DNA from: an uncultured Candidatus Nitrosopumilus sp.
GTDB lineage: Archaea; Thermoproteota; Nitrososphaeria; Nitrososphaerales; Nitrosopumilaceae
Assembly (NCBI GenBank): GCA_951812655.1
Contig: OX638319.1
Coordinates: forward strand, 806,001-870,000
DNA length: 64,000 nucleotides
Direction of reading: 5' to 3'
A program made the position numbers and the translations under genes. Shown piece by piece: positions 1-64,000 of the stretch; the stretch's first letter is position 1; the number at the start of each line of letters is the position of its first letter. The notes below the pieces were generated by a model that saw nothing but the letters and a program-made list of their open reading frames with translations, was not told the origin of the DNA and did no database searches.

Positions 1-371
1 GTTATTTTTATGAGGCTCTAGTTTATTATGATTATGCGATTGCTATAGATCCAAATTTTTTACCTGCTAAAAATAATAAAGCTAATGTTCTTGCAACTTT
101 AAGAGATCTTGATTCTGCTATTTTGTTATATGATGAAATTTTAATGCAGGAGCCTGATAACAAAACCGTTCAAACAAACTTTGTAATTGCACAATCGCTA
201 ATGGATGAAATTTATTCTAAACCCTCTTCTTCAATTGCCACTGATACAAGCAAACTTGTATCTGACGAGATCATGATTGATAATTTTGAAAAACAGAAAC
301 CAAGTAATTTTCTTGATGAAGTGTCTGTGGTATTTTCAACTTTGGGATCGTTATTCAATTTTCTAAACTAG
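1..371 (+). CDS. TPR-repeat protein, C-terminal part (cut by window edge)
   Basis: An open frame (codons in phase with position 3) runs in from the left edge and stops at 369-371. It shows at least one and a half tetratricopeptide-type helices, with the repeat signature alanine-isoleucine-aspartate-proline-asparagine followed about 34 residues later by a similar glutamate-proline-aspartate-asparagine turn. TPR proteins are scaffolds for protein contacts. After the repeats comes a serine-rich linker and a short hydrophobic C-terminus. The start lies outside the window, so length and function cannot be judged. The repeat assignment is fairly secure; the partner is unknown. Confidence 0.7.
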   Translation, partial: YFYEALVYYDYAIAIDPNFLPAKNNKANVLATLRDLDSAILLYDEILMQEPDNKTVQTNFVIAQSLMDEIYSKPSSSIATDTSKLVSDEIMIDNFEKQKPSNFLDEVSVVFSTLGSLFNFLN

Positions 372-446
372 TTTGTTATTGCTATAAATCATCTTTTTCA
401 ATAAACCTATAAGGCCCTGTCAAGACGATCGACTTAAGGTAAACAC

Positions 447-770
447 ATGAGCAAGATACTTGAAAAATCATTAAAAGATGCCCGCAAAGAGGATAATCTT
501 ACTATGGGTGCTAAACAAGTTTTAATCTCTGTAAAGAATTCCAAGCTGATTATCTTGTCTCAATCTATCAAAAAAGAGATGTTTGAGAAAATTGAATTCG
601 ACGCAAAAAAAGAAAAAATACCATTGGTAAACTTTCAAGGAACCTCAGTCGCGTTAGGTAGATTATGCGGCTTACAATTTAGAATTTCAACTATTTCATT
701 TACATCCATTGATGATGCAAGCATCAAATCAATTTTGAAAGATACTGAGGTTGAGAAAAAAAATGATTGA
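447..770 (+). CDS. rpl30e: 50S ribosomal protein L30e
   Basis: A 107-residue member of the L7Ae/L30e RNA-binding fold, recognised by the N-terminal basic helix, the central LIILSQ-type strand and the GTSVALGRLCG-like loop near residues 69-80. It is a large-subunit ribosomal protein. It heads the classic archaeal L30e-NusA-S12-S7 cluster seen here. In many archaea RNA polymerase genes precede this cluster; here a TPR gene does. A TATA-like CCTATAAG lies about 40 nt upstream. The ATG start fits the family length. Confidence 0.88.
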   Translation: MSKILEKSLKDARKEDNLTMGAKQVLISVKNSKLIILSQSIKKEMFEKIEFDAKKEKIPLVNFQGTSVALGRLCGLQFRISTISFTSIDDASIKSILKDTEVEKKND

Positions 771-833
771 TGGTTATTTGTTTAATGAAAGTTTAAATGA
801 GACATTTTTTGTCGGAGATAAATAGGAATTCTA

Positions 834-1298
834 ATGGCACAATCTATCAAACTTACAACTGATCAAATGCGTATGATGTCTTTGTTTCAGAATGTGACTG
901 GTGCAACTGCTCGTGATTGTGTTGAAGATGAGAAACAAGATAGAGTAATTTTTGTGGTCAATACTGGTAAAATGGGACTTGCAATAGGTAAGGGTGGTGT
1001 TCATATAAAATCTCTCCAGAATATTGTTAAGAGAAATGTGGAATTGGTAGAGTTTGATGATGATCCTGCAAAATTTTTGACTAATTTACTAAATTCTAAA
1101 CTTATTTCTGAAGTAAAAATAAATAAACGAGCAGACGGTACAAAGCAGGCAATCATTATGGTAGATCCAAGAAAGAAAGGAATTGTTGTTGGTCGTGAAG
1201 GTAGAAATGCTGAGAAAGCTAGATTGCTCGCGAAACGATATTTTGATATTGGTAGTGTGTTGATAAATAGTCCTGAACGTGCAACTTTGGAGCTGTGA
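834..1298 (+). CDS. nusA: Archaeal NusA-like transcription factor (two KH domains)
   Basis: This 154-residue protein consists of two KH RNA-binding domains, with GxxG loops at GKGG (near residue 52) and GREG (near residue 122). Archaeal NusA homologues lack the N-terminal polymerase-binding and S1 domains of bacterial NusA, and the length here fits that short form. It is thought to act in transcription elongation or termination, or in rRNA handling. It sits between L30e and S12, ending 3 nt before S12, so the genes are co-transcribed. Confidence 0.88.
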   Translation: MAQSIKLTTDQMRMMSLFQNVTGATARDCVEDEKQDRVIFVVNTGKMGLAIGKGGVHIKSLQNIVKRNVELVEFDDDPAKFLTNLLNSKLISEVKINKRADGTKQAIIMVDPRKKGIVVGREGRNAEKARLLAKRYFDIGSVLINSPERATLEL

Positions 1299-1301
1299 GA
1301 T

Positions 1302-1739
1302 ATGAGAAAGTCACCTCTTGGATTATTTGCTGGCCGAGTTCTTACAAACAAGAAGAAGAAACAAAGATGGGCGATCTCGACATTTAAAAGACGAAAATTG
1401 GGTATTGATAAAAAATCTGATCCTTTAGGTGGTGCTCCACAGGCACGTGGTATTGTGTTAGAAAAGGTCGGTATTGCTGCAAAACAACCAAACTCTGCTA
1501 TTAGAAAATGTGTGAGAGTGCAATTGATTAAAAATGGAAAAACAGTTACTGCGTTTTTGCCTAGAGACGGTGCCATGAACTTTATTGATGAACACGACGA
1601 GGTTCACATTCAAGGTATGGGTGCAACTCAAGGAGGTGCAATGGGTGATATTCCAGGAGTTCGATTCAAGGTTTTCAAAGTAAATGGCACTGCATTACAT
1701 GAATTGGTTATTGGAAAGAAGGAGAAACCAAGGAGATAG
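1302..1739 (+). CDS. rps12: 30S ribosomal protein S12
   Basis: A 145-residue S12 of archaeal/eukaryotic (S23) type. The decoding-centre loop [10 protein letters not shown] is visible near residues 61-70, together with a strongly basic N-terminus and C-terminus. S12 helps monitor codon-anticodon pairing in the small subunit. It follows the NusA gene by 3 nt and precedes S7 by 4 nt, inside the same operon. The start codon ATG at 1302 gives a normal family length. Confidence 0.95.
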
Positions 1740-1743
1740 TGAA

Positions 1744-2343
1744 ATGGCTCAGACAAAGAATCTTTTGCTCTTTAGAAAATGGGATTTATCTGATATTGAA
1801 GTAAAAGATCCTGGTCTAAAGACTGCTATTTCTTTAAGAAAACAAATTTTACCTTACACTTATGGACGTTCAGCTTTAAAACGATTCAATAAGGCTGATG
1901 TGAATATTGTTGAGAGACTAATCAACAAAACAATGCATTTTGGAAAAAAATATGCAAAGAACACTGGTAGAATGACTGGTAAGAAAACTAAATTGCTCAA
2001 CACCGTAAAAACCGCTTTTGATATTATTGCGTTAAAAACTGGTCAGAATCCTGTTGAAGTCTTGGTTAGGGCAATTGAATTCTCTGCTCCAAATGAGGAT
2101 ACAACTAGAATTGTTTATGGTGGCACTGTATATCACGTCTCAGTTGATGTTGCTCCTATACGTAGAGTTGATCTGGCTTTGAAGTTTATCTCTGATGCAA
2201 TCAAAGAAGCTACATTTTCTAATCCCAAGCCAATTGAAGAACACATGGCCGAACAACTCATGCTTGCAGCATCAAATGATTCTAGTGCTCCATCTGTCAA
2301 GAAAAAACACGAATTGGAACGCATAGCGCAAGCGTCAAGATAG
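1744..2343 (+). CDS. rps7: 30S ribosomal protein S7
   Basis: A 199-residue S7 of archaeal type, binding the 3' major domain of 16S rRNA and the exit site. I start it at ATG 1744, four nt after the S12 stop. A longer reading from 1684 would overlap S12 by 56 nt and add residues foreign to the family. Recognisable parts are the KTGQNPVEVLVRAIE segment and the RRVDLALKFI helix. It is the last gene of the L30e operon. Confidence 0.93.
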   Translation: MAQTKNLLLFRKWDLSDIEVKDPGLKTAISLRKQILPYTYGRSALKRFNKADVNIVERLINKTMHFGKKYAKNTGRMTGKKTKLLNTVKTAFDIIALKTGQNPVEVLVRAIEFSAPNEDTTRIVYGGTVYHVSVDVAPIRRVDLALKFISDAIKEATFSNPKPIEEHMAEQLMLAASNDSSAPSVKKKHELERIAQASR

Positions 2344-2364
2344 ATAGATAATTTATTTAACAAG

Positions 2365-2472
2365 TAGCCCGAGGCAGATTCGAACTGCCGTCTCCGCCTA
2401 TCCACTCTTGAGATCCAGAGGGCAGAATCCTTGATCTAAATTTGAATTATTTGACCGCTAGACTATCGGGCT
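2365..2472 (-). tRNA. tRNA-Gln (CTG) with two introns
   Basis: On the minus strand a 7-bp acceptor stem (2466-2472 with 2366-2372), a T arm with GGCAG/CTGCC, and an anticodon stem CTGCC/GGCGG are clear. Anticodon CTG follows the C-T of the loop, giving glutamine; AGCCC at the 5' end and discriminator A fit archaeal tRNA-Gln. The 108-nt gene reduces to a normal 73 nt only if two segments are removed: about 15 nt at the canonical 37/38 site and about 20 nt in the D loop after GCGGTC. The D-loop boundary is ambiguous by a TCAA direct repeat. No CCA is encoded. Confidence 0.85.
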
Positions 2473-2496
2473 ACCGAATTGAGTCTGTGTGTTTTG

Positions 2497-2506
2497 GAAT
2501 ATATTC
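2497..2506 (-). promoter_or_regulatory. TATA box for tRNA-Gln
   Basis: On the minus strand AATATATTCC lies 25-34 nt upstream of the tRNA 5' end, the usual spacing for an archaeal box A. Confidence 0.55.
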
Positions 2507-2517
2507 ATTTGCCGTTG

Positions 2518-2853
2518 TCATCTGATTCTGACCTCGTGAATTGCAGTTGCGTAATCACACACCGCTTTTAATCTCATATATGGAATAAGCTTGAAATGAA
2601 TCGAATAGATGTTCTTTTCTTTCAGTATAATTCCTTTTTGCATGAGTGAAACCAGCCCTCTGGACGGAACCGTTATCGTCACATTTTTCTCCCTGCATAC
2701 CTGCTCTCGTTTTTCTTGAAACTGCTTTAATGAAAATGCTACGTCGTTAATCTCCAATATCAAAGGCCAAATGATCTCGCTCCATACGAATCTTCTGTTC
2801 TCTGTTGCTGATGCATACTTCCCCTTACCGCTCAACATTAATAACATCTGCAA
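2518..2853 (-). CDS. Conserved-looking hypothetical protein
   Basis: A protein of up to 111 residues that I do not recognise. The real start may be the methionine at residue 3 or 6 rather than the first. The C-terminal half (VPSRGLVSLMQKGIILKEKN and onwards) alternates in a way that could be a small winged-helix or RNA-binding fold, but no signature residue supports a function. It stands alone between the tRNA-Gln gene and the divergently transcribed Cys-cluster gene, whose start is 20 nt away. Codon use resembles its neighbours. Confidence 0.5.
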   Translation of the reverse strand: MQMLLMLSGKGKYASATENRRFVWSEIIWPLILEINDVAFSLKQFQEKREQVCREKNVTITVPSRGLVSLMQKGIILKEKNIYSIHFKLIPYMRLKAVCDYATAIHEVRIR

Positions 2854-2873
2854 AAGATGTTATAACTTAAGAG

Positions 2874-3578
2874 TTGTCTCAAAAAGAAATTCAAGAATCG
2901 TTGGATTTGTTGGAAAAAGATTGGGACTTTGATCCGATATTAAAAAAATTTGTACTGGGAAAAATTACCGACGTGTCTGACTTTGCAATCAAGGTAAAGG
3001 ATGTGGTTTTTCACGTACCCTATCTCAATTCTGAAAAAAAATTCATCTTGTGGAAATGTTTCTGGCCTGACTGTCACAATTGTTGTGACAGGCAAGGCAG
3101 GCTTCCGCTCACCTCCGATGATTTGATTACAATTGGAAAGGGTCTGAAATACAAAAGCACCTCGGACTTTATCAAAAAAGAAACGCTTACTGTGACCTAT
3201 GAGGAACCCGGTCCATCGGGACAGATGACTACAATGACAACCATCAATCTTAAGAGAAAAGTAGATGAAACCGAAGCCGAAGATGGAACCCACATCTCAT
3301 GTAGGTTCCTAGACGATGAGGGTGGATGCAGTATGCATCCTGACAGGCCCGGCGTGTGTTACCTGTATCCGTTTGCAAGCTGGCTTGAAAACGAAAAGGG
3401 TATTGCACGAGTCCATGCAACTTATCAGTTCACTGGGGATTGTCCTGGATTTTACCTTGCAGATAACCTAGATCAGATGAAGGATGAGCTCAAGGCGTAT
3501 TCCACCACCATCTATGATTACAATATGGCATCAAACCGTACGAATCGGGAATCTTACAGCTCTGTAAGTTTCAATTAG
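2874..3578 (+). CDS. YkgJ-type Cys-cluster (zinc/iron-chelating) protein
   Basis: A 234-residue protein with TTG start. Two cysteine groups, CFWPDCHNCC near residues 60-69 and C(R)F...GGCSMHPDRPGVC near residues 143-162, match the YkgJ/CxxCxxCC metal-binding family, whose members probably bind zinc or an Fe-S cluster. Biochemical function in the family is not settled. A hydrophobic-aromatic stretch after the last cysteine (YLYPFASW) is also typical. It is divergent from the unknown gene upstream and convergent with the flavoprotein downstream. Confidence 0.75.
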   Translation: MSQKEIQESLDLLEKDWDFDPILKKFVLGKITDVSDFAIKVKDVVFHVPYLNSEKKFILWKCFWPDCHNCCDRQGRLPLTSDDLITIGKGLKYKSTSDFIKKETLTVTYEEPGPSGQMTTMTTINLKRKVDETEAEDGTHISCRFLDDEGGCSMHPDRPGVCYLYPFASWLENEKGIARVHATYQFTGDCPGFYLADNLDQMKDELKAYSTTIYDYNMASNRTNRESYSSVSFN

Positions 3579-3583
3579 TCCAA

Positions 3584-4597
3584 CTAGGCTTTTGCCACTT
3601 TAAGCAAGTCTGCAATCTTGATGTTCATTCCAAATCGATCCTCGTGTTTTTTCATGTACAGGAAAATTGACATAAAGTCCGGTAGTGCTTTCAAGAAGCT
3701 GAAATCCTTGTGAATTTTTGCTCTGACGAAATTAAACACCTTTGCGTAAACCTTGTAATGTTTTTCTATGGCCTTTTCATATGCCTTAAAGTCATGCATG
3801 TTTTCCAGGAAAATCTCCACACATTGCATGGATGGAATAATCCCTTCGCCCAGCAAAGCATATACTGTCCCAATCGATTCTCCTACCCCTACCACTTTAC
3901 CTGAATAGTATGGTTTGCATCTGTCGGGAGTTGCTAATCTAATTGGTCGTCCCTTGGTGGCAACAATTTTTCCGCCATGTTTTTCCAAAAATGCATCAGT
4001 TGCCTTTATGTGATTCTTGTTATAATCACCCGCACCAATATGTGCAAAGTTGTCCCCTAGCGGGAAATACCAAAAGTAGCCTGACATTCCGGGAAATGGT
4101 TCTATGTAGAAGTCATCATATGGCACGCCATTCTCATATTCCACCTTGTATTCGTACGTTGGTAAAAAGAAGTCCTCTTTCATTTTTGGTAGATACACTC
4201 TATGAAATCCTGTACAGTCCACAATCATGTCGTATTCTTTTTCTAACTCTTCTATGCTTGGAGGTGGTCCGTAAATTATTTTACAATCTTTAATGAAATC
4301 TTTGATTAGTCCAAGTTTGTTGTATGTACATAATCCTTTCAGACCAATATCAAATTTTACATCATCATTCATCTTGACATGCATGTTCTTACCGTCATGA
4401 ATCAAAAAGTCGTCAAAGTTTCTGCCTGTCTTTTTGCAGAATCCGTCTAGTACTGATTTTATAGTTCCCCAAGCACAGATTGAGTCATGTCTGTCTTCAG
4501 TCATTCTTTCGTATCCCACGGCCTCATGTTCTGTGTTCTTCAGTCTGGCCATGAGATAAGATCCTGCTACGCCCATTCCCATCACTGCAATCTTCAA
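3584..4597 (-). CDS. Geranylgeranyl-reductase-like FAD-dependent oxidoreductase
   Basis: A 337-residue flavoprotein, starting at TTG 4597 so that the Rossmann strand KIAVMGMGVAGSY is at the very N-terminus. A longer reading adds 20 residues without family character. Besides this FAD-binding motif, a second flavin-contact segment (GVGESIGTVYALLGEG) lies near residue 250. The layout fits geranylgeranyl reductases, which saturate isoprenoid chains of archaeal membrane lipids or quinones. The substrate cannot be read from sequence; other aromatic-hydroxylase-fold enzymes are possible. It converges with the YkgJ gene, 5 nt apart. Confidence 0.7.
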   Translation of the reverse strand: MKIAVMGMGVAGSYLMARLKNTEHEAVGYERMTEDRHDSICAWGTIKSVLDGFCKKTGRNFDDFLIHDGKNMHVKMNDDVKFDIGLKGLCTYNKLGLIKDFIKDCKIIYGPPPSIEELEKEYDMIVDCTGFHRVYLPKMKEDFFLPTYEYKVEYENGVPYDDFYIEPFPGMSGYFWYFPLGDNFAHIGAGDYNKNHIKATDAFLEKHGGKIVATKGRPIRLATPDRCKPYYSGKVVGVGESIGTVYALLGEGIIPSMQCVEIFLENMHDFKAYEKAIEKHYKVYAKVFNFVRAKIHKDFSFLKALPDFMSIFLYMKKHEDRFGMNIKIADLLKVAKA

Positions 4598-4698
4598 GAT
4601 GACTGGGATTTCGTTATGCCTAATAAAAATACTGTCTGGAAATAGTACTGGTGACAAATTCTATGGTGAGTTCTTCTAGTAGGAAAAAGTAGTGCCCC

Positions 4699-4706
4699 TT
4701 AAATAT
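4699..4706 (+). promoter_or_regulatory. TATA box of the candidate structured RNA
   Basis: TTAAATAT is preceded by a GC-rich patch and followed about 26 nt later by the start of the structured segment. No protein start lies at this distance, which is why I assign it to an RNA. Confidence 0.4.
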
Positions 4707-4727
4707 CAAAATCGTGTAGTTTAGATA

Positions 4728-4872
4728 GAAAGGTGGTTTGTCGTATGAATGCAATCGTTTCAGGCCTTAAGACCCTCGCTGTCATCAAGAAATAACCATT
4801 TCTGATCTTAAGCGAAAGAGATGTCATCAGTCCTCCGGGGATTGATCTTAAACTCTGTCCTTTCTGTTTTCC
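4728..4872 (+). ncRNA. Candidate structured non-coding RNA, family unknown
   Basis: This stretch is part of a 366-bp gap without a protein gene. It contains a perfect 6-bp hairpin, AGAAAT-AACC-ATTTCT (4788-4803), enclosed by a 7-bp stem CTTAAGA/TCTTAAG (4766-4772 with 4806-4812). An 8-bp hairpin follows, ATCAGTCC-TCCGG-GGATTGAT (4826-4846, one G-U pair). A pyrimidine-rich tail (4855-4880) could end transcription. Local GC is higher than in the flanks. I see no RNase P, SRP or known riboswitch signature. Ends are estimates. It could be a stand-alone RNA or the long leader of the GNAT gene at 4964. Confidence 0.45.
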
Positions 4873-4963
4873 TTAATTTTACATCTGGTTAAATTTTAAA
4901 ACTTAATTTATAATCCATATTTTTAATCAAGTCTTAAAGCATAAAACATGTTAACAAATTTGC

Positions 4964-5380
4964 ATGCTATTAATTCGAAAAGTATCTGATCACATGATCA
5001 TTAGAGATATTCGAATTAAAATTTTCAATGAAGAATTGGGATTGTCAAACAGTGACATATTTGATGATGATGACAAGAAGTTAGATCAGTTTTTGATTAT
5101 CTATGATGGTATCAGTATAGGTTCTTTTAGGCTGAGAGATGTGGGTAACTCTTTTAAGATTGAGAGGATGGGGATTTTATCAAAATATCGATCTAAGGGA
5201 TTTGGGAAATTATCTTTGGATGAAATTAAATCACATTCCAAGATGGTAAATAAATCTAAAATCATACTTGATTCCATTTATGATGTGAGAAATTTTTATG
5301 CAAAATTTGGATTCATTGAGTTCGGTGATGTCTACTATAAGGTGGGAATACCTCATGTGAAAATGTATTTTGATGTGTAG
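4964..5380 (+). CDS. GNAT family N-acetyltransferase
   Basis: A 138-residue protein with the GNAT fold. The acetyl-CoA pyrophosphate loop is seen as a variant R/QxxGxG/A, here RSKGFGK near residues 77-83. The C-terminal Y-A-K-F-G-F-I element that closes the domain lies near residues 109-115. Such enzymes transfer an acetyl group from acetyl-CoA to an amine; the acceptor is unknown. A TTTATAAT element lies about 55 nt upstream. An internal methionine at residue 11 could be the true start, giving a protein starting MIIRDIRIK. Confidence 0.75.
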   Translation: MLLIRKVSDHMIIRDIRIKIFNEELGLSNSDIFDDDDKKLDQFLIIYDGISIGSFRLRDVGNSFKIERMGILSKYRSKGFGKLSLDEIKSHSKMVNKSKIILDSIYDVRNFYAKFGFIEFGDVYYKVGIPHVKMYFDV

Positions 5381-5471
5381 ATTACATGTTGGAATTGTTG
5401 GCATAAGTCAAGATGGGTCATTCTAGATTATGATCAAGTCTGAAAAATCTAATTGGTTCAGATAAAACTCT

Positions 5472-8339
5472 CTATTCGATCAAGATTGCTGGCTTGAATG
5501 GTCTTGCATGTCTAGCCTTTCCTTTAGGATCATAAATATCTGAATCATTTTCTGAATATATTGTAACATCAACACCAAACTCTTTCTTTCCAATACTTGC
5601 CAACTCTGATCTGAGGAATTCTTTCTCATCAAATGAATCGGATCCTAGCTTCATAGACTTGATTTCCTCAGACTCTGAATGCAAATCTTTGATTATTTTT
5701 TGTATGTAGTTGGGCATCTTTTTGGCATCTGTAGTTTCTGGATCTGCAATCAATTCTTTCATTACAACTCCCATGTTATTCTGACCGCCTACCATTATGC
5801 TCAACACCTTGCGATAAACTTTTGATTTCATACTGTCCGAATTAACATAGATTACAATTTTCTGTGGAGTGATTTTTGTAACTTTGAGAATATTTGTGAT
5901 GTCATCCATTGTTGATTTTAGCAATTCTTCGGATTGGATTGCAGTCGCATCAACTTTGTCTTTGGAATGTTTGGGCCATGCAGATTTTGATACTAGGTTA
6001 TCATTTCCTAGATTTTTCCACATTTCCTCAGCTATGTGTGGTGCAAATGGTGATAACATTGCAACACGAACTGAATTAATTTGGTGGAGTATTCCTGAAA
6101 CATCTTTTCTGTTCTTAGCTTGTACTCTTTTAGTATACCAGCTCAAGTCAGATTCAAACGTGAATAAAATATCATGTAGCGCTTCGCGCAATCTCATTTT
6201 CTCAACTGCCTCTGTGATCTGTGCAATCTTGTTCTGGGTTTTGGATAGAATCCATCTGTCTTCAGCCTGCAATTCTGAAATGTCATTGTTTTTGAGCATG
6301 GAGCACTCTTTCAAAAGGGATTCTAGCTTGTTTTGAATGCCGTATACTGACTCCATGTTAAAATCTGCATCCTGTAGAAGTTCAGCTGATGAAATTATTG
6401 CCAATCTGATTGGGTCTGCACCGTGCTCTCTGATTGCGGTTCTCAGTGGGATGATGTTTCCCATGCTCTTGCTCATCTTGGCTCCGTCCATCATTACCGA
6501 ACCGTTGACTACAATTTCTTGCGGCCATAACTTTTTGTCAAATATGCCAACGTGGTTTAGCACAAAAAATGACAGGTGGTTCTGAACCAGGTCTCTGCCA
6601 GAATGTCTTGAGTCAACCGGATAGAAGTATTTGAATTCCTTTTTCATCGTGTCAATCATATCCTCTGAAAGCTTTGACGTACTTGCAGCTAGTGCAATGT
6701 CTCCCTTGTCAAGCAAAACGTAATCAAAGAATTCTCGTGTGAGGTTTTCGGGCAAGACCGTTCCGTCGTTAACGAATCTGGAAATTGTATAGTATGCCAT
6801 GTATATCACGGAATCCGACAGGCTCTCCACAATCCAGTCCTTGTCCCACGGAAGCTTGGTTCCGAGTCCTTGCTGTCTTGCGCAAGCTCGTTCATGCAGC
6901 CAGTCAATCACCTCTTTGAATTCCGTTCTGATGTTGTTCGGCAAAACATTCATCTCGTCAAAACAGTTACGAGCTAGATCTTTCCATTCTTCATCTCCGT
7001 AATTCAAAAACCACTGATTATTCAATACTTTAACAACACATTCTGCCCCGCAACGACAATGTACTGGAGCATTTTCAAGTACTGGGAATTTTTCCAGATG
7101 ATTGTTCTCTTCTAACCATGCTCTTACCTTGTCTCGTCCAAACTGGACCTTTTCATTATCGAATATGTCACACTTCTCATTTAGCTTTCCGTCATTGAAT
7201 TCTTTTAGATACAGTTCTTTTGTGGCCTCTTCTAATTTCTCATCTGATTGATTAGATACTCCCAACTTCTCACAAATTTCTCTTGCAGGAAATTCACCAT
7301 ACCCTTCGGTGATAATTATTGGAACAGGCTCAATTTTGATTGCCAATGCATGATTTTTCGCCTTCAAGTCCATTAATGCCTGGTAATCCTTTGGCGCGTG
7401 AGCAGGTACTGACATTACAAGGCCCGTGCCCATTCCAGGCTCTACAAATTCTGCAGGTAATATCGGGATTTCTTGCCCGTTGAAATTTTTGGCATATTTT
7501 CCAATGATTTCACTTCCTGAAATGTCTCCGACAATTTTGACTTTCTTTTCAAAGAACTCTATCTTCCTTGTGCATTCTTCGGACACTATCCACGTTTCAT
7601 TGTTAACTGCCACCTTTTTGTAAATTGTATTTGGATTGACCCACAGGTTTGTAACTCCAAAAATTGTCTCGGGTCTTAGCGTTGTAACTGGAAAAATAAG
7701 TTCATCAAACGAAAACTTGACCAGGAAATTCTTGTCATCAATTTTTGGTTCAACGTCTCCCATTGTATCGTGCTGTGATACTGGATTCTGATCAGCAGGA
7801 CACCATCCCACGGGATGACTCCCTTGGATGATTCTTCCATTTTCTTTCAGTGTCGTAATCTGCCACTCGATAAACTTTTGATAGCCTGGAACTATCGTTG
7901 TAAACTCTCTTCTCCAGTCTATGGAGTATCCCATCTCTATCATTCCTGACTTTATTTCCTCGTGGAAATAGTCTGCAATCTTTATTGGCTCGACAAATGT
8001 CTTGATGTCTTCTTCTGAAACGTGATAGACGTTTCTCAGTCCATCCAGGATTTCCTTTTCTCCCGCTTGAATTCTCCTTGCCATGCCAAGCACCGGTGTA
8101 CCCGTATAGTGAAATCCCATTGGAAACAACACGTTGTATCCCCTCATTCTGTAAAACCTTGAATGCACGTCAGCCAGCGTGTATGTCCTGCCATGTCCTA
8201 TATGCTGCGGGGAGTTTGGATACGGATATGCAACGGTGATGAATTTTTTTGGCTTCTCGTTTGGATTCGTCTCAAAGTCATTTGACTCGTTCCACCTGTT
8301 TCGCCACTTACTTTCAATCTCGTTCCAGTTAATCGTCAT
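5472..8339 (-). CDS. leuS: Leucyl-tRNA synthetase
   Basis: An archaeal/eukaryotic-type class I LeuRS of about 955 residues, charging tRNA-Leu. The HIGH motif appears as HIGH at residues 46-49 and KMSKS near residue 621. The large CP1 editing domain is inserted between them. I chose ATG 8339, giving MTINWNEIESKW; an upstream reading adds seven aspartate-rich residues that overlap alaS. The gene follows alaS directly and is probably co-transcribed with it. Confidence 0.95.
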   Translation of the reverse strand: MTINWNEIESKWRNRWNESNDFETNPNEKPKKFITVAYPYPNSPQHIGHGRTYTLADVHSRFYRMRGYNVLFPMGFHYTGTPVLGMARRIQAGEKEILDGLRNVYHVSEEDIKTFVEPIKIADYFHEEIKSGMIEMGYSIDWRREFTTIVPGYQKFIEWQITTLKENGRIIQGSHPVGWCPADQNPVSQHDTMGDVEPKIDDKNFLVKFSFDELIFPVTTLRPETIFGVTNLWVNPNTIYKKVAVNNETWIVSEECTRKIEFFEKKVKIVGDISGSEIIGKYAKNFNGQEIPILPAEFVEPGMGTGLVMSVPAHAPKDYQALMDLKAKNHALAIKIEPVPIIITEGYGEFPAREICEKLGVSNQSDEKLEEATKELYLKEFNDGKLNEKCDIFDNEKVQFGRDKVRAWLEENNHLEKFPVLENAPVHCRCGAECVVKVLNNQWFLNYGDEEWKDLARNCFDEMNVLPNNIRTEFKEVIDWLHERACARQQGLGTKLPWDKDWIVESLSDSVIYMAYYTISRFVNDGTVLPENLTREFFDYVLLDKGDIALAASTSKLSEDMIDTMKKEFKYFYPVDSRHSGRDLVQNHLSFFVLNHVGIFDKKLWPQEIVVNGSVMMDGAKMSKSMGNIIPLRTAIREHGADPIRLAIISSAELLQDADFNMESVYGIQNKLESLLKECSMLKNNDISELQAEDRWILSKTQNKIAQITEAVEKMRLREALHDILFTFESDLSWYTKRVQAKNRKDVSGILHQINSVRVAMLSPFAPHIAEEMWKNLGNDNLVSKSAWPKHSKDKVDATAIQSEELLKSTMDDITNILKVTKITPQKIVIYVNSDSMKSKVYRKVLSIMVGGQNNMGVVMKELIADPETTDAKKMPNYIQKIIKDLHSESEEIKSMKLGSDSFDEKEFLRSELASIGKKEFGVDVTIYSENDSDIYDPKGKARHARPFKPAILIE

Positions 8340-8352
8340 AATGTCATCATCA

Positions 8353-11022
8353 TCATCCAAAAATCATTGATTTTGCCTTGGCTATTGCCTCGTCTTTTTT
8401 AGATGTGTCTTTTCCTCCTCCCTGGGCAAATTTTGCATCTCCTCCTCCCGAACCTCCGAGTATTGAGGCAATTTCCCTGGCTACCTCGCCTGAATTCACG
8501 CCTGATTCTCCTCCTGCGTGCACCATTATTCTTACGGTGGGTCCTGATTCAAATATCCCACAAAAGGCAGCTTTTGGATCCTTTCCAACGAGTTTCTTGC
8601 CAAAGTTCTGATGGAAATAGTCATCGTAATTTTTACTTGAAGAAAAGCAGATTTTCTTGTCAACTGTAATCTCATCCAGCTTGCCTGATTCTCCTCCGAG
8701 TATCCTTTCAAGCAGTATGGGGATCATTTCTTTTGCTTTAAGCTTATTTTCTTCTCGTTGCTTTTCCAATGCTTGTTTTGCGATGTTGTCTCGTTCCTGT
8801 TTCTTTGATTCTTCTTCTTGATCTTTGATGTATTGAAATGCAGTGGGGCCTGAGACAAACTCTATGCGAATAACCCCGTCTTGAATTCTTTTGGTCTTTG
8901 TGATCTTGATTAGTTCGATGTCTCCTGTTTTCTTGACGTGTGTTCCTCCGCATGCTTCAACGTCCTGGTTCTCAATTGATACAATTCTGACTGACTTTAC
9001 CGGGACCACTCCCCCCTGGTAAATTCTGAATCCGTACTTTTGTTCCGCAGTTCCCCTGTCATAGTAATCGATGTTTACCTGAAGATCTTTCTTTATCATG
9101 TCATTTGCCGCATCTTCAATCTGTCTTACTTGCTCGTCGTTCAATGATGAATGATGTGTAATGTCCAGTCTGGCATGATCATCGTCTTTGAATGCGGAAT
9201 GTTGCCACACCCATGAACCCAGTACCCCTCTTGATGATGCGTTAATGATGTGGGTACTGGTATGGTTTTTGGTAATGTTAGCACGGCGTGTCTCATCCAC
9301 CTTGCACGATACTGTATCTCCTTCCTTTGGCACTCCTCCTTCCAGCTGATGAACGATGATGTTAGCATGCTTGTCTACGTTGATCACGTTGAATCCTGCT
9401 ATCGTCCCCAAGTCCGGTTCCTGTCCTCCTCCTCTGGCATAAAACGAGGTCCTGTTCAATACCACCTGGTCATCAAACACCTTGATCACCCTAGCCTCAA
9501 ATTCCATAGGATCCTCTTTGTAAAATAGGGTCTCAGTTTCAGAAAGTTCTTCTAGAGGAAGATTTGCTATCACCTTTTTCTTTTCGGATTGGTGCAGATC
9601 TGACAGCTTTGAATAAAATGATGACGGGATTTCAGAAATCGCATCCACTTCCCTGAGATATTCTGGCGTGATGCCGTCTGATTCGTACAGCGTAATCAGT
9701 TCGTCCACGCTTGGAACTCCCTTCTCGCGAATCTTTTCCGCTTTTTTCTTCATGTGAACTTTGGATTCCTCGTATCTTGCTGATTCAAGTCTTAGGATTT
9801 TCTTTACGTCCTCTCTTTTCTCATCTAGTTCAGGATACGTCTCTTTGAGATAGTCAATATGAGAATCAATCAGCTCGTCAACGTCCAATTTTAGATTCAG
9901 GCGATTCATTGTACCGCTGATTCTTCGCAGCATCATTCTGAGATTGTATCCTCCTCCAACATTGCTTGGTAGTGCTCCGTCGGTTATTGCAAAGATCAGC
10001 GTCCTGAGGTGATCAGCAATTAGATACATTCCTTCAAGCGGAGTAATCATTTTGTTTAGCTGATCATCTGTAATTCCTGCATTCTTTATCGCAAAGCGTC
10101 TTACCTCGTTTAGGTCATCGAAATGATCAATCTCTTTTGCAATCTCTGTAAAGTATTTTCTTAAAATGGTTGAATCAGAATCAATGCCAATTTTTTCAAA
10201 TAATATTTGATTGACCGGACCAAAACAGCAATCGTATGCAGTTGGAGTTCCTGTCGTAACCCATGCGAATCTCTCCAGTCCTGCACCCATGTCTATTACT
10301 CGCTGATCAAGTGTAGTATGCTGTCCAAGTTCTCCTTGAAATTCTGTAAATACCGCATTTCCAAGCTCCAGTCCCCTTACGAAATATTCTAGTGATGGAC
10401 CAAAAGAGCCTCCTCCAGCCCAGACATCTTCCACGAATACCACTTCCTCTTTTTTGATTCCAAATTGATTCGTTAGCAGTCTGAAATCCAAATCCACACA
10501 TTCATCTTTCCAGTAGCCTCCCAGGTCGGGAACGCTGTGCTGTCCTATCATGCAGAAGCTTGAAAAATGTCTGCCTGTAACTCCAACGTTTTCTAAATCC
10601 TTAAAACGCAAACATGTCTGTGGAACTACGAGAGGGTTGGCGGGAAATTCAAACACCACCTTGGATCCCATTACTCTTTGAAAGTCGACAATTGATGCGA
10701 TTGTAAAGTATAGGTCGTCTCGCCATCTGCATACTACGGGATATCTGCTTACTGACTTGTGATTATTTTTTACAAAAAATTCCTCCACTTGCTTCCATGC
10801 TTGCGTATAGTCAAATCTCTTAGTTGTTGGCGGCTCTCCTATGAACGAGTAAGTGTCGTCTCCGTCATCTGGACATAGGTTTCTTGCTGCATTCAGAGTC
10901 CAAAAGAACCTTCCACATTTTGTACAGGCTTTTCTGATAAATCCCTGTTCTTGGAAGAGTTTGACATTGTAGTACTTGTCGGGATCTGATGAAAATTCTC
11001 TCAGGATCTCTTTTTTATTCAA
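8353..11022 (-). CDS. alaS: Alanyl-tRNA synthetase (archaeal type)
   Basis: An 889-residue class II AlaRS. The N-terminus carries a zinc-ribbon-like CxxC...C motif (residues 33-50) found in archaeal AlaRS. The catalytic core follows, then the editing domain with NHTSTH and CGGTHV metal-site motifs, and a C-terminal DHHA1 domain with the glycine-rich GGSGGGDAKFAQGGG segment. It attaches alanine to tRNA-Ala and hydrolyses mischarged Ser/Gly. The stop lies 13 nt before the leuS start. Confidence 0.96.
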   Translation of the reverse strand: MNKKEILREFSSDPDKYYNVKLFQEQGFIRKACTKCGRFFWTLNAARNLCPDDGDDTYSFIGEPPTTKRFDYTQAWKQVEEFFVKNNHKSVSRYPVVCRWRDDLYFTIASIVDFQRVMGSKVVFEFPANPLVVPQTCLRFKDLENVGVTGRHFSSFCMIGQHSVPDLGGYWKDECVDLDFRLLTNQFGIKKEEVVFVEDVWAGGGSFGPSLEYFVRGLELGNAVFTEFQGELGQHTTLDQRVIDMGAGLERFAWVTTGTPTAYDCCFGPVNQILFEKIGIDSDSTILRKYFTEIAKEIDHFDDLNEVRRFAIKNAGITDDQLNKMITPLEGMYLIADHLRTLIFAITDGALPSNVGGGYNLRMMLRRISGTMNRLNLKLDVDELIDSHIDYLKETYPELDEKREDVKKILRLESARYEESKVHMKKKAEKIREKGVPSVDELITLYESDGITPEYLREVDAISEIPSSFYSKLSDLHQSEKKKVIANLPLEELSETETLFYKEDPMEFEARVIKVFDDQVVLNRTSFYARGGGQEPDLGTIAGFNVINVDKHANIIVHQLEGGVPKEGDTVSCKVDETRRANITKNHTSTHIINASSRGVLGSWVWQHSAFKDDDHARLDITHHSSLNDEQVRQIEDAANDMIKKDLQVNIDYYDRGTAEQKYGFRIYQGGVVPVKSVRIVSIENQDVEACGGTHVKKTGDIELIKITKTKRIQDGVIRIEFVSGPTAFQYIKDQEEESKKQERDNIAKQALEKQREENKLKAKEMIPILLERILGGESGKLDEITVDKKICFSSSKNYDDYFHQNFGKKLVGKDPKAAFCGIFESGPTVRIMVHAGGESGVNSGEVAREIASILGGSGGGDAKFAQGGGKDTSKKDEAIAKAKSMIFG

Positions 11023-11144
11023 CGATGGGGCTGCTCTAGTCCGATATTAAGAATTGTCGATTATCTGTCTCAGTTTACGTGGCATTTTTTTCTTAATTTT
11101 TTGATTCTGAAAAAATTAGCAACAATAATGAACGTTGATTGTAT

Positions 11145-11174
11145 TCAAAGATGATTTCAAAGTGATATCTTTGA
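11145..11174. repeat. Inverted repeat upstream of the gene at 11235
   Basis: TCAAAGAT and ATCTTTGA form perfect 8-bp arms separated by 14 nt. The left arm also belongs to a near-direct repeat, TTCAAAGATGA followed by TTCAAAGTGA. It lies about 30 nt upstream of the predicted TATA box of the 11235 gene, a position suited to an activator or repressor. Confidence 0.4.
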
Positions 11175-11205
11175 TATTGTCTTGAATGTGGCAAGAAATG
11201 ATACA

Positions 11206-11213
11206 TTAAATAC
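11206..11213 (+). promoter_or_regulatory. TATA box, leaderless gene at 11235
   Basis: TTAAATAC ends 22 nt before the ATG, so transcription should begin at or next to the start codon. Confidence 0.5.
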
Positions 11214-11234
11214 AATCCATTATGCAGTCTATTC

Positions 11235-11744
11235 ATGTTTGGGCAAAAACCAAAGTTGAAAGAAGGAACTCCTGTCTTCTCCATCAAAAAGAATGGCGAA
11301 TCTAATGACTTTATTTTTGGTATCGTTACTGGTGTGGATGGAAGAAAAGTCGGAGTTAACGGGGTAATTGTCAATCCTGTTGGTCTGAAAAACAAGATTG
11401 CCCAAGGAAAGACCGGGGAGCGTTCACAGGAAATACTTGATCATCCTACTCCTGACAATGTCGTGTTGGCCTTGGTGTATAGGGTTGAGCACGAGAATTT
11501 TGCCGAAGTTCTGGATCTTGATGTTGACAAGTGTGATATTCTTCCTCCAAAAATTTATGCAATGCTTGATGGTTGGATTCGGGAATCCTTGCCAGAATTC
11601 ATCAATACGGTTCTATCATTGCCTCCTGGTTCTGAAAGGGATGAGGCAAAGCGAGTCTTGAAAAATAGAATGGATACATTGACTGATCCAACTTTGAAAC
11701 GAACACTGTATGCTGTTTGCAGAAGTCTCAAAATCCTGAACTGA
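11235..11744 (+). CDS. Hypothetical protein next to L12
   Basis: A 169-residue soluble protein that I do not recognise. The N-terminal half is beta-rich with a GIVTGVDGRKVGVNG segment resembling a small barrel. The C-terminal half is helical, with regularly spaced leucines (MLDGWIRESLPEFINTVL). No catalytic motif is visible. It has its own TATA box and lies about 60 nt upstream of ribosomal protein L12 on the same strand, but L12 has a separate promoter, so co-transcription is not needed. Confidence 0.65.
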   Translation: MFGQKPKLKEGTPVFSIKKNGESNDFIFGIVTGVDGRKVGVNGVIVNPVGLKNKIAQGKTGERSQEILDHPTPDNVVLALVYRVEHENFAEVLDLDVDKCDILPPKIYAMLDGWIRESLPEFINTVLSLPPGSERDEAKRVLKNRMDTLTDPTLKRTLYAVCRSLKILN

Positions 11745-11770
11745 TTTTTAGTACTTGACTTCTCCATAGT

Positions 11771-11778
11771 TTTATATT
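11771..11778 (+). promoter_or_regulatory. TATA box of L12
   Basis: TTTATATT lies 25-32 nt upstream of the L12 ATG, giving a nearly leaderless transcript of its own. Confidence 0.55.
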
Positions 11779-11802
11779 ATGCCCTAAGAAAATCTCGACA
11801 TA

Positions 11803-12108
11803 ATGGAATATGTTTACGCTGCTTTACTTCTTCACAAGCTAGACAAAGAAGTTAACGAGGCTAACCTCAGTTCAGTTGTTAAGGCATCTGGTGCTGAAGT
11901 TAACGAAGCCCAAGTTAAATCTCTAGTTGCAGCCTTGGCCGATGTTAATATCGACGAGGCAGTTAAAGCCGCACCTGTAGCAGTTGCAGCAGCCGCAGCC
12001 GCACCAGCAGATGCAGCAGCCGGTGGCGAAGAAAAGAAAGAGGAAAAGAAAGAAGAACCTAAAAATGAAGAAGCAGCCATGGAAGGACTGTCTTCACTAT
12101 TTGGTTAG
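11803..12108 (+). CDS. rpl12: 50S ribosomal protein P1/L12 (stalk)
   Basis: A 101-residue archaeal P1 stalk protein. An N-terminal dimerisation domain ([13 protein letters not shown]) is followed by an alanine-rich hinge near residues 55-72, a lysine/glutamate tract and the conserved C-terminal GLSSLFG that binds translation factors. Unlike most archaea, it is not at the end of an L11-L1-L10-L12 operon: L10 and L1 are on the opposite strand facing it. A T-rich tract follows the stop. Confidence 0.93.
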
Positions 12109-12146
12109 AAATTTTTTTCAATCTATTTTTGATTCTTATTTTTGTT
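12109..12146 (+). terminator. T-rich terminator after L12
   Basis: Three closely spaced T runs of five to seven follow the L12 stop codon on the coding strand, typical of archaeal intrinsic termination, in a convergent intergenic region. The rest of this 331-bp gap (to 12439) is AT-rich and shows no gene that I can support. Confidence 0.45.
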
Positions 12147-12439
12147 AATCCTCTCAGTTCTGCTGATCTTTGTCTGTGATGATTATTTCTAATTTGGATT
12201 TTCTCTAAATTCATCATTACTCGTTCTCTGAATGTGTCTTATGAGAGATTTTTGTATAGTAAGTTACAAATTTTCTCTAAATATTGATTTCAAAGATGTT
12301 AAGTTGATTTGGCTTTGTACATGTTCTGTTCTTTTTTGATTTGTATGGCTATTGCTTAAGATGTTGTTGGCATTGTAACCATGCGGTATGTTGTGTTGAA
12401 AGAAAAAAAATTGTTCATGTGTGATGAATGAAGAAAAAT

Positions 12440-13306
12440 TTACGCTGCTTTGTAATCTTTTGCTAGGCTGGCTACTGCCTTTGCTTGGGCATCTGCTTTT
12501 TGTAATATCTGTTCTTTTGTATCATCTGTCATGTATCCTGATTCAACAGATACGGAACGCGCAGATTGTGCTGCCTTGCTGAGAATTTGTGAAATATTAT
12601 CTGCAGTAACATATGCTGCTTCGATAGACAATGACACTGCTTCTTGGTGTGCCTGACCAAATTGGTCTCTGATTTTCTCTACGTCAATGACCATTTCCTC
12701 TTCAGCATAGACGGAACCGTCTTCCAATGCTGAGTATAGTGAAATTCCTGCCTCTACTGGCTTGATGTCTAATTTACCTAAAATTGAAGCTAATTTTTCG
12801 TTAATTGGTTCTCCTTTTAGAACTGGGGTTGTGTCTTTTGCTATCCATATTGTTCCCTGATCTATCTTGGTTGGAATTCCTGCCTCTTTGAATTCTGTAA
12901 GCATTGGACCCGGTGCAATTCCTGTGTTTTTTTCTGGAACTGTGACATCCATGCTAGCGATATCTCCTCCTCTTGCAGCCATCATGACTTTATTTTTTGC
13001 AAGAAGGACGTTAAGCTTGAATGGTGACATGTTGGTAAACAGGAACATACATTGTCCTGTCAGTTTGTCTGCAATTGCCTTGACTCCTGGTACGTCAAGA
13101 TTGTCAAATGCTCTTTTTGCAACCTTGTCTTTCATGCTGAAAAATTCCACATCTCCTTTCAATGCTTTTCTTAGGGGTAGGATTTGCGTGGAACGAACCT
13201 TGTTCATTTTGATAACTGCTAAAACCTTGTATTTTTTTGGAAGCTCTTGCAGCTGCTGATACATTTCAGCTTTTCTTTTAGGGTAAGTTGTCCTATCCTC
13301 ATGCAT
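12440..13306 (-). CDS. rpl10: 50S ribosomal protein L10 (P0)
   Basis: A 288-residue archaeal P0. The rRNA-binding N-terminal domain includes the KMNKVRSTQILPLRKAL segment, and the central insertion IAPGPMLTEFKEAGIPTKID is typical. The helical C-terminal spine that binds P1 dimers shows three alanine-rich repeats. It forms the base of the ribosomal stalk. The start overlaps the L1 stop by 8 nt, so the two are translationally coupled. The usual acidic GLxxLFG tail of P0 is missing; the protein ends in an alanine-rich helix. Confidence 0.9.
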   Translation of the reverse strand: MHEDRTTYPKRKAEMYQQLQELPKKYKVLAVIKMNKVRSTQILPLRKALKGDVEFFSMKDKVAKRAFDNLDVPGVKAIADKLTGQCMFLFTNMSPFKLNVLLAKNKVMMAARGGDIASMDVTVPEKNTGIAPGPMLTEFKEAGIPTKIDQGTIWIAKDTTPVLKGEPINEKLASILGKLDIKPVEAGISLYSALEDGSVYAEEEMVIDVEKIRDQFGQAHQEAVSLSIEAAYVTADNISQILSKAAQSARSVSVESGYMTDDTKEQILQKADAQAKAVASLAKDYKAA

Positions 13307-13970
13307 ATTTCTTCTTGATCTCCTGAACTTGTTTTATTGCCTTGCTCATTGTGGATTTGATCATGATTTTTTTGATATTTTTTTCACCGTTTGGCAGTTT
13401 CTTCTCGATTGCACTGAGTACTGTGTGCGCGTTAATTGCCAAATCTGAATCTTCCATGGATTCATCTCCTATCTTACATGATATTGATAGAGATGCTCTA
13501 GTTCTGACTTTGATTGAGGTTCTGAATCTTGCCAAAAATGATTCGATAGGTGCATCAAATGGCACTGGGGTTGGCATTTTTCCTCTCGGACCTAGCAATT
13601 GTCCTAAAGTTTTTCCCACTAGCGGCATTACCTTGGTATCTGCCAAGAAAAAGTCATACTTGTTGATGAATTTTCTGGATTCCCTCTTGTTTGTTGCAAA
13701 CTTATCTAGTTCTTCTGTTCCTATTACGGAATCTGCTTTTGCCTCTTTTGCTTTCTGACTCATGTCTCCGGTAGCTATTACGCAAACTGTTGATGGAGAA
13801 CTTGTCTTTGGCAATTGGACAATTTCGTTGAGTGCAAATCCTTTCTTCACATCTATGTCTTTGAAATTAATGATTAGTTCTATTGATTGTTTGAATTTTC
13901 TTTCCTTTGTTGCAGTCTTAACTTGCTTAATTAATTCAGTAAGCTGTGCATCTGTAATCATTACAACCAT
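13299..13970 (-). CDS. rpl1: 50S ribosomal protein L1
   Basis: A 223-residue L1, the mobile protuberance that helps release deacylated tRNA from the E site. The GPRGKMPTPVP motif of the L1 family is visible near residues 129-139. A start three codons further in (ATG 13961) is also possible. In other archaea L1 represses its own operon by binding a mimic of its rRNA site in the mRNA; I see no obvious copy of that structure here. It is transcribed with L10. Confidence 0.93.
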   Translation of the reverse strand: MVVMITDAQLTELIKQVKTATKERKFKQSIELIINFKDIDVKKGFALNEIVQLPKTSSPSTVCVIATGDMSQKAKEAKADSVIGTEELDKFATNKRESRKFINKYDFFLADTKVMPLVGKTLGQLLGPRGKMPTPVPFDAPIESFLARFRTSIKVRTRASLSISCKIGDESMEDSDLAINAHTVLSAIEKKLPNGEKNIKKIMIKSTMSKAIKQVQEIKKKYA

Positions 13971-14094
13971 TTTGAAGAAAGCCTACTTAAAATCGTTTAG
14001 AGATTGATGTTTTTAATAATCTCTTATTTTAAAAAAATTACATTTTTTATCAAAATACTTGTAATTCTAAATAGAATTTTGCTCAAAACTTACA

Positions 14095-14104
14095 TATATT
14101 AAAT
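14095..14104 (+). promoter_or_regulatory. TATA box of the Lrp-type regulator
   Basis: TATATTAAAT lies 24-33 nt upstream of the TTG start at 14128, indicating a leaderless transcript. Confidence 0.5.
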
Positions 14105-14127
14105 GATAAGCATATTTTTCTAATACG

Positions 14128-14583
14128 TTGCACCGATTTGATGAACTAGATATGAAGTTGCTTTATGAATTAACCGCTGATGGATCTATTTCTGTCCCTA
14201 CGTTGTCTAAAAAACTTGGAATTAATGCCTCTGTACTGTATAGTAGAATCAAGAGACTGATGAAGAAAAAGCTCATAAAAAAATTCACCATCGAGATTGA
14301 CGATTCCTTGTTGGGAATTGGCGTAAAGGCCTCAGTTGGAATTAACCGAGATCCAAAGTTTAAGGATTCTATTCATAAGGAATTTATGGAAACCCCTGAG
14401 GTTGTTTCTATATCTGAAATTACTGGAAGGTTTGACATAATGATCCAAGTTTATGCAAAAAACCTTGAGGCTCTTCATTCTGTAGTAATTGAAAAAATTG
14501 GAAAAGTTGAAGGCATTCAAAACACGGAAACCTTTGTAGAACTACAAAAAACTGATAAAAATCCTGTGTATTTGATTCAGTAA
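14128..14583 (+). CDS. Lrp/AsnC family transcription regulator
   Basis: A 151-residue protein with an N-terminal winged helix-turn-helix (residues 5-60, DMKLLYELTADGSISVPTLSKKLG region) and a C-terminal RAM ligand-binding/dimer domain (residues 65-145). Such regulators respond to amino acids. The TTG start follows a good TATA box by about 26 nt. It is inserted between L1 and L11 on the opposite strand to both, and ends exactly where L11 ends (convergent, 0 nt). Whether it regulates these ribosomal genes is unknown. Confidence 0.87.
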   Translation: MHRFDELDMKLLYELTADGSISVPTLSKKLGINASVLYSRIKRLMKKKLIKKFTIEIDDSLLGIGVKASVGINRDPKFKDSIHKEFMETPEVVSISEITGRFDIMIQVYAKNLEALHSVVIEKIGKVEGIQNTETFVELQKTDKNPVYLIQ

Positions 14584-15063
14584 TTATTGGAACTTCTCGT
14601 CCCACTTGCCATCGTTGACTTCGGCAGTGATCTCTTTTGGTGTCTTTCCTTCTACTTTGACTCCCAATGCAACGCATGTGCCGATGATTGTCTTTGCAAC
14701 TGATTTTAATGAAGAAGCATAAGATTTCTCAAGTTTGGTATTTGCCACCTTTACAATGGAGTCCATCGTAACGTCTCCTGCCCATTCAGTTCCTGATGCG
14801 CCGGAACCTTTCTGAATTCCTGCTTCTTTCATGATGAGTGCAGCGGCTGAAGGGATTCCTATTTCAATTTCATATTTTTTTGTATCCGTGTCTACTACAA
14901 CGGTTACTGGAACTTTCATTCCTTCGAAATCCTGTGTCTTGTCATTAATCGCCTTAATGACTTCCATAATGTTAACGCCCAAAGGACCTAGTGCAGGACC
15001 CAATGGTGGACCTGCTGATGCTCCTCCCCCAGTTACAAGTGATGATACTTTTTGTTCTCCCAT
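14584..15063 (-). CDS. rpl11: 50S ribosomal protein L11
   Basis: A 159-residue L11 of the GTPase-associated centre. The N-terminal domain contains ASAGPPLGPALGPLGVN (residues 15-31) and the C-terminal RNA-binding domain has the SIVKVANTKL/IIGTCVALGVKVEG segments. It is the last gene of SecE-Spt5-L11. L1, which normally follows, is separated by the Lrp-type gene. Confidence 0.94.
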   Translation of the reverse strand: MGEQKVSSLVTGGGASAGPPLGPALGPLGVNIMEVIKAINDKTQDFEGMKVPVTVVVDTDTKKYEIEIGIPSAAALIMKEAGIQKGSGASGTEWAGDVTMDSIVKVANTKLEKSYASSLKSVAKTIIGTCVALGVKVEGKTPKEITAEVNDGKWDEKFQ

Positions 15064-15097
15064 GTTAAATCAAATCTGTATGAAAATTTAATCCTTC

Positions 15098-15556
15098 CTA
15101 AGCCTCGCTTGAGATCTTTAGGTAGTTTGCGTCAACTGTTACTGGTAATTGGTAAGACGCGTCAAGCAAAACTACTGTTGCTTCTTCTTTGTCCACGTCA
15201 ATTCTAGTTATCGTTGCTTTCATTCCCTTGAATGGACCGCCTGTGATTTCTACCACGTTATCTACTGTTAATTGTGATACTGTTGATTTCTTGATGAGGT
15301 AACCCTCGATGTCTTTGAATTCCAATTCTCCTCTGAGTTGTCCACGTATGTGTCTGACTCCTTCTACTGCCATGTATGCATCACTGGGATTGATTGCTTC
15401 GATTACTACGTATCCCTTGAGATTGTCCACCAACAAGACTGACTGAATGTTGATTTGATTTGCATTGGCCTTTGCTTCTAGCAGTCGCATTACGACCTTC
15501 TCTTGGCCTCCTGTGGTTCTAATTGCAAATAAGTGTGACTTGATTTCTTCTGACAT
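15098..15556 (-). CDS. spt5: Transcription elongation factor Spt5 (NusG)
   Basis: A 152-residue archaeal Spt5 with an N-terminal NGN domain (residues 8-90) that binds the RNA polymerase clamp and a C-terminal KOW domain (residues 95-150; VVEITGGPFKGMKATI is the KOW motif). It increases processivity and can link transcription to translation. SecE lies 2 nt upstream, an arrangement kept across archaea and bacteria. Confidence 0.93.
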   Translation of the reverse strand: MSEEIKSHLFAIRTTGGQEKVVMRLLEAKANANQINIQSVLLVDNLKGYVVIEAINPSDAYMAVEGVRHIRGQLRGELEFKDIEGYLIKKSTVSQLTVDNVVEITGGPFKGMKATITRIDVDKEEATVVLLDASYQLPVTVDANYLKISSEA

Positions 15557-15558
15557 TT

Positions 15559-15732
15559 TTATCTACCAAATGTGATTACCGAGAAGACAAACTGAATAGT
15601 AAAACCGATAGCTCCTACTCCAGCTATTCCTAATAATACAAGTCTGAGATGCTGTTGATATTCGTCCTTGTCTGGCTTTTTGGCCATTTTCATTGTGTTG
15701 GCCATATTTTTCAAAGTCTGCCTAGGATTCAT
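15559..15732 (-). CDS. secE: Preprotein translocase subunit SecE/Sec61 gamma
   Basis: A 57-residue protein. The N-terminal amphipathic region is basic (residues 1-30), followed by one membrane helix (LVLLGIAGVGAIGFTIQFVF, residues 32-51) and a short C-terminus ending in FGR. This is the size and plan of archaeal SecE, which clamps SecY. It stands just before Spt5, the conserved neighbour. The ATG at 15732 is the first plausible start. Confidence 0.88.
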   Translation of the reverse strand: MNPRQTLKNMANTMKMAKKPDKDEYQQHLRLVLLGIAGVGAIGFTIQFVFSVITFGR

Positions 15733-15771
15733 TGCTGGAAATTAATAAGGTGTCCTTATATCTCTTATCGC

Positions 15772-16548
15772 ATGGAGCTGCTAATTGCGTATCAGGATGA
15801 TCCTGCAGGTCATAATATGGCAAAGTTTCTTTCAAAAGAAATGACTTTGGATGGTGATGTCTTTCGCGGCAAATACTATGATCTTGTTATTATACCCACT
15901 CCCGCCATTGCCGCTGATTGGCTGGAGGAAAAATATGACTATAACGGGTTTGTTTTTCTTTCAAAACATGCGGCTGAATCTGGTGTTTTAGCTTTGACTT
16001 GTCATAGTACGGGAAATTTTTCTGATGCAAAGTTTGGTGGAAACAATAGGCAGGTTGCAATTCCAAAACCCGATCTACAAAAAGCCTATCTTCAAACTCT
16101 AAAGAGAAATCAGTCACAATTTTCCGAATTTCAAATAACAATAGAGGCGACACATCATGGACCTACTGCCCTATCCAAGCCGTCAATATTTATCGAAATT
16201 GGAACTACCGAAAAACAATGGAATGACGTATCTCTGTGTAATTCTGTGGCGACTTTGGTTCATCAGGTGATGTCTCAGCCAATCAAGGAACATCCTGTTG
16301 CTATCTGTTTTGGAGGGACTCATTATCCGTCAAAATTCACTGACGAGTTATTGGAGGGAAAACATTCTCTTGGCACTGTGGTGCCCAAACATGCTCTGGT
16401 TCTTCTAGATGAAGATTTGTTTTCTCATATTCTGACACAAAACTCAATGGCAAAAACTGCCCTTTTGGATTGGAAGGGGATGGGACCTTACAAAGAGAAG
16501 GTATTGAAACTCCTAAAGTCTACAGATCTTGAAGTGGTTAAACTTTGA
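15772..16548 (+). CDS. dtdA: D-aminoacyl-tRNA deacylase (DtdA)
   Basis: A 258-residue enzyme of the archaeal/plant GEK1 type that removes D-amino acids from tRNA. I start at ATG 15772 (MELLIAYQDDPAGHNMA); a longer reading adds hydrophobic residues antisense to secE. Family features visible are SKHAAESGVLALTCHSTGNF, ATHHGPT and FGGTHY, with histidines that bind zinc in relatives. It overlaps the MGMT gene by 4 nt and is divergent from secE, 39 nt away. Confidence 0.85.
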   Translation: MELLIAYQDDPAGHNMAKFLSKEMTLDGDVFRGKYYDLVIIPTPAIAADWLEEKYDYNGFVFLSKHAAESGVLALTCHSTGNFSDAKFGGNNRQVAIPKPDLQKAYLQTLKRNQSQFSEFQITIEATHHGPTALSKPSIFIEIGTTEKQWNDVSLCNSVATLVHQVMSQPIKEHPVAICFGGTHYPSKFTDELLEGKHSLGTVVPKHALVLLDEDLFSHILTQNSMAKTALLDWKGMGPYKEKVLKLLKSTDLEVVKL

Positions 16549-16844
16549 ATGTTCAACAAAAGATCTTTAAGAAATTATTGGAAGTTCCAAAGGGCCAAAT
16601 CACTACTTATGGTGAATTGGCAAAATCTGTTGGTCTGAAAAATGGACAGAGAGCCGTTGGTAAAATCATGAATAAGAATCCGTATCCTGCAATCATCCCG
16701 TGTCATCGAGTTGTAATGTCTACAGGAAAAATTGGTGGTTATGCATATGGGGAACATGTGAAAATTAAGATGCTTAACGATGAAGGTATCATAGTCAAAA
16801 ATGGAAAGATTGTAGACCTGGAAAACGTAATGTACAGATTTTAA
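16545..16844 (+). CDS. ogt: Methylated-DNA-protein cysteine methyltransferase (catalytic domain only)
   Basis: A 99-residue protein comprising only the C-terminal DNA-binding/active-site domain of MGMT. The PCHRVV motif carries the acceptor cysteine (residue 53) and a helix-turn-helix with the YGELAKSVG segment precedes it. It repairs O6-alkylguanine by suicidal transfer. The N-terminal RNase H-like domain of full Ogt is absent, as in several archaeal forms. Because the cysteine is present it is not an inactive alkyltransferase-like protein. TTG start overlaps the dtdA stop. Confidence 0.85.
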   Translation: MNVQQKIFKKLLEVPKGQITTYGELAKSVGLKNGQRAVGKIMNKNPYPAIIPCHRVVMSTGKIGGYAYGEHVKIKMLNDEGIIVKNGKIVDLENVMYRF

Positions 16845-17296
16845 TCTTCTCTCTTCTCTCTGATGTCATCCATCAAAGTTCTGAGGTGAGCCTTGTTTCT
16901 AACCGTATTCCCTCCTACCTTTTTGTAGAGAATCCAAAATTCTGGATTAGTCAAATCTTTTCTGTCTTTGGCAATCTTTAGTAGTCTTCTTAGTGCACGG
17001 ACTTTGTTTACGTATACTGTTTTCTTGCCTACTCTTGCACCCTTTCTTCCTTGTTTTGATCCCTGTGTCGTACCTCTCTTATTTTTCTGAGCTTTCTTTT
17101 CATGCGCTCTTCCTCTAGATGTTCCTGTAAATGATTTGATTTTAATTGTATTTGCTGTGATGAGGCTTCTGATATTTTCCCTGGTGATTGCATCAGCAAC
17201 ATCATCCAGATGATCAGTGTCGAACTTTATTCTGTGAACTCCAACGCCTGTAACTCTGGCTGCAAGCCTTTTCTTTGCCTTAAGATTAACTACCAT
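16841..17296 (-). CDS. rpl19e: 50S ribosomal protein L19e
   Basis: A 151-residue archaeal/eukaryotic L19e, recognised by the N-terminal NLKAKKRLAARV helix, the very basic central part with RGRAHEKKAQK (near residue 70) and the C-terminal KVGGNTVRNKAHLRTLM. ATG 17296 is preferred over an in-frame ATG two codons upstream. It overlaps the end of L32e by 11 nt and the stop of ogt by 4 nt in convergent orientation. Confidence 0.92.
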   Translation of the reverse strand: MVVNLKAKKRLAARVTGVGVHRIKFDTDHLDDVADAITRENIRSLITANTIKIKSFTGTSRGRAHEKKAQKNKRGTTQGSKQGRKGARVGKKTVYVNKVRALRRLLKIAKDRKDLTNPEFWILYKKVGGNTVRNKAHLRTLMDDIREKRED

Positions 17297-17684
17297 TTGC
17301 ACTCACTCTTGCATTGAAAATTTTGAATTTACCCTCAATTGCTTTGACAATGATATCTTTTCTCTTTCTCGTACCGACACCATGTCCAAATCTGACTCCG
17401 TCTTTTTTTGGATCCAATTTCTCCAAGTCTTTCAAATTGTAAACTAGATTATCTGTATATCCTGATGGGTGTAATCCTCTTGCCTCTTTTGGTCCGCCAT
17501 AACCTACTTTGACTAGACCTGGACGTCCTCTGCTCTTCTGCTTTCTTTGATGATGATCTATACCTTTTGGTTTTCTCCAATTCGTTTGCAGCCTAACATA
17601 ACGCCAACTTTCTGGTCTGATGAACTCTGGATTGTGTTCCTTTACCTCTTGCCTCTTGGCAATCTTTTCTTTGTTAATTGGCAT
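17286..17684 (-). CDS. rpl32e: 50S ribosomal protein L32e
   Basis: A 132-residue L32e, seen from FIRPESWRYVRLQTNWRKPKGIDHHQR and the VGYGGPKEARGLHPSG segment. Start ATG 17684 gives MPINKEKIAKRQEVKEHNP; a TATA-like TATTTATT lies about 26 nt upstream. It is co-transcribed with L19e. In other archaea L32e-L19e-L18 are contiguous in the large ribosomal cluster; here L18 and the following genes lie 8 kb away on the other strand. Confidence 0.92.
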   Translation of the reverse strand: MPINKEKIAKRQEVKEHNPEFIRPESWRYVRLQTNWRKPKGIDHHQRKQKSRGRPGLVKVGYGGPKEARGLHPSGYTDNLVYNLKDLEKLDPKKDGVRFGHGVGTRKRKDIIVKAIEGKFKIFNARVSANGS

Positions 17685-17818
17685 CAATTTGACACTCAAA
17701 TTTTGGAATAAATACGTTCCTAGACAAAACAAGTTCTTGGATCAGAAAATATAATAAGGAAACTCAAATCAAAAATTTGTGAAATTACTTACTGCTGTAT
17801 GTTTTGGAGTGACCTGTC

Positions 17819-19423
17819 ATGACTGAGCTATTGGGAAATATTGCCACTGAGCAGTTTTTAACACAATTAAATTCATTTGGAATTAAACCTTCCAAAGTCC
17901 ATCGAAATTTGGGAGTAGATGAAATGGTATCCCTGGCAGTTGAAAGAAAGGAAGGCGTAGTAAACTCTACAGGTTCTCTTTCTGTTGATACTGGAAAATA
18001 CACTGGAAGATCTCCTGATGACCGATTCATCGTATATGATGATAAAACGCATGATACAATTGATTGGGGAAAGATCAACCATCAGTTCCCAACTGGCAAG
18101 TTTGAAAAACTGTTTGAAAAAATGAAAAATTTTGTCGATAACAAAGAACTTTTTGTATTTGATGGCTTTGTAGGTGCTGATCCTAAAACTCGTTTACCTA
18201 TTAGGGTGATAAACGATCATGTTTGGCAAAGTATGTTTTCTAGCAATTTATTTATCCGACCAACTGATGAGGAATTGAAAAATCATGATCCTGAATTTAC
18301 AATTATGTGTATCAATGATTTTACGGCAGTTCCAGAAATTGATGGAACGCGAACTGACGTCTTTATTCTAATTGATCTGACAAGAAAAATTGTTTTGATT
18401 GGCGGAACTGAATATGCCGGAGAGATGAAAAAATCAATGTTTGGCATAATGAATTTCTTGTTACCTGATCGTAATATTTTCCCAATGCATTGTTCTGCAA
18501 ATATCGGTGAAAAGGGTGATACCGCACTGTTTTTTGGATTATCTGGGACCGGAAAAACTACTCTTTCAGCAGATCCTAATAGAAAACTAATCGGTGATGA
18601 TGAGCATGGTTGGTCCGATGAGGGAACATTCAACTTTGAAGGCGGATGTTATGCAAAATGTATTAACCTTAGTCAGGAAGCTGAGCCCGAAATTTGGAAT
18701 GCAATCAAGCCTGGTGCACTGTTGGAAAATGTTGTGTTAAATGACAATGTTCCAGATTATGATGATAACTCATTAACTGAAAACACTCGTGTTGGCTATC
18801 CATTGGACTTCATTCCAGGTGCCGTAATTCCAAGTGTTGGTGGAAATCCTAAGGTGATTATATTTTTGACTGCGGATGCAATGGGTATCTTGCCACCTGT
18901 TTCTAGACTTACAAAAGAAGCAGCCATGTATCATTTCATGTCTGGATATACTAGTAAATTAGCAGGTACGGAAAGGGGAATTAAAGAGCCAAAATCCGTA
19001 TTTTCCCAGTGTTTTGGAGCCCCATTCATGCCAAGACCTGCTTCGGTTTATGCAAAACTTCTAGGAGACAAAATCAATGAGCACAACACTGTAGTTTATC
19101 TTGTAAACACTGGATGGTCCGGCGGTCCGTATGGAGTTGGAACACGAATCAAGATAAAGTACAGTAGAGCAATGGTTACAGCTGCTATTTCTGGTGCACT
19201 TGACATTGTGAAATATAGACATGATGATTTGCTAAATTTGGATATCCCCACTGAATTAGAAGGTGTGCCTTCTGAGATTTTAGATCCAAAACACACGTGG
19301 AACGACAAAGACTCGTACGACATCTCAGCAAAAAAGCTGGCACAAATGTTTGTTGAGAACTTTAAAAAATTCGAGAACGTTTCATCTGATATTGTTGAAG
19401 CCGGTCCTAAGATTTCTAGTTAG
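17819..19423 (+). CDS. pckA: Phosphoenolpyruvate carboxykinase (ATP)
   Basis: A 534-residue ATP-type PEPCK, interconverting oxaloacetate + ATP with PEP + ADP + CO2. The kinase-1a P-loop GLSGTGKTTLS (near residues 239-249) and the metal-binding LIGDDEHGW (near 258-266) are intact, as is the RSPDDRFIV substrate loop near the N-terminus. It supplies PEP for gluconeogenesis from C4 acids, which suits an autotroph assimilating carbon through succinyl-CoA or acetyl-CoA. A TATA-like AATATAATAA lies near 17746. It overlaps the subtilase by 8 nt at the 3' ends. Confidence 0.95.
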   Translation: MTELLGNIATEQFLTQLNSFGIKPSKVHRNLGVDEMVSLAVERKEGVVNSTGSLSVDTGKYTGRSPDDRFIVYDDKTHDTIDWGKINHQFPTGKFEKLFEKMKNFVDNKELFVFDGFVGADPKTRLPIRVINDHVWQSMFSSNLFIRPTDEELKNHDPEFTIMCINDFTAVPEIDGTRTDVFILIDLTRKIVLIGGTEYAGEMKKSMFGIMNFLLPDRNIFPMHCSANIGEKGDTALFFGLSGTGKTTLSADPNRKLIGDDEHGWSDEGTFNFEGGCYAKCINLSQEAEPEIWNAIKPGALLENVVLNDNVPDYDDNSLTENTRVGYPLDFIPGAVIPSVGGNPKVIIFLTADAMGILPPVSRLTKEAAMYHFMSGYTSKLAGTERGIKEPKSVFSQCFGAPFMPRPASVYAKLLGDKINEHNTVVYLVNTGWSGGPYGVGTRIKIKYSRAMVTAAISGALDIVKYRHDDLLNLDIPTELEGVPSEILDPKHTWNDKDSYDISAKKLAQMFVENFKKFENVSSDIVEAGPKISS

Positions 19424-21452
19424 TCTGTCGTTTTTTTATTAGACCAAAAATTGCTATTCCGATTAATATTACTGTGATGAGAATTATTTGTTTATCAGGA
19501 ACCGATATGATATTTTCTTTAACGTGGTTTTCTGGTATTGAGTTTATTTCAATTACATTGTATGCACTTGATGTATTTCCGTCAGTTCGAATTTTTGCAT
19601 CTATCCAATATTCTGAATTTTCATGAATTTCAAAAGATGCTTTTTTGTTTGGCGTTGTTGTAACTGTTTTCTCTTTTCCATCATTGCTATTGATGATTGA
19701 AATTTTTGCAAAACTCCATTCTTCTGGGTGGTTGATTTCAAACAGTAGTTCTTGATCTTGCTGTCCTACTAAGATGGAACCTGGAGTGTAGTGCATGAGA
19801 ATTGGAACTATGTATCGTGTATCTTTATGATTGACAATAATTTTCCCTTCATGGGTTCCAAATTCTTCATCACTGACGTTAATTGCAATTTTCAACGCAT
19901 CTTTCTCAACAACATGTGAAAATTTTATTGATTCAGAGCCTTCAAATTTCACATCCAAACTATCTAACGTTGTGTTGATTGTTTTTAATTCAAACTGTTT
20001 TTCTGCAATCCGATGTTCTGACGAAAAGTTAGCAACCCAATTTGGTGGAGAGATGATCAGTCTTGCATTGTATGCATTCTCTATGTCAAGTCTGCCCGTG
20101 CCTGATTCATGTACTGAAAATTCCTGTCCATATGCATCGGAAACAGGTTCTGCTGTGGTGAGTAATAGCGATTTAATCTCATGATTGTGAAGTTCTGGAT
20201 TTTTTTGCAGTAATAGTGCCGCTGCTCCACTAACATGCGGAGCTGCAAAGCTTGTTCCGCTTGTAAAGTTGTATCCTGCATTATTTTGCGTGGTATTGAT
20301 GTATGCTCCTGGTGCAACAATGTCTGGTTTGATGTAGAATGGAGATACTGGTCCTCGTGAGCTAAAATGGGTGACAAAGTCTGGATTGTAAAATAGATGC
20401 AAGTTACCTTGTGAATCTTCTTTTATTGATTCTTTAATTTCTAGTCCTTCCTCTCTATCCATTGATACTACCGGAATTTGTGGAGCGTATCCTATTTCCA
20501 TGAACTCGTGAACCAATTCTCCTAGGAACATTCCCTGCATGTTATTGTAGACGATTAGTGCCTTTGCCCCTGCATTTGCTGCATTTTTTTCCTTCACTGA
20601 AAAATATAGTAGTTCTCCTTCGATATCGCTACCTCTCTCAACGATTAGAATGGCATCTTCTGCGTCTATTTTCTTAAGTTCGTCCATTTTTCCATATCCA
20701 CCAAAAACTATGTTTCCAGAAATCGGTTCTTCCAATTTTGATGAGCCTACCATTGGTATCACGGTGTATGGTTTTTCATCAATATCTAATGTTGCCACAA
20801 TGCTTGAGGTTAGATTGTTGTATGTTGCACCTACTGTCACCGAACCAAAATTTCTACCTGGACTTCCGATAGTTTTCATTTCTGGGCCATCGTTTCCGGA
20901 TGCAGTTACAACAAAAATTTCTTCTTCTAATGCCCGATTAACGGCATAATCTATTTTTGAATTTGTCTTGTTAACTCCCAAACTTATGTTAATGATGTCT
21001 GCTTTATCCCCAATCGCTTTTTCAATTGCTCTGATGATTAATTCTGAAGATACACCTTCTCCATCTTCTGAAACTTTGTATGCGAGAATTTTTGCTTTAG
21101 GAGCTATTCCGACTATCTCTCCATCGGCTGCAATTACACCTGCAACTTGAGTGCCGTGACCATTTGTATCCATTGGCGGCTGGCCTTCGTGAATGAAGTT
21201 GTATCCTCCTACTACTTTCCCGTCATTGCCCCATCCAAATAAATCTGGATGATTGAAATCAACTCCCGTATCTATTATTGCGACTCTGATACCGTTCCCA
21301 TTGACCCCTTCTATTCTGGGAATGTCTGTTCCAATGTATGGGACACTTCTTTGTAAATAGGTATGAATTTGACTTTCATATTGTGCAAATAGGGAAATAA
21401 CAAAAATTCCAAAAATCATTACAGATATTGAGAAAATTATTGCTATTTTCAC
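19416..21452 (-). CDS. Membrane-anchored subtilisin-like serine protease
   Basis: A 678-residue S8 protease. Residues 4-23 form a signal/anchor helix. The catalytic triad is complete: Asp61 in IDTGVD, His99 in NGHGTQVAG and Ser401 in SGTSFAAPH, with oxyanion Asn187. A protease-associated (PA) domain is inserted at about 240-345. The C-terminal part is beta-rich and ends in a second hydrophobic helix (about 650-670) followed by KKRQTN, so the protease domain should face outside. There is no obvious propeptide between signal and catalytic domain. Substrates are unknown. Confidence 0.9.
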   Translation of the reverse strand: MKIAIIFSISVMIFGIFVISLFAQYESQIHTYLQRSVPYIGTDIPRIEGVNGNGIRVAIIDTGVDFNHPDLFGWGNDGKVVGGYNFIHEGQPPMDTNGHGTQVAGVIAADGEIVGIAPKAKILAYKVSEDGEGVSSELIIRAIEKAIGDKADIINISLGVNKTNSKIDYAVNRALEEEIFVVTASGNDGPEMKTIGSPGRNFGSVTVGATYNNLTSSIVATLDIDEKPYTVIPMVGSSKLEEPISGNIVFGGYGKMDELKKIDAEDAILIVERGSDIEGELLYFSVKEKNAANAGAKALIVYNNMQGMFLGELVHEFMEIGYAPQIPVVSMDREEGLEIKESIKEDSQGNLHLFYNPDFVTHFSSRGPVSPFYIKPDIVAPGAYINTTQNNAGYNFTSGTSFAAPHVSGAAALLLQKNPELHNHEIKSLLLTTAEPVSDAYGQEFSVHESGTGRLDIENAYNARLIISPPNWVANFSSEHRIAEKQFELKTINTTLDSLDVKFEGSESIKFSHVVEKDALKIAINVSDEEFGTHEGKIIVNHKDTRYIVPILMHYTPGSILVGQQDQELLFEINHPEEWSFAKISIINSNDGKEKTVTTTPNKKASFEIHENSEYWIDAKIRTDGNTSSAYNVIEINSIPENHVKENIISVPDKQIILITVILIGIAIFGLIKKRQTN

Positions 21453-21530
21453 AAATTTTTTCTCTTCTCTAACAAGTAAAAATGAATTGCTTACTAAAGC
21501 AATAAATTGAATAAATCTTCAATATGACTC

Positions 21531-22151
21531 ATGGGAAAATACACTCTTCCTGAAATGCCATATGCTTATGATGCATTGGAACCTCACATTGATGCAAAAA
21601 CGATGGAGATTCATCATACCAAACATCATCAAACATACACGGACAAATTGAATGCAGCACTAGAGACGTGCTCATCAGATATTCAAGAAAAAGATATCGT
21701 TGACATCTTGTCTGATATTAAATCAGTACCAGACGACAAAAGAGGTGCAATTAATTTCAATGGTGGTGGTTATGATAACCATAGGCTATTTTGGAACAAC
21801 ATGAAACCAAATGGAGGCGGAGAACCTGGAGGATCAATTGCAGATGCAATCAATGATTCCTTTGGAAGCTTTTCTGACTTTAAAGAGAAATTTTCATCCA
21901 CTACAGCTGTAATTCAAGGAAGTGGTTGGGGATGGTTAGTATACAATCCTTCCTCTGGAAAGATTGAATACAAATCAATGCCAAACCAGACCAGTCCTAG
22001 AACTGAAGGACTAGTACCTTTGATGGGCTGTGATGTATGGGAACATGCATACTATCTCAACTACCAGAATAAAAGACCTGTCTACATAGAGGCATGGTGG
22101 AATGTAGTAAACTGGGATGAAGTAGAATCAAGATTCTCTAAGGCAAAATAA
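21531..22151 (+). CDS. sodA: Superoxide dismutase, Fe/Mn family
   Basis: A 206-residue SOD. The metal ligands are recognisable: first His in MEIHHTKHH (residue 28), second in GGGYDNHRLFW, then Asp and His in DVWEHAYYLNY. It converts superoxide to hydrogen peroxide and oxygen, and protects an aerobic nitrifier from respiratory by-products. Sequence alone does not decide Fe versus Mn. ATG 21531 follows AT-rich promoter-like sequence, and a long T tract follows the stop. Confidence 0.95.
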   Translation: MGKYTLPEMPYAYDALEPHIDAKTMEIHHTKHHQTYTDKLNAALETCSSDIQEKDIVDILSDIKSVPDDKRGAINFNGGGYDNHRLFWNNMKPNGGGEPGGSIADAINDSFGSFSDFKEKFSSTTAVIQGSGWGWLVYNPSSGKIEYKSMPNQTSPRTEGLVPLMGCDVWEHAYYLNYQNKRPVYIEAWWNVVNWDEVESRFSKAK

Positions 22152-22152
22152 A

Positions 22153-22175
22153 TTTTTCATTTTTATTTTTTTTTA
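22153..22175 (+). terminator. T-rich terminator after superoxide dismutase
   Basis: The coding strand is almost pure T with runs of five, five and nine immediately after the SOD stop, and the prefoldin promoter begins about 30 nt later. Confidence 0.5.
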
Positions 22176-22243
22176 CTCGTATTATGTTACGTTTTCTAAT
22201 TCCATGAATGAATTTATAACCATCCGAAAAATATTTGTTGTAA

Positions 22244-22666
22244 ATGAGTGAGGCCCAAGCTGAGCAATTAATGCAGCAAATGCAGATGCTTGAAACATAT
22301 TTTTCTGATTTATCCCAAAGAGAGGCGACTTTTTTAAATATTTTGAGGGAGGCAACTGCTTCAATCGAATCGATTAAGGCACTTGGCCAGAAATCTGAAT
22401 CTCAAACTCTTGTTCCAATTGGCATGGGGACATACATCCCAACAAAAATTTCTGCCAATTCAAAGATAGTAATCAATATTGGTGCTGGAGTTGCAGTTGA
22501 GAAAGATTTTCCATCTGCAATAAATTACCTTGAAGCAAGGATCAAAGAAGTTGAGGTTGCTTTACAAGATACTGCTTCTAAAAAGCAGGATGCTGCAGGA
22601 AGACTAGAACAAGGAAAAGCGCAAATAAATCAACTAATGCAATCTGCATCTCCTCCAAATCCGTGA
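22244..22666 (+). CDS. pfdA: Prefoldin alpha subunit
   Basis: A 140-residue prefoldin alpha: two long coiled-coil helices (about residues 3-50 and 90-132) flanking two beta hairpins, with the typical LVPIGMGTYIPTKI and INIGAGVAVEK strands. The hexameric chaperone captures unfolded proteins and passes them to the thermosome. It precedes ftsY by 6 nt. The beta subunit is encoded at 52670 in this window. Confidence 0.9.
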   Translation: MSEAQAEQLMQQMQMLETYFSDLSQREATFLNILREATASIESIKALGQKSESQTLVPIGMGTYIPTKISANSKIVINIGAGVAVEKDFPSAINYLEARIKEVEVALQDTASKKQDAAGRLEQGKAQINQLMQSASPPNP

Positions 22667-22672
22667 TAGTTC

Positions 22673-24199
22673 ATGTTTGATAAACTTCGTAAAGCATTTT
22701 CAAATGCAGCGAAAAGTCTCGGTGAAAAAGAACTCAATGAAAAATATATGGAGGACATTCTTTTCGAATTGGAAATTGCTCTTTTAGAATCTGATGTTGC
22801 AACTGAAGTTATCGACTCAATAAAATCTGATTTGAAAGAAAAATTGATTGGTTCTAAAGTTGACAAAAATGAGGTTGAAAAATTTGTTAAGGATAGCTTG
22901 ATTTCGAATATCTCTACAATGTTTGATAGTGTGGGAAATGTTGATCTTTTAGAAAAGATAAATGAAAAAAAGAAACAGGGCCTGCCATTTCTCATATTGT
23001 TTGTTGGAATTAATGGTACTGGAAAAACTACCTCTCTGGCAAAAGTTGCATACATGTTACAGCAGGCAAAATGTTCTGTAGTGATTGCTGCTGCTGATAC
23101 TTTTAGAGCTGGTGCAATTGAGCAGTTGCGTGAACATGCAAATCGACTCAACCTAAAACTTGTTGCTCAAAACTATGAGTCAGATCCAGCTGCTGTTGCA
23201 AGAGATGCTGTCTTGTATGCAAAGTCTCACAAGACTGATTGTGTGTTAATAGACACCGCTGGAAGAATGCAAACAAGTAAAAACTTAATGGAGCAAATTG
23301 GCAAAATTACCAAAGTTGTAAATCCTGACATGAAAATTTTTGTTGGTGATTCACTATCTGGTAATGACACTGTGAATCAGGCTCGTGAATTCTATGAACA
23401 TGTAAAATTTAATGGTTCAATTTTAACAAAAAGTGATGCAGATGCACGGGGAGGTGCGGCTTTATCTATTGTAAATGTTACATCCACTCCTGTGCTTTTT
23501 GTAGGAGTGGGACAGGAATATCCTGATCTAATTCCTTTTGACAAAAATATTTTCTTGGAAACTGTTTTTGGTTCATTGGATGATGTTGAACTTAAGAAAC
23601 TTGTAACTTCAGAGCCCAAACCGGAGCCAGAGCCAGAGCCCAAACCGGAGCCAGAGCCAGAGCCCAAACCGGAGCCAGAGCCAGAGCCCAAACCGGAGCC
23701 AGAGCCAGAGCCCAAACCGGAGCCAGAGCCAGAGCCCAAACCGGAGCCAGAGCCAGAGCCCAAACCGGAGCCAGAGCCCAAACCGGAGCCAGAGCCAGAG
23801 CCCAAACCGGAGCTGGTACAGGAACCCGTCTCTTCTTCAGATGATCCTTTTGAAGGAATTAGTGATGATGATATTGCAACATATTCGGATTTGTTTGATG
23901 TTCCTCCCCCTGAAAATGATGATGATGCAATCAAACTTGGAAACAAGATTCGTAGTTGGATTACAAGTGGAAGGTCAAAATCTAAAATTACTTCCAAAGA
24001 AAAACATGACGACTACAATGATGATGAGGATGACGACTACAATGATGATGAGGATGACGACTACAATGATGATGACAAATCTGTATCCACAGCCAATGAC
24101 GACGATGATGGCAAACCTGATTTGTATGATGTACCAAAGCAAAATAAAGAAGAAAAACCTAAAAAGAAACGAGGGCTATTTGGATTCTTAAGAAAATGA
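22673..24199 (+). CDS. ftsY: SRP receptor FtsY with repetitive acidic C-terminal tail
   Basis: Residues 1-310 are a complete NG domain: helical N domain, P-loop GINGTGKTT (112-120), [16 protein letters not shown] near 195 and [10 protein letters not shown]. This is the GTPase that docks signal-recognition particle to the membrane. Residues 315-380 are a proline-glutamate-lysine repeat and residues 446-468 an aspartate-rich repeat, then a basic [12 protein letters not shown] end that could contact lipid. FtsY acidic regions are usually N-terminal; here the extension is C-terminal. It overlaps argF by 4 nt. Confidence 0.93.
23615..23812 (+). repeat. 24-bp tandem repeat inside ftsY
   Basis: The unit CCCAAACCGGAG + CCAGAGCCAGAG encodes PKPEPEPE. 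Six complete copies are followed by one shortened by 6 bp, another complete copy and half a copy (66 codons). The copies appear identical at the DNA level, including synonymous positions, and are much richer in G and C than the flanking sequence, pointing to recent expansion by slippage or unequal exchange. Confidence 0.95.
24008..24075 (+). repeat. Second 24-bp tandem repeat inside ftsY
   Basis: The unit GACGACTACAATGATGATGA plus GGAT encodes DDYNDDED, present as two exact copies and a partial third. It is a separate repeat from the proline-rich one but has the same 24-bp period. Confidence 0.9.
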
Positions 24200-25107
24200 A
24201 ACTCAAAACCAAGGATGTGCTTACTTTAGGGGAACTGTCTTCAAAAGAATTTTTGGGATTAATCGATTCTTCAATTAAGCTAAAGAGAGAATTAAAAAAA
24301 AATAAAAACAAACCCATTTTGAAAAACAAAACATTGACAATGATTTTCCAAAAACCCTCCACTAGAACTCGTGTAAGCTTTGAAATTGGAATGCTCCAGT
24401 TAGGCGGACACGCCATCAATTTATCTTCTAATGACACACAATTATCTCGTGGTGAATCTATTGAAGACACGGCAAAAACTCTTTCGCGATACTCTGATTG
24501 TATTATGGCGCGTGTTTATGATCATCATTTATTGGAAAAATTATCTGAATATGCAAGTGTTCCTGTAATCAATGGACTCTCAGATTCTTTTCATCCCTGT
24601 CAAATCTTAGCTGATTTTATGACAATTAAAGAAAAGAAAAAGAAATTCAAAGGAATCAAGATAGCTTGGATTGGGGACGGAAATAATGTTTGTAATTCAA
24701 TGATCTACGGTGCTGCATTGTCTGGTGTTGACATGTCTGTTGCAACTCCCAAAGGATTTGAACCAGAAAACACCGTTGTCAATGAGTCTAGGAAAAAGAT
24801 CAATGTTGAACTTACTACTGATCCATATGTCGCAACAAAAAATGCAGATATAGTTGTCACAGACACTTATTCCTCAATCCATAACGATGATCCAAAAAGA
24901 ATAAAAAAATTCCTTCCAAAATATCAGGTTAATTCAAAACTGATGAATACTGCCAAGAAAAATGCGATCTTTATGCATTGTCTTCCAGCTAAAAGGGATC
25001 AGGAGGTCACCTCATCTGTTATTGACGGCTTTCAATCTGTAGTTTGGGATGAGGCAGAAAATCGACTGCATGCTCAAAAGGCTTTACTTGCAGCGATCAT
25101 ATCATAA
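24196..25107 (+). CDS. argF: Ornithine carbamoyltransferase
   Basis: A 303-residue transcarbamoylase making citrulline from ornithine and carbamoyl phosphate in arginine synthesis. The carbamoyl-phosphate motif STRTR (near residues 55-59), the HPCQ motif (near 134-137) and the ornithine-specific HCLPA (near residues 262-266) are present. These residues distinguish it from aspartate carbamoyltransferase. The ATGA overlap with ftsY suggests translational coupling of functionally unrelated genes. Confidence 0.94.
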
Positions 25108-25152
25108 ATCAAGTCATGTTTTTATTAACTTAGACAAAACCTGCCGTTAACG

Positions 25153-25160
25153 TATATAAG
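25153..25160 (+). promoter_or_regulatory. TATA box of the L18-Cbf5 operon
   Basis: TATATAAG lies 27-34 nt upstream of the L18 start and is the only strong core promoter before this nine-gene run. Confidence 0.6.
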
Positions 25161-25186
25161 AGCAGATTCAAACTCGGTTTCTATAG

Positions 25187-25669
25187 ATGGCTTATTCAAA
25201 AATATTGCGAAGATTAAGGGAAGAAAAAACCAATTACAAAAAACGGGGAACCATGTTAACTGGCAAGCGTGACTTTATCACTGTAAATATCACTAATCAG
25301 AATACTCAAGTCCAAATCCTTACGCCTGGAATGACCGGAGACAAAGTTGTTGCGTCTGCTCATTCTAGATATTTACTCGAAAAAGGATGGAAAGGTTCAA
25401 GAAAAAGCGTACCTGCAGCATATCTTACGGGATATTTGGCTGGAAAGAAGGCTCTTGGAAAAGGCGCTAAAGATGCCATCATGTATACTGGTACAAGGAG
25501 ATACACTCAAAGAATGGCAGCTGCTCTAAAAGGAATTATTGATGCAGGTGTTGAAGTGCCAGCTGACGAAAAAACTTTCCCTGCTGAAGAAAGGATAAAC
25601 GGCGAACATCTTACTGTTAAAAATGAAATTTCTAAAGTCAAGTCTTCGATTGATAGTGAGGTCAAATAG
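25187..25669 (+). CDS. rpl18: 50S ribosomal protein L18
   Basis: A 160-residue L18 (L5-type in eukaryotes), binding 5S rRNA. It is recognised by RREEKTNYKKR at the N-terminus, the AYLTGYLAGKKAL helix, and the C-terminal DAGVEVPADEKTFPAEERINGEH. It opens a tightly packed operon: the next gene starts 2 nt after its stop. Confidence 0.93.
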   Translation: MAYSKILRRLREEKTNYKKRGTMLTGKRDFITVNITNQNTQVQILTPGMTGDKVVASAHSRYLLEKGWKGSRKSVPAAYLTGYLAGKKALGKGAKDAIMYTGTRRYTQRMAAALKGIIDAGVEVPADEKTFPAEERINGEHLTVKNEISKVKSSIDSEVK

Positions 25670-25671
25670 AT

Positions 25672-26388
25672 ATGAGTCAGGCATCACAATCTAAACCCGG
25701 ACAAGGTGGACGTGGTAGAGGGGCACCTGTATATGGTCGTGGCCCGCCTGGGGCAGTGGCTAATGCACGCCCAAAACGTCCTAGGCGAGAGCCTGAAGAA
25801 GAAGTATGGGTTCCGAAAACCATTTTAGGACAAAAGGTCGCATCGGGCGAAATTTCGTCTCTTGAGGAAATTATTGAATCTGGATTAAGAATTCAGGAAT
25901 CCGGAATCATTAAGAAACTATTGCCCGATTTGAAGAGTGAGGTTGTTGATGTAGGTATAATTCAAAAAATGACCTCAAATGGTCAGTCTACCCGGTTTAA
26001 GGCGATAGTTGCAGCCGGAAATGAGAATGGATATTTGGGAATTGGTCAGGGTAAATCAAAACAAATGAGAATTGCCATTGAAAAGGCAACCAGTCAGGCA
26101 TTTCTTAATGTGAATCCAATCAAAATGGGTTGTGGAAGCTGGGAATGCAGATGTACACAAAAACATTCTGTTCCATTCAAGGTTAAGGGCAAGGGTGGAA
26201 GTGTTACAATTGAAATTATCCCTGGCCCTCGTGGATTGGGTCTTGTTGCAGGCGGTAAAATTAAACGATTATTGGAATTGGCTGGTCTTAAAGACGCATG
26301 GACCACCGCAAAAGGTTCTACTCCTACAATGAATTCGACTTCAAAAGCAATATTGGATTGTCTCAGGCAGACATTCAGTCAGGGTTGA
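25672..26388 (+). CDS. rps5: 30S ribosomal protein S5
   Basis: A 238-residue archaeal S5 with a glycine/arginine-rich N-terminal extension (RGRGAPVYGRG, residues 12-24), then the dsRNA-binding-like S5 domain (FKAIVAAGNENGYLGIGQGKSKQ) and the C-terminal S5 domain with GPRGLGLVAGGKIKRLLELAG. It lies at the mRNA entry channel and affects decoding accuracy. Confidence 0.94.
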   Translation: MSQASQSKPGQGGRGRGAPVYGRGPPGAVANARPKRPRREPEEEVWVPKTILGQKVASGEISSLEEIIESGLRIQESGIIKKLLPDLKSEVVDVGIIQKMTSNGQSTRFKAIVAAGNENGYLGIGQGKSKQMRIAIEKATSQAFLNVNPIKMGCGSWECRCTQKHSVPFKVKGKGGSVTIEIIPGPRGLGLVAGGKIKRLLELAGLKDAWTTAKGSTPTMNSTSKAILDCLRQTFSQG

Positions 26389-26394
26389 TAAAAC

Positions 26395-26862
26395 ATGGCT
26401 AATGCATACCTTGTTGTTAGAATTAAGGGTCAGGCTGATTGTCCGTATTGGGCAACAACCACGATGACTCTGTTAAAATTAGATAAAAAATATCGTGCAA
26501 CAATCTTGCCTGCCAAGGATAATACATTAGGAATGTTGAAAAAGGTCCAGCACTACGTTTCATGGATTGAAATAGATGCTTCTTTGGCAACTGAATTGGT
26601 AGATAAGAAGGCAAGAAAAGGTGGCTATCAAAAAGTTACCGCAGATGATCTTAAACAACTTGGATTTGCCAATGCTGAGGAATTGGGTTCTGCATTGGCT
26701 GAAGGCAAGGCGACTCTATCAAAACTAAAGCCTCTAAAACCTTGGTTTGCTTTAGCACCTCCAATACATGGATTCAAACGTAGTACAAAGAAATTATATG
26801 GTCAAAAAGGCATACTCGGACAGAATAAAGAACTTGATACTATAGTAAGGAGAATGATATAA
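26395..26862 (+). CDS. rpl30: 50S ribosomal protein L30
   Basis: A 155-residue L30 of the long archaeal/eukaryotic (L7) type. The ferredoxin-like core contains RIKGQADCPYWATTTMTLLKLDKK; the C-terminal extension ends in PIHGFKRSTKKLYGQKGILG. It is positioned between S5 and L15 as in other archaeal spectinomycin-type operons. Confidence 0.92.
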   Translation: MANAYLVVRIKGQADCPYWATTTMTLLKLDKKYRATILPAKDNTLGMLKKVQHYVSWIEIDASLATELVDKKARKGGYQKVTADDLKQLGFANAEELGSALAEGKATLSKLKPLKPWFALAPPIHGFKRSTKKLYGQKGILGQNKELDTIVRRMI

Positions 26863-26863
26863 A

Positions 26864-27289
26864 ATGGCATCTAGATTGCGAAAAACCCGACGACTTAGAG
26901 GTGGAAGACACATGGGATGGGGGCAAGTAGGTCAACATCGTGCCAGTGGTCATAAGGGTGGTTTAGGAATTACGGGTATGATGAAACATCATTGGAGTTC
27001 TACTTTAAAATATGAGCCAGATCACTATGGTCATGATTCTACTAAACCACCTCACCCAAATGTTACAAAAAAATGGACTAGTGTACGTGATCTAGACGAC
27101 TTGTTTACTAAGTTTGGTAAAGAAGAAGGAGGGAAAAAGATTGTTGATCTTGAAAGTGCTGGATATGAAAAACTCCTTGGCGGCGGAAAAGTGACTAACA
27201 CATATTCCGTTAAAGTCCCACAATTTACAGCCTCTGCAGAAGAGAAACTCAAAGCTGTTGGGGGAGAGGTGTTATCTGATAATGGCTGA
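26864..27289 (+). CDS. rpl15: 50S ribosomal protein L15
   Basis: A 141-residue L15 (L27a family). The N-terminal basic segment with RGGRHMGWGQVGQHRASGHKGG and the later VDLESAGYEKLLGGGKV are diagnostic. It is an early assembly protein of the large subunit. The gene overlaps the secY start by 8 nt. Confidence 0.92.
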   Translation: MASRLRKTRRLRGGRHMGWGQVGQHRASGHKGGLGITGMMKHHWSSTLKYEPDHYGHDSTKPPHPNVTKKWTSVRDLDDLFTKFGKEEGGKKIVDLESAGYEKLLGGGKVTNTYSVKVPQFTASAEEKLKAVGGEVLSDNG

Positions 27290-28712
27290 AGGTAGCGTTA
27301 CTACTATTATTCGAAAGATTGTTTTCAAGGCTGAACCGTATCTTCCTCAGGTACCAAAACCCAAAAAGAAAATTCCTCTTCAAATTAGATTGCTTTGGTG
27401 TGGAATAGCATTACTTATCTACATGATCATGGGCCAAACCCCTTTGTTTGGAGCCAGTGCACCCGCGTTCGACTTTCTTGCATTTGCTAGAGTAATTTTT
27501 GCATCACAACAGGGTACTTTGGTAGAATTGGGGATAGGGCCCATAGTCACTGCTGGACTCTTGATGCAATTGCTGAGAGGTTCTGATATTCTTAAGTTTG
27601 ATTTTAAGAAACCTGAAGAACGAGGAATTTTCCAAACGGCAACCAAGCTGGTAACATATGTTGTAATTGTTGCAGAATCTATTGTATATGCGATTGCAGT
27701 TTATGGTCCAGGTGTAACTGAACCCTATGTCTTGTATGTGTTGATTGGCCAGCTCATGGCAGCGTCAATAATTATCATGTTTTTGGATGAGCTGATACAA
27801 AAGGGATGGGGCCTTGGCAGTGGAATCAGTTTGTTCATTATGGCAGGTGTTGCTCAACAAATTCTTTGGAGCATGTTCAGTCCTCTGCCAGCAGGGGACG
27901 GGGGGACTATTGGAATCATTCCATATATCGTTCAATCATTTATGGCAGGTGATGTCTCGCAAATTCTGTTCCGTTCGAATTCGCTACCGAGTATCTTTGG
28001 ATTGTGTCTTACTGCGGGTATACTGCTCATATTGGTATTCACACAAGGCATGAAAATTGAAATTCCAATCGTCTCGACAAAATACAGAGGCTTTTCTGCA
28101 GTTTATCCCATAAAATTGATGTATGTCTCAAATATTCCTGTCATATTGGCTTCTGCTTTAACTGCAAATGCCGTTTTCATTTTCCAAATGCTGTGGGCAA
28201 ACATGAACCCGCGTAACAACAATTTCTTCATGAATTTCGTTGCTCAATTTGATCCAACCAGTCCTTCAACCCCTATTGGCGGTCTCATCTATTACATCAC
28301 TCCTCCTAGAGGTCTAGACGTTGTGGCTTTAGATCCTATGCGTGCTGTTGGATATGTCTTGTTCATGATTGGAATTGTGGTTGTATTTGGAAGACTGTGG
28401 GTGGAACTTGGCGGTTTATCCCCAAAGAGTGCAGCACAGAATTTGCTTGATGCAGATGTACAGATTCCTGGATTTAGAAGATCAAATAAACCCGTTGAGG
28501 CATTACTAAACAAGTACATTCCTTCTGTCACAATTATCGGTTCAATGATCTTAGGTCTTCTTGCAGGAGTATCTGATGTTCTTGGAGTCTTTGGTTCCGG
28601 AATTGGAGTTTTGCTTATGGTTGACATACTGATTAATTACTATACGCAATTGGTTAGAGAACAAGTAGAAGTCGTCATGCCGCGTTTGGGTGCTATGCTT
28701 GGCAGAAAGTAA
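27282..28712 (+). CDS. secY: Preprotein translocase subunit SecY/Sec61 alpha
   Basis: A 476-residue membrane protein with about ten transmembrane helices. The plug/pore-ring region near residues 50-75 and the cytoplasmic loop between helices 8 and 9 (near RNNNFF) can be seen. It forms the protein-conducting channel with SecE (encoded here at 15559). ATG 27282 gives MAEGSVTTIIRKIV; a longer reading lies inside L15. It is followed by adenylate kinase, the usual archaeal order. Confidence 0.95.
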   Translation: MAEGSVTTIIRKIVFKAEPYLPQVPKPKKKIPLQIRLLWCGIALLIYMIMGQTPLFGASAPAFDFLAFARVIFASQQGTLVELGIGPIVTAGLLMQLLRGSDILKFDFKKPEERGIFQTATKLVTYVVIVAESIVYAIAVYGPGVTEPYVLYVLIGQLMAASIIIMFLDELIQKGWGLGSGISLFIMAGVAQQILWSMFSPLPAGDGGTIGIIPYIVQSFMAGDVSQILFRSNSLPSIFGLCLTAGILLILVFTQGMKIEIPIVSTKYRGFSAVYPIKLMYVSNIPVILASALTANAVFIFQMLWANMNPRNNNFFMNFVAQFDPTSPSTPIGGLIYYITPPRGLDVVALDPMRAVGYVLFMIGIVVVFGRLWVELGGLSPKSAAQNLLDADVQIPGFRRSNKPVEALLNKYIPSVTIIGSMILGLLAGVSDVLGVFGSGIGVLLMVDILINYYTQLVREQVEVVMPRLGAMLGRK

Positions 28713-29277
28713 GAAAATCGTAATGGTGGGAATTCCCGGCGTTGGAAAAACCACTCTCTTGTCCGAAATGGTTGAAATTCTAAAGAATCATGAAAGGAAT
28801 GTGTGTATGATTAGCTATGGGACATTGATGTTTGAGGTTGCAAAAGAAAACGGCATAACCGATAGAGATCAATTGAGGAAGCTACCCGTTTCTAAACAAC
28901 AGCATTTTCAAAAAATTGCCGCTGAAAAAATCACTGCTCATGATGAAGAAATCATAATAATTGACACCCACGCATTTATCAATTCTCCTGAGGGATATTA
29001 TCCCGGATTGCCTGAGCATGTTCTAAAAATAATCAAACCTACCAACTTTGTTTCAGTTTCAGCAAAGCCTGAAGAAATCTATAATCGAAGAATGAAGGAT
29101 GATACTCGAAATAGAGACAAAATCACTCTTGCCAACATTAAAAAAGAATTAGACGTTCAATCAGGCATGATTTCTTCATGTGCCGTGATTACCGGTGCAC
29201 CTGTACGACATGTTCTGAATCATGAGGGAAAGGTTGATGAAGCAGCTGCCAAAATCATTAGTGCAATAGGACTGTAA
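28699..29277 (+). CDS. adkA: Archaeal adenylate kinase
   Basis: A protein of about 192 residues with P-loop GIPGVGKTT (11-19) and the archaeal-type adenylate kinase plan without a zinc lid. It balances ATP, ADP and AMP. I prefer TTG 28699, which yields MAESKKIVMVG; GTG 28690 or ATG 28723 are alternatives, the latter removing the first strand of the nucleotide fold. All candidates overlap or abut the secY end, so expression is coupled. Confidence 0.87.
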   Translation: MAESKKIVMVGIPGVGKTTLLSEMVEILKNHERNVCMISYGTLMFEVAKENGITDRDQLRKLPVSKQQHFQKIAAEKITAHDEEIIIIDTHAFINSPEGYYPGLPEHVLKIIKPTNFVSVSAKPEEIYNRRMKDDTRNRDKITLANIKKELDVQSGMISSCAVITGAPVRHVLNHEGKVDEAAAKIISAIGL

Positions 29278-29280
29278 AAA

Positions 29281-29907
29281 ATGGATTTTAACTTTATTTT
29301 ATTATTTATTGACTCCATCCCGCTGCAATTTGAATTTCTTAGTGGGGAGCGAATGAGGCTGGGTTCTGATGACCCTATAGTAAAGGGACTGATTCTTTCA
29401 ATGTTTGCTGTATCTGGATTTGGAATTCTTTTGAATATTTTCAATTCTGCGGTTAGAAAGAAGATGGTTGATCAAGTCAAGCTAAAACGAATAATGAAAG
29501 AGACTAGGGGATGGCAAAAAGAAAGAATGGCCGCTATGAGAGCTAAGGATCAGGCCAAAATTGCTGAATTAAGTAAAAAATCCTCGTACATGAACAAAAT
29601 GTCTATGGAAATGATGCAGATGAATATGCGACCTATGATGATCACTTTTGTACCACTGATATTGATATTTTATCTTGTCCTACCACAATTGTTTACCTAT
29701 ACGGTAGCAATATCGCCAATCCCGCTAAATGTAATTCCTGGAGAAATGTTCCAACTTACATGTTCTGCAGAACAGGCTTTAGAAGAAGGTCACGAATGCT
29801 TTGGTCAAGAAAACGCATTGTTTCTTTGGGCCTGGTATTTCCTTTCATCCATTGCGTTTAGTGGAATTATTATGAGACTTACCAAAACATCCATGGATCT
29901 AGGTTGA
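29281..29907 (+). CDS. DUF106 membrane protein (EMC3/TMCO1-like insertase)
   Basis: A 208-residue protein with three membrane helices, near residues 37-57, 117-143 and 180-200. Between the first two lies a basic, methionine-rich cytoplasmic coiled coil (KRIMKETRGWQKERMAAMRAK to MEMMQMNMRP). This matches the DUF106 family, related to Oxa1/YidC, EMC3 and TMCO1, which insert membrane proteins. Its place after secY and adkA is conserved in archaea and supports a role with the translocon. Confidence 0.85.
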   Translation: MDFNFILLFIDSIPLQFEFLSGERMRLGSDDPIVKGLILSMFAVSGFGILLNIFNSAVRKKMVDQVKLKRIMKETRGWQKERMAAMRAKDQAKIAELSKKSSYMNKMSMEMMQMNMRPMMITFVPLILIFYLVLPQLFTYTVAISPIPLNVIPGEMFQLTCSAEQALEEGHECFGQENALFLWAWYFLSSIAFSGIIMRLTKTSMDLG

Positions 29908-30464
29908 CAAAATCAATTGTTATCTCTGGTCCTCCTGCAGTGGGCAAAACAACTGTGGCCAAAGGATTGGCTGAAGAGTTTCAATTACAGTATCTGAGTG
30001 GCGGTGATGTGTTAAAAGAAATGGCCAGCGAACAGGGATTTAATTCTAAGGGTGACGATTGGTGGGACACTGCAGATGGCATGAAATTTTTAAATCAACG
30101 TGAACAAAATCCTGAGTTTGACAGGAAACTTGACAAAAAACTATCTGCGTTGTTTGATGAAGGAGGAATGGTGATCACTAGTTACACATTGCCATGGCTA
30201 ATCAAAGATGGTATTCGAATTTGGCTGGAGGGTTCTCATGAAAGTAGTACTAACAGAATGCAAAATCGTGATCACATGAGTTCTGAAGATGCATTTAAGA
30301 TAACCCAAGAACGATTTGATAAGAACAAAGCACTATACAAAAATCTCTATGATTTTGATTTCGGATATGATGAATCTATTTTTGACTTGATGATTAACAC
30401 TGATGATCTTTCAGCAAAACAAGTAATTGAAGTGACAAAAGAGACTGTGAGAAATATGCTATGA
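29904..30464 (+). CDS. cmk: Cytidylate kinase
   Basis: A 186-residue kinase with P-loop GPPAVGKTT (residues 9-17) and the short archaeal CMP kinase layout, including SGGDVLKEMASEQG near residue 31. It phosphorylates CMP/dCMP. The TTG start overlaps the DUF106 stop and its end overlaps cbf5 by 4 nt. The DWWDTADG insertion near residue 50 is acidic and aromatic, which I have not seen described; a broader nucleotide specificity cannot be excluded. Confidence 0.82.
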   Translation: MTKSIVISGPPAVGKTTVAKGLAEEFQLQYLSGGDVLKEMASEQGFNSKGDDWWDTADGMKFLNQREQNPEFDRKLDKKLSALFDEGGMVITSYTLPWLIKDGIRIWLEGSHESSTNRMQNRDHMSSEDAFKITQERFDKNKALYKNLYDFDFGYDESIFDLMINTDDLSAKQVIEVTKETVRNML

Positions 30465-31462
30465 CTCTAAAACAGCTTGAAAATTTGATTGAGATTGATC
30501 AGGACATCACTGATGATGCGTATGGAACGTATTACAACAAGAGAACCATCGAACAATTACTGAATTATGGGATAATTCTATTGGACAAACCTCCTGGTCC
30601 TACAAGTCATGAAACCGTGGCTTGGACAAAACGTCTGTTGAAACTTCCAAAAATAGGTCACAGTGGAACCCTGGATCCTCAAGTTTCCGGTGTCTTGCCT
30701 TTGGGATTGGGTGAGGCAACAAAGGCTTTGGGCGTTTTACTTTATGGTCCAAAAGAATATCATGCATTGGGAAGAGTTCATTCGCTTCCGTCCAAAGAAA
30801 AACTCGATGAAATCATCGAAATGTTCAGAGGTGAAATTTTCCAAAAACCTCCTCAACGTTCGGCAGTTGTCAGACAAACTAGAACACGAACCATCTATGA
30901 ATTTGAAGTTCTGGAGCAAAAAGAAAGGTTGCTGTTGACCCGGATTCTCTGTGAATCTGGAACTTATGTTAGAAAATTATATTATGATGTCGGTGAGGTT
31001 CTTGGACCTGGGGCGACCATGATTGAGCTAAGACGAACAAGGGTGGATCAGTTCTATGAAAAAGACGGATTGGTCACATTACACGAACTTGCTGATGCGT
31101 TTGCATTGTGGGATGAGAAAAAAGATGATAGTAAACTGATGAAAATAATCAAACCCGTGGAATTCGCTTTCAGTGAACTCAAATCCGTAATAATTCGTGA
31201 TTCTGCGGTTGATGCTTTATGTCACGGTGCACAGCTAGCAATTCCTGGAATATTGAAAATTTCGCCCAATCTCAAAAAGGGTGACATTGTTGGAGTTTAC
31301 ACTCAAAAAGGAGAGGTTGTAGCATTAGCCGAGTCAACAATGTCCGAAGAAGAAATTCGTGATGCTGTCAAGGGATATGCTTTTGAAACGAAGAGGTTGA
31401 TAATGGCTCCTGACACTTATCCAAAAAAGTGGAGATCGAGTCCATCGCCTCCAAAGAATTAA
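30461..31462 (+). CDS. cbf5: tRNA/rRNA pseudouridine synthase Cbf5 (TruB family)
   Basis: A 333-residue Cbf5 with catalytic Asp72 in the GTLDPQ motif and a C-terminal PUA domain (about residues 240-320). In archaea it is the catalytic subunit of H/ACA RNPs and can also modify U55 of tRNA alone. It closes the secY-adk-DUF106-cmk-cbf5 run. The H/ACA partners Nop10, Gar1 and L7Ae are not in the window. Confidence 0.93.
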   Translation: MTLKQLENLIEIDQDITDDAYGTYYNKRTIEQLLNYGIILLDKPPGPTSHETVAWTKRLLKLPKIGHSGTLDPQVSGVLPLGLGEATKALGVLLYGPKEYHALGRVHSLPSKEKLDEIIEMFRGEIFQKPPQRSAVVRQTRTRTIYEFEVLEQKERLLLTRILCESGTYVRKLYYDVGEVLGPGATMIELRRTRVDQFYEKDGLVTLHELADAFALWDEKKDDSKLMKIIKPVEFAFSELKSVIIRDSAVDALCHGAQLAIPGILKISPNLKKGDIVGVYTQKGEVVALAESTMSEEEIRDAVKGYAFETKRLIMAPDTYPKKWRSSPSPPKN

Positions 31463-31488
31463 AGAATCAAGAAATAATCTCAAAATAG

Positions 31489-31935
31489 TTGTTAGCAAAA
31501 AGTTTGGTGCTGTTCATTGGATTTGGCGTGGTTGCCGGTCTGGCATTTGGCATCTATCTAATTGATGTAAAAAGTAACAGTCAGCTTGTTTATGTCGAGG
31601 GCTCTTCTGTATCTATAGTAACTGAAAAGTCAGATTTTAAAAAAAATGAAGATATATCTATTAGAATTATTAATTCTGGTACTACCTCTTTGACTTTTTC
31701 TGATACGTCTTACGGTCTAAGGATAACTGGACTGTCTGGAATCTTGATGTATGCTCCGGTTGTCTCTGATGTTGCATCCAGTTTAGAACCTGGCGATGAA
31801 ATTAGTTTTACATGGGATCAAATTAAGAATGATGGAGATGAAGCGTTGGAAGGCCTCTATAAGATATCTGTTAAAGGTATAGATGAATTGGAAAATAACG
31901 TAGAACATTCTATCACTGTGACAATTTGGAAATAG
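31489..31935 (+). CDS. Membrane-anchored beta-sandwich protein, function unknown
   Basis: A 148-residue protein with TTG start. Residues 4-24 form one hydrophobic helix; the rest is a predicted all-beta domain of immunoglobulin type (DISIRIINSGTTSLTFSDTSYGLRI; EPGDEISFTWDQ; GLYKISVKG), resembling intracellular proteinase inhibitor (BsuPI)-like sandwiches. The domain should face the outside of the cell. It starts 26 nt after cbf5, perhaps on the same transcript. No catalytic residue is suggested. Confidence 0.68.
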   Translation: MLAKSLVLFIGFGVVAGLAFGIYLIDVKSNSQLVYVEGSSVSIVTEKSDFKKNEDISIRIINSGTTSLTFSDTSYGLRITGLSGILMYAPVVSDVASSLEPGDEISFTWDQIKNDGDEALEGLYKISVKGIDELENNVEHSITVTIWK

Positions 31936-31959
31936 TTTACGCGTTGTAAAATAACACAA

Positions 31960-31967
31960 TATATAAT
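31960..31967 (+). promoter_or_regulatory. TATA box of tRNA-Ser
   Basis: TATATAAT lies 36-43 nt before the tRNA 5' end, giving a short leader for RNase P to remove. Confidence 0.55.
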
Positions 31968-32002
31968 CACATTTTACTGTGTAATTTTGTCGTGAGACTT
32001 GT

Positions 32003-32100
32003 GCCGGGGTCGCCTAGCCTGGTAGGGCGCGCGCCTGGAAATTATTAACCATAAAGCGCGTTCTCGCAAGGGAACGGGAGTTCAAATCTCCCTCCCGGCG
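32003..32100 (+). tRNA. tRNA-Ser (GGA) with anticodon-loop intron
   Basis: Acceptor GCCGGGG/TCCCGGC, T arm GGGAG/CTCCC and a long type-II variable arm (TTCTC-GCAA-GGGAA region) identify a serine tRNA. The anticodon stem CGCGC/GCGCG encloses CTGGAA, a 14-nt intron (32041-32054) and A, so the anticodon is GGA and the intron is at 37/38. The mature length is 84 nt. Discriminator G, no encoded CCA, and a T6 run follows. Confidence 0.92.
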
Positions 32101-32188
32101 CTTTTTTAATTCAAACAAATCCAATTTTTGATTTCTAGCTGTTTGCCTAAATACATTAGTTTTTTTACGAAAGAAAAAGACCAGGAAC

Positions 32189-33247
32189 ATGAAAGATAAT
32201 TTGGAGTTGTCCGAAATCAGTCCTTCTGAATGGCTGTCTCTGAATCAGTTTTTCTTAAAGATGAAGCAGATTGATTCCCCTTGTGTATCCGTCTATTACC
32301 CGTATGGTAAAGGTAAGGACATGATCTCTTTGCTACGTGAAAGTAAAAGAAGTGAATCTTTTGAAAAAATTGAATCAAAAATTGAAAAGAGAATAATCGA
32401 GATCAAAGATAATCCTCCATCTGCTGGTAAATTCAGTAAGACTCTTTGCATTTTTGGCTGGATGGAAAACGGCAAGGTGAAAATCAAAGAAATTGGAACT
32501 TCAAAAAAATTACCCTATCTTTACATGATCAGTAAAAGACCATACGTCAAACCGTTTCGTGATATACTGAAAATCAACTATGACGTGTTGCTGATCACGC
32601 TTGATCAAAAGTCTGCGAGGATACAGAAGTTTCATGGCAATCAGATTACGCAAGAGTCCAGACTTAGAATTGATTTACAGGGGAGACACAAGAAGGGGGG
32701 ACAGAGTCAGGGAAGATTCCTGCGTGCAAGACAGACGAAAATTCACGTTTTCTTCAAAAAAATTGCCAACAAGGTAAGGACCATGGATTCGGGGTCTGAG
32801 GTGATTCTTTTGGGCGGGAACGGTCATGCAAAAACTGAATTCTATGGTGAACTTAACTCGGAATTGATGAAGAAATGCAGATTTGTAGAGGATCTGTCGT
32901 TCTCAACTTCGATGCAAGATATTCACGAAAAAATAATTCGTCATTTGTATCTGTATAGGAGAAAATACGTTGCTGAATTGATTGAGAGGTATGATCAACT
33001 GTTCAAGACTGGACTTACTGCCAAAAGAAACAATGTGATCTACAAGGCATTGGAAATTGGAGCCGTTGACACGCTAATTGTCTCTGCAAATTATCACGCA
33101 AATTCGAGGTTCAAAAACATTGTAAAGATGCTTGAGATTGCAGAAAACACTTCGTGCAAAATTGAGTTTGCATCTTCTCCAAAAATACTCGAAAGATTGA
33201 AAATTAATAATTCCGTGATGGCTTTGCTTCGATACAAAATAAAATAA
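32189..33247 (+). CDS. eRF1/Vms1-like protein with GGQ motif, no stop-codon-reading motif
   Basis: A 352-residue protein. Residues 165-178 (GRHKKGGQSQGRF) match the GGQ loop with which release factors hydrolyse peptidyl-tRNA. The preceding 130 residues resemble a shortened eRF1 domain 1, but I cannot find the NIKS or YxCxxxF elements used to read stop codons. The C-terminal part (about 210-352) resembles the eRF1/Pelota domain 3 fold. It is probably a Vms1-like peptidyl-tRNA hydrolase acting in ribosome rescue rather than termination. It is monocistronic, just downstream of tRNA-Ser. Confidence 0.75.
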   Translation: MKDNLELSEISPSEWLSLNQFFLKMKQIDSPCVSVYYPYGKGKDMISLLRESKRSESFEKIESKIEKRIIEIKDNPPSAGKFSKTLCIFGWMENGKVKIKEIGTSKKLPYLYMISKRPYVKPFRDILKINYDVLLITLDQKSARIQKFHGNQITQESRLRIDLQGRHKKGGQSQGRFLRARQTKIHVFFKKIANKVRTMDSGSEVILLGGNGHAKTEFYGELNSELMKKCRFVEDLSFSTSMQDIHEKIIRHLYLYRRKYVAELIERYDQLFKTGLTAKRNNVIYKALEIGAVDTLIVSANYHANSRFKNIVKMLEIAENTSCKIEFASSPKILERLKINNSVMALLRYKIK

Positions 33248-33330
33248 TTTTTCTATTTGAGCTCATGTGGGAACTATTTTGAAAAATTGATTTTGAATTT
33301 GCACTCGTCTTGAGATTATATGTGGATGAA

Positions 33331-34641
33331 CTATTGCTGCATCTTCTCTAATATGCTTGCAAATCTCCATGGCCCGCACTGCGCATCCTGTACTCCGTTG
33401 ACTAGCAGTCCTTTCTTGCTTAGTTGATCTATGATGTGTGCGGAAAAAGGCAATGCGCCGGTGGCTCCTGGTGAATTATAATTTAAAATGTGAAATGACG
33501 CCTCATCGTTTTCTAAAATCACGTCTGGTACAAATTTTCCATTCTCGTTTATCACTGATGATCTGATTCCCGCCGTTCCTCTTTTGACAATGCTGTCTGC
33601 ATCTATGCTTGGCAGGAACCTCTTCACCCTGTTGATCATTTTTGATTTTGAAATGGATGACTGGATTTCGTTAATCACCAGCTCTTGAAACTGTCTGTCC
33701 ATGATGGCCTTTCTTGCCCCCGAACTTAACATCTCTAGCATCTTTGGCACAAATTCCTTGATGTTTTCTGATTTGTTGTATCCGTATGGGCTAAACACCG
33801 GAACGGCATTTGGTCCCACCTCGCAACTTCCGTCAACTCTGATTATCCAATGAGGATCTAAGAAAGGATAGTCTGGGAATTCTGGTACCGAGTATACGCT
33901 TGTCTTTGTAAGGGACTTGTATTTTTTTGGAATTTTCCAATACTCTCCTCTGAAATGCACGTCTGTGAGGTTCTTTGCGATTCCCACCTCGTGAGCAATG
34001 TCCATCGATTCACCTCCTCCTGCGTTGATCATGTATTTTGCAAGAATTATGCGCCCATCGTCTAACTTGATGACCCATGAGTTGTTTTCTTTTTTAATTT
34101 CGATCACTCTGGAGTTTAACAGAAAATTTGTTCCGTTCTCTTTACTGTCTTTCATGACGGAACGAGTAAGCAAGGAATAATCCGTTGAGCCATCCTTGTA
34201 AACCTGCAGGGCTGCTTGACATCTTATTTCAGGTTCTGTCTTTTCTAGTTCTTCATGACTTACCATCTTGATGTCGCTGTCATCTAGACCGTTTCGTTTT
34301 CCCCATTTTAGATATTTTTCGAGAACTTTGATGCCTTTTTCATCTAATGCAACTTCGATCACTCCGTCTTTTTTAAATGGCAGGTTTCTTAATTTCGCAT
34401 ACTCTTCCCACATGTCGTAACCGTGAAATGCAGCCTTTGCAAACAACTTTTTCTTATCTGGATTGTACAGGTATGGGGCATGAACTTTCCCTGTATTTCT
34501 TCCGCTCGTGTGAAATGCAACTCTGCTAGCTTGTTCTATGACTGCTATTTTTCTTGACTTGTTTAGACATGAAAGAAAATACGAGATCGAAGTTCCAAGA
34601 ATCCCTCCTCCGATTATCACAATGTCAAACTTATGTGCCAG
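33331..34641 (-). CDS. FAD-dependent 2-hydroxyacid (L-2-hydroxyglutarate-like) dehydrogenase
   Basis: A DAO-family flavoprotein of about 430 residues. The dinucleotide motif IIGGGILGTS opens it, followed by SGRNTGKVHAPYLYNP, which fits LhgO-type L-2-hydroxyglutarate oxidases. The first normal start (GTG 34620) cuts off most of the first beta strand. Reading back, KFDIV and a CTG codon at 34641 precede the motif before any stop, so I give the longer form with CTG as tentative start. Reaction: oxidation of a 2-hydroxyacid, electrons probably to the quinone pool. Substrate inferred only. Confidence 0.72.
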   Translation of the reverse strand: MAHKFDIVIIGGGILGTSISYFLSCLNKSRKIAVIEQASRVAFHTSGRNTGKVHAPYLYNPDKKKLFAKAAFHGYDMWEEYAKLRNLPFKKDGVIEVALDEKGIKVLEKYLKWGKRNGLDDSDIKMVSHEELEKTEPEIRCQAALQVYKDGSTDYSLLTRSVMKDSKENGTNFLLNSRVIEIKKENNSWVIKLDDGRIILAKYMINAGGGESMDIAHEVGIAKNLTDVHFRGEYWKIPKKYKSLTKTSVYSVPEFPDYPFLDPHWIIRVDGSCEVGPNAVPVFSPYGYNKSENIKEFVPKMLEMLSSGARKAIMDRQFQELVINEIQSSISKSKMINRVKRFLPSIDADSIVKRGTAGIRSSVINENGKFVPDVILENDEASFHILNYNSPGATGALPFSAHIIDQLSKKGLLVNGVQDAQCGPWRFASILEKMQQ

Positions 34642-34729
34642 TTGATTTCACTCTTCACTGTTCTTAGTTGATAATAAATCACATCTGTCACAATCAAGGT
34701 TAATATCTGATAAAATTTCTTTTCTAAAC

Positions 34730-35011
34730 ATGTTACCTGACAAGTGTTCAGTGGCTGAAGAAGGTAAGCCGTGTGTAAATCCTCCTCAATTCATTGTATC
34801 TATTGTTTCAGGCAATGATGAATACATGGTTGGATTGACGTGTCAAAAACACAAACATATCGTATCTGGAAAAATTGGAATTTTGCAAAATGAGGGCAAG
34901 ATGCATGATGGAAAAGTTAGTTTCTCACCTGTAAAAGCAGTTGGAACTGATTGTATACATGGCGATGCTGATGACTTTGTACAAATAGACATGACTCATC
35001 CAAAAAATTGA
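34730..35011 (+). CDS. Small protein with possible Cys/His metal site, unknown
   Basis: A 93-residue protein. Cysteines 6 and 15 and the later TCQKHKH group could bind one metal ion, as in small treble-clef folds, but the spacing does not match a family that I know. The rest is beta-rich. It starts 89 nt upstream-divergent from the flavoprotein gene and precedes another unknown by 23 nt. Confidence 0.6.
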   Translation: MLPDKCSVAEEGKPCVNPPQFIVSIVSGNDEYMVGLTCQKHKHIVSGKIGILQNEGKMHDGKVSFSPVKAVGTDCIHGDADDFVQIDMTHPKN

Positions 35012-35034
35012 AATATTTTTGAATTTAACTATTC

Positions 35035-35412
35035 TTGTTGCTTCTTGAAATATTGTCAGATCTGGTCAAGATTGATGACTTGTTGCTAATTGTAAAAAAC
35101 GGGAGTGCAATCAGTGAGATCAGAAGTGATTCCATGAGCATCAGGCAAAAAGAAAAATGGATCACGATCGGTGACAATGACGGTCCGGCACATATGCATA
35201 TCAATTCGGAATTAATCAGATCTGCAGAGTTTGTCCAAGAACAGAAACCTGAACGTATAAGCTTCAGCGTTAGGTTCTATGATGAATATGTTCAACGTGT
35301 CCTTGCTGCATTTTTTACAAAAATGTATGACGCTGACAAAAAATTAATTTCTTCAAGAAAAATGATCTATGATGAACTGAACCAAAAATATGGTTCTAAA
35401 ATTAAATTATAA
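35035..35412 (+). CDS. Hypothetical protein
   Basis: A 125-residue soluble protein with TTG start. It begins with a helical segment, then beta strands around KWITIGDNDGPAHMHIN and a helical C-terminus with a basic end. The DGPAHMHIN segment recalls heme-carrier (HutX/ChuX) or cupin-type folds, but I cannot make a confident match. It follows the Cys/His protein in the same direction and may form a two-gene unit with it. Confidence 0.6.
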   Translation: MLLLEILSDLVKIDDLLLIVKNGSAISEIRSDSMSIRQKEKWITIGDNDGPAHMHINSELIRSAEFVQEQKPERISFSVRFYDEYVQRVLAAFFTKMYDADKKLISSRKMIYDELNQKYGSKIKL

Positions 35413-35447
35413 AAAAACCCTATCTGAAAAAGACAAGGAGAAAAATA

Positions 35448-35537
35448 TTATTCTTTGGACTCTTTCTCTTTCTTCTCTTTTTCAGATTGTAGTTTAGCTA
35501 ATTCTAATTCTTCGTTAGTGTGTTTGAACTTTTTCAT
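35448..35537 (-). CDS. 29-residue charged microprotein
   Basis: The frame encodes a lysine/glutamate-rich single helix starting MKKFKHTNEELELAK and ending in KESKE. Support for translation is positional: a TATA element on the same strand (35561-35569) lies about 26 nt upstream of the ATG, as expected for a leaderless gene. Nothing else in this gap explains that promoter. Function unknown; low-complexity composition means a chance frame is possible. Confidence 0.4.
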   Translation of the reverse strand: MKKFKHTNEELELAKLQSEKEKKEKESKE

Positions 35538-35560
35538 AGTGACTTTAGTTTGCTATTTAG

Positions 35561-35569
35561 ATATAAAAA
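35561..35569 (-). promoter_or_regulatory. TATA box of the 29-residue microprotein
   Basis: TTTTTATAT on the minus strand, centred about 27 nt upstream of the ATG at 35537. Confidence 0.5.
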
Positions 35570-35606
35570 CTGCGCATTTTCCACGTTTGTATGCTATGTG
35601 TGGGGT

Positions 35607-36581
35607 TCAGTATCCAACCGAATAGACCGGTTTTCTGCCATTTATGCCAAGGTCCAAATTTTTTACCGCAATTTCTGCCATTTTCTTCCTTGTCTCCTCC
35701 GTGGAGCTTCCTATGTGCGGCGCAAGTACCACGTTTGGCAGCTTGATTAGGGGATGATTTTTCTTAATCGGCTCTATCTCAAACACATCCAACCCTGCAC
35801 CTGAGATCGTTTTTTTCTTTAGGGCCCTTATCAGATCCTCTTCGTCGATTACTTTTCCTCTTGAGGTGTTGATCAGATACGCTGAACTTTTCATCTTTCT
35901 AAAAACATCCATGTCAAACATCTTGTCTGTCTCTTGAGTATGAGGCACGTGAACAGAGATGAAGTCGCTTTGAGAAATCAATTCTTCAAATGACACATAT
36001 GTTGCTTTCAGTATCTTCTCTTTGGTTTTGGAGACTCGTCTTCTGCTGTGATATGTGATCTTCATGTCAAATGCCTTTGCTCTTCTGGCAAGCATTTCTC
36101 CTATTCTTCCAAGCCCTAAAATCCCGATTGTCTTGTCCTTGAGGTCAACTCCTACATAATCGAACGCACCATAGATCTCTTTCCACTTTCCATCTCGAAT
36201 TATCCTGTCTCCTTCAGTTACTCTCCTTGAGATGTCAAGGAGTAAGGAGAATGCCATGTTGGCTGTGGCTTCTGTCAGCACTTCTGGAGTGTATCCCACG
36301 CGAATTTTCTTTCTCCTGGAAAATTCGGTATCTATGTGATCAAAGCCTACACTATAGGTGCTTATCACTTTGAGGTTTTCTGCAAACTCAATCGTTTCCT
36401 TGTTGATTTTGTCATATGGGAAGCATATGAGTCCGTCCACTTCCTTGATCTTATCTTTCAATTTAGTTTGGGGAATAGGAATTTTTCCAGAATGAACTTC
36501 CACTTGATACTTTTTCTTAAGATGTTCTAGTGCAAAGGCGTGCAGAGTTCTTGTTAGAAACACCTTCTTCTTCATCGCCAT
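35607..36581 (-). CDS. D-isomer-specific 2-hydroxyacid dehydrogenase
   Basis: About 324 residues. The NAD-binding GLGRIGEMLARRA lies near residues 155-167, and the catalytic Arg (NTSRGKVIDE), Glu (DVFEIEP) and His (APHIGSST) are present in order. The family includes glyoxylate, phosphoglycerate and formate dehydrogenases; the sequence fits glyoxylate/hydroxypyruvate reductase best, and the C-terminal ACT domain of SerA is absent. I chose ATG 36581 because a TATA element lies about 26 nt upstream; ATG 36575 is two codons in. Confidence 0.83.
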   Translation of the reverse strand: MAMKKKVFLTRTLHAFALEHLKKKYQVEVHSGKIPIPQTKLKDKIKEVDGLICFPYDKINKETIEFAENLKVISTYSVGFDHIDTEFSRRKKIRVGYTPEVLTEATANMAFSLLLDISRRVTEGDRIIRDGKWKEIYGAFDYVGVDLKDKTIGILGLGRIGEMLARRAKAFDMKITYHSRRRVSKTKEKILKATYVSFEELISQSDFISVHVPHTQETDKMFDMDVFRKMKSSAYLINTSRGKVIDEEDLIRALKKKTISGAGLDVFEIEPIKKNHPLIKLPNVVLAPHIGSSTEETRKKMAEIAVKNLDLGINGRKPVYSVGY

Positions 36582-36604
36582 CACCCTTACGACTTGTCTT
36601 AAAC

Positions 36605-36614
36605 CATTTATACG
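36605..36614. promoter_or_regulatory. Shared TATA element for two divergent leaderless genes
   Basis: CATTTATACG reads as TTTATA on plus and TATAAA on minus. It lies 20-29 nt from the ATG at 36634 and 24-33 nt from the ATG at 36581, in a gap of only 52 nt, so one element could serve both directions. Confidence 0.55.
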
Positions 36615-36633
36615 ATTTCTTTGTAAATTCTTC

Positions 36634-36780
36634 ATGTCTGCAGAAACTCTAGACGAAGAAGAATTTGCCATCTGCGTGGAATGCGGAAATTCCATTGAAA
36701 AATGTGGATGCGTGTGTCCGTATTGCGGTGAGCGTGACAAGTGTGAATGTGCCTTGTTTGATGCGGCAACGGGTGGTTAG
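36634..36780 (+). CDS. 48-residue eight-cysteine zinc-ribbon-like microprotein
   Basis: The frame encodes an acidic N-terminus and eight cysteines at 14, 17, 24, 26, 28, 31, 37 and 39 (CxxC, CxCxCxxC, CxC). Cysteine density this high, with CPYCG as a rubredoxin-knuckle-like turn, strongly suggests one or two structural zinc ions. The ATG lies about 27 nt from a TATA element. Function unknown. It ends 62 nt before korA, which has its own TATA-like sequence near 36811-36819. Confidence 0.75.
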   Translation: MSAETLDEEEFAICVECGNSIEKCGCVCPYCGERDKCECALFDAATGG

Positions 36781-36842
36781 GATTTGGCAGTAGTAGAAAT
36801 GTACCATCATACTATTAAGATAAAGAAAGTTTGTGATTTCAT

Positions 36843-38753
36843 ATGAGTTCTATAGATTTTACTTGGCTTATAGGAGGCCCTCAAGGAAGCGGAGTGGAGT
36901 CCGGTGCCAACATTTTCTCAAAAGTCTGTGCGGAAATGGGCTATCAGGTATTTGGCAAGAGGGAATTCTATTCTAACATCAAGGGGGAGCACAGCTACTT
37001 TACCGTCAGAGTCGCAAACAAGAAGATCCATTCAAACGTTAACGACGTTACACTGATGACGTCATTTGATGCTGAAACCCTATTTCGTCACTATGATGAG
37101 GTCATGTCTGGAGGGGGAATAATCTATGATTCTGATTTGGAGGATGTGAAAACTGACTCTGTTCGTACTCTTGATGCCCCGTTCAAGAAAAGACTGCATG
37201 ATGAGTTAGAATCAAAAAACAAGCCGCTTACGATTGCCGGGGTATTGGATGTCGCAAGAGAGAATGGTGTCAGTCTGTTCCCCGTATCGTTCAAGTCCAT
37301 TCTTGAGATCCTTTCAGAGGAAACTGAGAATCCTCGTCTAAAAGGCCTTGTTAGGATGTTTAATGTGATTGGCGTGTCCTTGTCCTTGGGACTGGTTCAG
37401 ATGCCTCCCGACACATTGCAAAAAACGATAGGAACCATATTTTCAAAAAAGCCTGAGGTGGCAAAAATCAACCAGCAAACGGCCAACTACGCGTATAACT
37501 ATGCGACTGCAAAATTTGAGGCTTTTGATCATTCACTGCCTCGAACAGAAAAAGAATCCAAAACCCTTCTGGTGCAGGGATTTCAAGGAACCGCCTTGGG
37601 AAAAATCGCATGTGGATGTAGATTTCAGCCCTATTACCCTATCACTCCTGCATCTGACGAATCTGTTTTTCTTGAAACAAACGAACTCCTTGAAGTCACT
37701 GATGAACGTCCCGGTTCCGTTGCTGTGATTCAGACCGAAGACGAAATCTCTGCAATGGGGATGACCATCGGAGGCGCATTGACTGGAACTCGTTCTTCTA
37801 CGTGTACCTCTGGTCCTGGATTTGCATTGATGACTGAGATGCTTGGATGGGCCGGAATGAACGAGGTGCCTGTCGTCATCACCAACTATCAGCGAAGCGG
37901 ACCCTCTACGGGTCTTCCGACCAGACACGGTCAAGACGATCTGCTTTTTTCTGTCCATGCTGGTCATGGAGACTTTCCAAAAATCGTCTATGCCTCAGGA
38001 GAAATTGAGGAGAGCTTCTATGATACTGGCAACTGCTTTAACTATGCGGATGTCTTTCAGGTTCCCGTAATACACATGATGGACAAGTTTCATGCTAGCT
38101 CCGTCATCACGTGCAAGAGATTTGATCCTCAAAAAATATCCATCAACAGGGGAAAGCTCTTGGAAAAGGTAGATGGTGATTACAAGCGATTTGAGTTTAC
38201 CGATGATGGTGTATCTCCAAGATCCAGGCTGGGTATGGACAACGGAATCTTTTGGAATACCGGTGATGAGTCTGATGAAACTGGTCATATCACTGAGGAC
38301 CCTATCTTGCGCGTTAAGATGATGGACAAGAGAATGTCTCGACTGGATCTGATCCTGGAGAGCATTCCAGATGTGGAACAGGCCGTTTCTTTTGGAGTTG
38401 AGGAATATTCCGTAATCTCATGGGGATCTACGATAGGTCCGGTAATCGATGCGATAGATCTCCTGAAAAAAGAGGGAATCTCGATAGGACTGGTTCAGCT
38501 GAAACTTATGCATCCATTCCCTAGCGAACACGTCTCTTCGCTTCTAAAGGACGCTAAGATCATCATTGACATTGAGGCAAACCATTCGGGACAGATGGGA
38601 AAGATGTTCAAGCAAAACGTGGGACGAGATATAGATTACTTCATCTTAAAATACAGTGGACGGGCGATGACCTGTACCGAGGTTTATGATTCTCTTAAGA
38701 AAATTGTTCAGAAAAAGGCAGACAAAAGGGAGGTTTTGATGCATGGCGCTTAA
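36843..38753 (+). CDS. korA: 2-oxoacid:ferredoxin oxidoreductase, fused gamma-alpha subunit
   Basis: A 636-residue fusion: an N-terminal gamma domain (about 1-195, [17 protein letters not shown]) and alpha domain (about 220-600) with YPITP near residue 264. With KorB it decarboxylates a 2-oxoacid (pyruvate or 2-oxoglutarate) and reduces ferredoxin, or runs in the carboxylating direction. The two-subunit form is typical of aerobic archaea. It overlaps korB by 11 nt. Substrate cannot be fixed from sequence. Confidence 0.9.
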
Positions 38754-39705
38754 GCTTGCTGACTACAAGACAGACGTCCACAACGACTGGTGTCCCGGAT
38801 GCGGAGATTTTGGAATAGTTAATGCGATTCAGATGGCATTGGCTGAGATGGGAATACAGAGAGACAAGGCCGCAATGTTTTCGGGTATTGGGTGTTCTGG
38901 AAAGACTTCCCATTATATCAACACGTTCGGCGTGCATACGTTGCATGGACGGGTCCTGACGTTTGCGCAGGGCGCAAAGATCGCAAATCCTGATCTGACT
39001 GTGGTCGCCGTTGGCGGGGATGGCGACGGATTGGGAATCGGTGCAGGTCATTTTGTTGCAGCCGGGAGACGAAATGTGGATATGACATACATAATTTTTG
39101 ATAATGGAGTATACGGTTTGACAAAGGGACAGGCTTCCCCTACCCTAAAGCTTGGGGAGAAGACCAAGTCCTTGCCCACGCCAAATACCAATTCCAACGT
39201 AAATCCTATCGGATTGGCCATTGCAAGCGGATTCACGTTTGTTGCCCGCGGATACTCCTATGACGTTAGACATCTCAAAGATCTGATTATTCAGGCCGTC
39301 AAGCACAAGGGTCTGTCATTTCTTGATGTCTTGCAGCCTTGTCCGACTTACAATGATCTCAATACGAGGGACTGGTATGCCGGAACCGATCTAGTAGACG
39401 AGGCACAAAAACGCCATTCCAGAATATACAAGCTAGAAGATCAGGGCTTTGAACCCGTGGTGCATTACAATTCGGAAGTTGAAGTCAACGAGAAGCTGTC
39501 TCAGGCTCTGATCAAATCCCTTGAATGGGGTAACAAGATACCTACTGGTGTATTTTACAAGAACGGGCTGATCTCTCCGTATACTGAAAGGCTGAAAGAT
39601 AAGATTCCAAACTATCTGGAAAATCCTCCTGCAAAACAAAACATCTCAAAGAACGGTGTGTCCAACACTAACATCTCAAAGATGTTGGATTCTCTGGAAG
39701 TATAG
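38743..39705 (+). CDS. korB: 2-oxoacid:ferredoxin oxidoreductase, beta subunit
   Basis: A 320-residue beta subunit carrying thiamine pyrophosphate and one [4Fe-4S] cluster. CPGCGD (Cys17, Cys20) gives two cluster ligands and [10 protein letters not shown] (near residues 90-99), then [10 protein letters not shown], form the TPP/Mg site. It lacks a ferredoxin-like delta subunit, which fits the simplified archaeal enzyme. The gap after it (39706-39959) shows a TATA-like CATTTAAAC near 39905 but no gene that I can support. Confidence 0.92.
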
Positions 39706-39959
39706 CTCACTCATTAAGTTTCAACGTCTGTGAAGACTGAATGTTTGAATTAATTTATTTACAAATGTTTTTGTTTACGTGTAAAACACTTGCTGTCTTT
39801 AGATGCTCTGTTGCCTCAAAACGTTCGTCACTGATTAGGGCAAGTTTTCACAATTCCTACAAATCCCTTTTCTGCATACATGAATGACCGACTGACTTGC
39901 AGGTACATTTAAACAAAGATCCCTTGTAACGTGTTGTTGTTTTAACCTTCAATATGGGA

Positions 39960-40493
39960 CTAGATAATTTCTTTCCAAACGTCTCCTAAAAATGTGAATC
40001 TCTTACTTTTTGACGAAGCCGTATTCAGACGCCATCTTATTGAATTCGGATCGAATTGATATGTTATTTCAGAAATGTCGGATGGAATTTTTTTGGGATC
40101 CATGTGGTATGGCAATAATTCCAAAACAAAATCAATCTTTTCCAGCGCGTTATCGAACCACTGCTTGTCTTCGATGTCTATGACAAAAACAATTTTTGGA
40201 TTGCCTGAGAAATTGATTTTGATTTTTAATGCATTTCCGCTTCCCCTTCTCCGTTTCATTTCTTTGAAGACTGCCTTGATTTTTTCCCAACGCTTGAATC
40301 CAAACCACTGGAAAAACGCTTCGTTAAACTGAAGCGGAATGTCTATGTCCAGGAAACTCACAAACCTTTCATCATTTGGTTCTATCTCGTCCTGAATGAT
40401 GGTGAAATGAGAATTTAGAAATCCGTAGATCACTTCGATTTCCCATGGTGAGATTCCGTAATACTGTAACGTTGTTTTCACACTTTCAGACAT
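39960..40493 (-). CDS. Hypothetical protein
   Basis: A 177-residue acidic soluble protein that I do not recognise. The N-terminal ~30 residues look helical; the middle contains an alternating strand pattern (ALKIKINFSGNPKIVFVIDIED), then a helix-rich section and a tryptophan-rich end. There are no cysteines or membrane helices. It is divergent from the 40598 gene across a 104-nt AT-rich promoter region. Confidence 0.6.
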   Translation of the reverse strand: MSESVKTTLQYYGISPWEIEVIYGFLNSHFTIIQDEIEPNDERFVSFLDIDIPLQFNEAFFQWFGFKRWEKIKAVFKEMKRRRGSGNALKIKINFSGNPKIVFVIDIEDKQWFDNALEKIDFVLELLPYHMDPKKIPSDISEITYQFDPNSIRWRLNTASSKSKRFTFLGDVWKEII

Positions 40494-40597
40494 TGCTATA
40501 AGGACTCAAAAATTGTAATTAAATCTTCAAATCCTGCAACACTTGCCCAAATCTGCCTTAAAATTAAAATTACATGTAGATTTACTGTATTTTAGAC

Positions 40598-40927
40598 ATG
40601 AAAAAAGAATTTGTAGTCAAAAGCATTGATTCAGCTCCAGATGGCGCGCCATATGTCGTAGTATCACTATCGTCGATCAAGGATCTAAAGGAAGGCAATC
40701 AGAATCCTCCTGCACCATTTGGAAGTCCAAAGGTAATGGGATTTTCAAACATGAATGACATGATGAAGGATCTTAACAAAATGATGTCTGGAATGGGTGG
40801 CGGAATGGGAATGCAATCTGGAATCACTCAATTAAAGCTCGAGATGCATGAGTACAAGGAAATGGGTCTTTCAGTGGGCGACAAGGTCTTTTTAGAATTG
40901 AGCAAGGCTGAAACCCTTGGTGTATGA
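40598..40927 (+). CDS. Hypothetical protein with Met/Gly-rich linker
   Basis: A 109-residue protein. A beta segment at the start (KKEFVVKSIDSAPDGAPYVVVSLSS) and one at the end (GLSVGDKVFLELSK) flank a methionine- and glycine-rich middle (residues 48-73, DMMKDLNKMMSGMGGG). The two ends could together form a small barrel, interrupted by a flexible, hydrophobic linker. Function unknown. It converges with the membrane-tailed gene 2 nt after its stop. Confidence 0.6.
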   Translation: MKKEFVVKSIDSAPDGAPYVVVSLSSIKDLKEGNQNPPAPFGSPKVMGFSNMNDMMKDLNKMMSGMGGGMGMQSGITQLKLEMHEYKEMGLSVGDKVFLELSKAETLGV

Positions 40928-40929
40928 GA

Positions 40930-41484
40930 CTACCAGATTGTATTGAAGTATTTCCAACCATAAAATGCAGCGATGGTTCCAATCACAAAAAGCATAGGTT
41001 TCCATGCGAATACCGGGATGCTAGGGGTTGCAAGCTTGACCTTGTAGTTATCGGCAATTGCCTTGACATTTTTCTTAACTTTGTCATGCCAAATGTTGTA
41101 ATCTACCTGATATTTTTTCAAAATCTCTTCCACCTCGTATACAACGGGTGTCCTTTGCGAAAACAAGTGCTGCAGGTAGTCCCTCGAAACTTCCACTTCT
41201 GCATGAATGCCTATTAACCCTTTTTTCAGATCAACCATCCTGACGTGCATTTCCCACGGCTTTTTTAGCTTCAGGTTCAGTCCACTTCCAATCTGATCAG
41301 GTTGCTTGTGTTCGAGCTTCACTTTGGTGAATCCCTCTGCTGCGAAAATTTTTGTCAGCTCATCAAAGTTCTTTTTTACCACGATGTGAAGTTGCTCTAC
41401 TCCGTCTTTACTGTCGATGTTAATCTTGTGCTTTATTCCATCAAAGAATGAGACAGTTTTTGGATACGTGGTAAGATACTCCAT
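40930..41484 (-). CDS. Hypothetical tail-anchored membrane protein
   Basis: A 184-residue protein whose only hydrophobic stretch is at the C-terminus (about residues 160-177, PMLFVIGTIAAFYGWKYF), preceded by a lysine-rich region. That is the pattern of a tail-anchored protein with a cytoplasmic domain. The soluble part has alternating strand and helix elements without any catalytic signature. Stand-alone gene, 39 nt downstream of cofE in the same direction. Confidence 0.62.
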   Translation of the reverse strand: MEYLTTYPKTVSFFDGIKHKINIDSKDGVEQLHIVVKKNFDELTKIFAAEGFTKVKLEHKQPDQIGSGLNLKLKKPWEMHVRMVDLKKGLIGIHAEVEVSRDYLQHLFSQRTPVVYEVEEILKKYQVDYNIWHDKVKKNVKAIADNYKVKLATPSIPVFAWKPMLFVIGTIAAFYGWKYFNTIW

Positions 41485-41523
41485 ATTTTTTTCATAAAAT
41501 TCCTCTATTTAAAGCAGAACCGG

Positions 41524-42306
41524 TCAGCCTGATGCTTTTGTGGAATTCGATAATCCCCTGACGTATACGCACTGATCGGGTGATATGGCCATCTCTGAGG
41601 GACTAATTTTTCTGTCTGTAAGCTTTGCGTCTGAGTTTCTAACTATTGCAAACGGCTTTGATTCTGCGCCTTCTCCCATTTTGTGATTTGCTATGGTTGC
41701 AAGATTGTCAACAACAGCCTGAAACGTAACCTTCAGTGGATTGCCGTCCAGATCCTCCTTTGATCTCATGTCCAAGACCGGCTCGATACCTGCACATGAT
41801 ATTGCTATACCTGACGTGCCAATTCTTGCTGGCATCAGTCTACTGTCTACCAAAATTATTCCTACGTGAATGAGAAACTTTAAGAAAATCTTCCTTCGGA
41901 TTTCTTCTGCCATGATATGTGGTGATGTGGGATATAATATTGCCTTGCCGTTCTTTGCATTTGATTTGTCGATTCCGGCATTTGGTGCCATGATGTTGTT
42001 TGATGACGTGATGACGAATCCTCCAATGCCTCCAAAAATTTTGTCAGACTCTCTGATGATGATCTCTGCAATTTCTGGTTTTAGCCTGAATTTTCTTGAA
42101 ACTTCCATGCCTTTTTTCGAGGCTTTGATGTTTTCAAGATCTATGAGTCTTCCTTGTGAGTTTGAGACATATTTTGTTGAGATGACCAATACGTCTCCTT
42201 CTTTTAGTTGAGACTCATTTTTTTCCAAGGTTCTTTGTAACTCCTCGAAAACATCGAATCGACTATCCATTCTTTTAGCCAAGAGGGGTAAAACGGTTAA
42301 TTGCAC
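41524..42306 (-). CDS. cofE: Coenzyme F420-0:L-glutamate ligase
   Basis: A 260-residue CofE, adding glutamates to F420-0 with GTP. Visible motifs are the KEGDVLVISTKYVSNSQGRLI region, GGFVITSSNNIMAPNAGIDKSN (metal/substrate loop) and RIGTSGIAISCAGIEPV. Ammonia-oxidising archaea make F420. The GTG start at 42306 gives MQLTVLPLLAKR; ATG at codon 13 would lose the first strand. The start codon lies inside a short palindrome. Other F420 genes are not in the window. Confidence 0.88.
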   Translation of the reverse strand: MQLTVLPLLAKRMDSRFDVFEELQRTLEKNESQLKEGDVLVISTKYVSNSQGRLIDLENIKASKKGMEVSRKFRLKPEIAEIIIRESDKIFGGIGGFVITSSNNIMAPNAGIDKSNAKNGKAILYPTSPHIMAEEIRRKIFLKFLIHVGIILVDSRLMPARIGTSGIAISCAGIEPVLDMRSKEDLDGNPLKVTFQAVVDNLATIANHKMGEGAESKPFAIVRNSDAKLTDRKISPSEMAISPDQCVYVRGLSNSTKASG

Positions 42307-42527
42307 AATATTGCAAGTCTTTTTTTGCTTTTTTACTGTTCTGAAATGATATTTTCAAATTTGATGCATTCAAATTTTACATCATGCATGGGTGACAATT
42401 GAGATGAATTAATAGGTGATTTGAATTGTTGAAGCCTGAGCATCTTCCTGCTATGTATTACATTGATAAATATAGGCAAAAATGGATTCTGAAAAGCTTT
42501 TAATCTGCTTCAACAACTTTTTTGATC

Positions 42528-43796
42528 ATGAACATTGTGGAGAAGATTCTTGCCCGTGGTGCTGGCAAATCTTCAGTTTCTCCAGATGACGTGGTTTTTG
42601 CCAAGGTGGATAAGGTGATGATGCATGATGTCTCTGGACCTGGAGTGATTAAGGTGTTTGATAAACTAAAGAAACAAGGAATCTCTGTTGACAAGATATG
42701 GGATCCTACCAAGGTCTGGGTTGCTGAGGATCACTTTGTTCCTTCAGCCGAAAAAATGTCTGCTGAAAACATCGTAAAATTGTCTAACTTTACAAAAAAT
42801 TATGGAATAGAAAAGCATTTCAAGTATGGCATGGGCCAGTATGGAATTTGTCATACCATCTCACATGAAGAGGCAATGGTTATGCCCGGTGACGTATATG
42901 TCGGAGGTGACTCTCACACTAATACTACTGGGGCCTTGGGGGCCTTTGCATGTGGTCTTGGACATACTGATATTGCATATGTCTTGCTAAATGGAGAAAT
43001 TTGGTTTAAGGTTCCAGAAACTTTTTACTTTAAGCTAAATGGAAAGTTACCTGATCATGTGATGGCAAAGGATCTGATTCTAAAGATTGTGGGAGAAATT
43101 GGAACGGATGGTGGCGCTTATCAGACAATGCAATTTGGAGGCAGTGGTATTGACGAGATGTCCGTAGAAAGCAGATTGACTCTATGTAACATGACTACCG
43201 AAGCCGGGGCAAAGAATGGAATTGTTGAGCCAGATCAAAAGGTGGTGGATTACTTGTCTCAGCGAGGTGCAACTGACATCAATCTGATCAAAGGCGATGA
43301 TGATGCTGAATATTCAAAGATTTTTGAGTTTGAAAGTTCTGAAATGGAACCAATTATTGCAAAACCTTTCACTCCTGAAAATACTTGTGTTGTTAGAGAA
43401 GCTCCTTCTGTAGAATTGGACAAATCCTACATTGGTTCCTGTACTGGTGCAAAGTATGAGGATTTGGAGGCAGCAGCAAGAATACTCAAGGGTAGGAAAG
43501 TAAAAATTCGAACAGAAATCTTGCCTGCGGCAATCTCGATTTATCAGCGTGCAATGGAAAATGGACTATTGAAAATTTTCTTAGATGCTGGAGTTACTGT
43601 TGGACCTCCAACATGTGGAGCTTGTTGCGGAGCACATATGGGTGTTTTAGCAAAAGATGAAGTATGTATCAGTACCACAAACAGGAATTTTCCTGGAAGA
43701 ATGGGTCATGTTGAATCTGAAACATATCTTTCATCTCCATTGGTTGCAGCAGCATCTGCTGTTACTGGAAAAATCACTGATCCGAGGGATTTGTAA
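42528..43796 (+). CDS. leuC: 3-isopropylmalate/homoaconitate dehydratase large subunit, archaeal type
   Basis: A 422-residue aconitase-family large subunit. Cluster cysteines are in GSCTGAKYEDL (near residue 306) and the PPTCGACCG segment. The length and motifs fit the archaeal LeuC/HacA branch that isomerises isopropylmalate or homocitrate. ATG 42528 is preferred over TTG 42522; a TTTTAATC element lies about 26 nt upstream. The small subunit follows directly. A second, bacterial-type pair is next to it, so the two pairs may have different substrates. Confidence 0.85.
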   Translation: MNIVEKILARGAGKSSVSPDDVVFAKVDKVMMHDVSGPGVIKVFDKLKKQGISVDKIWDPTKVWVAEDHFVPSAEKMSAENIVKLSNFTKNYGIEKHFKYGMGQYGICHTISHEEAMVMPGDVYVGGDSHTNTTGALGAFACGLGHTDIAYVLLNGEIWFKVPETFYFKLNGKLPDHVMAKDLILKIVGEIGTDGGAYQTMQFGGSGIDEMSVESRLTLCNMTTEAGAKNGIVEPDQKVVDYLSQRGATDINLIKGDDDAEYSKIFEFESSEMEPIIAKPFTPENTCVVREAPSVELDKSYIGSCTGAKYEDLEAAARILKGRKVKIRTEILPAAISIYQRAMENGLLKIFLDAGVTVGPPTCGACCGAHMGVLAKDEVCISTTNRNFPGRMGHVESETYLSSPLVAAASAVTGKITDPRDL

Positions 43797-44287
43797 TGAA
43801 AGGAAATGTGATTAAATACGATCGAGATAATATCGATACTGACGTAATCATTCCTGGTCAGTATCTTAAGGTACATGATTATGCCGAACTTGCAACTCAT
43901 GCAATGGAGGGACTGGATCCTGACTTCCATTCAAAGGTAAAAGATGGAGATTTTATCTTGTCTGGGAAAAATTTTGGTTGCGGTTCTTCACGTGAGCACG
44001 CTCCAATCGCATTGTCTCATTCTGGAATCAAAGCTGTCTTGGCATTATCTTTTGCAAGAATCTTTTATCGAAATGCCGTAGATGGTGCATTTTTGTTACC
44101 TATTGAAATTGACAAGGATGCATATGATGGCATTTCTGAAGGTGACGAAATTACCATAGATGTCTCTACTAATGAGATTAAAAACATTACAAAAAATCAA
44201 ACGTACCATATGAAACCCTTTTCTGAAATCATCGGAAAGATAATTGCTGCTGGTGGATTGTTCAAGTATAAACCAGATCAGGATTAA
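43796..44287 (+). CDS. leuD: 3-isopropylmalate/homoaconitate dehydratase small subunit, archaeal type
   Basis: A 163-residue swivelling-domain subunit with [12 protein letters not shown] near residues 59-70. The substrate-selecting loop reads YLKV (residues 23-26). In methanogen homologues the matching tetrapeptide decides between isopropylmalate and homoaconitate, so this unusual version may mean relaxed or altered specificity. It overlaps the preceding large subunit by 1 nt and lies 2 nt before the second pair. Confidence 0.84.
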
Positions 44288-44289
44288 AA

Positions 44290-45705
44290 ATGGGACGAAC
44301 TCTTTTTGAAAAAATATGGGATTCCCATTTGGTTGTTGAAAAACAAAATAATCCTTCGCTAATCTATATTGACCGACATCTTGTTCATGAGGTTACTTCA
44401 CCTCAAGCTTTTGATGGATTGCGAATAAATAATAGAAAAGTCAGGCGACCTGATCTTACAATTGCCACCATGGATCACAATGTTCCTACGACCGATCACT
44501 CCTTGCCGATTTTAGATCAAACATCCTCTGTACAAATACAGACCCTGGAAAAAAATTGCAAAGATTTTGGGATTAAATTGTTTGACATTGCTAGTCCGAA
44601 TCAGGGTATTGTGCATGTGATTGGTCCCGAGTTGGGAATTACTCTGCCTGGAGCCACGATTGTTTGTGGCGATAGTCATACATCCACACACGGGGCGTTT
44701 GGCGCACTAGCGTTGGGGATTGGTACGAGTGATGTTGAACATGTCTTGGCATCTCAAACAATGTGGTTAGAAAAACCTGTGCCGTTTGAAATACGAGTTG
44801 AGGGTAAACGAAAAAATCCTCATGCCGTTACTGCCAAAGACATAGTTTTGTCTATCATCAAAAATATTGGAACTGGAGGGGGTACTGGAACTGTCATCGA
44901 GTACCGTGGTGAAGGCATATCTGATCTTTCTATGGAACAAAGAATGACAATTTGTAATATGTCCATTGAGGCGGGTGCTCGTGCAGGTTTGGTTGCACCT
45001 GATGAAAAAACATTTGATTATCTCAGAGGCAGAAAATACACTCCGAAAAACTTTGAATCTTTGGTTGACACTTGGAGAGATCGTCTGAAATCTGATAATG
45101 ATGCAAAATTTGAAAAACAGTTTGTTTTGAATATTGATGATATAGTTCCTCAGGTTAGCTGGGGTACAAATCCTGGAATGACTTGCGATGTCACAGAAAC
45201 GATTCCGTCTCCTGACGAATTTTCAAAAGGTGATTCCAATCAAAAGAAAGGTGCTGAGAAGGCTCTTGACTATATGGATCTGAAGCCTGGCACTTTCATG
45301 GAAGACATCAAAATTGATCGAGTGTTTATCGGTTCATGCACCAATGCCCGGCTTGAAGATCTTGTTGCAGCATCTAAAGTCATTAAAGGACAAAAGATAT
45401 CTTCTAACGTCAAAGCAATGGTTGTTCCAGGCTCTCAATTGGTAAAAAAACAAGCTGAAGAATTGGGGTTGGATAAAATTTTCATGGATGCTAATTTTGA
45501 GTGGCGAGAAGCAGGTTGCAGCATGTGTCTTGGCATGAATCCTGATATTTTGTCGCCTGGTGAACGTTGTGCCAGTACTTCAAATCGTAATTTTGAAGGC
45601 AGACAGGGAACTGGTGGTAGAACCCATTTGGTAAGTCCTGTGATGGCTGCTGCAGCAGCAATCTATGGACATTTTGTTGATGTTCGAAAAATGGATTTGA
45701 ATTAA
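44290..45705 (+). CDS. leuC2: 3-isopropylmalate dehydratase large subunit, bacterial type
   Basis: A 471-residue LeuC of the longer bacterial type. It begins [15 protein letters not shown], has DHNVPT near residue 60, [12 protein letters not shown] near 130, the cysteine ligands in [11 protein letters not shown] and [10 protein letters not shown], and the terminal [10 protein letters not shown]. With LeuD it isomerises 2- to 3-isopropylmalate in leucine synthesis. The branch-specific differences from the neighbouring archaeal-type gene argue for acquisition from bacteria instead of tandem duplication. Confidence 0.9.
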
Positions 45706-45706
45706 A

Positions 45707-46291
45707 ATGGAGCCTTTTAGAAACGTAATCAGCATTGTTGTCCCTCTTGATAAGGTAAATGTGGATACAGATCAGTTGGTTCCAAAACAGTTTTTGAAAC
45801 TTGTTCAAAAATCTGGATTTGGAAAGTACCTGTTTTTTAATTGGAGGTATGATGAGAATGAGAATGAAAAGTCTGACTTTGTATTGAATGATCCGAAACT
45901 CAAAAACTCAAAAATCCTTGTGGCAGGAGATAATTTTGGTTGCGGATCTAGTCGTGAACATGCTGTCTGGGCTTTGCTTGATTATGGTTTTTCTGTTATA
46001 ATTGCTCCTTCATTCGCAGACATTTTCTTTAGTAATTGTTTCAAGAATGGCGTTTTGCCTATTTCTTTGAATGAAAAAGATGTGGAAAGATTACAACAAG
46101 AAACTGGTATTGTTGAAGTGGATCTGGAAAATCAATTGATTAGGATGCCCAAAGATGAAATTCTTTTTGAGATTGATTCTTACAAGAAAAAAATCCTCTT
46201 GGAAGGGTTGGATGACATTGACCAGACTTTTCAATACGAGGAACGCATTTCTGAGTTTGAGAAATTATCTACAGTCCCATCTGTTTTATGA
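45707..46291 (+). CDS. leuD2: 3-isopropylmalate dehydratase small subunit, bacterial type
   Basis: A 194-residue LeuD starting with the typical VVPLDKVNVDTDQLVPKQFL and containing [20 protein letters not shown] near residues 76-95. It is 31 residues longer than the archaeal-type copy, matching the bacterial branch. It is the last gene of the four-gene run and converges with the nucleotidyltransferase, overlapping by 23 nt at the 3' ends. Confidence 0.9.
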   Translation: MEPFRNVISIVVPLDKVNVDTDQLVPKQFLKLVQKSGFGKYLFFNWRYDENENEKSDFVLNDPKLKNSKILVAGDNFGCGSSREHAVWALLDYGFSVIIAPSFADIFFSNCFKNGVLPISLNEKDVERLQQETGIVEVDLENQLIRMPKDEILFEIDSYKKKILLEGLDDIDQTFQYEERISEFEKLSTVPSVL

Positions 46292-46988
46292 TTTTTTTAA
46301 CTGTTTTTTCATTTCTCTCTAGAATCATTGGCGATTCTGCATCTATCCATTCTTTTTGACCGATATCGAATGCACTTATTTTCTCTTCCTTTGAAAGAGG
46401 CTGCAAAATATCATATGACAAGTTTATCTCCTTTTGCTTTTGTTTGGATTTAATTCTCTTAATGATGTCTTTTCCAAGCATGTAAACTCCTAAGCACTCT
46501 GACATCTGAAGATTTATGATTGGCTTTTCTTTGAATTCTTTGATGATTCCATTTTCTACAGTTGCAAATCCTGTTTCCTCTTTTCTCCTGGTTCTGGTGG
46601 CAATACATGCAGAACTGTTTTTCTCCCTGAACAAATTCCTCATTTTGTCAATATCGATTGCACACAAATTGTCTACAAACCATAATACAAATTCCGACTC
46701 ATTTTTGAGCCTATTTGTGATGTGTAGCAAGTCTCCTCCTGTACCACTTTGTGAATCCTGAACAAAGACGATGTCTTGTTGACTTCCAAAATAGTTTTTT
46801 ATCTGACCTCCCAATCCTGTAAAGTCTGAAATTATTATCACTTCATTTACTGTGTCAAATGATTTTAGATATTTTACGATATAATCGATCAGTGGTTTCC
46901 CGTTGATTGGGGTCATTGCTTTGGGAAAATATTCTGTATATGGTCTTCCTCTGGTTCCCTTGCCTCCTGCAAGAATTACCGCCTTCAA
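46269..46988 (-). CDS. NDP-sugar nucleotidyltransferase
   Basis: A 239-residue enzyme of the GT-A-fold nucleotidyltransferase group. AGGKGTRGRPYTEYFPKAM (residues 7-25) is the nucleotide-binding signature, and FVDNL is the metal-binding region near residue 105. It activates a sugar phosphate to NDP-sugar. No C-terminal left-handed helix domain is present, so it is a short form. It follows S9 in the rpoD operon direction with a 3-nt gap, replacing the usual RpoN/RpoK genes. Confidence 0.83.
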   Translation of the reverse strand: MKAVILAGGKGTRGRPYTEYFPKAMTPINGKPLIDYIVKYLKSFDTVNEVIIISDFTGLGGQIKNYFGSQQDIVFVQDSQSGTGGDLLHITNRLKNESEFVLWFVDNLCAIDIDKMRNLFREKNSSACIATRTRRKEETGFATVENGIIKEFKEKPIINLQMSECLGVYMLGKDIIKRIKSKQKQKEINLSYDILQPLSKEEKISAFDIGQKEWIDAESPMILERNEKTVKKIIKQMGL

Positions 46989-46991
46989 CGT

Positions 46992-47441
46992 CTAACGATA
47001 TGATTTTTGCTTTCTTCTTCTTGCACCCGGACCGCCAAACTTCTTGGGTTCCTTTCTTCTGGCATCTCCACTTACTAGATATTTGTCAAAATCAGTAATT
47101 CTTTTTCTAAGATCATCTCTGGTGGATTTTGGAAATGGATGTTCTTTTGGTTCTTTTTTGGATTTTGTCCATCCTGTAAGTGCTCGGGAAATTCCTGTTG
47201 CGACTGCGCTAGCTTGTCCCATGAAGCCTCCTCCTCTAACTCTTACGGAAATATCTATCTTGTCTCTTAGTTCTCCTGTAATTTCCAGAGGCGCTAAAAT
47301 GACTTCTCGAGCAGTTTCTTGAGGAATCATTTCTACCGGAATATTGTTGATTCTAATTTTTCCTTTACCTTTGGTGATGTAAACATGCGCACTAGCTGTT
47401 TTTCTTGTTGCAAAATAGATTTCTGTTTTTGGAGTCGTCAT
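46992..47441 (-). CDS. rps9: 30S ribosomal protein S9
   Basis: A 149-residue S9. The [22 protein letters not shown] segment and the basic C-terminus ending in [11 protein letters not shown], which reaches the P-site tRNA, are intact. It overlaps L13 by 4 nt. Confidence 0.94.
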
Positions 47442-47935
47442 TCAGTCCACCCTATTACCCTGCATAACTCACCTAATTGTGTATAGTTTGATGCGGTTTT
47501 TCTGATTTTAGCTTTTTCAAATTGAATTTTTTCTATAGCTTTAATTTCTTTAGGAGATCCTATGTATGTTCTCAATCTTTGAAATGATTCTTTGCCTGAT
47601 GGCTTTCTATCAAATGGAAGCATTTGGCGAATCATTTTTGCCATTACTGTATCTGGTCTTCTATAGTGTTTTGGTCCGTGTTTGTAATTGATGATGCTGT
47701 TAATTTCTAAAAACTCTCTATATTCTTGAATGTGATTACTTCGTGTACCGCTCATCATGATTTTTTCGCAATTTACAACAGATACTCTATTTCCTTTAAT
47801 GAGTAATTTTGCTACATTAGATGCCAATCTTCCTGCAATATGATCCGTAGCATCTACAACAATTGGCCTATCTGTTCTAATCACTGTCTCTTGTTTGATA
47901 CTTGTCTTTGATTTGTTTATTCTTCCGTTAGCCAA
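47438..47935 (-). CDS. rpl13: 50S ribosomal protein L13
   Basis: About 165 residues, recognised from [20 protein letters not shown] and [24 protein letters not shown] start at TTG 47935, which overlaps the L18e stop and yields [10 protein letters not shown]; the ATG 12 codons upstream lies inside L18e. The N-terminal ~15 basic residues are an extension beyond the usual L13 start. Confidence 0.88.
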
Positions 47936-48275
47936 GTAATACCACTCCTTTTCCGGTTGGATTTTGTTCAATTAGATCTGTGTGGCTAACTAACTTGCCT
48001 CCATTTTTAATAATTTTATCAGCTGCAGAACTAGAAATTGAAAATGAAAACAATGTTATTTTATGAGGTATATTGCCTGTTCCGAGAACCTTTCCAGGAA
48101 ATACGACGGTATCATTTTCTTTTGTTAGTTGACCTATTCTATTCAAGTTAAGATCTCTTCTTGCGATTGATGGTTTGGACGCGTACTCTGCCAATTTGGC
48201 CCAAATTGGGGCATTATTTTTGACAGATGCTTTTTTTAGATCTTTGGCCATGCGTACAACCACTTGATTAGTCAT
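47928..48275 (-). CDS. rpl18e: 50S ribosomal protein L18e
   Basis: A 115-residue L18e, the archaeal/eukaryotic homologue of bacterial L15 fold. NRIGQLTKENDTVVFPGKVLGTGNI is diagnostic. Start ATG 48275 is chosen because longer readings enter rpoD and add unrelated residues. It lies 34 nt after rpoD in the same direction. Confidence 0.9.
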   Translation of the reverse strand: MTNQVVVRMAKDLKKASVKNNAPIWAKLAEYASKPSIARRDLNLNRIGQLTKENDTVVFPGKVLGTGNIPHKITLFSFSISSSAADKIIKNGGKLVSHTDLIEQNPTGKGVVLLG

Positions 48276-48309
48276 GTGAATAATACGCTTTGAAACCCAA
48301 ATATAATGT

Positions 48310-48975
48310 CTATGCTTCCACTTGATCAATCATTTCTTTGAATTGACTAATTCTGTGTCCTACTTCGTCTACTCCAGAAATGATTATCTGTTCAGGATTG
48401 AGTGCTCCTGTTGATTCTACTGTTAGTACTTTGACATCGTCCTTGTCAGTGTCTGTAAGTGTTGAAATATTTGCGGAATTCCATTTTGAATGCTCTGTTC
48501 CGCGTCCAAGTCTTGCATAGCATTCGATCTTAATTCTTTGACCTGGTGCAAGCTGTACAATGGGAATATGTTCTGATGTCGGCTTAATCGAATCGTCTTC
48601 GGAGGATAACTCGCTGGAAACTACGGTTCTTGTTACGTCTGAATCACCAGAGTCTAAAACTAACATAATTTTACAATTTGAACAACCCGTTTCACTCTGA
48701 CATTCACATTTTGATGGCTCATTAAATCTGGACAAGTCAGTTGTTAAGGGAATCAACCCTAATCTGTGCGCTAAACCTTCGTCTTGTAATACTGATGAAT
48801 TCTCAATTATGTCCACCGTATCAATTGCAAAGACTGGGACTCCGTTAAGACAAACTCGTCTTAATGCGTTAGCATATTGCAATGGTATACCCTTGAGCTT
48901 TACAGCTATTTTTTGATTATCTTTGCTAATTACCTCTAAGGATGACAAATCTTGAACAAAATCTTCAAAGTCCAC
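48310..48975 (-). CDS. rpoD: DNA-directed RNA polymerase subunit D
   Basis: A 221-residue Rpb3/RpoA-like assembly subunit. The dimerisation domain contains QYANALRRVCLNGVPVFAID. A C-x-C-x5-C-x2-C group at residues 90, 92, 98 and 101 matches the zinc loop of eukaryotic Rpb3, while the extra ferredoxin-like Fe-S domain of many archaeal RpoD proteins is absent, explaining the short length. S13, S4 and S11, which usually precede it, are not here; its start faces the SBDS gene. Confidence 0.91.
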   Translation of the reverse strand: MDFEDFVQDLSSLEVISKDNQKIAVKLKGIPLQYANALRRVCLNGVPVFAIDTVDIIENSSVLQDEGLAHRLGLIPLTTDLSRFNEPSKCECQSETGCSNCKIMLVLDSGDSDVTRTVVSSELSSEDDSIKPTSEHIPIVQLAPGQRIKIECYARLGRGTEHSKWNSANISTLTDTDKDDVKVLTVESTGALNPEQIIISGVDEVGHRISQFKEMIDQVEA

Positions 48976-49035
48976 ATAAAAATCTAGCTGGTTTTATGTA
49001 TAGATAAATAGCAATCATTCGTATCTGTTTCAGTA

Positions 49036-49722
49036 ATGGCAGATGTAACGTTAGTAAAATATTCCTTTGAAGGAGAAAAATTCGAAATCATGGTAAAACC
49101 TGATCCTGCACTAGATTACAAGCTTGGAAAGAAAAAGGATATTTCTGCAGTTTTGATCTCTGATGAGATCTACACTGATTCGGGAAAAGGTACTAGGCCT
49201 TCTGCTGAGAAACTGAAAAATGCATTCGATACTGAGGATCAAACCGTAATTGCCGAAATAATAATGCAAAAAGGAGATCTCAATCTGACAACTGATCAAA
49301 GACGGAAAATGATCGAAGAAAAAAGGAAACAAATCGTTCATTTTATTGCTAAGACGTATGTGGATCCTAAGACTCACCTTCCACATCCTCCGTTGAGAAT
49401 AGAGCAGGCCATGAAGGATGGTAGAGTATCAATCGATCCACAAAAAAATATCGATGAACAGGTGAAGGACATTGTAGATAAGCTTCGTGCTATCATAGCT
49501 CTGAAATCTGAGAATCTCCAATTGGAAATTGTCATTCCTGCCCAATTTGCATCTCAGTCTTATTCTGTTTTGAAATCTGTCGGCTCTCTAAAAAAAGAAG
49601 AATGGCAGAATAATGGTTCATTAAAAGCAATACTTGAAATACCCGCTGCAGCAAGACCCACTGTGATAGACAGATTAGGTTCTATAACCAAGGGTTCTGC
49701 TACAGTTGAGGTAGTTCAATAA
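49036..49722 (+). CDS. sbds: Ribosome maturation factor SBDS/Sdo1
   Basis: A 228-residue SBDS protein. The N-terminal FYSH domain and the middle helical part with RPSAEKLKNAF and HPPLRIEQAMKDGRVSIDP are clear, followed by a ferredoxin-like C-terminal domain. In eukaryotes it releases eIF6 from 60S subunits. The gene heads the exosome operon, an arrangement found widely in archaea. A TATA-like AGATAAATAG lies about 26 nt upstream, within 60 nt of the rpoD start. Confidence 0.93.
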   Translation: MADVTLVKYSFEGEKFEIMVKPDPALDYKLGKKKDISAVLISDEIYTDSGKGTRPSAEKLKNAFDTEDQTVIAEIIMQKGDLNLTTDQRRKMIEEKRKQIVHFIAKTYVDPKTHLPHPPLRIEQAMKDGRVSIDPQKNIDEQVKDIVDKLRAIIALKSENLQLEIVIPAQFASQSYSVLKSVGSLKKEEWQNNGSLKAILEIPAAARPTVIDRLGSITKGSATVEVVQ

Positions 49723-50402
49723 TGGATAATAAAAGAAAATATGTCATTCCTGGCGATTTAGTGACTACTGGACCTTTTAGACCCGAACAGAATGTGATCC
49801 TTGAAGGCGATAAGATAATTTCAACAACCATTGGGATTTCTGAAATTTATGATGATTCTGTTAAAGTAATAACTTTGACTGGGAAGTATATTCCCAAAAT
49901 CGATGATCTTGTCATAGGAAAAGTTAATTCGCATACGTCATTGTCGTGGGAATTGGATATCAATTCATGTTATGTGGGATTCTTACCTGCCCAAGATGTC
50001 TTTGGACGTGATTTCTCGGCACATGCTGATGAGTTGTCATCCAAATTAAAAACAGGAGATCTCGTTGCTGCTAGAATTGCAAATTTTGATAGAACCAGAG
50101 ATCCTCTGGTAACGATTTCTGATAGGGATTTGGGCAAGATTGATTCTGGTGACTTGGTCAAAATTTCTCCAAGTAAAGTTCCTCGTTTAATTGGGAAAAG
50201 AGGAAGCATGATCCAGATGATTGAAATGGCCACCAATGCTGCAGTCACCATAGGACAAAACGGTTGGGTTGTGGTTTCCTGTGAGACTTCCGAGGGATTA
50301 TTAAAGGCTAAAAAAGCCATAGAAATGGTTAATGAAAAAGCACATGTTGTTAATTTAACTGATCAAATTAAAGAAATGTTAGACAAAAAGGATGAATCAT
50401 AA
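49722..50402 (+). CDS. rrp4: Exosome RNA-binding subunit Rrp4
   Basis: A 226-residue cap subunit with an N-terminal domain, an S1 domain (about 65-140) and a KH domain with the GxxG loop IGKRGSMIQM near residue 160. It guides RNA into the Rrp41/Rrp42 ring. It overlaps both SBDS and rrp41 by one nt. Confidence 0.92.
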   Translation: MDNKRKYVIPGDLVTTGPFRPEQNVILEGDKIISTTIGISEIYDDSVKVITLTGKYIPKIDDLVIGKVNSHTSLSWELDINSCYVGFLPAQDVFGRDFSAHADELSSKLKTGDLVAARIANFDRTRDPLVTISDRDLGKIDSGDLVKISPSKVPRLIGKRGSMIQMIEMATNAAVTIGQNGWVVVSCETSEGLLKAKKAIEMVNEKAHVVNLTDQIKEMLDKKDES

Positions 50403-51136
50403 TGGGCGGAAGAGACGCAACAATGGTCCTATTGGACGAGAATGGTATTCGTTGTGATGGCCGTAAGGTCGACGAACCACGAAGAATAATGATAAAAGCA
50501 GGTGGTCTGAAAAATGCTGATGGTTCTGCTTACATAGAATTTGGTGATAACAAAATATTGGTTGGAGTTTTTGGTCCTAGAGACGTTCATCCAAAACACA
50601 TGTCCAATACTGATACAGGAATTTTACGAGTAAGATATCACATGGAACCTTTTTCTGTTGGTGAGCGAAAAAACCCTGCTCCTTCTAGAAGAGAGGTTGA
50701 AATTTCTAAAGTAATCAAAGAAGCATTAGAGCCTGCAGTTATGTTGGAAAAATTCCCAAGAACAGCTGTTGATGTTTTCATAGAAGTATTGCAAGCTGAT
50801 GGTGGAACAAGATGCGCTGCTCTTTCAGCAGCTTCTGTTGCATTAGCTGATGCCGGAATTCCTATGAGAGATATGGTTGCAGCTTGTGCTTCAGGTAAGG
50901 TGGCTGATACAATTGTTCTTGATGTTAATAATGAGGAAGATCAGGCAGGGCAAGCAGATATGCCGATAGGATATATGCCAAGTTTAGAAAAAATCACACT
51001 ATTACAATTAGATGGCGTGTTAACTCCTGAAGAATATAAGAAATGTGTGGATGTTGGGGTTCATGGTTGTAAAATTGTGTATGATATTCAAAAGAAGGCA
51101 CTTAAAGACAAGTATTTTGGAAAAGGGGATGATTAG
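50402..51136 (+). CDS. rrp41: Exosome catalytic subunit Rrp41
   Basis: A 244-residue RNase PH-fold subunit. RCDGRKVDEPRRI, SRREVEISKVIKEALEPA and the phosphate/catalytic segment GGTRCAALSAASVALADAG identify the active 3'-5' phosphorolytic subunit. It trims and degrades RNA in alternating rings with Rrp42, and can add tails when phosphate is low. Confidence 0.94.
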   Translation: MGGRDATMVLLDENGIRCDGRKVDEPRRIMIKAGGLKNADGSAYIEFGDNKILVGVFGPRDVHPKHMSNTDTGILRVRYHMEPFSVGERKNPAPSRREVEISKVIKEALEPAVMLEKFPRTAVDVFIEVLQADGGTRCAALSAASVALADAGIPMRDMVAACASGKVADTIVLDVNNEEDQAGQADMPIGYMPSLEKITLLQLDGVLTPEEYKKCVDVGVHGCKIVYDIQKKALKDKYFGKGDD

Positions 51137-51138
51137 AA

Positions 51139-51957
51139 TTGGCTACGATTTCTGTTATTGATGAATTGAAAAGAACTCAAATCCTAGAACTCTTAGAACA
51201 AGGTAAGCGAGTTGATGGCCGCGCTCTTGATGAACCACGCGAAATTTCTATTGAGACTAACGCAATTCCAAAAGCAAACGGTTCGGCAAGAGTTTTTCTT
51301 GGTGATACTGAGGTTGTTTGCGGGGTAAAAATACAGCCTGATAGGCCTTTTCCTGATACTGGAGACAAAGGTCTTTTCATTTGTACTGCTGAGCTTTTAC
51401 CTCTTTCACACCCAACTGTTGAAACTGGACCTCCTCAACCTCATGTAGTTGAGTTGGCCCGAGTTGTTGATAGGGGAATTAGAGAAAGTCACATGGTGGA
51501 TGTTTCTCAATTGGTTATTGAGAAAGACAAGTCAGTCATTGGCGTATTTGCTGATAATGTGGTTGTTGATTATGATGGAAATCTGTTTGATGCATGCTCC
51601 TATGCTTCTACGGCAGCGTTACTTACATCAAAAACTCCAAAATGGAATTGGGTTGATGACAAACCTACTCTTGTAGAAGGTGGTGAATCTGCGTTACCTG
51701 TTAGTACTATTCCCGTATCTGTAACCATGGCCAAAATTGGAAATCACATAGTAGTAGATCCAAATGGCGATGAGTGGGCCAGCATGGATTCACGTATTAC
51801 GATCACTACTGATTCAGATGGTAATATCTGCGCTTTACAAAAAGGAGGCAGTGATGGATTTACTCAGGATGAAATTAATCAGTGTGGTGAGATTTCTGTT
51901 AAGGTCGGTGCAAAAATCAGAGAAAAATTAAAAGAAGTACAAAAGGATAGTCAATAA
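51139..51957 (+). CDS. rrp42: Exosome subunit Rrp42
   Basis: A 272-residue RNase PH-fold partner of Rrp41 with TTG start. RVDGRALDEPREISIETN and the later GNLFDACSYASTAALLTSKTP segment mark the non-catalytic paralogue, which contributes arginines to the RNA path. It is spaced by 2 nt from rrp41 and 1 nt from L37Ae. Confidence 0.93.
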   Translation: MATISVIDELKRTQILELLEQGKRVDGRALDEPREISIETNAIPKANGSARVFLGDTEVVCGVKIQPDRPFPDTGDKGLFICTAELLPLSHPTVETGPPQPHVVELARVVDRGIRESHMVDVSQLVIEKDKSVIGVFADNVVVDYDGNLFDACSYASTAALLTSKTPKWNWVDDKPTLVEGGESALPVSTIPVSVTMAKIGNHIVVDPNGDEWASMDSRITITTDSDGNICALQKGGSDGFTQDEINQCGEISVKVGAKIREKLKEVQKDSQ

Positions 51958-51958
51958 A

Positions 51959-52171
51959 ATGGCAAAGGCAAAAAAATCTCTAAAGGGCTTGGGTGCTAGA
52001 TACGGAATCAAACTTAGAAAACAGTATACGAAAGTTCATCTCCAACTTAAGGAAAAACGAACATGTCCTGAATGCGGTTCGCAAACGTTTGGTAGAGATG
52101 CGGTTGGAATTTGGTCCTGTAAAAAATGCAGCTATAAAGTAGCTGGAACTGCATATGACATTAAACTTTAG
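51959..52171 (+). CDS. rpl37ae: 50S ribosomal protein L37Ae
   Basis: A 70-residue zinc-ribbon ribosomal protein. CPECG and CKKC (near residues 36-57) hold the zinc, following the GARYGIKLRKQ N-terminus. It overlaps pcc1 by 17 nt. Confidence 0.93.
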   Translation: MAKAKKSLKGLGARYGIKLRKQYTKVHLQLKEKRTCPECGSQTFGRDAVGIWSCKKCSYKVAGTAYDIKL

Positions 52172-52391
52172 TGCAAAAATCACTATTGATGCAAAAGACA
52201 AGTCAAAGGCGATTCATGATTCAGTCAACACCGATAATGAGTTCTATCCTGAAAATCCGGTTAAAACACTAATAGAATTTGATGAAAAGATAGTCATATC
52301 TGTTGAATCTGAGCATTTAGCTCATCTTAGGGCAAATTTGAATTCTACTCTAAGATTGATTCAGGCCAGCTATGATTCAATAAATCAATAA
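52155..52391 (+). CDS. pcc1: KEOPS complex subunit Pcc1
   Basis: A 78-residue Pcc1: small alpha/beta protein with NSTLRLIQASYDSI at the C-terminal helix. It dimerises the KEOPS complex that installs t6A37 in ANN-decoding tRNAs. The gene neighbourhood (L37Ae upstream, prefoldin beta downstream) matches other archaea. The other KEOPS genes are outside the window. Confidence 0.87.
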   Translation: MTLNFSAKITIDAKDKSKAIHDSVNTDNEFYPENPVKTLIEFDEKIVISVESEHLAHLRANLNSTLRLIQASYDSINQ

Positions 52392-52428
52392 GGTTTTGAG
52401 AATCTTCTTGCTGAATATATTTTTAGGC

Positions 52429-52451
52429 ATGAATTGAAAAAGACAATTCAT
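52429..52451 (+). repeat. 8-bp hairpin between pcc1 and the zinc-ribbon gene
   Basis: ATGAATTG-AAAAAGA-CAATTCAT is a perfect inverted repeat. A TATA-like TGAATATATTT lies just upstream (52411-52421), placing the hairpin at the expected transcript start or in the leader of the small gene at 52477. Confidence 0.6.
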
Positions 52452-52476
52452 ATTGAAATGATGTCGATCAAAAACA

Positions 52477-52596
52477 TTGTCTAGATGGAATTGTAAGAAG
52501 TGTGATATGCCTGTCACAACCATGGATCCTAGCAGTACCATGACATGTCCAAATTGTGGAAAGGGCATGGTAATGCTTGAAGATTTGGTAGACTGA
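52477..52596 (+). CDS. rpoP: 39-residue zinc ribbon, candidate RNA polymerase subunit P
   Basis: TTG start, sequence beginning MSRWNCKKC and carrying CxxC (6, 9) and CPNC (24, 27) with 14 residues between the pairs. Archaeal RpoP (Rpb12-like) is a zinc ribbon of similar size, and in other archaea it is encoded close to L37Ae, Pcc1 and prefoldin beta, exactly this neighbourhood. The C-terminus is acidic and lacks the basic end usual for RpoP, so the symbol is tentative; an unrelated zinc ribbon remains possible. Confidence 0.55.
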   Translation: MSRWNCKKCDMPVTTMDPSSTMTCPNCGKGMVMLEDLVD

Positions 52597-52669
52597 AAAA
52601 TTTACTCGTAATCCAATTCAAAATTTACATATCGGTAAAGATATAATGAAACAATTTTTTTAACATGAC

Positions 52670-53062
52670 ATGTCATCTCCTCAAATGCCTCCGTGGCTTC
52701 AGGAACAACTAATGAAAATGCAGCAATCTCAACAAAACCTTCAATCGTTAATGACTCAAAAACAACATCTTGAGATTGAAAAGGCTGAGACTCAAAAGGC
52801 TCTAGAGGAATTGAAAAAAATAACTGATGATGAAACTGTCTTCAAACAGGCTGGAACAATTCTGATAAAATCTAAAAAACAAGAACTTGTTGACGAATTG
52901 GATGAGAGAATTGAGATGGCCAAAACACGCTCAACTGTTCTTGAAAAACAGGAAACACGTCTAAAAGAGACTCTCAAGGAACAAGAAGCAAAAATTACCG
53001 AGATGATGAAAGGTGGTACTGCCGGAACTCCTCCTCCTGCAGAAGACAATCCTAGAAAATAA
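52670..53062 (+). CDS. pfdB: Prefoldin beta subunit
   Basis: A 130-residue prefoldin beta: two coiled-coil helices (residues 10-50 and 75-115) joined by one beta hairpin with VFKQAGTILIKSKKQELVDEL. Four beta subunits pair with two alpha subunits (gene at 22244). The last 12 residues are a proline/threonine-rich flexible tail. Confidence 0.9.
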   Translation: MSSPQMPPWLQEQLMKMQQSQQNLQSLMTQKQHLEIEKAETQKALEELKKITDDETVFKQAGTILIKSKKQELVDELDERIEMAKTRSTVLEKQETRLKETLKEQEAKITEMMKGGTAGTPPPAEDNPRK

Positions 53063-53117
53063 TCTTTTAAATCATTTTCATATGAGATATTAACAATTCA
53101 CTACAAGCACTTGATAC

Positions 53118-53804
53118 GTGAAACTAGAAAATCTTCGAATCATCGTTGACGAGAGAGAGCAAAAAAGTGGTATTCCAAATCTTCTCAAATCGGTTGGTCT
53201 AAACGTGGAAATGAAAACGCTTCCAATTGGGGACTATATTGTTGCACCCGAAACCGTTGTGGAAAGAAAGAGCATTCGGGATCTTATGGCCTCGGTTTTT
53301 GATGGACGATTGTTTGATCAGTGTTCAAGGCTAAAGGAACATTTTGAAAATCCAATTGTTCTTGTAGAGGGAAATGTTGATGAGATTGAAGAAATAACTG
53401 AGAATCCTATGATGTTTTACGGTGCAATTTCACGAGTGGTTTTAGATTTTAAAATTCCTGTAATTCCAACTCCTAGCGCTGCTCATACTGCAAAATTGTT
53501 GGTATCCATGTGTTCTAGAAAAGATGTTCCAAAGGGCCCATATTTGAAAAAAATTAAAAAATCTTCTGATCTGGAAAAGCAGCAGCTTTCTGTGCTTTGC
53601 AGTTTACCTGGAATTGGAGAAAAATTTGCAATTAGAATGCTTACCAAATTTGGAACTCCTTCTAAAGTTTTTAATGCGACTACATCGGAATTGGCAAAAG
53701 TTGAAGGTTTAGGTGATGCGAGAGCAAAAAAAATTAAAAAGACCATGGATTCTAAAAGCAAATTTCTTAACACTGCAAATCAAAAAACCTTACATGATTT
53801 GTAA
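53118..53804 (+). CDS. XPF/ERCC4-family nuclease with HhH domain
   Basis: A 228-residue protein with GTG start. VDEREQ, GDYIVAPETVVERKS and the downstream FDGRLFDQ give the GDxnERKxxxD nuclease core (residues 9-60). A tandem helix-hairpin-helix domain (about 160-215; LPGIGEKFAIRML and VEGLGDARAKKI) binds DNA. XPF-family enzymes cut 3'-flap and fork structures in repair. The N-terminal helicase of Hef is absent, as in crenarchaeal XPF. Confidence 0.9.
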   Translation: MKLENLRIIVDEREQKSGIPNLLKSVGLNVEMKTLPIGDYIVAPETVVERKSIRDLMASVFDGRLFDQCSRLKEHFENPIVLVEGNVDEIEEITENPMMFYGAISRVVLDFKIPVIPTPSAAHTAKLLVSMCSRKDVPKGPYLKKIKKSSDLEKQQLSVLCSLPGIGEKFAIRMLTKFGTPSKVFNATTSELAKVEGLGDARAKKIKKTMDSKSKFLNTANQKTLHDL

Positions 53805-54012
53805 CATTGCTGAATTACAAATTATGGATCGTTGTATAATGGTGCCAAATTGATAACAAAACGTTTCTGATACGGGTTTTTAATTCTAGTTGGATTGTAA
53901 CGTGTAGAATTTATTGTATGTGATGTTCATATGATACAAGTCATCTTATGATAAAATTTGATGATTTCTGTGAAAAATCTGGTAATAATTCATTGTTGAA
54001 TGCATCTGGGGT

Positions 54013-54495
54013 TTATTTTCCTTTGATTAGTTTTCTTTTTAGGGGGGTTCCGCATCCTGGACATTCCTTGCCTTTGCTGTGATTAGTTTTACATCCTGGA
54101 CAATAATGAATCCATTTTCCAATGGTTTTGATTCCCTTTGTCATTATTGGAGATACTTTAAGGTCTAGGTTTTTGGCAACATTCGAAATTGCAAAATCAT
54201 CGCTGATTATCTCGCAGTTCATTTCAATGCCTAGTGCAATAATCGAAATGTCTTGTTTGGATAATTGTGGAAAATCCCCTGTATCCTTGGATTTTCTAAT
54301 TGCGGATTCCAAAAATTTGATATCTGGTTCTCTAATTCTTAATCTGTTTGTTTCAATCAACGTTCCTAGGGCATCATGATTTTTCTTTATGTGTTTAATT
54401 TCATCATACACTGAAGATGTAGTGTAGTGATCATCTGATGATCTAAATGGAACTCCTGCGTAAAACGCACTGGCATCTAAAATCTTAGAATCCAA
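54013..54495 (-). CDS. nob1: rRNA endonuclease Nob1 (PIN domain and zinc ribbon)
   Basis: A 160-residue Nob1. The N-terminal PIN domain has LDASAFYAG, with acidic residues at DDFAIS near residue 99 completing the metal site. The C-terminal zinc ribbon is CPGC...CPGCG (131-150). It matures the 3' end of 16S rRNA. It overlaps the NAD kinase gene by 11 nt in the same direction. The 208-nt region before 54013 holds no recognisable gene. Confidence 0.9.
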   Translation of the reverse strand: MDSKILDASAFYAGVPFRSSDDHYTTSSVYDEIKHIKKNHDALGTLIETNRLRIREPDIKFLESAIRKSKDTGDFPQLSKQDISIIALGIEMNCEIISDDFAISNVAKNLDLKVSPIMTKGIKTIGKWIHYCPGCKTNHSKGKECPGCGTPLKRKLIKGK

Positions 54496-55300
54496 GCTTA
54501 CTCATTTGTCTCAACCCGCGTTTCTTTAATCTTACAAATACTGCAGGTTTTTTGTATTTTTTAATCGTGATTGTTTCCTCGTATCCTACTGACTTTACAA
54601 CCTGCGCATCCATTGCAATGTTGCAATCATGAGAACACACAATTTCAATTTTCTCATCTGGAACTATCAATGACGCAAGTCTGTATACCGGTGCAACAGG
54701 TGTGATGATAAGGATATCCAAGCTTTCATGCAATATTGGACCTCCTAATGAAAACGAATGTCCCGTTGATCCACTTGGAGTGGCAATAATCAAACCGTCC
54801 ATCTTTTGTTTCACTATGTCATTTTGAAATTTGATTTTAATTTCTGCAGTTTTAGTCAAATTTGTTCTGGAAATGTAAATTTCATTTAACGCTGGGGGGA
54901 ATTCTTTTCCGTCACATGATGCCACCACTCGAGTTCTTTTATCCAAAAAGAAATTCCCTTTTTGGATTTGATTGATTGCCTCATCTATCTCCTCGATTTT
55001 AATTTCTGCCAAGATTCCTCTGTTTCCTCCTACATTGATTGTCAAAATTGGTACCTCGTTTTCCAAGCTCCTGAAAACTCTGAGGGTTGTCCCGTCTCCT
55101 CCCAGGGTAACAACCAAGTCTAGATTTTCCTTTTTTAATTCTTCAAGCGTTTCACTCTGCTTCGCTCCCTCTACCCTGATTGGTGAAATTGTAAACACTT
55201 TTGATTTATTTGCCAAAAATTTTCTTGCAACATCTCTTGCAGCCTGTTCAGAATCTTTAGATCCAACCTTGCTTACTATGGCCACTTTTTGTAATTTCAA
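54485..55300 (-). CDS. nadK: NAD kinase
   Basis: A 271-residue kinase making NADP from NAD with ATP or polyphosphate. The catalytic TLGGDGTTLRVFR (near 65-77) and NAD-binding TPSGSTGHSFSLGGPI (near 152-167) are complete. Transcribed with nob1 and divergent from the sulfurtransferase. Confidence 0.92.
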   Translation of the reverse strand: MKLQKVAIVSKVGSKDSEQAARDVARKFLANKSKVFTISPIRVEGAKQSETLEELKKENLDLVVTLGGDGTTLRVFRSLENEVPILTINVGGNRGILAEIKIEEIDEAINQIQKGNFFLDKRTRVVASCDGKEFPPALNEIYISRTNLTKTAEIKIKFQNDIVKQKMDGLIIATPSGSTGHSFSLGGPILHESLDILIITPVAPVYRLASLIVPDEKIEIVCSHDCNIAMDAQVVKSVGYEETITIKKYKKPAVFVRLKKRGLRQMSKLGF

Positions 55301-55388
55301 TCAGCTCTTCTTAATCGCATTTACATAAAAATCATATTTTTTGACATTTAGAAAAACAATTAAGTATGAAAACAAAATTGTATCAATT

Positions 55389-56234
55389 ATGAGTTATGCA
55401 CATCCTGAGGTTTTAGTTGATACCGAATGGGTATCAAAAAATCCTCCCAATGAAAATCGAAAATTAGTAGAAGTTGATTATGATCCTGTTAATGGATATC
55501 AAAAAGGCCATGTAAACGGTGCCAGTTTGATCTGGTGGAAACGGGATATCAATGATCCTGTCACTAGAGACATCATTAGTAAAAAACAATTTGAATTGTT
55601 GATGTCCAAAAACGGAATATCTGAAGACACTGAAGTGATTCTGTACGGTGACTTTAACAACTGGTTTGCTGCATTTGTTTTCTGGGTTTTTAAGATCTAT
55701 GGTCACAAAAATCTAAAGGTAATGAACGGAGGACGAAAAAAATGGGAATTGGAAAATAAGGATTATACTACTGATGAGCCTCAGATTGCACCAACAAGCT
55801 ATGTTGCGCAGCCACCTGATGAGGGACTGCGTGCATATCTGTTTGACGTTAGTAGAGCTTTGGGCAAAGAAGATTCTGTAATGGTTGATGTAAGATCTCC
55901 TGCAGAGTTTACAGGTCAAATTACTGCTCCTCCTGAATATCCTATGGAGCATGCACAAAGAGGTGGGCATATTCCCGATGCGAATAATATTCCATGGGCA
56001 ACTGCAGTCAACGATGCTGATGGTACATTCAAAACTGTTGAAGAATTAAAGCAAAACTATGAGCCAAAAGGCGTCACACCTGACAAAGATGTGATTTGTT
56101 ATTGCAGAATAGGTGAGCGCTCTTCACACAGCTGGTTCGTACTCAAATACCTGTTAGGTTATCCGAAGGTTCGAAACTATGATGGTTCTTGGACCGAATG
56201 GGGAAACATGATAGGAAACCCCGTGGAAAAATAA
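55389..56234 (+). CDS. Thiosulfate sulfurtransferase (tandem rhodanese)
   Basis: A 281-residue protein of two rhodanese domains (about 1-120 and 140-280). The second has the active-site CRIGERSS loop with the persulfide-forming cysteine; the first has no cysteine at the matching place, as usual. CRIGERS loops favour thiosulfate over mercaptopyruvate. ATG 55389 gives MSYAHPEVLVDTEWV; an in-frame reading from 55341 adds 16 residues of poor character. Confidence 0.88.
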   Translation: MSYAHPEVLVDTEWVSKNPPNENRKLVEVDYDPVNGYQKGHVNGASLIWWKRDINDPVTRDIISKKQFELLMSKNGISEDTEVILYGDFNNWFAAFVFWVFKIYGHKNLKVMNGGRKKWELENKDYTTDEPQIAPTSYVAQPPDEGLRAYLFDVSRALGKEDSVMVDVRSPAEFTGQITAPPEYPMEHAQRGGHIPDANNIPWATAVNDADGTFKTVEELKQNYEPKGVTPDKDVICYCRIGERSSHSWFVLKYLLGYPKVRNYDGSWTEWGNMIGNPVEK

Positions 56235-56235
56235 G

Positions 56236-56544
56236 TTGCTTCTAGATCTTCCTATTTTGAAAAAGGGCTCATTTTATTTTATCAAGGATGGGGATGTCGA
56301 TATCATAATGGAGGATAAGACCAAACGTGGTCTTGAGATTAAAGAGACATCTGTCGATGAAAAAATCAACGTAAAGGCCGATAAGGGAATGATACATGAC
56401 ATGGATGGGATCGGGCATTGGGTTCCGATTAGGTGGTATTTTTCAAAGGATTCCTATGATCTTGCGGATGTATCGGTCCATGCTGATGCAATGGAAAAAA
56501 AATACACAGAACTTCGTGAACTGACATGCCCTGATGATGACTGA
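56236..56544 (+). CDS. Hypothetical acidic protein
   Basis: A 102-residue protein with TTG start, 1 nt after the sulfurtransferase stop and so co-transcribed. It is rich in aspartate and has strand-like stretches (GSFYFIKDGDVDIIMEDKT; WVPIRWYFS). Only one cysteine is present near the C-terminus (TCPDDD). No family is recognised; a role linked to sulfur transfer is suggested only by position. Confidence 0.58.
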   Translation: MLLDLPILKKGSFYFIKDGDVDIIMEDKTKRGLEIKETSVDEKINVKADKGMIHDMDGIGHWVPIRWYFSKDSYDLADVSVHADAMEKKYTELRELTCPDDD

Positions 56545-56550
56545 TAACCT

Positions 56551-56560
56551 TTTTAAATAA
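56551..56560 (+). promoter_or_regulatory. TATA box of the ferredoxin fusion gene
   Basis: TTTTAAATAA lies 21-30 nt before the ATG at 56581, giving a leaderless transcript. Confidence 0.55.
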
Positions 56561-56580
56561 AATCGAGTTACGAAAACTAG

Positions 56581-57528
56581 ATGTCTTTACTGCTAAAAGA
56601 TCGAGTTTGGTCTATGGAAGCGCCTACAGCAAAGCGTGGCGTGTATCCTTTGCATGGTTTCAAGCTGGGACTTTACAGATTGCCTATTGTACTGGAGGAT
56701 CCAGTTGAATTACAATCTGTACATGACGGTCTCAAGAAGGCATTTGAAATGGACAAGTATGCTGACAGAATTTTTGCGACATATCGTTGGAAAGAACAAA
56801 ACATGGATGATCCTGATGAGAAAGGTTACGAAGAAGTAGAGTTGTCCGTTACGGTGGAAATTGTCACTGGAGAGGTTGTAGATATCATTTATCAGATTTT
56901 CCCGATAGAAAAGTTTGGGGATCCTAACTGGGTTAAAGATTATAGAAAGAAGGCAGATCATTTTGCAAAAATGGTCATTGATACAATATTGCGAAATACC
57001 ATTTTAGCTGATAAAATGATCTCGTATTATGCTAAAACTGAAAAGATATCTGAGATTGCCGCTATTCAAAAGCTAGAAGAACTTACACCTTTGGCCAAAA
57101 TTGTTCTTGGTGCAAAACCCAAACCCGTTGAGGCTGCTGAAGATGACGTTGAAGAGGATGACTCTGCCATTGAAATTCCCGATGGTGCAAAACCTGGACC
57201 AATTGATGTTGAATACAAATCAAAACTAAAACCCTCTTCGTCATATGCCGCAGCAGAACACACTATCAAAACTTGGGGTAGAAGAGGTCAGAACAATGGA
57301 ATCATGGGTGTGTGGGGAGAGTTTGTTTCAGTAGATTATGATATTTGTATTGCTGATGGTGGATGTCTTGAAGCTTGTCCTGTAGGAGTTTACGAATGGT
57401 TTGATTCTCCTGGAAATCCTGGTTCTGATAGAAAGCCATTGATGTCTAAAGAGCCTGATTGTATTTTCTGTCTTGCATGTGAAGGTGTTTGTCCTCCGCA
57501 GGCGATTAAGATCTACGAGCAAAAATAA
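56581..57528 (+). CDS. Ferredoxin fused to an N-terminal unknown domain
   Basis: A 315-residue protein. The last ~80 residues are a two-cluster ferredoxin of the Sulfolobus type: CIADGGCLEACPVGVYEW and CIFCLACEGVCPPQAI. In the first group the second cysteine is replaced by aspartate (C-x-x-D/G-x-x-C), as in zinc-ferredoxins with one [3Fe-4S] centre. Residues 1-170 are an unrecognised alpha/beta domain, joined by an acidic linker. It may accept electrons from 2-oxoacid oxidoreductases such as KorAB. Confidence 0.83.
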   Translation: MSLLLKDRVWSMEAPTAKRGVYPLHGFKLGLYRLPIVLEDPVELQSVHDGLKKAFEMDKYADRIFATYRWKEQNMDDPDEKGYEEVELSVTVEIVTGEVVDIIYQIFPIEKFGDPNWVKDYRKKADHFAKMVIDTILRNTILADKMISYYAKTEKISEIAAIQKLEELTPLAKIVLGAKPKPVEAAEDDVEEDDSAIEIPDGAKPGPIDVEYKSKLKPSSSYAAAEHTIKTWGRRGQNNGIMGVWGEFVSVDYDICIADGGCLEACPVGVYEWFDSPGNPGSDRKPLMSKEPDCIFCLACEGVCPPQAIKIYEQK

Positions 57529-57582
57529 TCCCTATTTCTTGCAACTATAAATAGCGATTCGCGATTCTTTCAGACTAGGGAT

Positions 57583-59643
57583 ATGGCAGTTAATCCTTTC
57601 ACTCAGCTTGTATTTGATTTATTTATCGTCTCAGCTATAATCATTACAGCATATACTGTCAATTTCTATTATCTCGCATTCATTTCTAGAACAAGAAAAG
57701 AATCTCCCTCTACTGTTGATTGGGGGACTCCAAGTGTAACTATCCAGCTTCCAATCTACAATGAAAAGTATGTTGCAAAAAGACTTGTGGACGCTGTATG
57801 TAATATGGATTATCCGAAAGACAAACTAAGGATCATGGTCTGTGATGATTCTGATGATGACACAGTTGAACTGCTACGAGACGTTGTTGATGATTATAAA
57901 AAACAAGGATTGAAAATTGAGCATGTCAGACGCGGAACAAGAAAGGGGTACAAGGCTGGTGCGTTGAAACATGCAATGCGAACGACTGATACTGATCTCG
58001 TTGCAATATTTGATGCTGATTTTATTCCTCCGGTGTGGTTTCTCAAAAAGGCAATTCCTCACTTTGCAAAGTCAAACATAGGATTGGTACAATGCAGATG
58101 GGGGCATGTAAATGAAAATTATTCTACTATCACTCAGGTTCAGGCACTTAGCATAGACTTTCATTTTCTTGTAGAGCAAAAAGCAAAAAGCAATTCTCAT
58201 CTTTTCATGAATTTTAATGGCACTGCTGGCATTTGGAGACGTGAATGCATAGAGGATGCTGGAGGATGGCATACTGCAACACTTGTTGAAGATCTTGATC
58301 TTAGCTACAGGGCACAAATGAAGGGCTGGAAATGCCTATTTTTACCTAACATAGTAGTTGATGCAGAACTTCCCGCTCAAATCAACGGTGCTAAGAGACA
58401 ACAATTTCGTTGGGCCAAGGGCTCGATCCAATGTGCCATAAAATTATTGTCTGGAATTGGTTTAAAGCGAAATGTTGGAATTGAAGCAAAAATTCAAGCG
58501 TTTATTCAGCTTACTCGACACATAGTTTATCCGTTAGTGTTGATTCAATTTTTGACTTTGCCTATTTTGCTTGCAGCTGAGATCAATCTCTATGTCGTAA
58601 GTGTCCTTCCTGCATTGACTATCGCAACATACCTTGCCATGGGTCCTGGGGCGTATCTTATTGTTATTCACGGTATGTATGAAAAGTCATGGAAATCAAA
58701 GGCAAAACTACTTCCTGCATTACTTGTATACAATGCAGGTATGTCCGTAAACAACACCGTTGCTGTTTTTGATGCTATCCTCGGAAAGAAAAATGAATTT
58801 CATAGAACTCCGAAATATGGAATCGTAACAAAGCAGGATGACTGGAGGGATAAAGCCTATAACTTGCCATTTACACAAACCACTCTTCTGGAAATCTTTT
58901 TTGGAGTTTATGGAATTGTCGGAATCTTCATTGCAATATTTTCAAACAACCCTGTCTTCGTTCCAATCATTTTGCTTCAGGCAATTGGATTTTTCTACAT
59001 CGCATACTTGAGTCTAGCTCATACTCGGTTTAAAAGAAATAAATCAAGTAAAACTGGAATGAGGACCAAGAAGGAAAAAATGGCAAATACTATTTACAAA
59101 CTTTCCATGTTTGGAATACTCGCAATCATCATTTTTGGAGGATACATGGCAATCTCAGGTTACAATTCTGACATTTATCCTCTTGACAGGATACGGGGAA
59201 ATCTTGATGGGATTATATCTTCTTCTGATCCTGATGCAATTCACAACCATCTCGTGGCAATTCAGACAGATTTGGATGTGGTAATGGAAAATTTGCCTGA
59301 TACAGTTAATTCTGAGGGAGAAGTGATTTCGAGAAATCCTGTTTGGATATTTGGTACAGAGTCTACAAATTTCATAAGAATTCAAAACGACATTGATACT
59401 ATGTTTAGTAACGTTGGAGAAATTTCGTCTGTCTCAAAGGATAATTCGGCATATCACACTGGGATGCTGGATATTAACAGTAGGGCATCGATTTTGAAGA
59501 TCAACATCATGGATGCAACTCCCTACATGTATGTCAGTCCTGAAAATATGATGTTTAGTGTAGTTTGGATAGCTGCAATTATTGGAATCTTTGCTGCACT
59601 AAAAAGAAAGAAAGATCAACTTAGTAAATCCGATGATGAATAA
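57583..59643 (+). CDS. Membrane glycosyltransferase family 2, cellulose-synthase-like
   Basis: A 686-residue enzyme. Helix at 8-31, then the catalytic domain: DDSDDD (~87), FDADF (~143), VEDLDLS (~235) and QQFRW (~273), the D, DxD, ED, QxxRW set of processive beta-glycosyltransferases. Further helices lie near 312-365, 432-478, 505-525 and 657-675, with an outer segment of about 130 residues between the last two. It probably polymerises or exports a surface polysaccharide. A TATA-like CTATAAATAG is about 35 nt upstream. Confidence 0.87.
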   Translation: MAVNPFTQLVFDLFIVSAIIITAYTVNFYYLAFISRTRKESPSTVDWGTPSVTIQLPIYNEKYVAKRLVDAVCNMDYPKDKLRIMVCDDSDDDTVELLRDVVDDYKKQGLKIEHVRRGTRKGYKAGALKHAMRTTDTDLVAIFDADFIPPVWFLKKAIPHFAKSNIGLVQCRWGHVNENYSTITQVQALSIDFHFLVEQKAKSNSHLFMNFNGTAGIWRRECIEDAGGWHTATLVEDLDLSYRAQMKGWKCLFLPNIVVDAELPAQINGAKRQQFRWAKGSIQCAIKLLSGIGLKRNVGIEAKIQAFIQLTRHIVYPLVLIQFLTLPILLAAEINLYVVSVLPALTIATYLAMGPGAYLIVIHGMYEKSWKSKAKLLPALLVYNAGMSVNNTVAVFDAILGKKNEFHRTPKYGIVTKQDDWRDKAYNLPFTQTTLLEIFFGVYGIVGIFIAIFSNNPVFVPIILLQAIGFFYIAYLSLAHTRFKRNKSSKTGMRTKKEKMANTIYKLSMFGILAIIIFGGYMAISGYNSDIYPLDRIRGNLDGIISSSDPDAIHNHLVAIQTDLDVVMENLPDTVNSEGEVISRNPVWIFGTESTNFIRIQNDIDTMFSNVGEISSVSKDNSAYHTGMLDINSRASILKINIMDATPYMYVSPENMMFSVVWIAAIIGIFAALKRKKDQLSKSDDE

Positions 59644-59644
59644 T

Positions 59645-61162
59645 CTAGGAAATGCTTAGGTCATTTCTAATTTCATCCACGGCTCTAATGCCGTAAATAT
59701 CTCTAATCTGTTGAATTCTAATTGATTCTTTTAGCACGTCTCTTCCAAGCGTATTAGACAAAATTGAATAAACATCGCCAAATTTGATTTCCCATCTGTC
59801 TGCACAATCTAAAATTTTACTTATTGCCCATTGTCTTACTTCCTGTGGGAGAGGCATTTTTCCTCCTACTTCATCCGAAATCTTATCAAACAGTTTAACA
59901 ATCTCTGTGGTCTGAGATGCCATTTTTTCTAAATCCTTGGATTCTCCATATTTTGACTCTGAATTCATTCTAATTTTTGACTGATATTCTGATAACTTTA
60001 GTAATGCCATCATTTCTTTTTCGGAATTGTTTGATGACTCGCTAGCAAAATTTTTGACCTGTTGTATGTCTTCAAAAATCTTTTCAGATTTTTTCTGAAA
60101 TTCTGACACTGACTCATCTTGTTTTTTTAGAGTATCTGAAACAATGGTGATCTTCTTTTCAATGTTGGTTGTCTTGTTAACAACTTCCTGCTTGAAATCT
60201 GAAACCTCGTCCTTCATTGATTCTAGTTCTTCCTTGACAAATTCTGTGGATTTTGTTTCCTGTACCAAAGTCACAATTTCAGATTCAATCTTGTCGATTT
60301 TCCCTCCTATCTCGGAGATTGATTTTCTGTTGGTACTATCAGCAGAGTTTGCCCTTGATGATATTGTGTCGAATTGTTGTTTGAGTCCATTGATGATTCC
60401 TCCCAACGAATCAATTTTTGATGCCTTTGTAGATATGGCATCAATTGTGATTTTAATTGCGTCTAATTCCACGTTGATGTTTGAAACACGAGTTGCATCT
60501 TCTGTAACCTTTTCAAATTCCTGTTTGAGACTTTCGACAATTTGAGTTCCTGTTCCTAACTTTGCGGTTTTGTCTGAAACTTTTTCTATGCTGTTTTTTA
60601 GATTATCTATCTCTGTGCCGATGTCTGAAAATGAGTCTGTTTTTCCGGAAATATTCCTAAGATCCTCTCGCACTTCGTCAATTCTTTGTGCAATCTTGAT
60701 GATCATTTGAGAATTGTTCTTGATCGAATTCACATTGTCTTCTAATTGTTGAGATGTTTCTTGTGGGTTGTATATTTCTTGAAACTCTGAAACTTTACTG
60801 ACTTCTTTTTCCAATTTTTCGGTTTGAGAGTTGATTTTATCTATAATGTTTGATTGTTTTCTTACTTGATTTAGTCCTGCATATAATTTCTGAGTATCTT
60901 CTTCTATTATGTTAATTTGTTTTGATTGTCTTTGTATGTGTTCAAGTGTTGATGCAAGCGTATCGATCATTCCCTTCATCGAAACAAGGACTTTTTGATT
61001 TTCAACAAATATCTTCGACATGGCCTTTATCTCCTTTTGAAGTGCCTTATTGGAATCTGAAACTAGTCCTACCTTTTTGAGAATCGCTGCTGGAGTGGGC
61101 TCTTTTTTAATCGTTTTTTTTGAAGATTCTGTTGTTTTCTTACTGACAGTTTTGACAGCCAT
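59645..61162 (-). CDS. Long coiled-coil protein with conserved-looking C-terminal domain
   Basis: A 505-residue protein. Residues 30-395 show uninterrupted heptad-type repeats with repeated KxxKI, SxxTxKL and QVE-like units, resembling chemoreceptor or SMC coils without their head domains. Residues 400-505 form a compact helical domain with LPQEVRQWAISKILDCADRWEIKF. There is no membrane helix. The basic Ser/Thr/Lys-rich N-terminus (first 25 residues) could bind nucleic acid. It converges with the GT2 gene one nt apart. Function unknown. Confidence 0.7.
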   Translation of the reverse strand: MAVKTVSKKTTESSKKTIKKEPTPAAILKKVGLVSDSNKALQKEIKAMSKIFVENQKVLVSMKGMIDTLASTLEHIQRQSKQINIIEEDTQKLYAGLNQVRKQSNIIDKINSQTEKLEKEVSKVSEFQEIYNPQETSQQLEDNVNSIKNNSQMIIKIAQRIDEVREDLRNISGKTDSFSDIGTEIDNLKNSIEKVSDKTAKLGTGTQIVESLKQEFEKVTEDATRVSNINVELDAIKITIDAISTKASKIDSLGGIINGLKQQFDTISSRANSADSTNRKSISEIGGKIDKIESEIVTLVQETKSTEFVKEELESMKDEVSDFKQEVVNKTTNIEKKITIVSDTLKKQDESVSEFQKKSEKIFEDIQQVKNFASESSNNSEKEMMALLKLSEYQSKIRMNSESKYGESKDLEKMASQTTEIVKLFDKISDEVGGKMPLPQEVRQWAISKILDCADRWEIKFGDVYSILSNTLGRDVLKESIRIQQIRDIYGIRAVDEIRNDLSIS

Positions 61163-61487
61163 GTAGATTGAATTGATAAATTTGAGATAAAAAAAGTTGG
61201 GTCTAAAATAAAAAATGTAAAGAGTTACTTGTTTGACACTAAAGTAATGCTGTTATTTTGTAAAATTGGGTTAGTCATGTATTCAATGTGGAGACAACAC
61301 TTGTATTTGTTAAATCAAATTTGCTTTTGAACAAAAATTAATGTGAACACTTCTACCCTGAACTTCATTCGACCTCGCATATTTCTTTAGGCTGACGGTT
61401 CATGCTCAAATCATTTTCAATAAATTAGAGAATTCAAAATTATGAAAAATAATCATTTAGTCAAAAACAAGCAGGTAAAAAATAGGA
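61163..61487. other. Gene-free AT-rich gap
   Basis: Between the coiled-coil gene and the C2H2-like microprotein I see only the upstream promoter-like sequence of the coiled-coil gene (TTTATC elements near 61175-61195) and no supported RNA or protein gene. Confidence 0.5.
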
Positions 61488-61595
61488 TTACTTGTTTACG
61501 ACTTCAGGTTCATGAAGTAATTCATGAAATGTTTTTGCAACTAGTCCGTTTGCTGAATCTACAAATCCTCTCGGACAATATTCACATTGAATCAT
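61488..61595 (-). CDS. 35-residue C2H2-like zinc-finger microprotein
   Basis: The frame encodes a protein starting MIQCEYCPRGF, with Cys4, Cys7, Phe11, Leu18, His24 and His28. The order C-x2-C-x3-F-x6-L-x16(from C)-H-x3-H follows a C2H2 finger with a slightly long loop. The ATG is preceded by a 25-bp inverted repeat and, 23-30 nt upstream, by TATTAATA, as expected for a leaderless, operator-controlled gene. It might bind DNA or act as a small regulator, including of itself. It lies 258 nt from the divergent antiporter gene. Confidence 0.7.
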   Translation of the reverse strand: MIQCEYCPRGFVDSANGLVAKTFHELLHEPEVVNK

Positions 61596-61620
61596 ATAGT
61601 ACAGTATGGTACCGTACTAT
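61596..61620. promoter_or_regulatory. Palindromic operator at the microprotein start
   Basis: ATAGTAC and GTACTAT arms flank 11 nt that themselves contain GGTACC. The palindrome begins at the base next to the ATG of the microprotein and ends at its TATA element, so a bound protein would block the promoter. Confidence 0.6.
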
Positions 61621-61625
61621 TAATA
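61618..61625 (-). promoter_or_regulatory. TATA box of the C2H2-like microprotein
   Basis: On the minus strand TATTAATA lies 23-30 nt before the ATG at 61595 and touches the operator palindrome. Confidence 0.5.
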
Positions 61626-61668
61626 CTCGGGTGATAATGATGTAACCGATAGTGCAGTCAGATACCCC

Positions 61669-61701
61669 AGGTCATTTTTCCTCATTATGTTCAGATGACC
61701 T
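61669..61701. repeat. Inverted repeat between microprotein and antiporter
   Basis: AGGTCAT and ATGACCT are perfect 7-bp arms with 19 nt between. They lie 150 nt upstream of the antiporter start. A regulatory site or an RNA hairpin is possible. The remainder of 61621-61852 is AT-rich, with a TTTTTAAA promoter element near 61824-61831. Confidence 0.4.
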
Positions 61702-61852
61702 AATCATCATTCTGCAATACGATTATGATTATTGGGAATAAAGAGCTTAAACTGAAATTCTTTGAGCCTAAATGTACATTCATTGTGAACAAAAAACCAT
61801 TTACAGTTTTTTCATTAGGAATGATTTTTAAACAAATTTGTTTACTGATAGC

Positions 61853-63181
61853 ATGCAGAATGCATTTCTTCAATTGGATTCTAGTGGAATTCAAAATTCT
61901 CTTAACAGCACTGTATCAAGTTTGATTGAACAGGTAACTCCTGAATTGCCTCACACGAGTTTTGTCACTGATTTGGCATTTATCATGATAATCGGCGCTG
62001 TAATCACACTTGCATTTTTTAAAATTAAGCAGCCTTTGATCATCGGATATCTTTTTGCCGGCATGCTGATTGGTCCTCTTTCCCCGTTGTGGTCTTGGAT
62101 TCTGCCAAAAGGTGGTCCATCTGTTGACGTCTTGGACGGTGTGGGGATACTCTCGGACATATCTGCATTGAATCTTTTTGCAGAAATAGGTGTGATATTA
62201 CTTCTTTTTGTAATTGGTATAGAATTCCCTTATGCAAAAATCAAAAGCATTGGACGTGTAGCCGTTGGAGTAGGAAGTCTGGGGTTGTTTTCAACATTGG
62301 GTGTTTTGTTTTATACTGCTAGTGCTTTGGGGTTGGAATTTATGGATGCGCTGTTTATCTCGGCTGCATTATCTGTATCCAGTACTGCGATAATTGTCAA
62401 AATATTGGAGGAAATGGGTAGAATCAAAAAAGAATCCTCAATACTGATTCTTGGCATCTTGATTGTAGAGGATGTGATTGCGGTGATATTGATTTCTTCC
62501 TTGCAGTCTATTGCATTAGTTGGAACCGTATCTGTAGAATCTGTAATCGTAATTGTGTTGGTTGCAGCTGCCCTGATTGTGGGAACGTTTACCGTCGGAA
62601 CTCGTGTTATTCCTCCTTTGATTGACAGGGTTGCAGCCGCAGAACATCGAGAAATTTTACTGCTTAGTGTACTCGGACTGTGTTTTGGTTATTCTCTATT
62701 TGCAAATATCGTTGGTTTGTCAGTGGCAATCGGAGCATTTCTTGCCGGAGTCCTTGTGGCAGAATCAAAATCTGCCGAGGTAGCAAAACTGCTTTCAAGC
62801 CCTATCAAGGACATGTTCGTGGCAATATTCTTTGTTTCTGTCGGTGCATTGATGGACGTTTCACAATTGGGAGATTACATATTTGTGGCAATCGCCTTGA
62901 TTGCAGTGGCAACAGGGATGAAATTTGGTGGAAACATGATTGGAAACATCATTTTTAGACAGAAACGAGGCAAGGCGTTACGTTCTGCATTCACATTGGC
63001 TGCACCGAGGGGGGAATTCTCCATTGTAATTGTAAAAGTCGGTGTTGATATAGGTGCGGTGAGCGCATTTATGTTCCCTCTGGTGGGTATTATTTCAATT
63101 GTTACTGCTTTTCTTTCTCCCTTTTTGGTAAAGGCAGGAGACAAAATTATCCCTTCTTTGGAAGAAAAAGAAAATGTCTGA
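61853..63181 (+). CDS. CPA2-family monovalent cation:proton antiporter
   Basis: About 442 residues, nearly all membrane: 12-13 helices. It belongs to the KefB/NapA-type CPA2 group; GYLFAGMLIGPLSP near residue 64 and SVSSTAIIVKILEE with the ILIVEDVIAVI helix (near residues 200-220) are the substrate-path signatures. The conserved pair of acidic residues is reduced to one Asp in VEDV, as in KefB-type proteins. No TrkA-N regulatory domain is attached. ATG 61853 follows TTTTTAAA by 22-29 nt; a TTG five codons upstream is less likely. Confidence 0.86.
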   Translation: MQNAFLQLDSSGIQNSLNSTVSSLIEQVTPELPHTSFVTDLAFIMIIGAVITLAFFKIKQPLIIGYLFAGMLIGPLSPLWSWILPKGGPSVDVLDGVGILSDISALNLFAEIGVILLLFVIGIEFPYAKIKSIGRVAVGVGSLGLFSTLGVLFYTASALGLEFMDALFISAALSVSSTAIIVKILEEMGRIKKESSILILGILIVEDVIAVILISSLQSIALVGTVSVESVIVIVLVAAALIVGTFTVGTRVIPPLIDRVAAAEHREILLLSVLGLCFGYSLFANIVGLSVAIGAFLAGVLVAESKSAEVAKLLSSPIKDMFVAIFFVSVGALMDVSQLGDYIFVAIALIAVATGMKFGGNMIGNIIFRQKRGKALRSAFTLAAPRGEFSIVIVKVGVDIGAVSAFMFPLVGIISIVTAFLSPFLVKAGDKIIPSLEEKENV

Positions 63182-63605
63182 TGAGCTAAAGCGATTATTG
63201 GATAGGGTACATGATGGAATTACCACGTTTAATTTTGACGGGAAAGAGACTCCTTGCATTGAAGTTGATGAAAAAAAATATGATGAAATGTTATCAAAGG
63301 TAGCCGGACAGTCTTTTTCTATTAACACCGATCTGAACATTTTACAGGACGGATTGGGAAATGTTTTTGTTGAAATCCAATTGACATTTTCACGAGGAAA
63401 CATTAAAGAAAATTTTTTGGTTGATGCAAAAACAAATCTTAATTTCTTTGATTCTCTTGCAAAAACATCCATGCTTGCTCTTTCTTCCCCAAAATCCAAT
63501 TACGGAAAAGACAATGTGTTTATGATTCAATTGCCCCGACCAGAAAAAGCTCAAGACGCTCTTGATATAATTAAAAGTGCATTGATACCGAAGAATTTAG
63601 ATTAG
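63174..63605 (+). CDS. Hypothetical protein coupled to the antiporter
   Basis: A 143-residue soluble protein overlapping the antiporter stop by 8 nt, so translation is coupled. It is alpha/beta with strands around FVEIQLTFSRGNIKENFLVDAKTNLNFF. There is one cysteine and no membrane helix. I recognise no family. It could be a regulatory subunit, but this rests on position only. Confidence 0.6.
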   Translation: MSDELKRLLDRVHDGITTFNFDGKETPCIEVDEKKYDEMLSKVAGQSFSINTDLNILQDGLGNVFVEIQLTFSRGNIKENFLVDAKTNLNFFDSLAKTSMLALSSPKSNYGKDNVFMIQLPRPEKAQDALDIIKSALIPKNLD

Positions 63606-63608
63606 TGG

Positions 63609-63682
63609 TGCAGTTACCGGGATTTGAACCCGGGTCACGTACTTGGCAAGCACGAGTACTAACCAGACTGTACTATAACTGC
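63609..63682 (-). tRNA. tRNA-Gly (GCC)
   Basis: Minus-strand cloverleaf of 74 nt: acceptor GCAGTTA/TAACTGC, T arm CCGGG/CCCGG with TTCAAAT loop, anticodon stem CGTGC/GTACG with GCC in the loop. It has no intron. The terminal CCA is encoded (63606-63608), unlike the other two tRNA genes in this window. Confidence 0.94.
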
Positions 63683-63704
63683 AACTACCCTGAGAGTTGA
63701 ATTT

Positions 63705-63714
63705 GGATATTAAA
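63705..63714 (-). promoter_or_regulatory. TATA box of tRNA-Gly
   Basis: TTTAATATCC on the minus strand lies 23-32 nt upstream of the tRNA 5' end. Confidence 0.5.
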
Positions 63715-63745
63715 CTGTTTTTAACTATTTCATTCAAAATATTCC

Positions 63746-64000
63746 ATGGATGAGATTATTCTGAAAAAAATCGAACAAAAAATCCTGGATAGTGTTTCTG
63801 GAAAAGATGAAATCCATCAATTGATTGAGAAACTTTCTGATATTGATGATTCCTCTTCTTTTGCTTTGGGTGTGGTTGTGGGCAGAATTTACAACACGTT
63901 TTTCTATCAATCAAAAAGAATTCTGAATAGAAATCCAACAGAAAGTGAATTCAATGAGTTTCTGGAACTGGTTAAAATCAAAAAATCTAGTTTAGAAAAC
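63746..64000 (+). CDS. Hypothetical protein, N-terminal part (cut by window edge)
   Basis: An open frame from ATG 63746 to the right edge encodes 85 residues without a stop. It is acidic and helical at first, then contains SFALGVVVGRIYNTFFYQSKRIL, a moderately hydrophobic helix, and a basic end. No family is recognised from this part. The region between it and the tRNA-Gly promoter has AT-rich promoter-like sequence. Confidence 0.6.
   Translation, partial: MDEIILKKIEQKILDSVSGKDEIHQLIEKLSDIDDSSSFALGVVVGRIYNTFFYQSKRILNRNPTESEFNEFLELVKIKKSSLEN

Follow-up and report, generated by a model that had tools for sequence, protein, structure and literature searches.

Does the intergenic gap of about 366 bp that separates a GNAT acetyltransferase ORF from a divergent, reductase-like one, read directly from a 64,000-nt stretch of an uncultured Candidatus Nitrosopumilus genome (the window, whose positions are used here), encode an RNA of its own, or is it a long regulatory leader of the GNAT gene? 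An earlier note made from the letters of the window had offered both readings. The analysis described here favours the former: positions 4727-4865 (+) are probably a stand-alone gene for a three-module non-coding RNA (ncRNA), which would act in trans, its likeliest role being to bind a protein.

The locus and its predicted structure

The element consists of three tandem copies of one hairpin module of about 38 nt, enclosed by a closing stem (Table 1). In each module, a conserved 3x4 internal loop, GUC/CUUA, separates two helices. The gap, the TATA box, the enclosing 7-bp stem, two hairpins and the pyrimidine-rich 3' end had all been pointed out in the earlier note and are all present in the sequence. 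The two hairpins described there as perfect are parts of modules 2 (6 bp, AGAAAT-AACC-ATTTCT) and 3 (8 bp, ATCAGTCC-TCCGG-GGATTGAT), the latter with one G.U pair; module 3 lacks the apical sequence common to the other modules. The structure was thus drawn correctly as far as it went, but the third, 5'-most hairpin at 4736-4773 was missed, as were the internal loop that all three hairpins share and the further copies at other sites in the genome. The raised GC content claimed for the element is borne out, at 0.42 against 0.34 and 0.19 on its two flanks.

Table 1. Features of the triple locus, in window positions. R1 is a covariance model of one module, and its E-values are rough.
Feature	Positions	Strand	Basis or remark
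Divergent reductase-like ORF	3584-4657	-	probably starts near 4600
Conserved upstream promoter element TAGTAGGAAAAAGTAGTG..	4669..4698	+	30-locus alignment
TATA box TTAAATA	4699..4705	+	about 28 nt 5' of closing stem; kept in 30 aligned homologues
Predicted transcription start	about 4725-4728	+	from TATA box position
Closing stem, 5' arm AGAAAGG	4727..4733	+	folding; cognate-duplex test, moderate support
Module 1, GUUU-GUC-G..hairpin..C-CUUA-AGAC	4736..4773	+	R1 match, E 9e-7
Module 2, CGCU-GUC-A..hairpin..U-CUUA-AGCG	4777..4814	+	R1 match, E 1e-6; includes AACC-loop hairpin
Module 3, AGAU-GUC-A..hairpin..U-CUUA-AACU	4819..4854	+	R1 match, E 5e-5; includes TCCGG-loop hairpin
Closing stem, 3' arm CCTTTCT	4859..4865	+	folding and cognate-duplex test
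Pyrimidine/T-rich 3' end	4866..4881	+	possible U-rich archaeal terminator, inferred
GNAT ORF	4964-5380	+	Pfam Acetyltransf_10, 3.9e-10

With the TATA box at 4699 as its promoter, the gene would give an RNA of about 140 nt that ends in the T-rich stretch, a place at which one homologue (G006) has a run of eight T. Folding of the single sequence gives -37.8 kcal/mol against -30.3 +/- 3.5 for shuffled sequences (z -2.2, or -2.5 with one extra base included), and 3 of 200 shuffles were as good. This is only modestly better than chance, and the proof of the structure is comparative.

Homologues and covariation

A blastn search with positions 4690-4900 against 100 relatives matched 42 of them, of which 41, counting the own genome, fall within the same genus-level group; the lone match in another family, with an E-value of 0.007, is probably due to chance. 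In an alignment of 30 loci, the module consensus sequences are GUCU-GUC-G..C-CUUA-AGAC, CGCU-GUC-A..U-CUUA-AGCG and GAGCU-GUC-A..U-CUUA-AGCUC for modules 1, 2 and 3, respectively. Since the lengths of the element among homologues are spread over all three reading frames, it is not coding.

RNAalifold, given the alignment as its sole input, recovered the same three domains, with changes on both sides in 16 of 35 pairs among 30 complete triples. Standard pairs make up 97.0% of the pair cells in these triples, and the covariation score is 0.232, compared to 0.143 +/- 0.007 for shuffled alignments and about 0.04 when the alignment is slid. Pooling the modules as one family (56 sequences) brings paired cells to 97.6%, both-side changes to 8 of 9 pairs and the score to 0.631 against 0.234 when shuffled, a signal that collapses upon a one-column slide. 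The internal loop is nearly invariant across modules and its flanking pairs are conserved, while the helix sequences covary. At the pair adjacent to the loop, A-U predominates in modules 2 and 3 and G-C in module 1, a compensatory change (42 AU, 14 GC, none broken). Two of the alignments (A1, A2) were built on sequence; A3 was fitted to the structure, and its counts therefore lean towards it.

In nearly all homologues, the two arms of the closing stem can pair, with versions such as AGAAAGG/CCUUUCU, GAAAAGG/CCUUUUC and GAAAAGACAA/UUGUCUUUUC. Cognate duplexes were stabler than non-cognate ones in 19 of 30 cases (p 0.05), which lends this stem moderate covariation support. Conservation of the stems in relatives, proposed earlier as a check, is thus found together with covariation above shuffled controls. 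By these comparisons, the triple is established as a conserved, structured, multi-copy, non-coding element.

Neighbouring genes

The location upstream of an acetyltransferase, although true here, is incidental. In most members of the genus, the gene beside the triple encodes a nitroreductase (Pfam 1.9e-13) on the same strand, shortly 3' of the closing stem. A GNAT gene is found there in the own genome and in G053, another gene in G006, and in G058 there is no gene on the strand of the triple. The RNA is thus present in all four without the nitroreductase. Conversely, G137 and G152 have the nitroreductase, preceded about 25-30 nt before its ATG by the TATA-like TTAAATTTGG, without the RNA. The simplest reading is that TTAAATTTGG serves as a promoter for the nitroreductase alone, before which the RNA would be a separate gene.

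These arrangements bear on the alternative that the element is a cis-acting leader or riboswitch for whichever gene comes next, with a ligand or a protein bound to the modules. The closeness of the same-strand nitroreductase in most relatives would fit such a role, and the repeated modules recall tandem riboswitches. However, the RNA is still there in genomes that have lost or replaced the nitroreductase, and the nitroreductase retains its promoter where the RNA is missing. RNA and downstream gene have been gained and lost independently, so that synteny speaks against a leader of the GNAT gene, the second reading of the earlier note, or of the nitroreductase gene. A leader or riboswitch would have a fixed tie to one downstream gene or pathway and no end of its own before the gene; no such fixed tie is seen here, and a cis-acting role of this kind is quite improbable.

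Distribution and single-module genes

In the own genome, R1 matches the triple and single copies at 1529033, 1633529, 233619, 1241306 and 761471, plus a weaker one at 956630, making five or six singles in total. A retrained model gave rough E-values of 4e-11 to 1e-9 for four of them. Matches to the one-module model occur in 84 of the 95 genomes examined from the genus (between 1 and 20 modules per genome) and in 101 of 250 genomes sampled across the class; all of the latter but one belong to the Nitrosopumilaceae, other genera included, and those named include Nitrosopumilus, Nitrosarchaeum and Nitrosotalea. Among the 250, the model search found other families empty, and it did not find the module in several Nitrosopumilaceae members, GC-rich ones among them. 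Within the genus-like group g34, the RNA has a scattered distribution: it occurs in G271, G305, G309, G379 and G383, but did not turn up in G180, G224, G238, G254 and G273, among others. Presence in a “Nitrososphaeraceae” genome (G231; L179, L199) was rejected: the contigs that carry its matches are 72-83% identical in DNA to Nitrosopumilaceae contigs over up to 8 kb, and they are therefore probably mis-binned. One relative of higher GC content (L259, G025) has a decayed triple at the syntenic position. IMG/VR yielded two pattern matches, one of them weak by the covariance model; a 1.3-kb contig (L240, IMGVR_UViG_3300003579_000246) has a weak module match of 24.7 bits. There are three modules per RNA in the triple, two in L095 and one in the singles.

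The single copies are hairpins of about 55-70 nt preceded by their own conserved promoters. A comparison of 70 oriented copies placed these promoters, ..ATCAGTATGATCTAAATACTATTTT.. or TTTCTTTTATGA.., at near-fixed spacing 5' of the hairpin. Class A has ATCAGTAT-n-CTAAATACTATTTT and, at a nearly constant distance 3' of it, UUGGAACUGUCACCAAGUAACUAAUCGUUUUUGGUCUUAAGUUCCAA; class B has TTTCTTTTATGA with other conserved upstream sequence, followed by GCAAUUGAGCUGUCACC..GGUCUUAAGCUCUUUUGC; and class C, from genus g28, has a longer closing stem followed by GGATTTTTTT. One group ends in a T-run, with GGUGCCGGATTTTTTT directly 3' of the closing stem. The strict class A promoter pattern has five matches in 60 genomes, four of which are followed by a module. 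In some relatives, the upstream element of the triple reads GTAGAAATCATTAGTA, followed by TTAAATA (30-locus alignment), and this form resembles the upstream element of class A, which hints at common control of the triple and the class A singles.

A representative 54-nt hairpin (typed, consensus-like) folds with a z of -4.9, and a copy from the own genome with -5.2. The outer stems of the single copies extend beyond the model by a mean of 5.4 bp when the arms are cognate, compared to 3.3 bp for non-cognate arms. A convergent gene is faced by 22 of 36 single loci, and the neighbours are unrelated and differ between classes, which again counts against a leader. Seven of the 36 lie less than 100 nt 5' of a same-strand ORF, so some single copies could act in cis. 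In g28 (L092, L101, L119), the T-run-bearing single is flanked by two short ORFs which, judged by eye, resemble phasins, and a link to storage granules is possible.

Multiplicity also invites the reading that this is a REP- or MITE-like repeat or mobile element, in which the hairpin matters as DNA. Six singles of the own genome (L031, L034, L036, L037, L038, L040) have about 250 bp of upstream sequence in common, and most of its singles have an upstream 12-bp inverted repeat, ATGCAATGGTGC ... GCACCATTGCAT, around about 80 bp. These shared sequences suggest that the copies arose by duplication of whole units. A pattern search for inverted repeats upstream of the singles gave no match, its gap range probably being too long. 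However, both the triple and the classes of singles keep the same gene neighbours across many species, conserved TATA boxes stand on one side at near-fixed spacing, and many of the alternative helix pairs are G.U, favouring an RNA helix over a DNA one. A mobile repeat is therefore very unlikely, and a conserved family of stand-alone structured RNAs is the reading held with high confidence.

Comparison with known RNAs

No Rfam 15 family matches positions 4600-5000 at gathering score, and a cut-off of E<=10 brought up nothing meaningful; the best chance-level matches reached 16.8 and 15.7 bits against thresholds of 46 and 75. The earlier statement that no known RNA signature could be recognised thus holds, and an account of the module RNA was not found in the open-licence papers searched. 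The family is absent from Rfam and is a new RNA family of Nitrosopumilaceae. The new structured RNA suspected before has accordingly been substantiated by compensatory stem changes, conservation in relatives and the lack of an Rfam family. Elsewhere in the window, positions 32003-32100 (+) gave an Rfam tRNA match (40.5 bits, 98 bases) unreported by ARAGORN, which is probably an intron-containing tRNA gene.

The archaeal guide RNAs are likewise small hairpin RNAs, with up to three hairpins in the case of H/ACA, but they have variable pockets, whereas the module family has one constant loop. A box H/ACA guide was rejected since the internal loop is nearly invariant in all modules, leaving no variable guide pocket; a conserved ACA at a fixed place is also lacking in the alignment. 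A box C/D guide was rejected on the boxes, UGUCAUC/CUUA in place of RUGAUGA and CUGA, with no k-turn boxes on the transcribed strand. The loop-adjacent pair covaries between A-U and G-C, unlike the sheared G.A pairs of the C/D kink-turn, and on inspection the internal loop fits neither a k-turn nor a bulge-helix-bulge.

With its covarying structure, its own promoter and no coding frame, the element has the features of a stand-alone structured ncRNA, for which there are precedents in marine microbes. Yfr103 of marine picocyanobacteria is a very abundant, multi-copy, lineage-restricted, structured RNA whose function is unknown (PMC5069720). It shares with the module family the multi-copy, lineage-restricted and structured nature and a palindromic element upstream of the promoter, but it is about 300 nt long and cyanobacterial, and no sequence kinship is claimed. 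Tan1 of marine group II Euryarchaeota is a formerly unknown, lineage-specific structured ncRNA of marine archaea too, but it is 229 nt long, comes from another phylum, and no modular repeat has been described in it (PMC5069720).

Proposed function

Homology, structure, multi-copy dispersal and independence from neighbour genes are established by the comparisons above. As to function, one site is repeated one to three times per RNA, at several loci with differing promoters, which suggests a protein-titrating RNA. It is only the repetition of one motif that suggests this mechanism. The RNA would act in trans via the conserved internal loop, to which an RNA-binding protein would most likely bind, and the triple would be the multivalent form that titrates or scaffolds. 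CsrB and RsmX-Y-Z are protein-titrating RNAs with repeated hairpins offered to one protein. The module family resembles them in that one hairpin motif is repeated both within an RNA (several copies are found in the triple and in L095) and over stand-alone genes with differing promoters, and in that the genes are not bound to one neighbour. It differs in being archaeal and in having the internal loop GUC/CUUA instead of GGA in the apical loops, where the alignments contain no conserved GGA that would go with a CsrA partner. By analogy, the family may be called Csr/Rsm-like in style but not in membership, and a protein-binding or titrating module is put forward tentatively.

A dedicated RNA-binding protein for the GUC/CUUA module, titrated or assembled by RNAs of one or three modules from differently regulated promoters, is conceivable but doubtful. 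A search for a partner by co-occurrence (two families, sampled genomes) found none, and RRM_1 was absent everywhere. In G000, G051, G112 and G136, a third LSM paralogue is located 7-8 kb from the triple, and most of the sampled genera that lack the triple lack this paralogue as well. However, three LSM genes are also present in members of the genus that do not have the RNA (G055, G029, G119, G021), making the third LSM a clade marker. It was thus rejected as the partner. This third LSM-domain gene, G000:C1:802682-802870 (in L249), lies outside the window, 8 kb upstream of the triple on the same strand.

The RNAs might instead be trans-acting sRNAs that pair with mRNAs as antisense, the hairpin serving just for stability or chaperone binding. 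Like many bacterial sRNAs, they are small, stand-alone and multi-copy, with several promoter classes. However, the most conserved bases are in the internal loop between helices and in the short apical stems, and the single copies are almost fully paired, with nearly no free tail for seed pairing, which makes a base-pairing role unlikely.

Significance

Few cells in the ocean are as numerous as the Nitrosopumilaceae, which drive nitrification. To our knowledge, little is known about their regulatory RNAs. The Rfam-ready family described here has an unusual modular make-up of one, two or three modules. Covarying, present in several copies across the whole family and preceded by conserved promoters, it offers a concrete, testable entry to archaeal RNA regulation and raises the question of a global RNA-based regulator in ammonia-oxidising archaea. 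If the proposed mechanism is true, the module RNAs would belong to a previously unrecognised RNA-protein regulatory system of these organisms.
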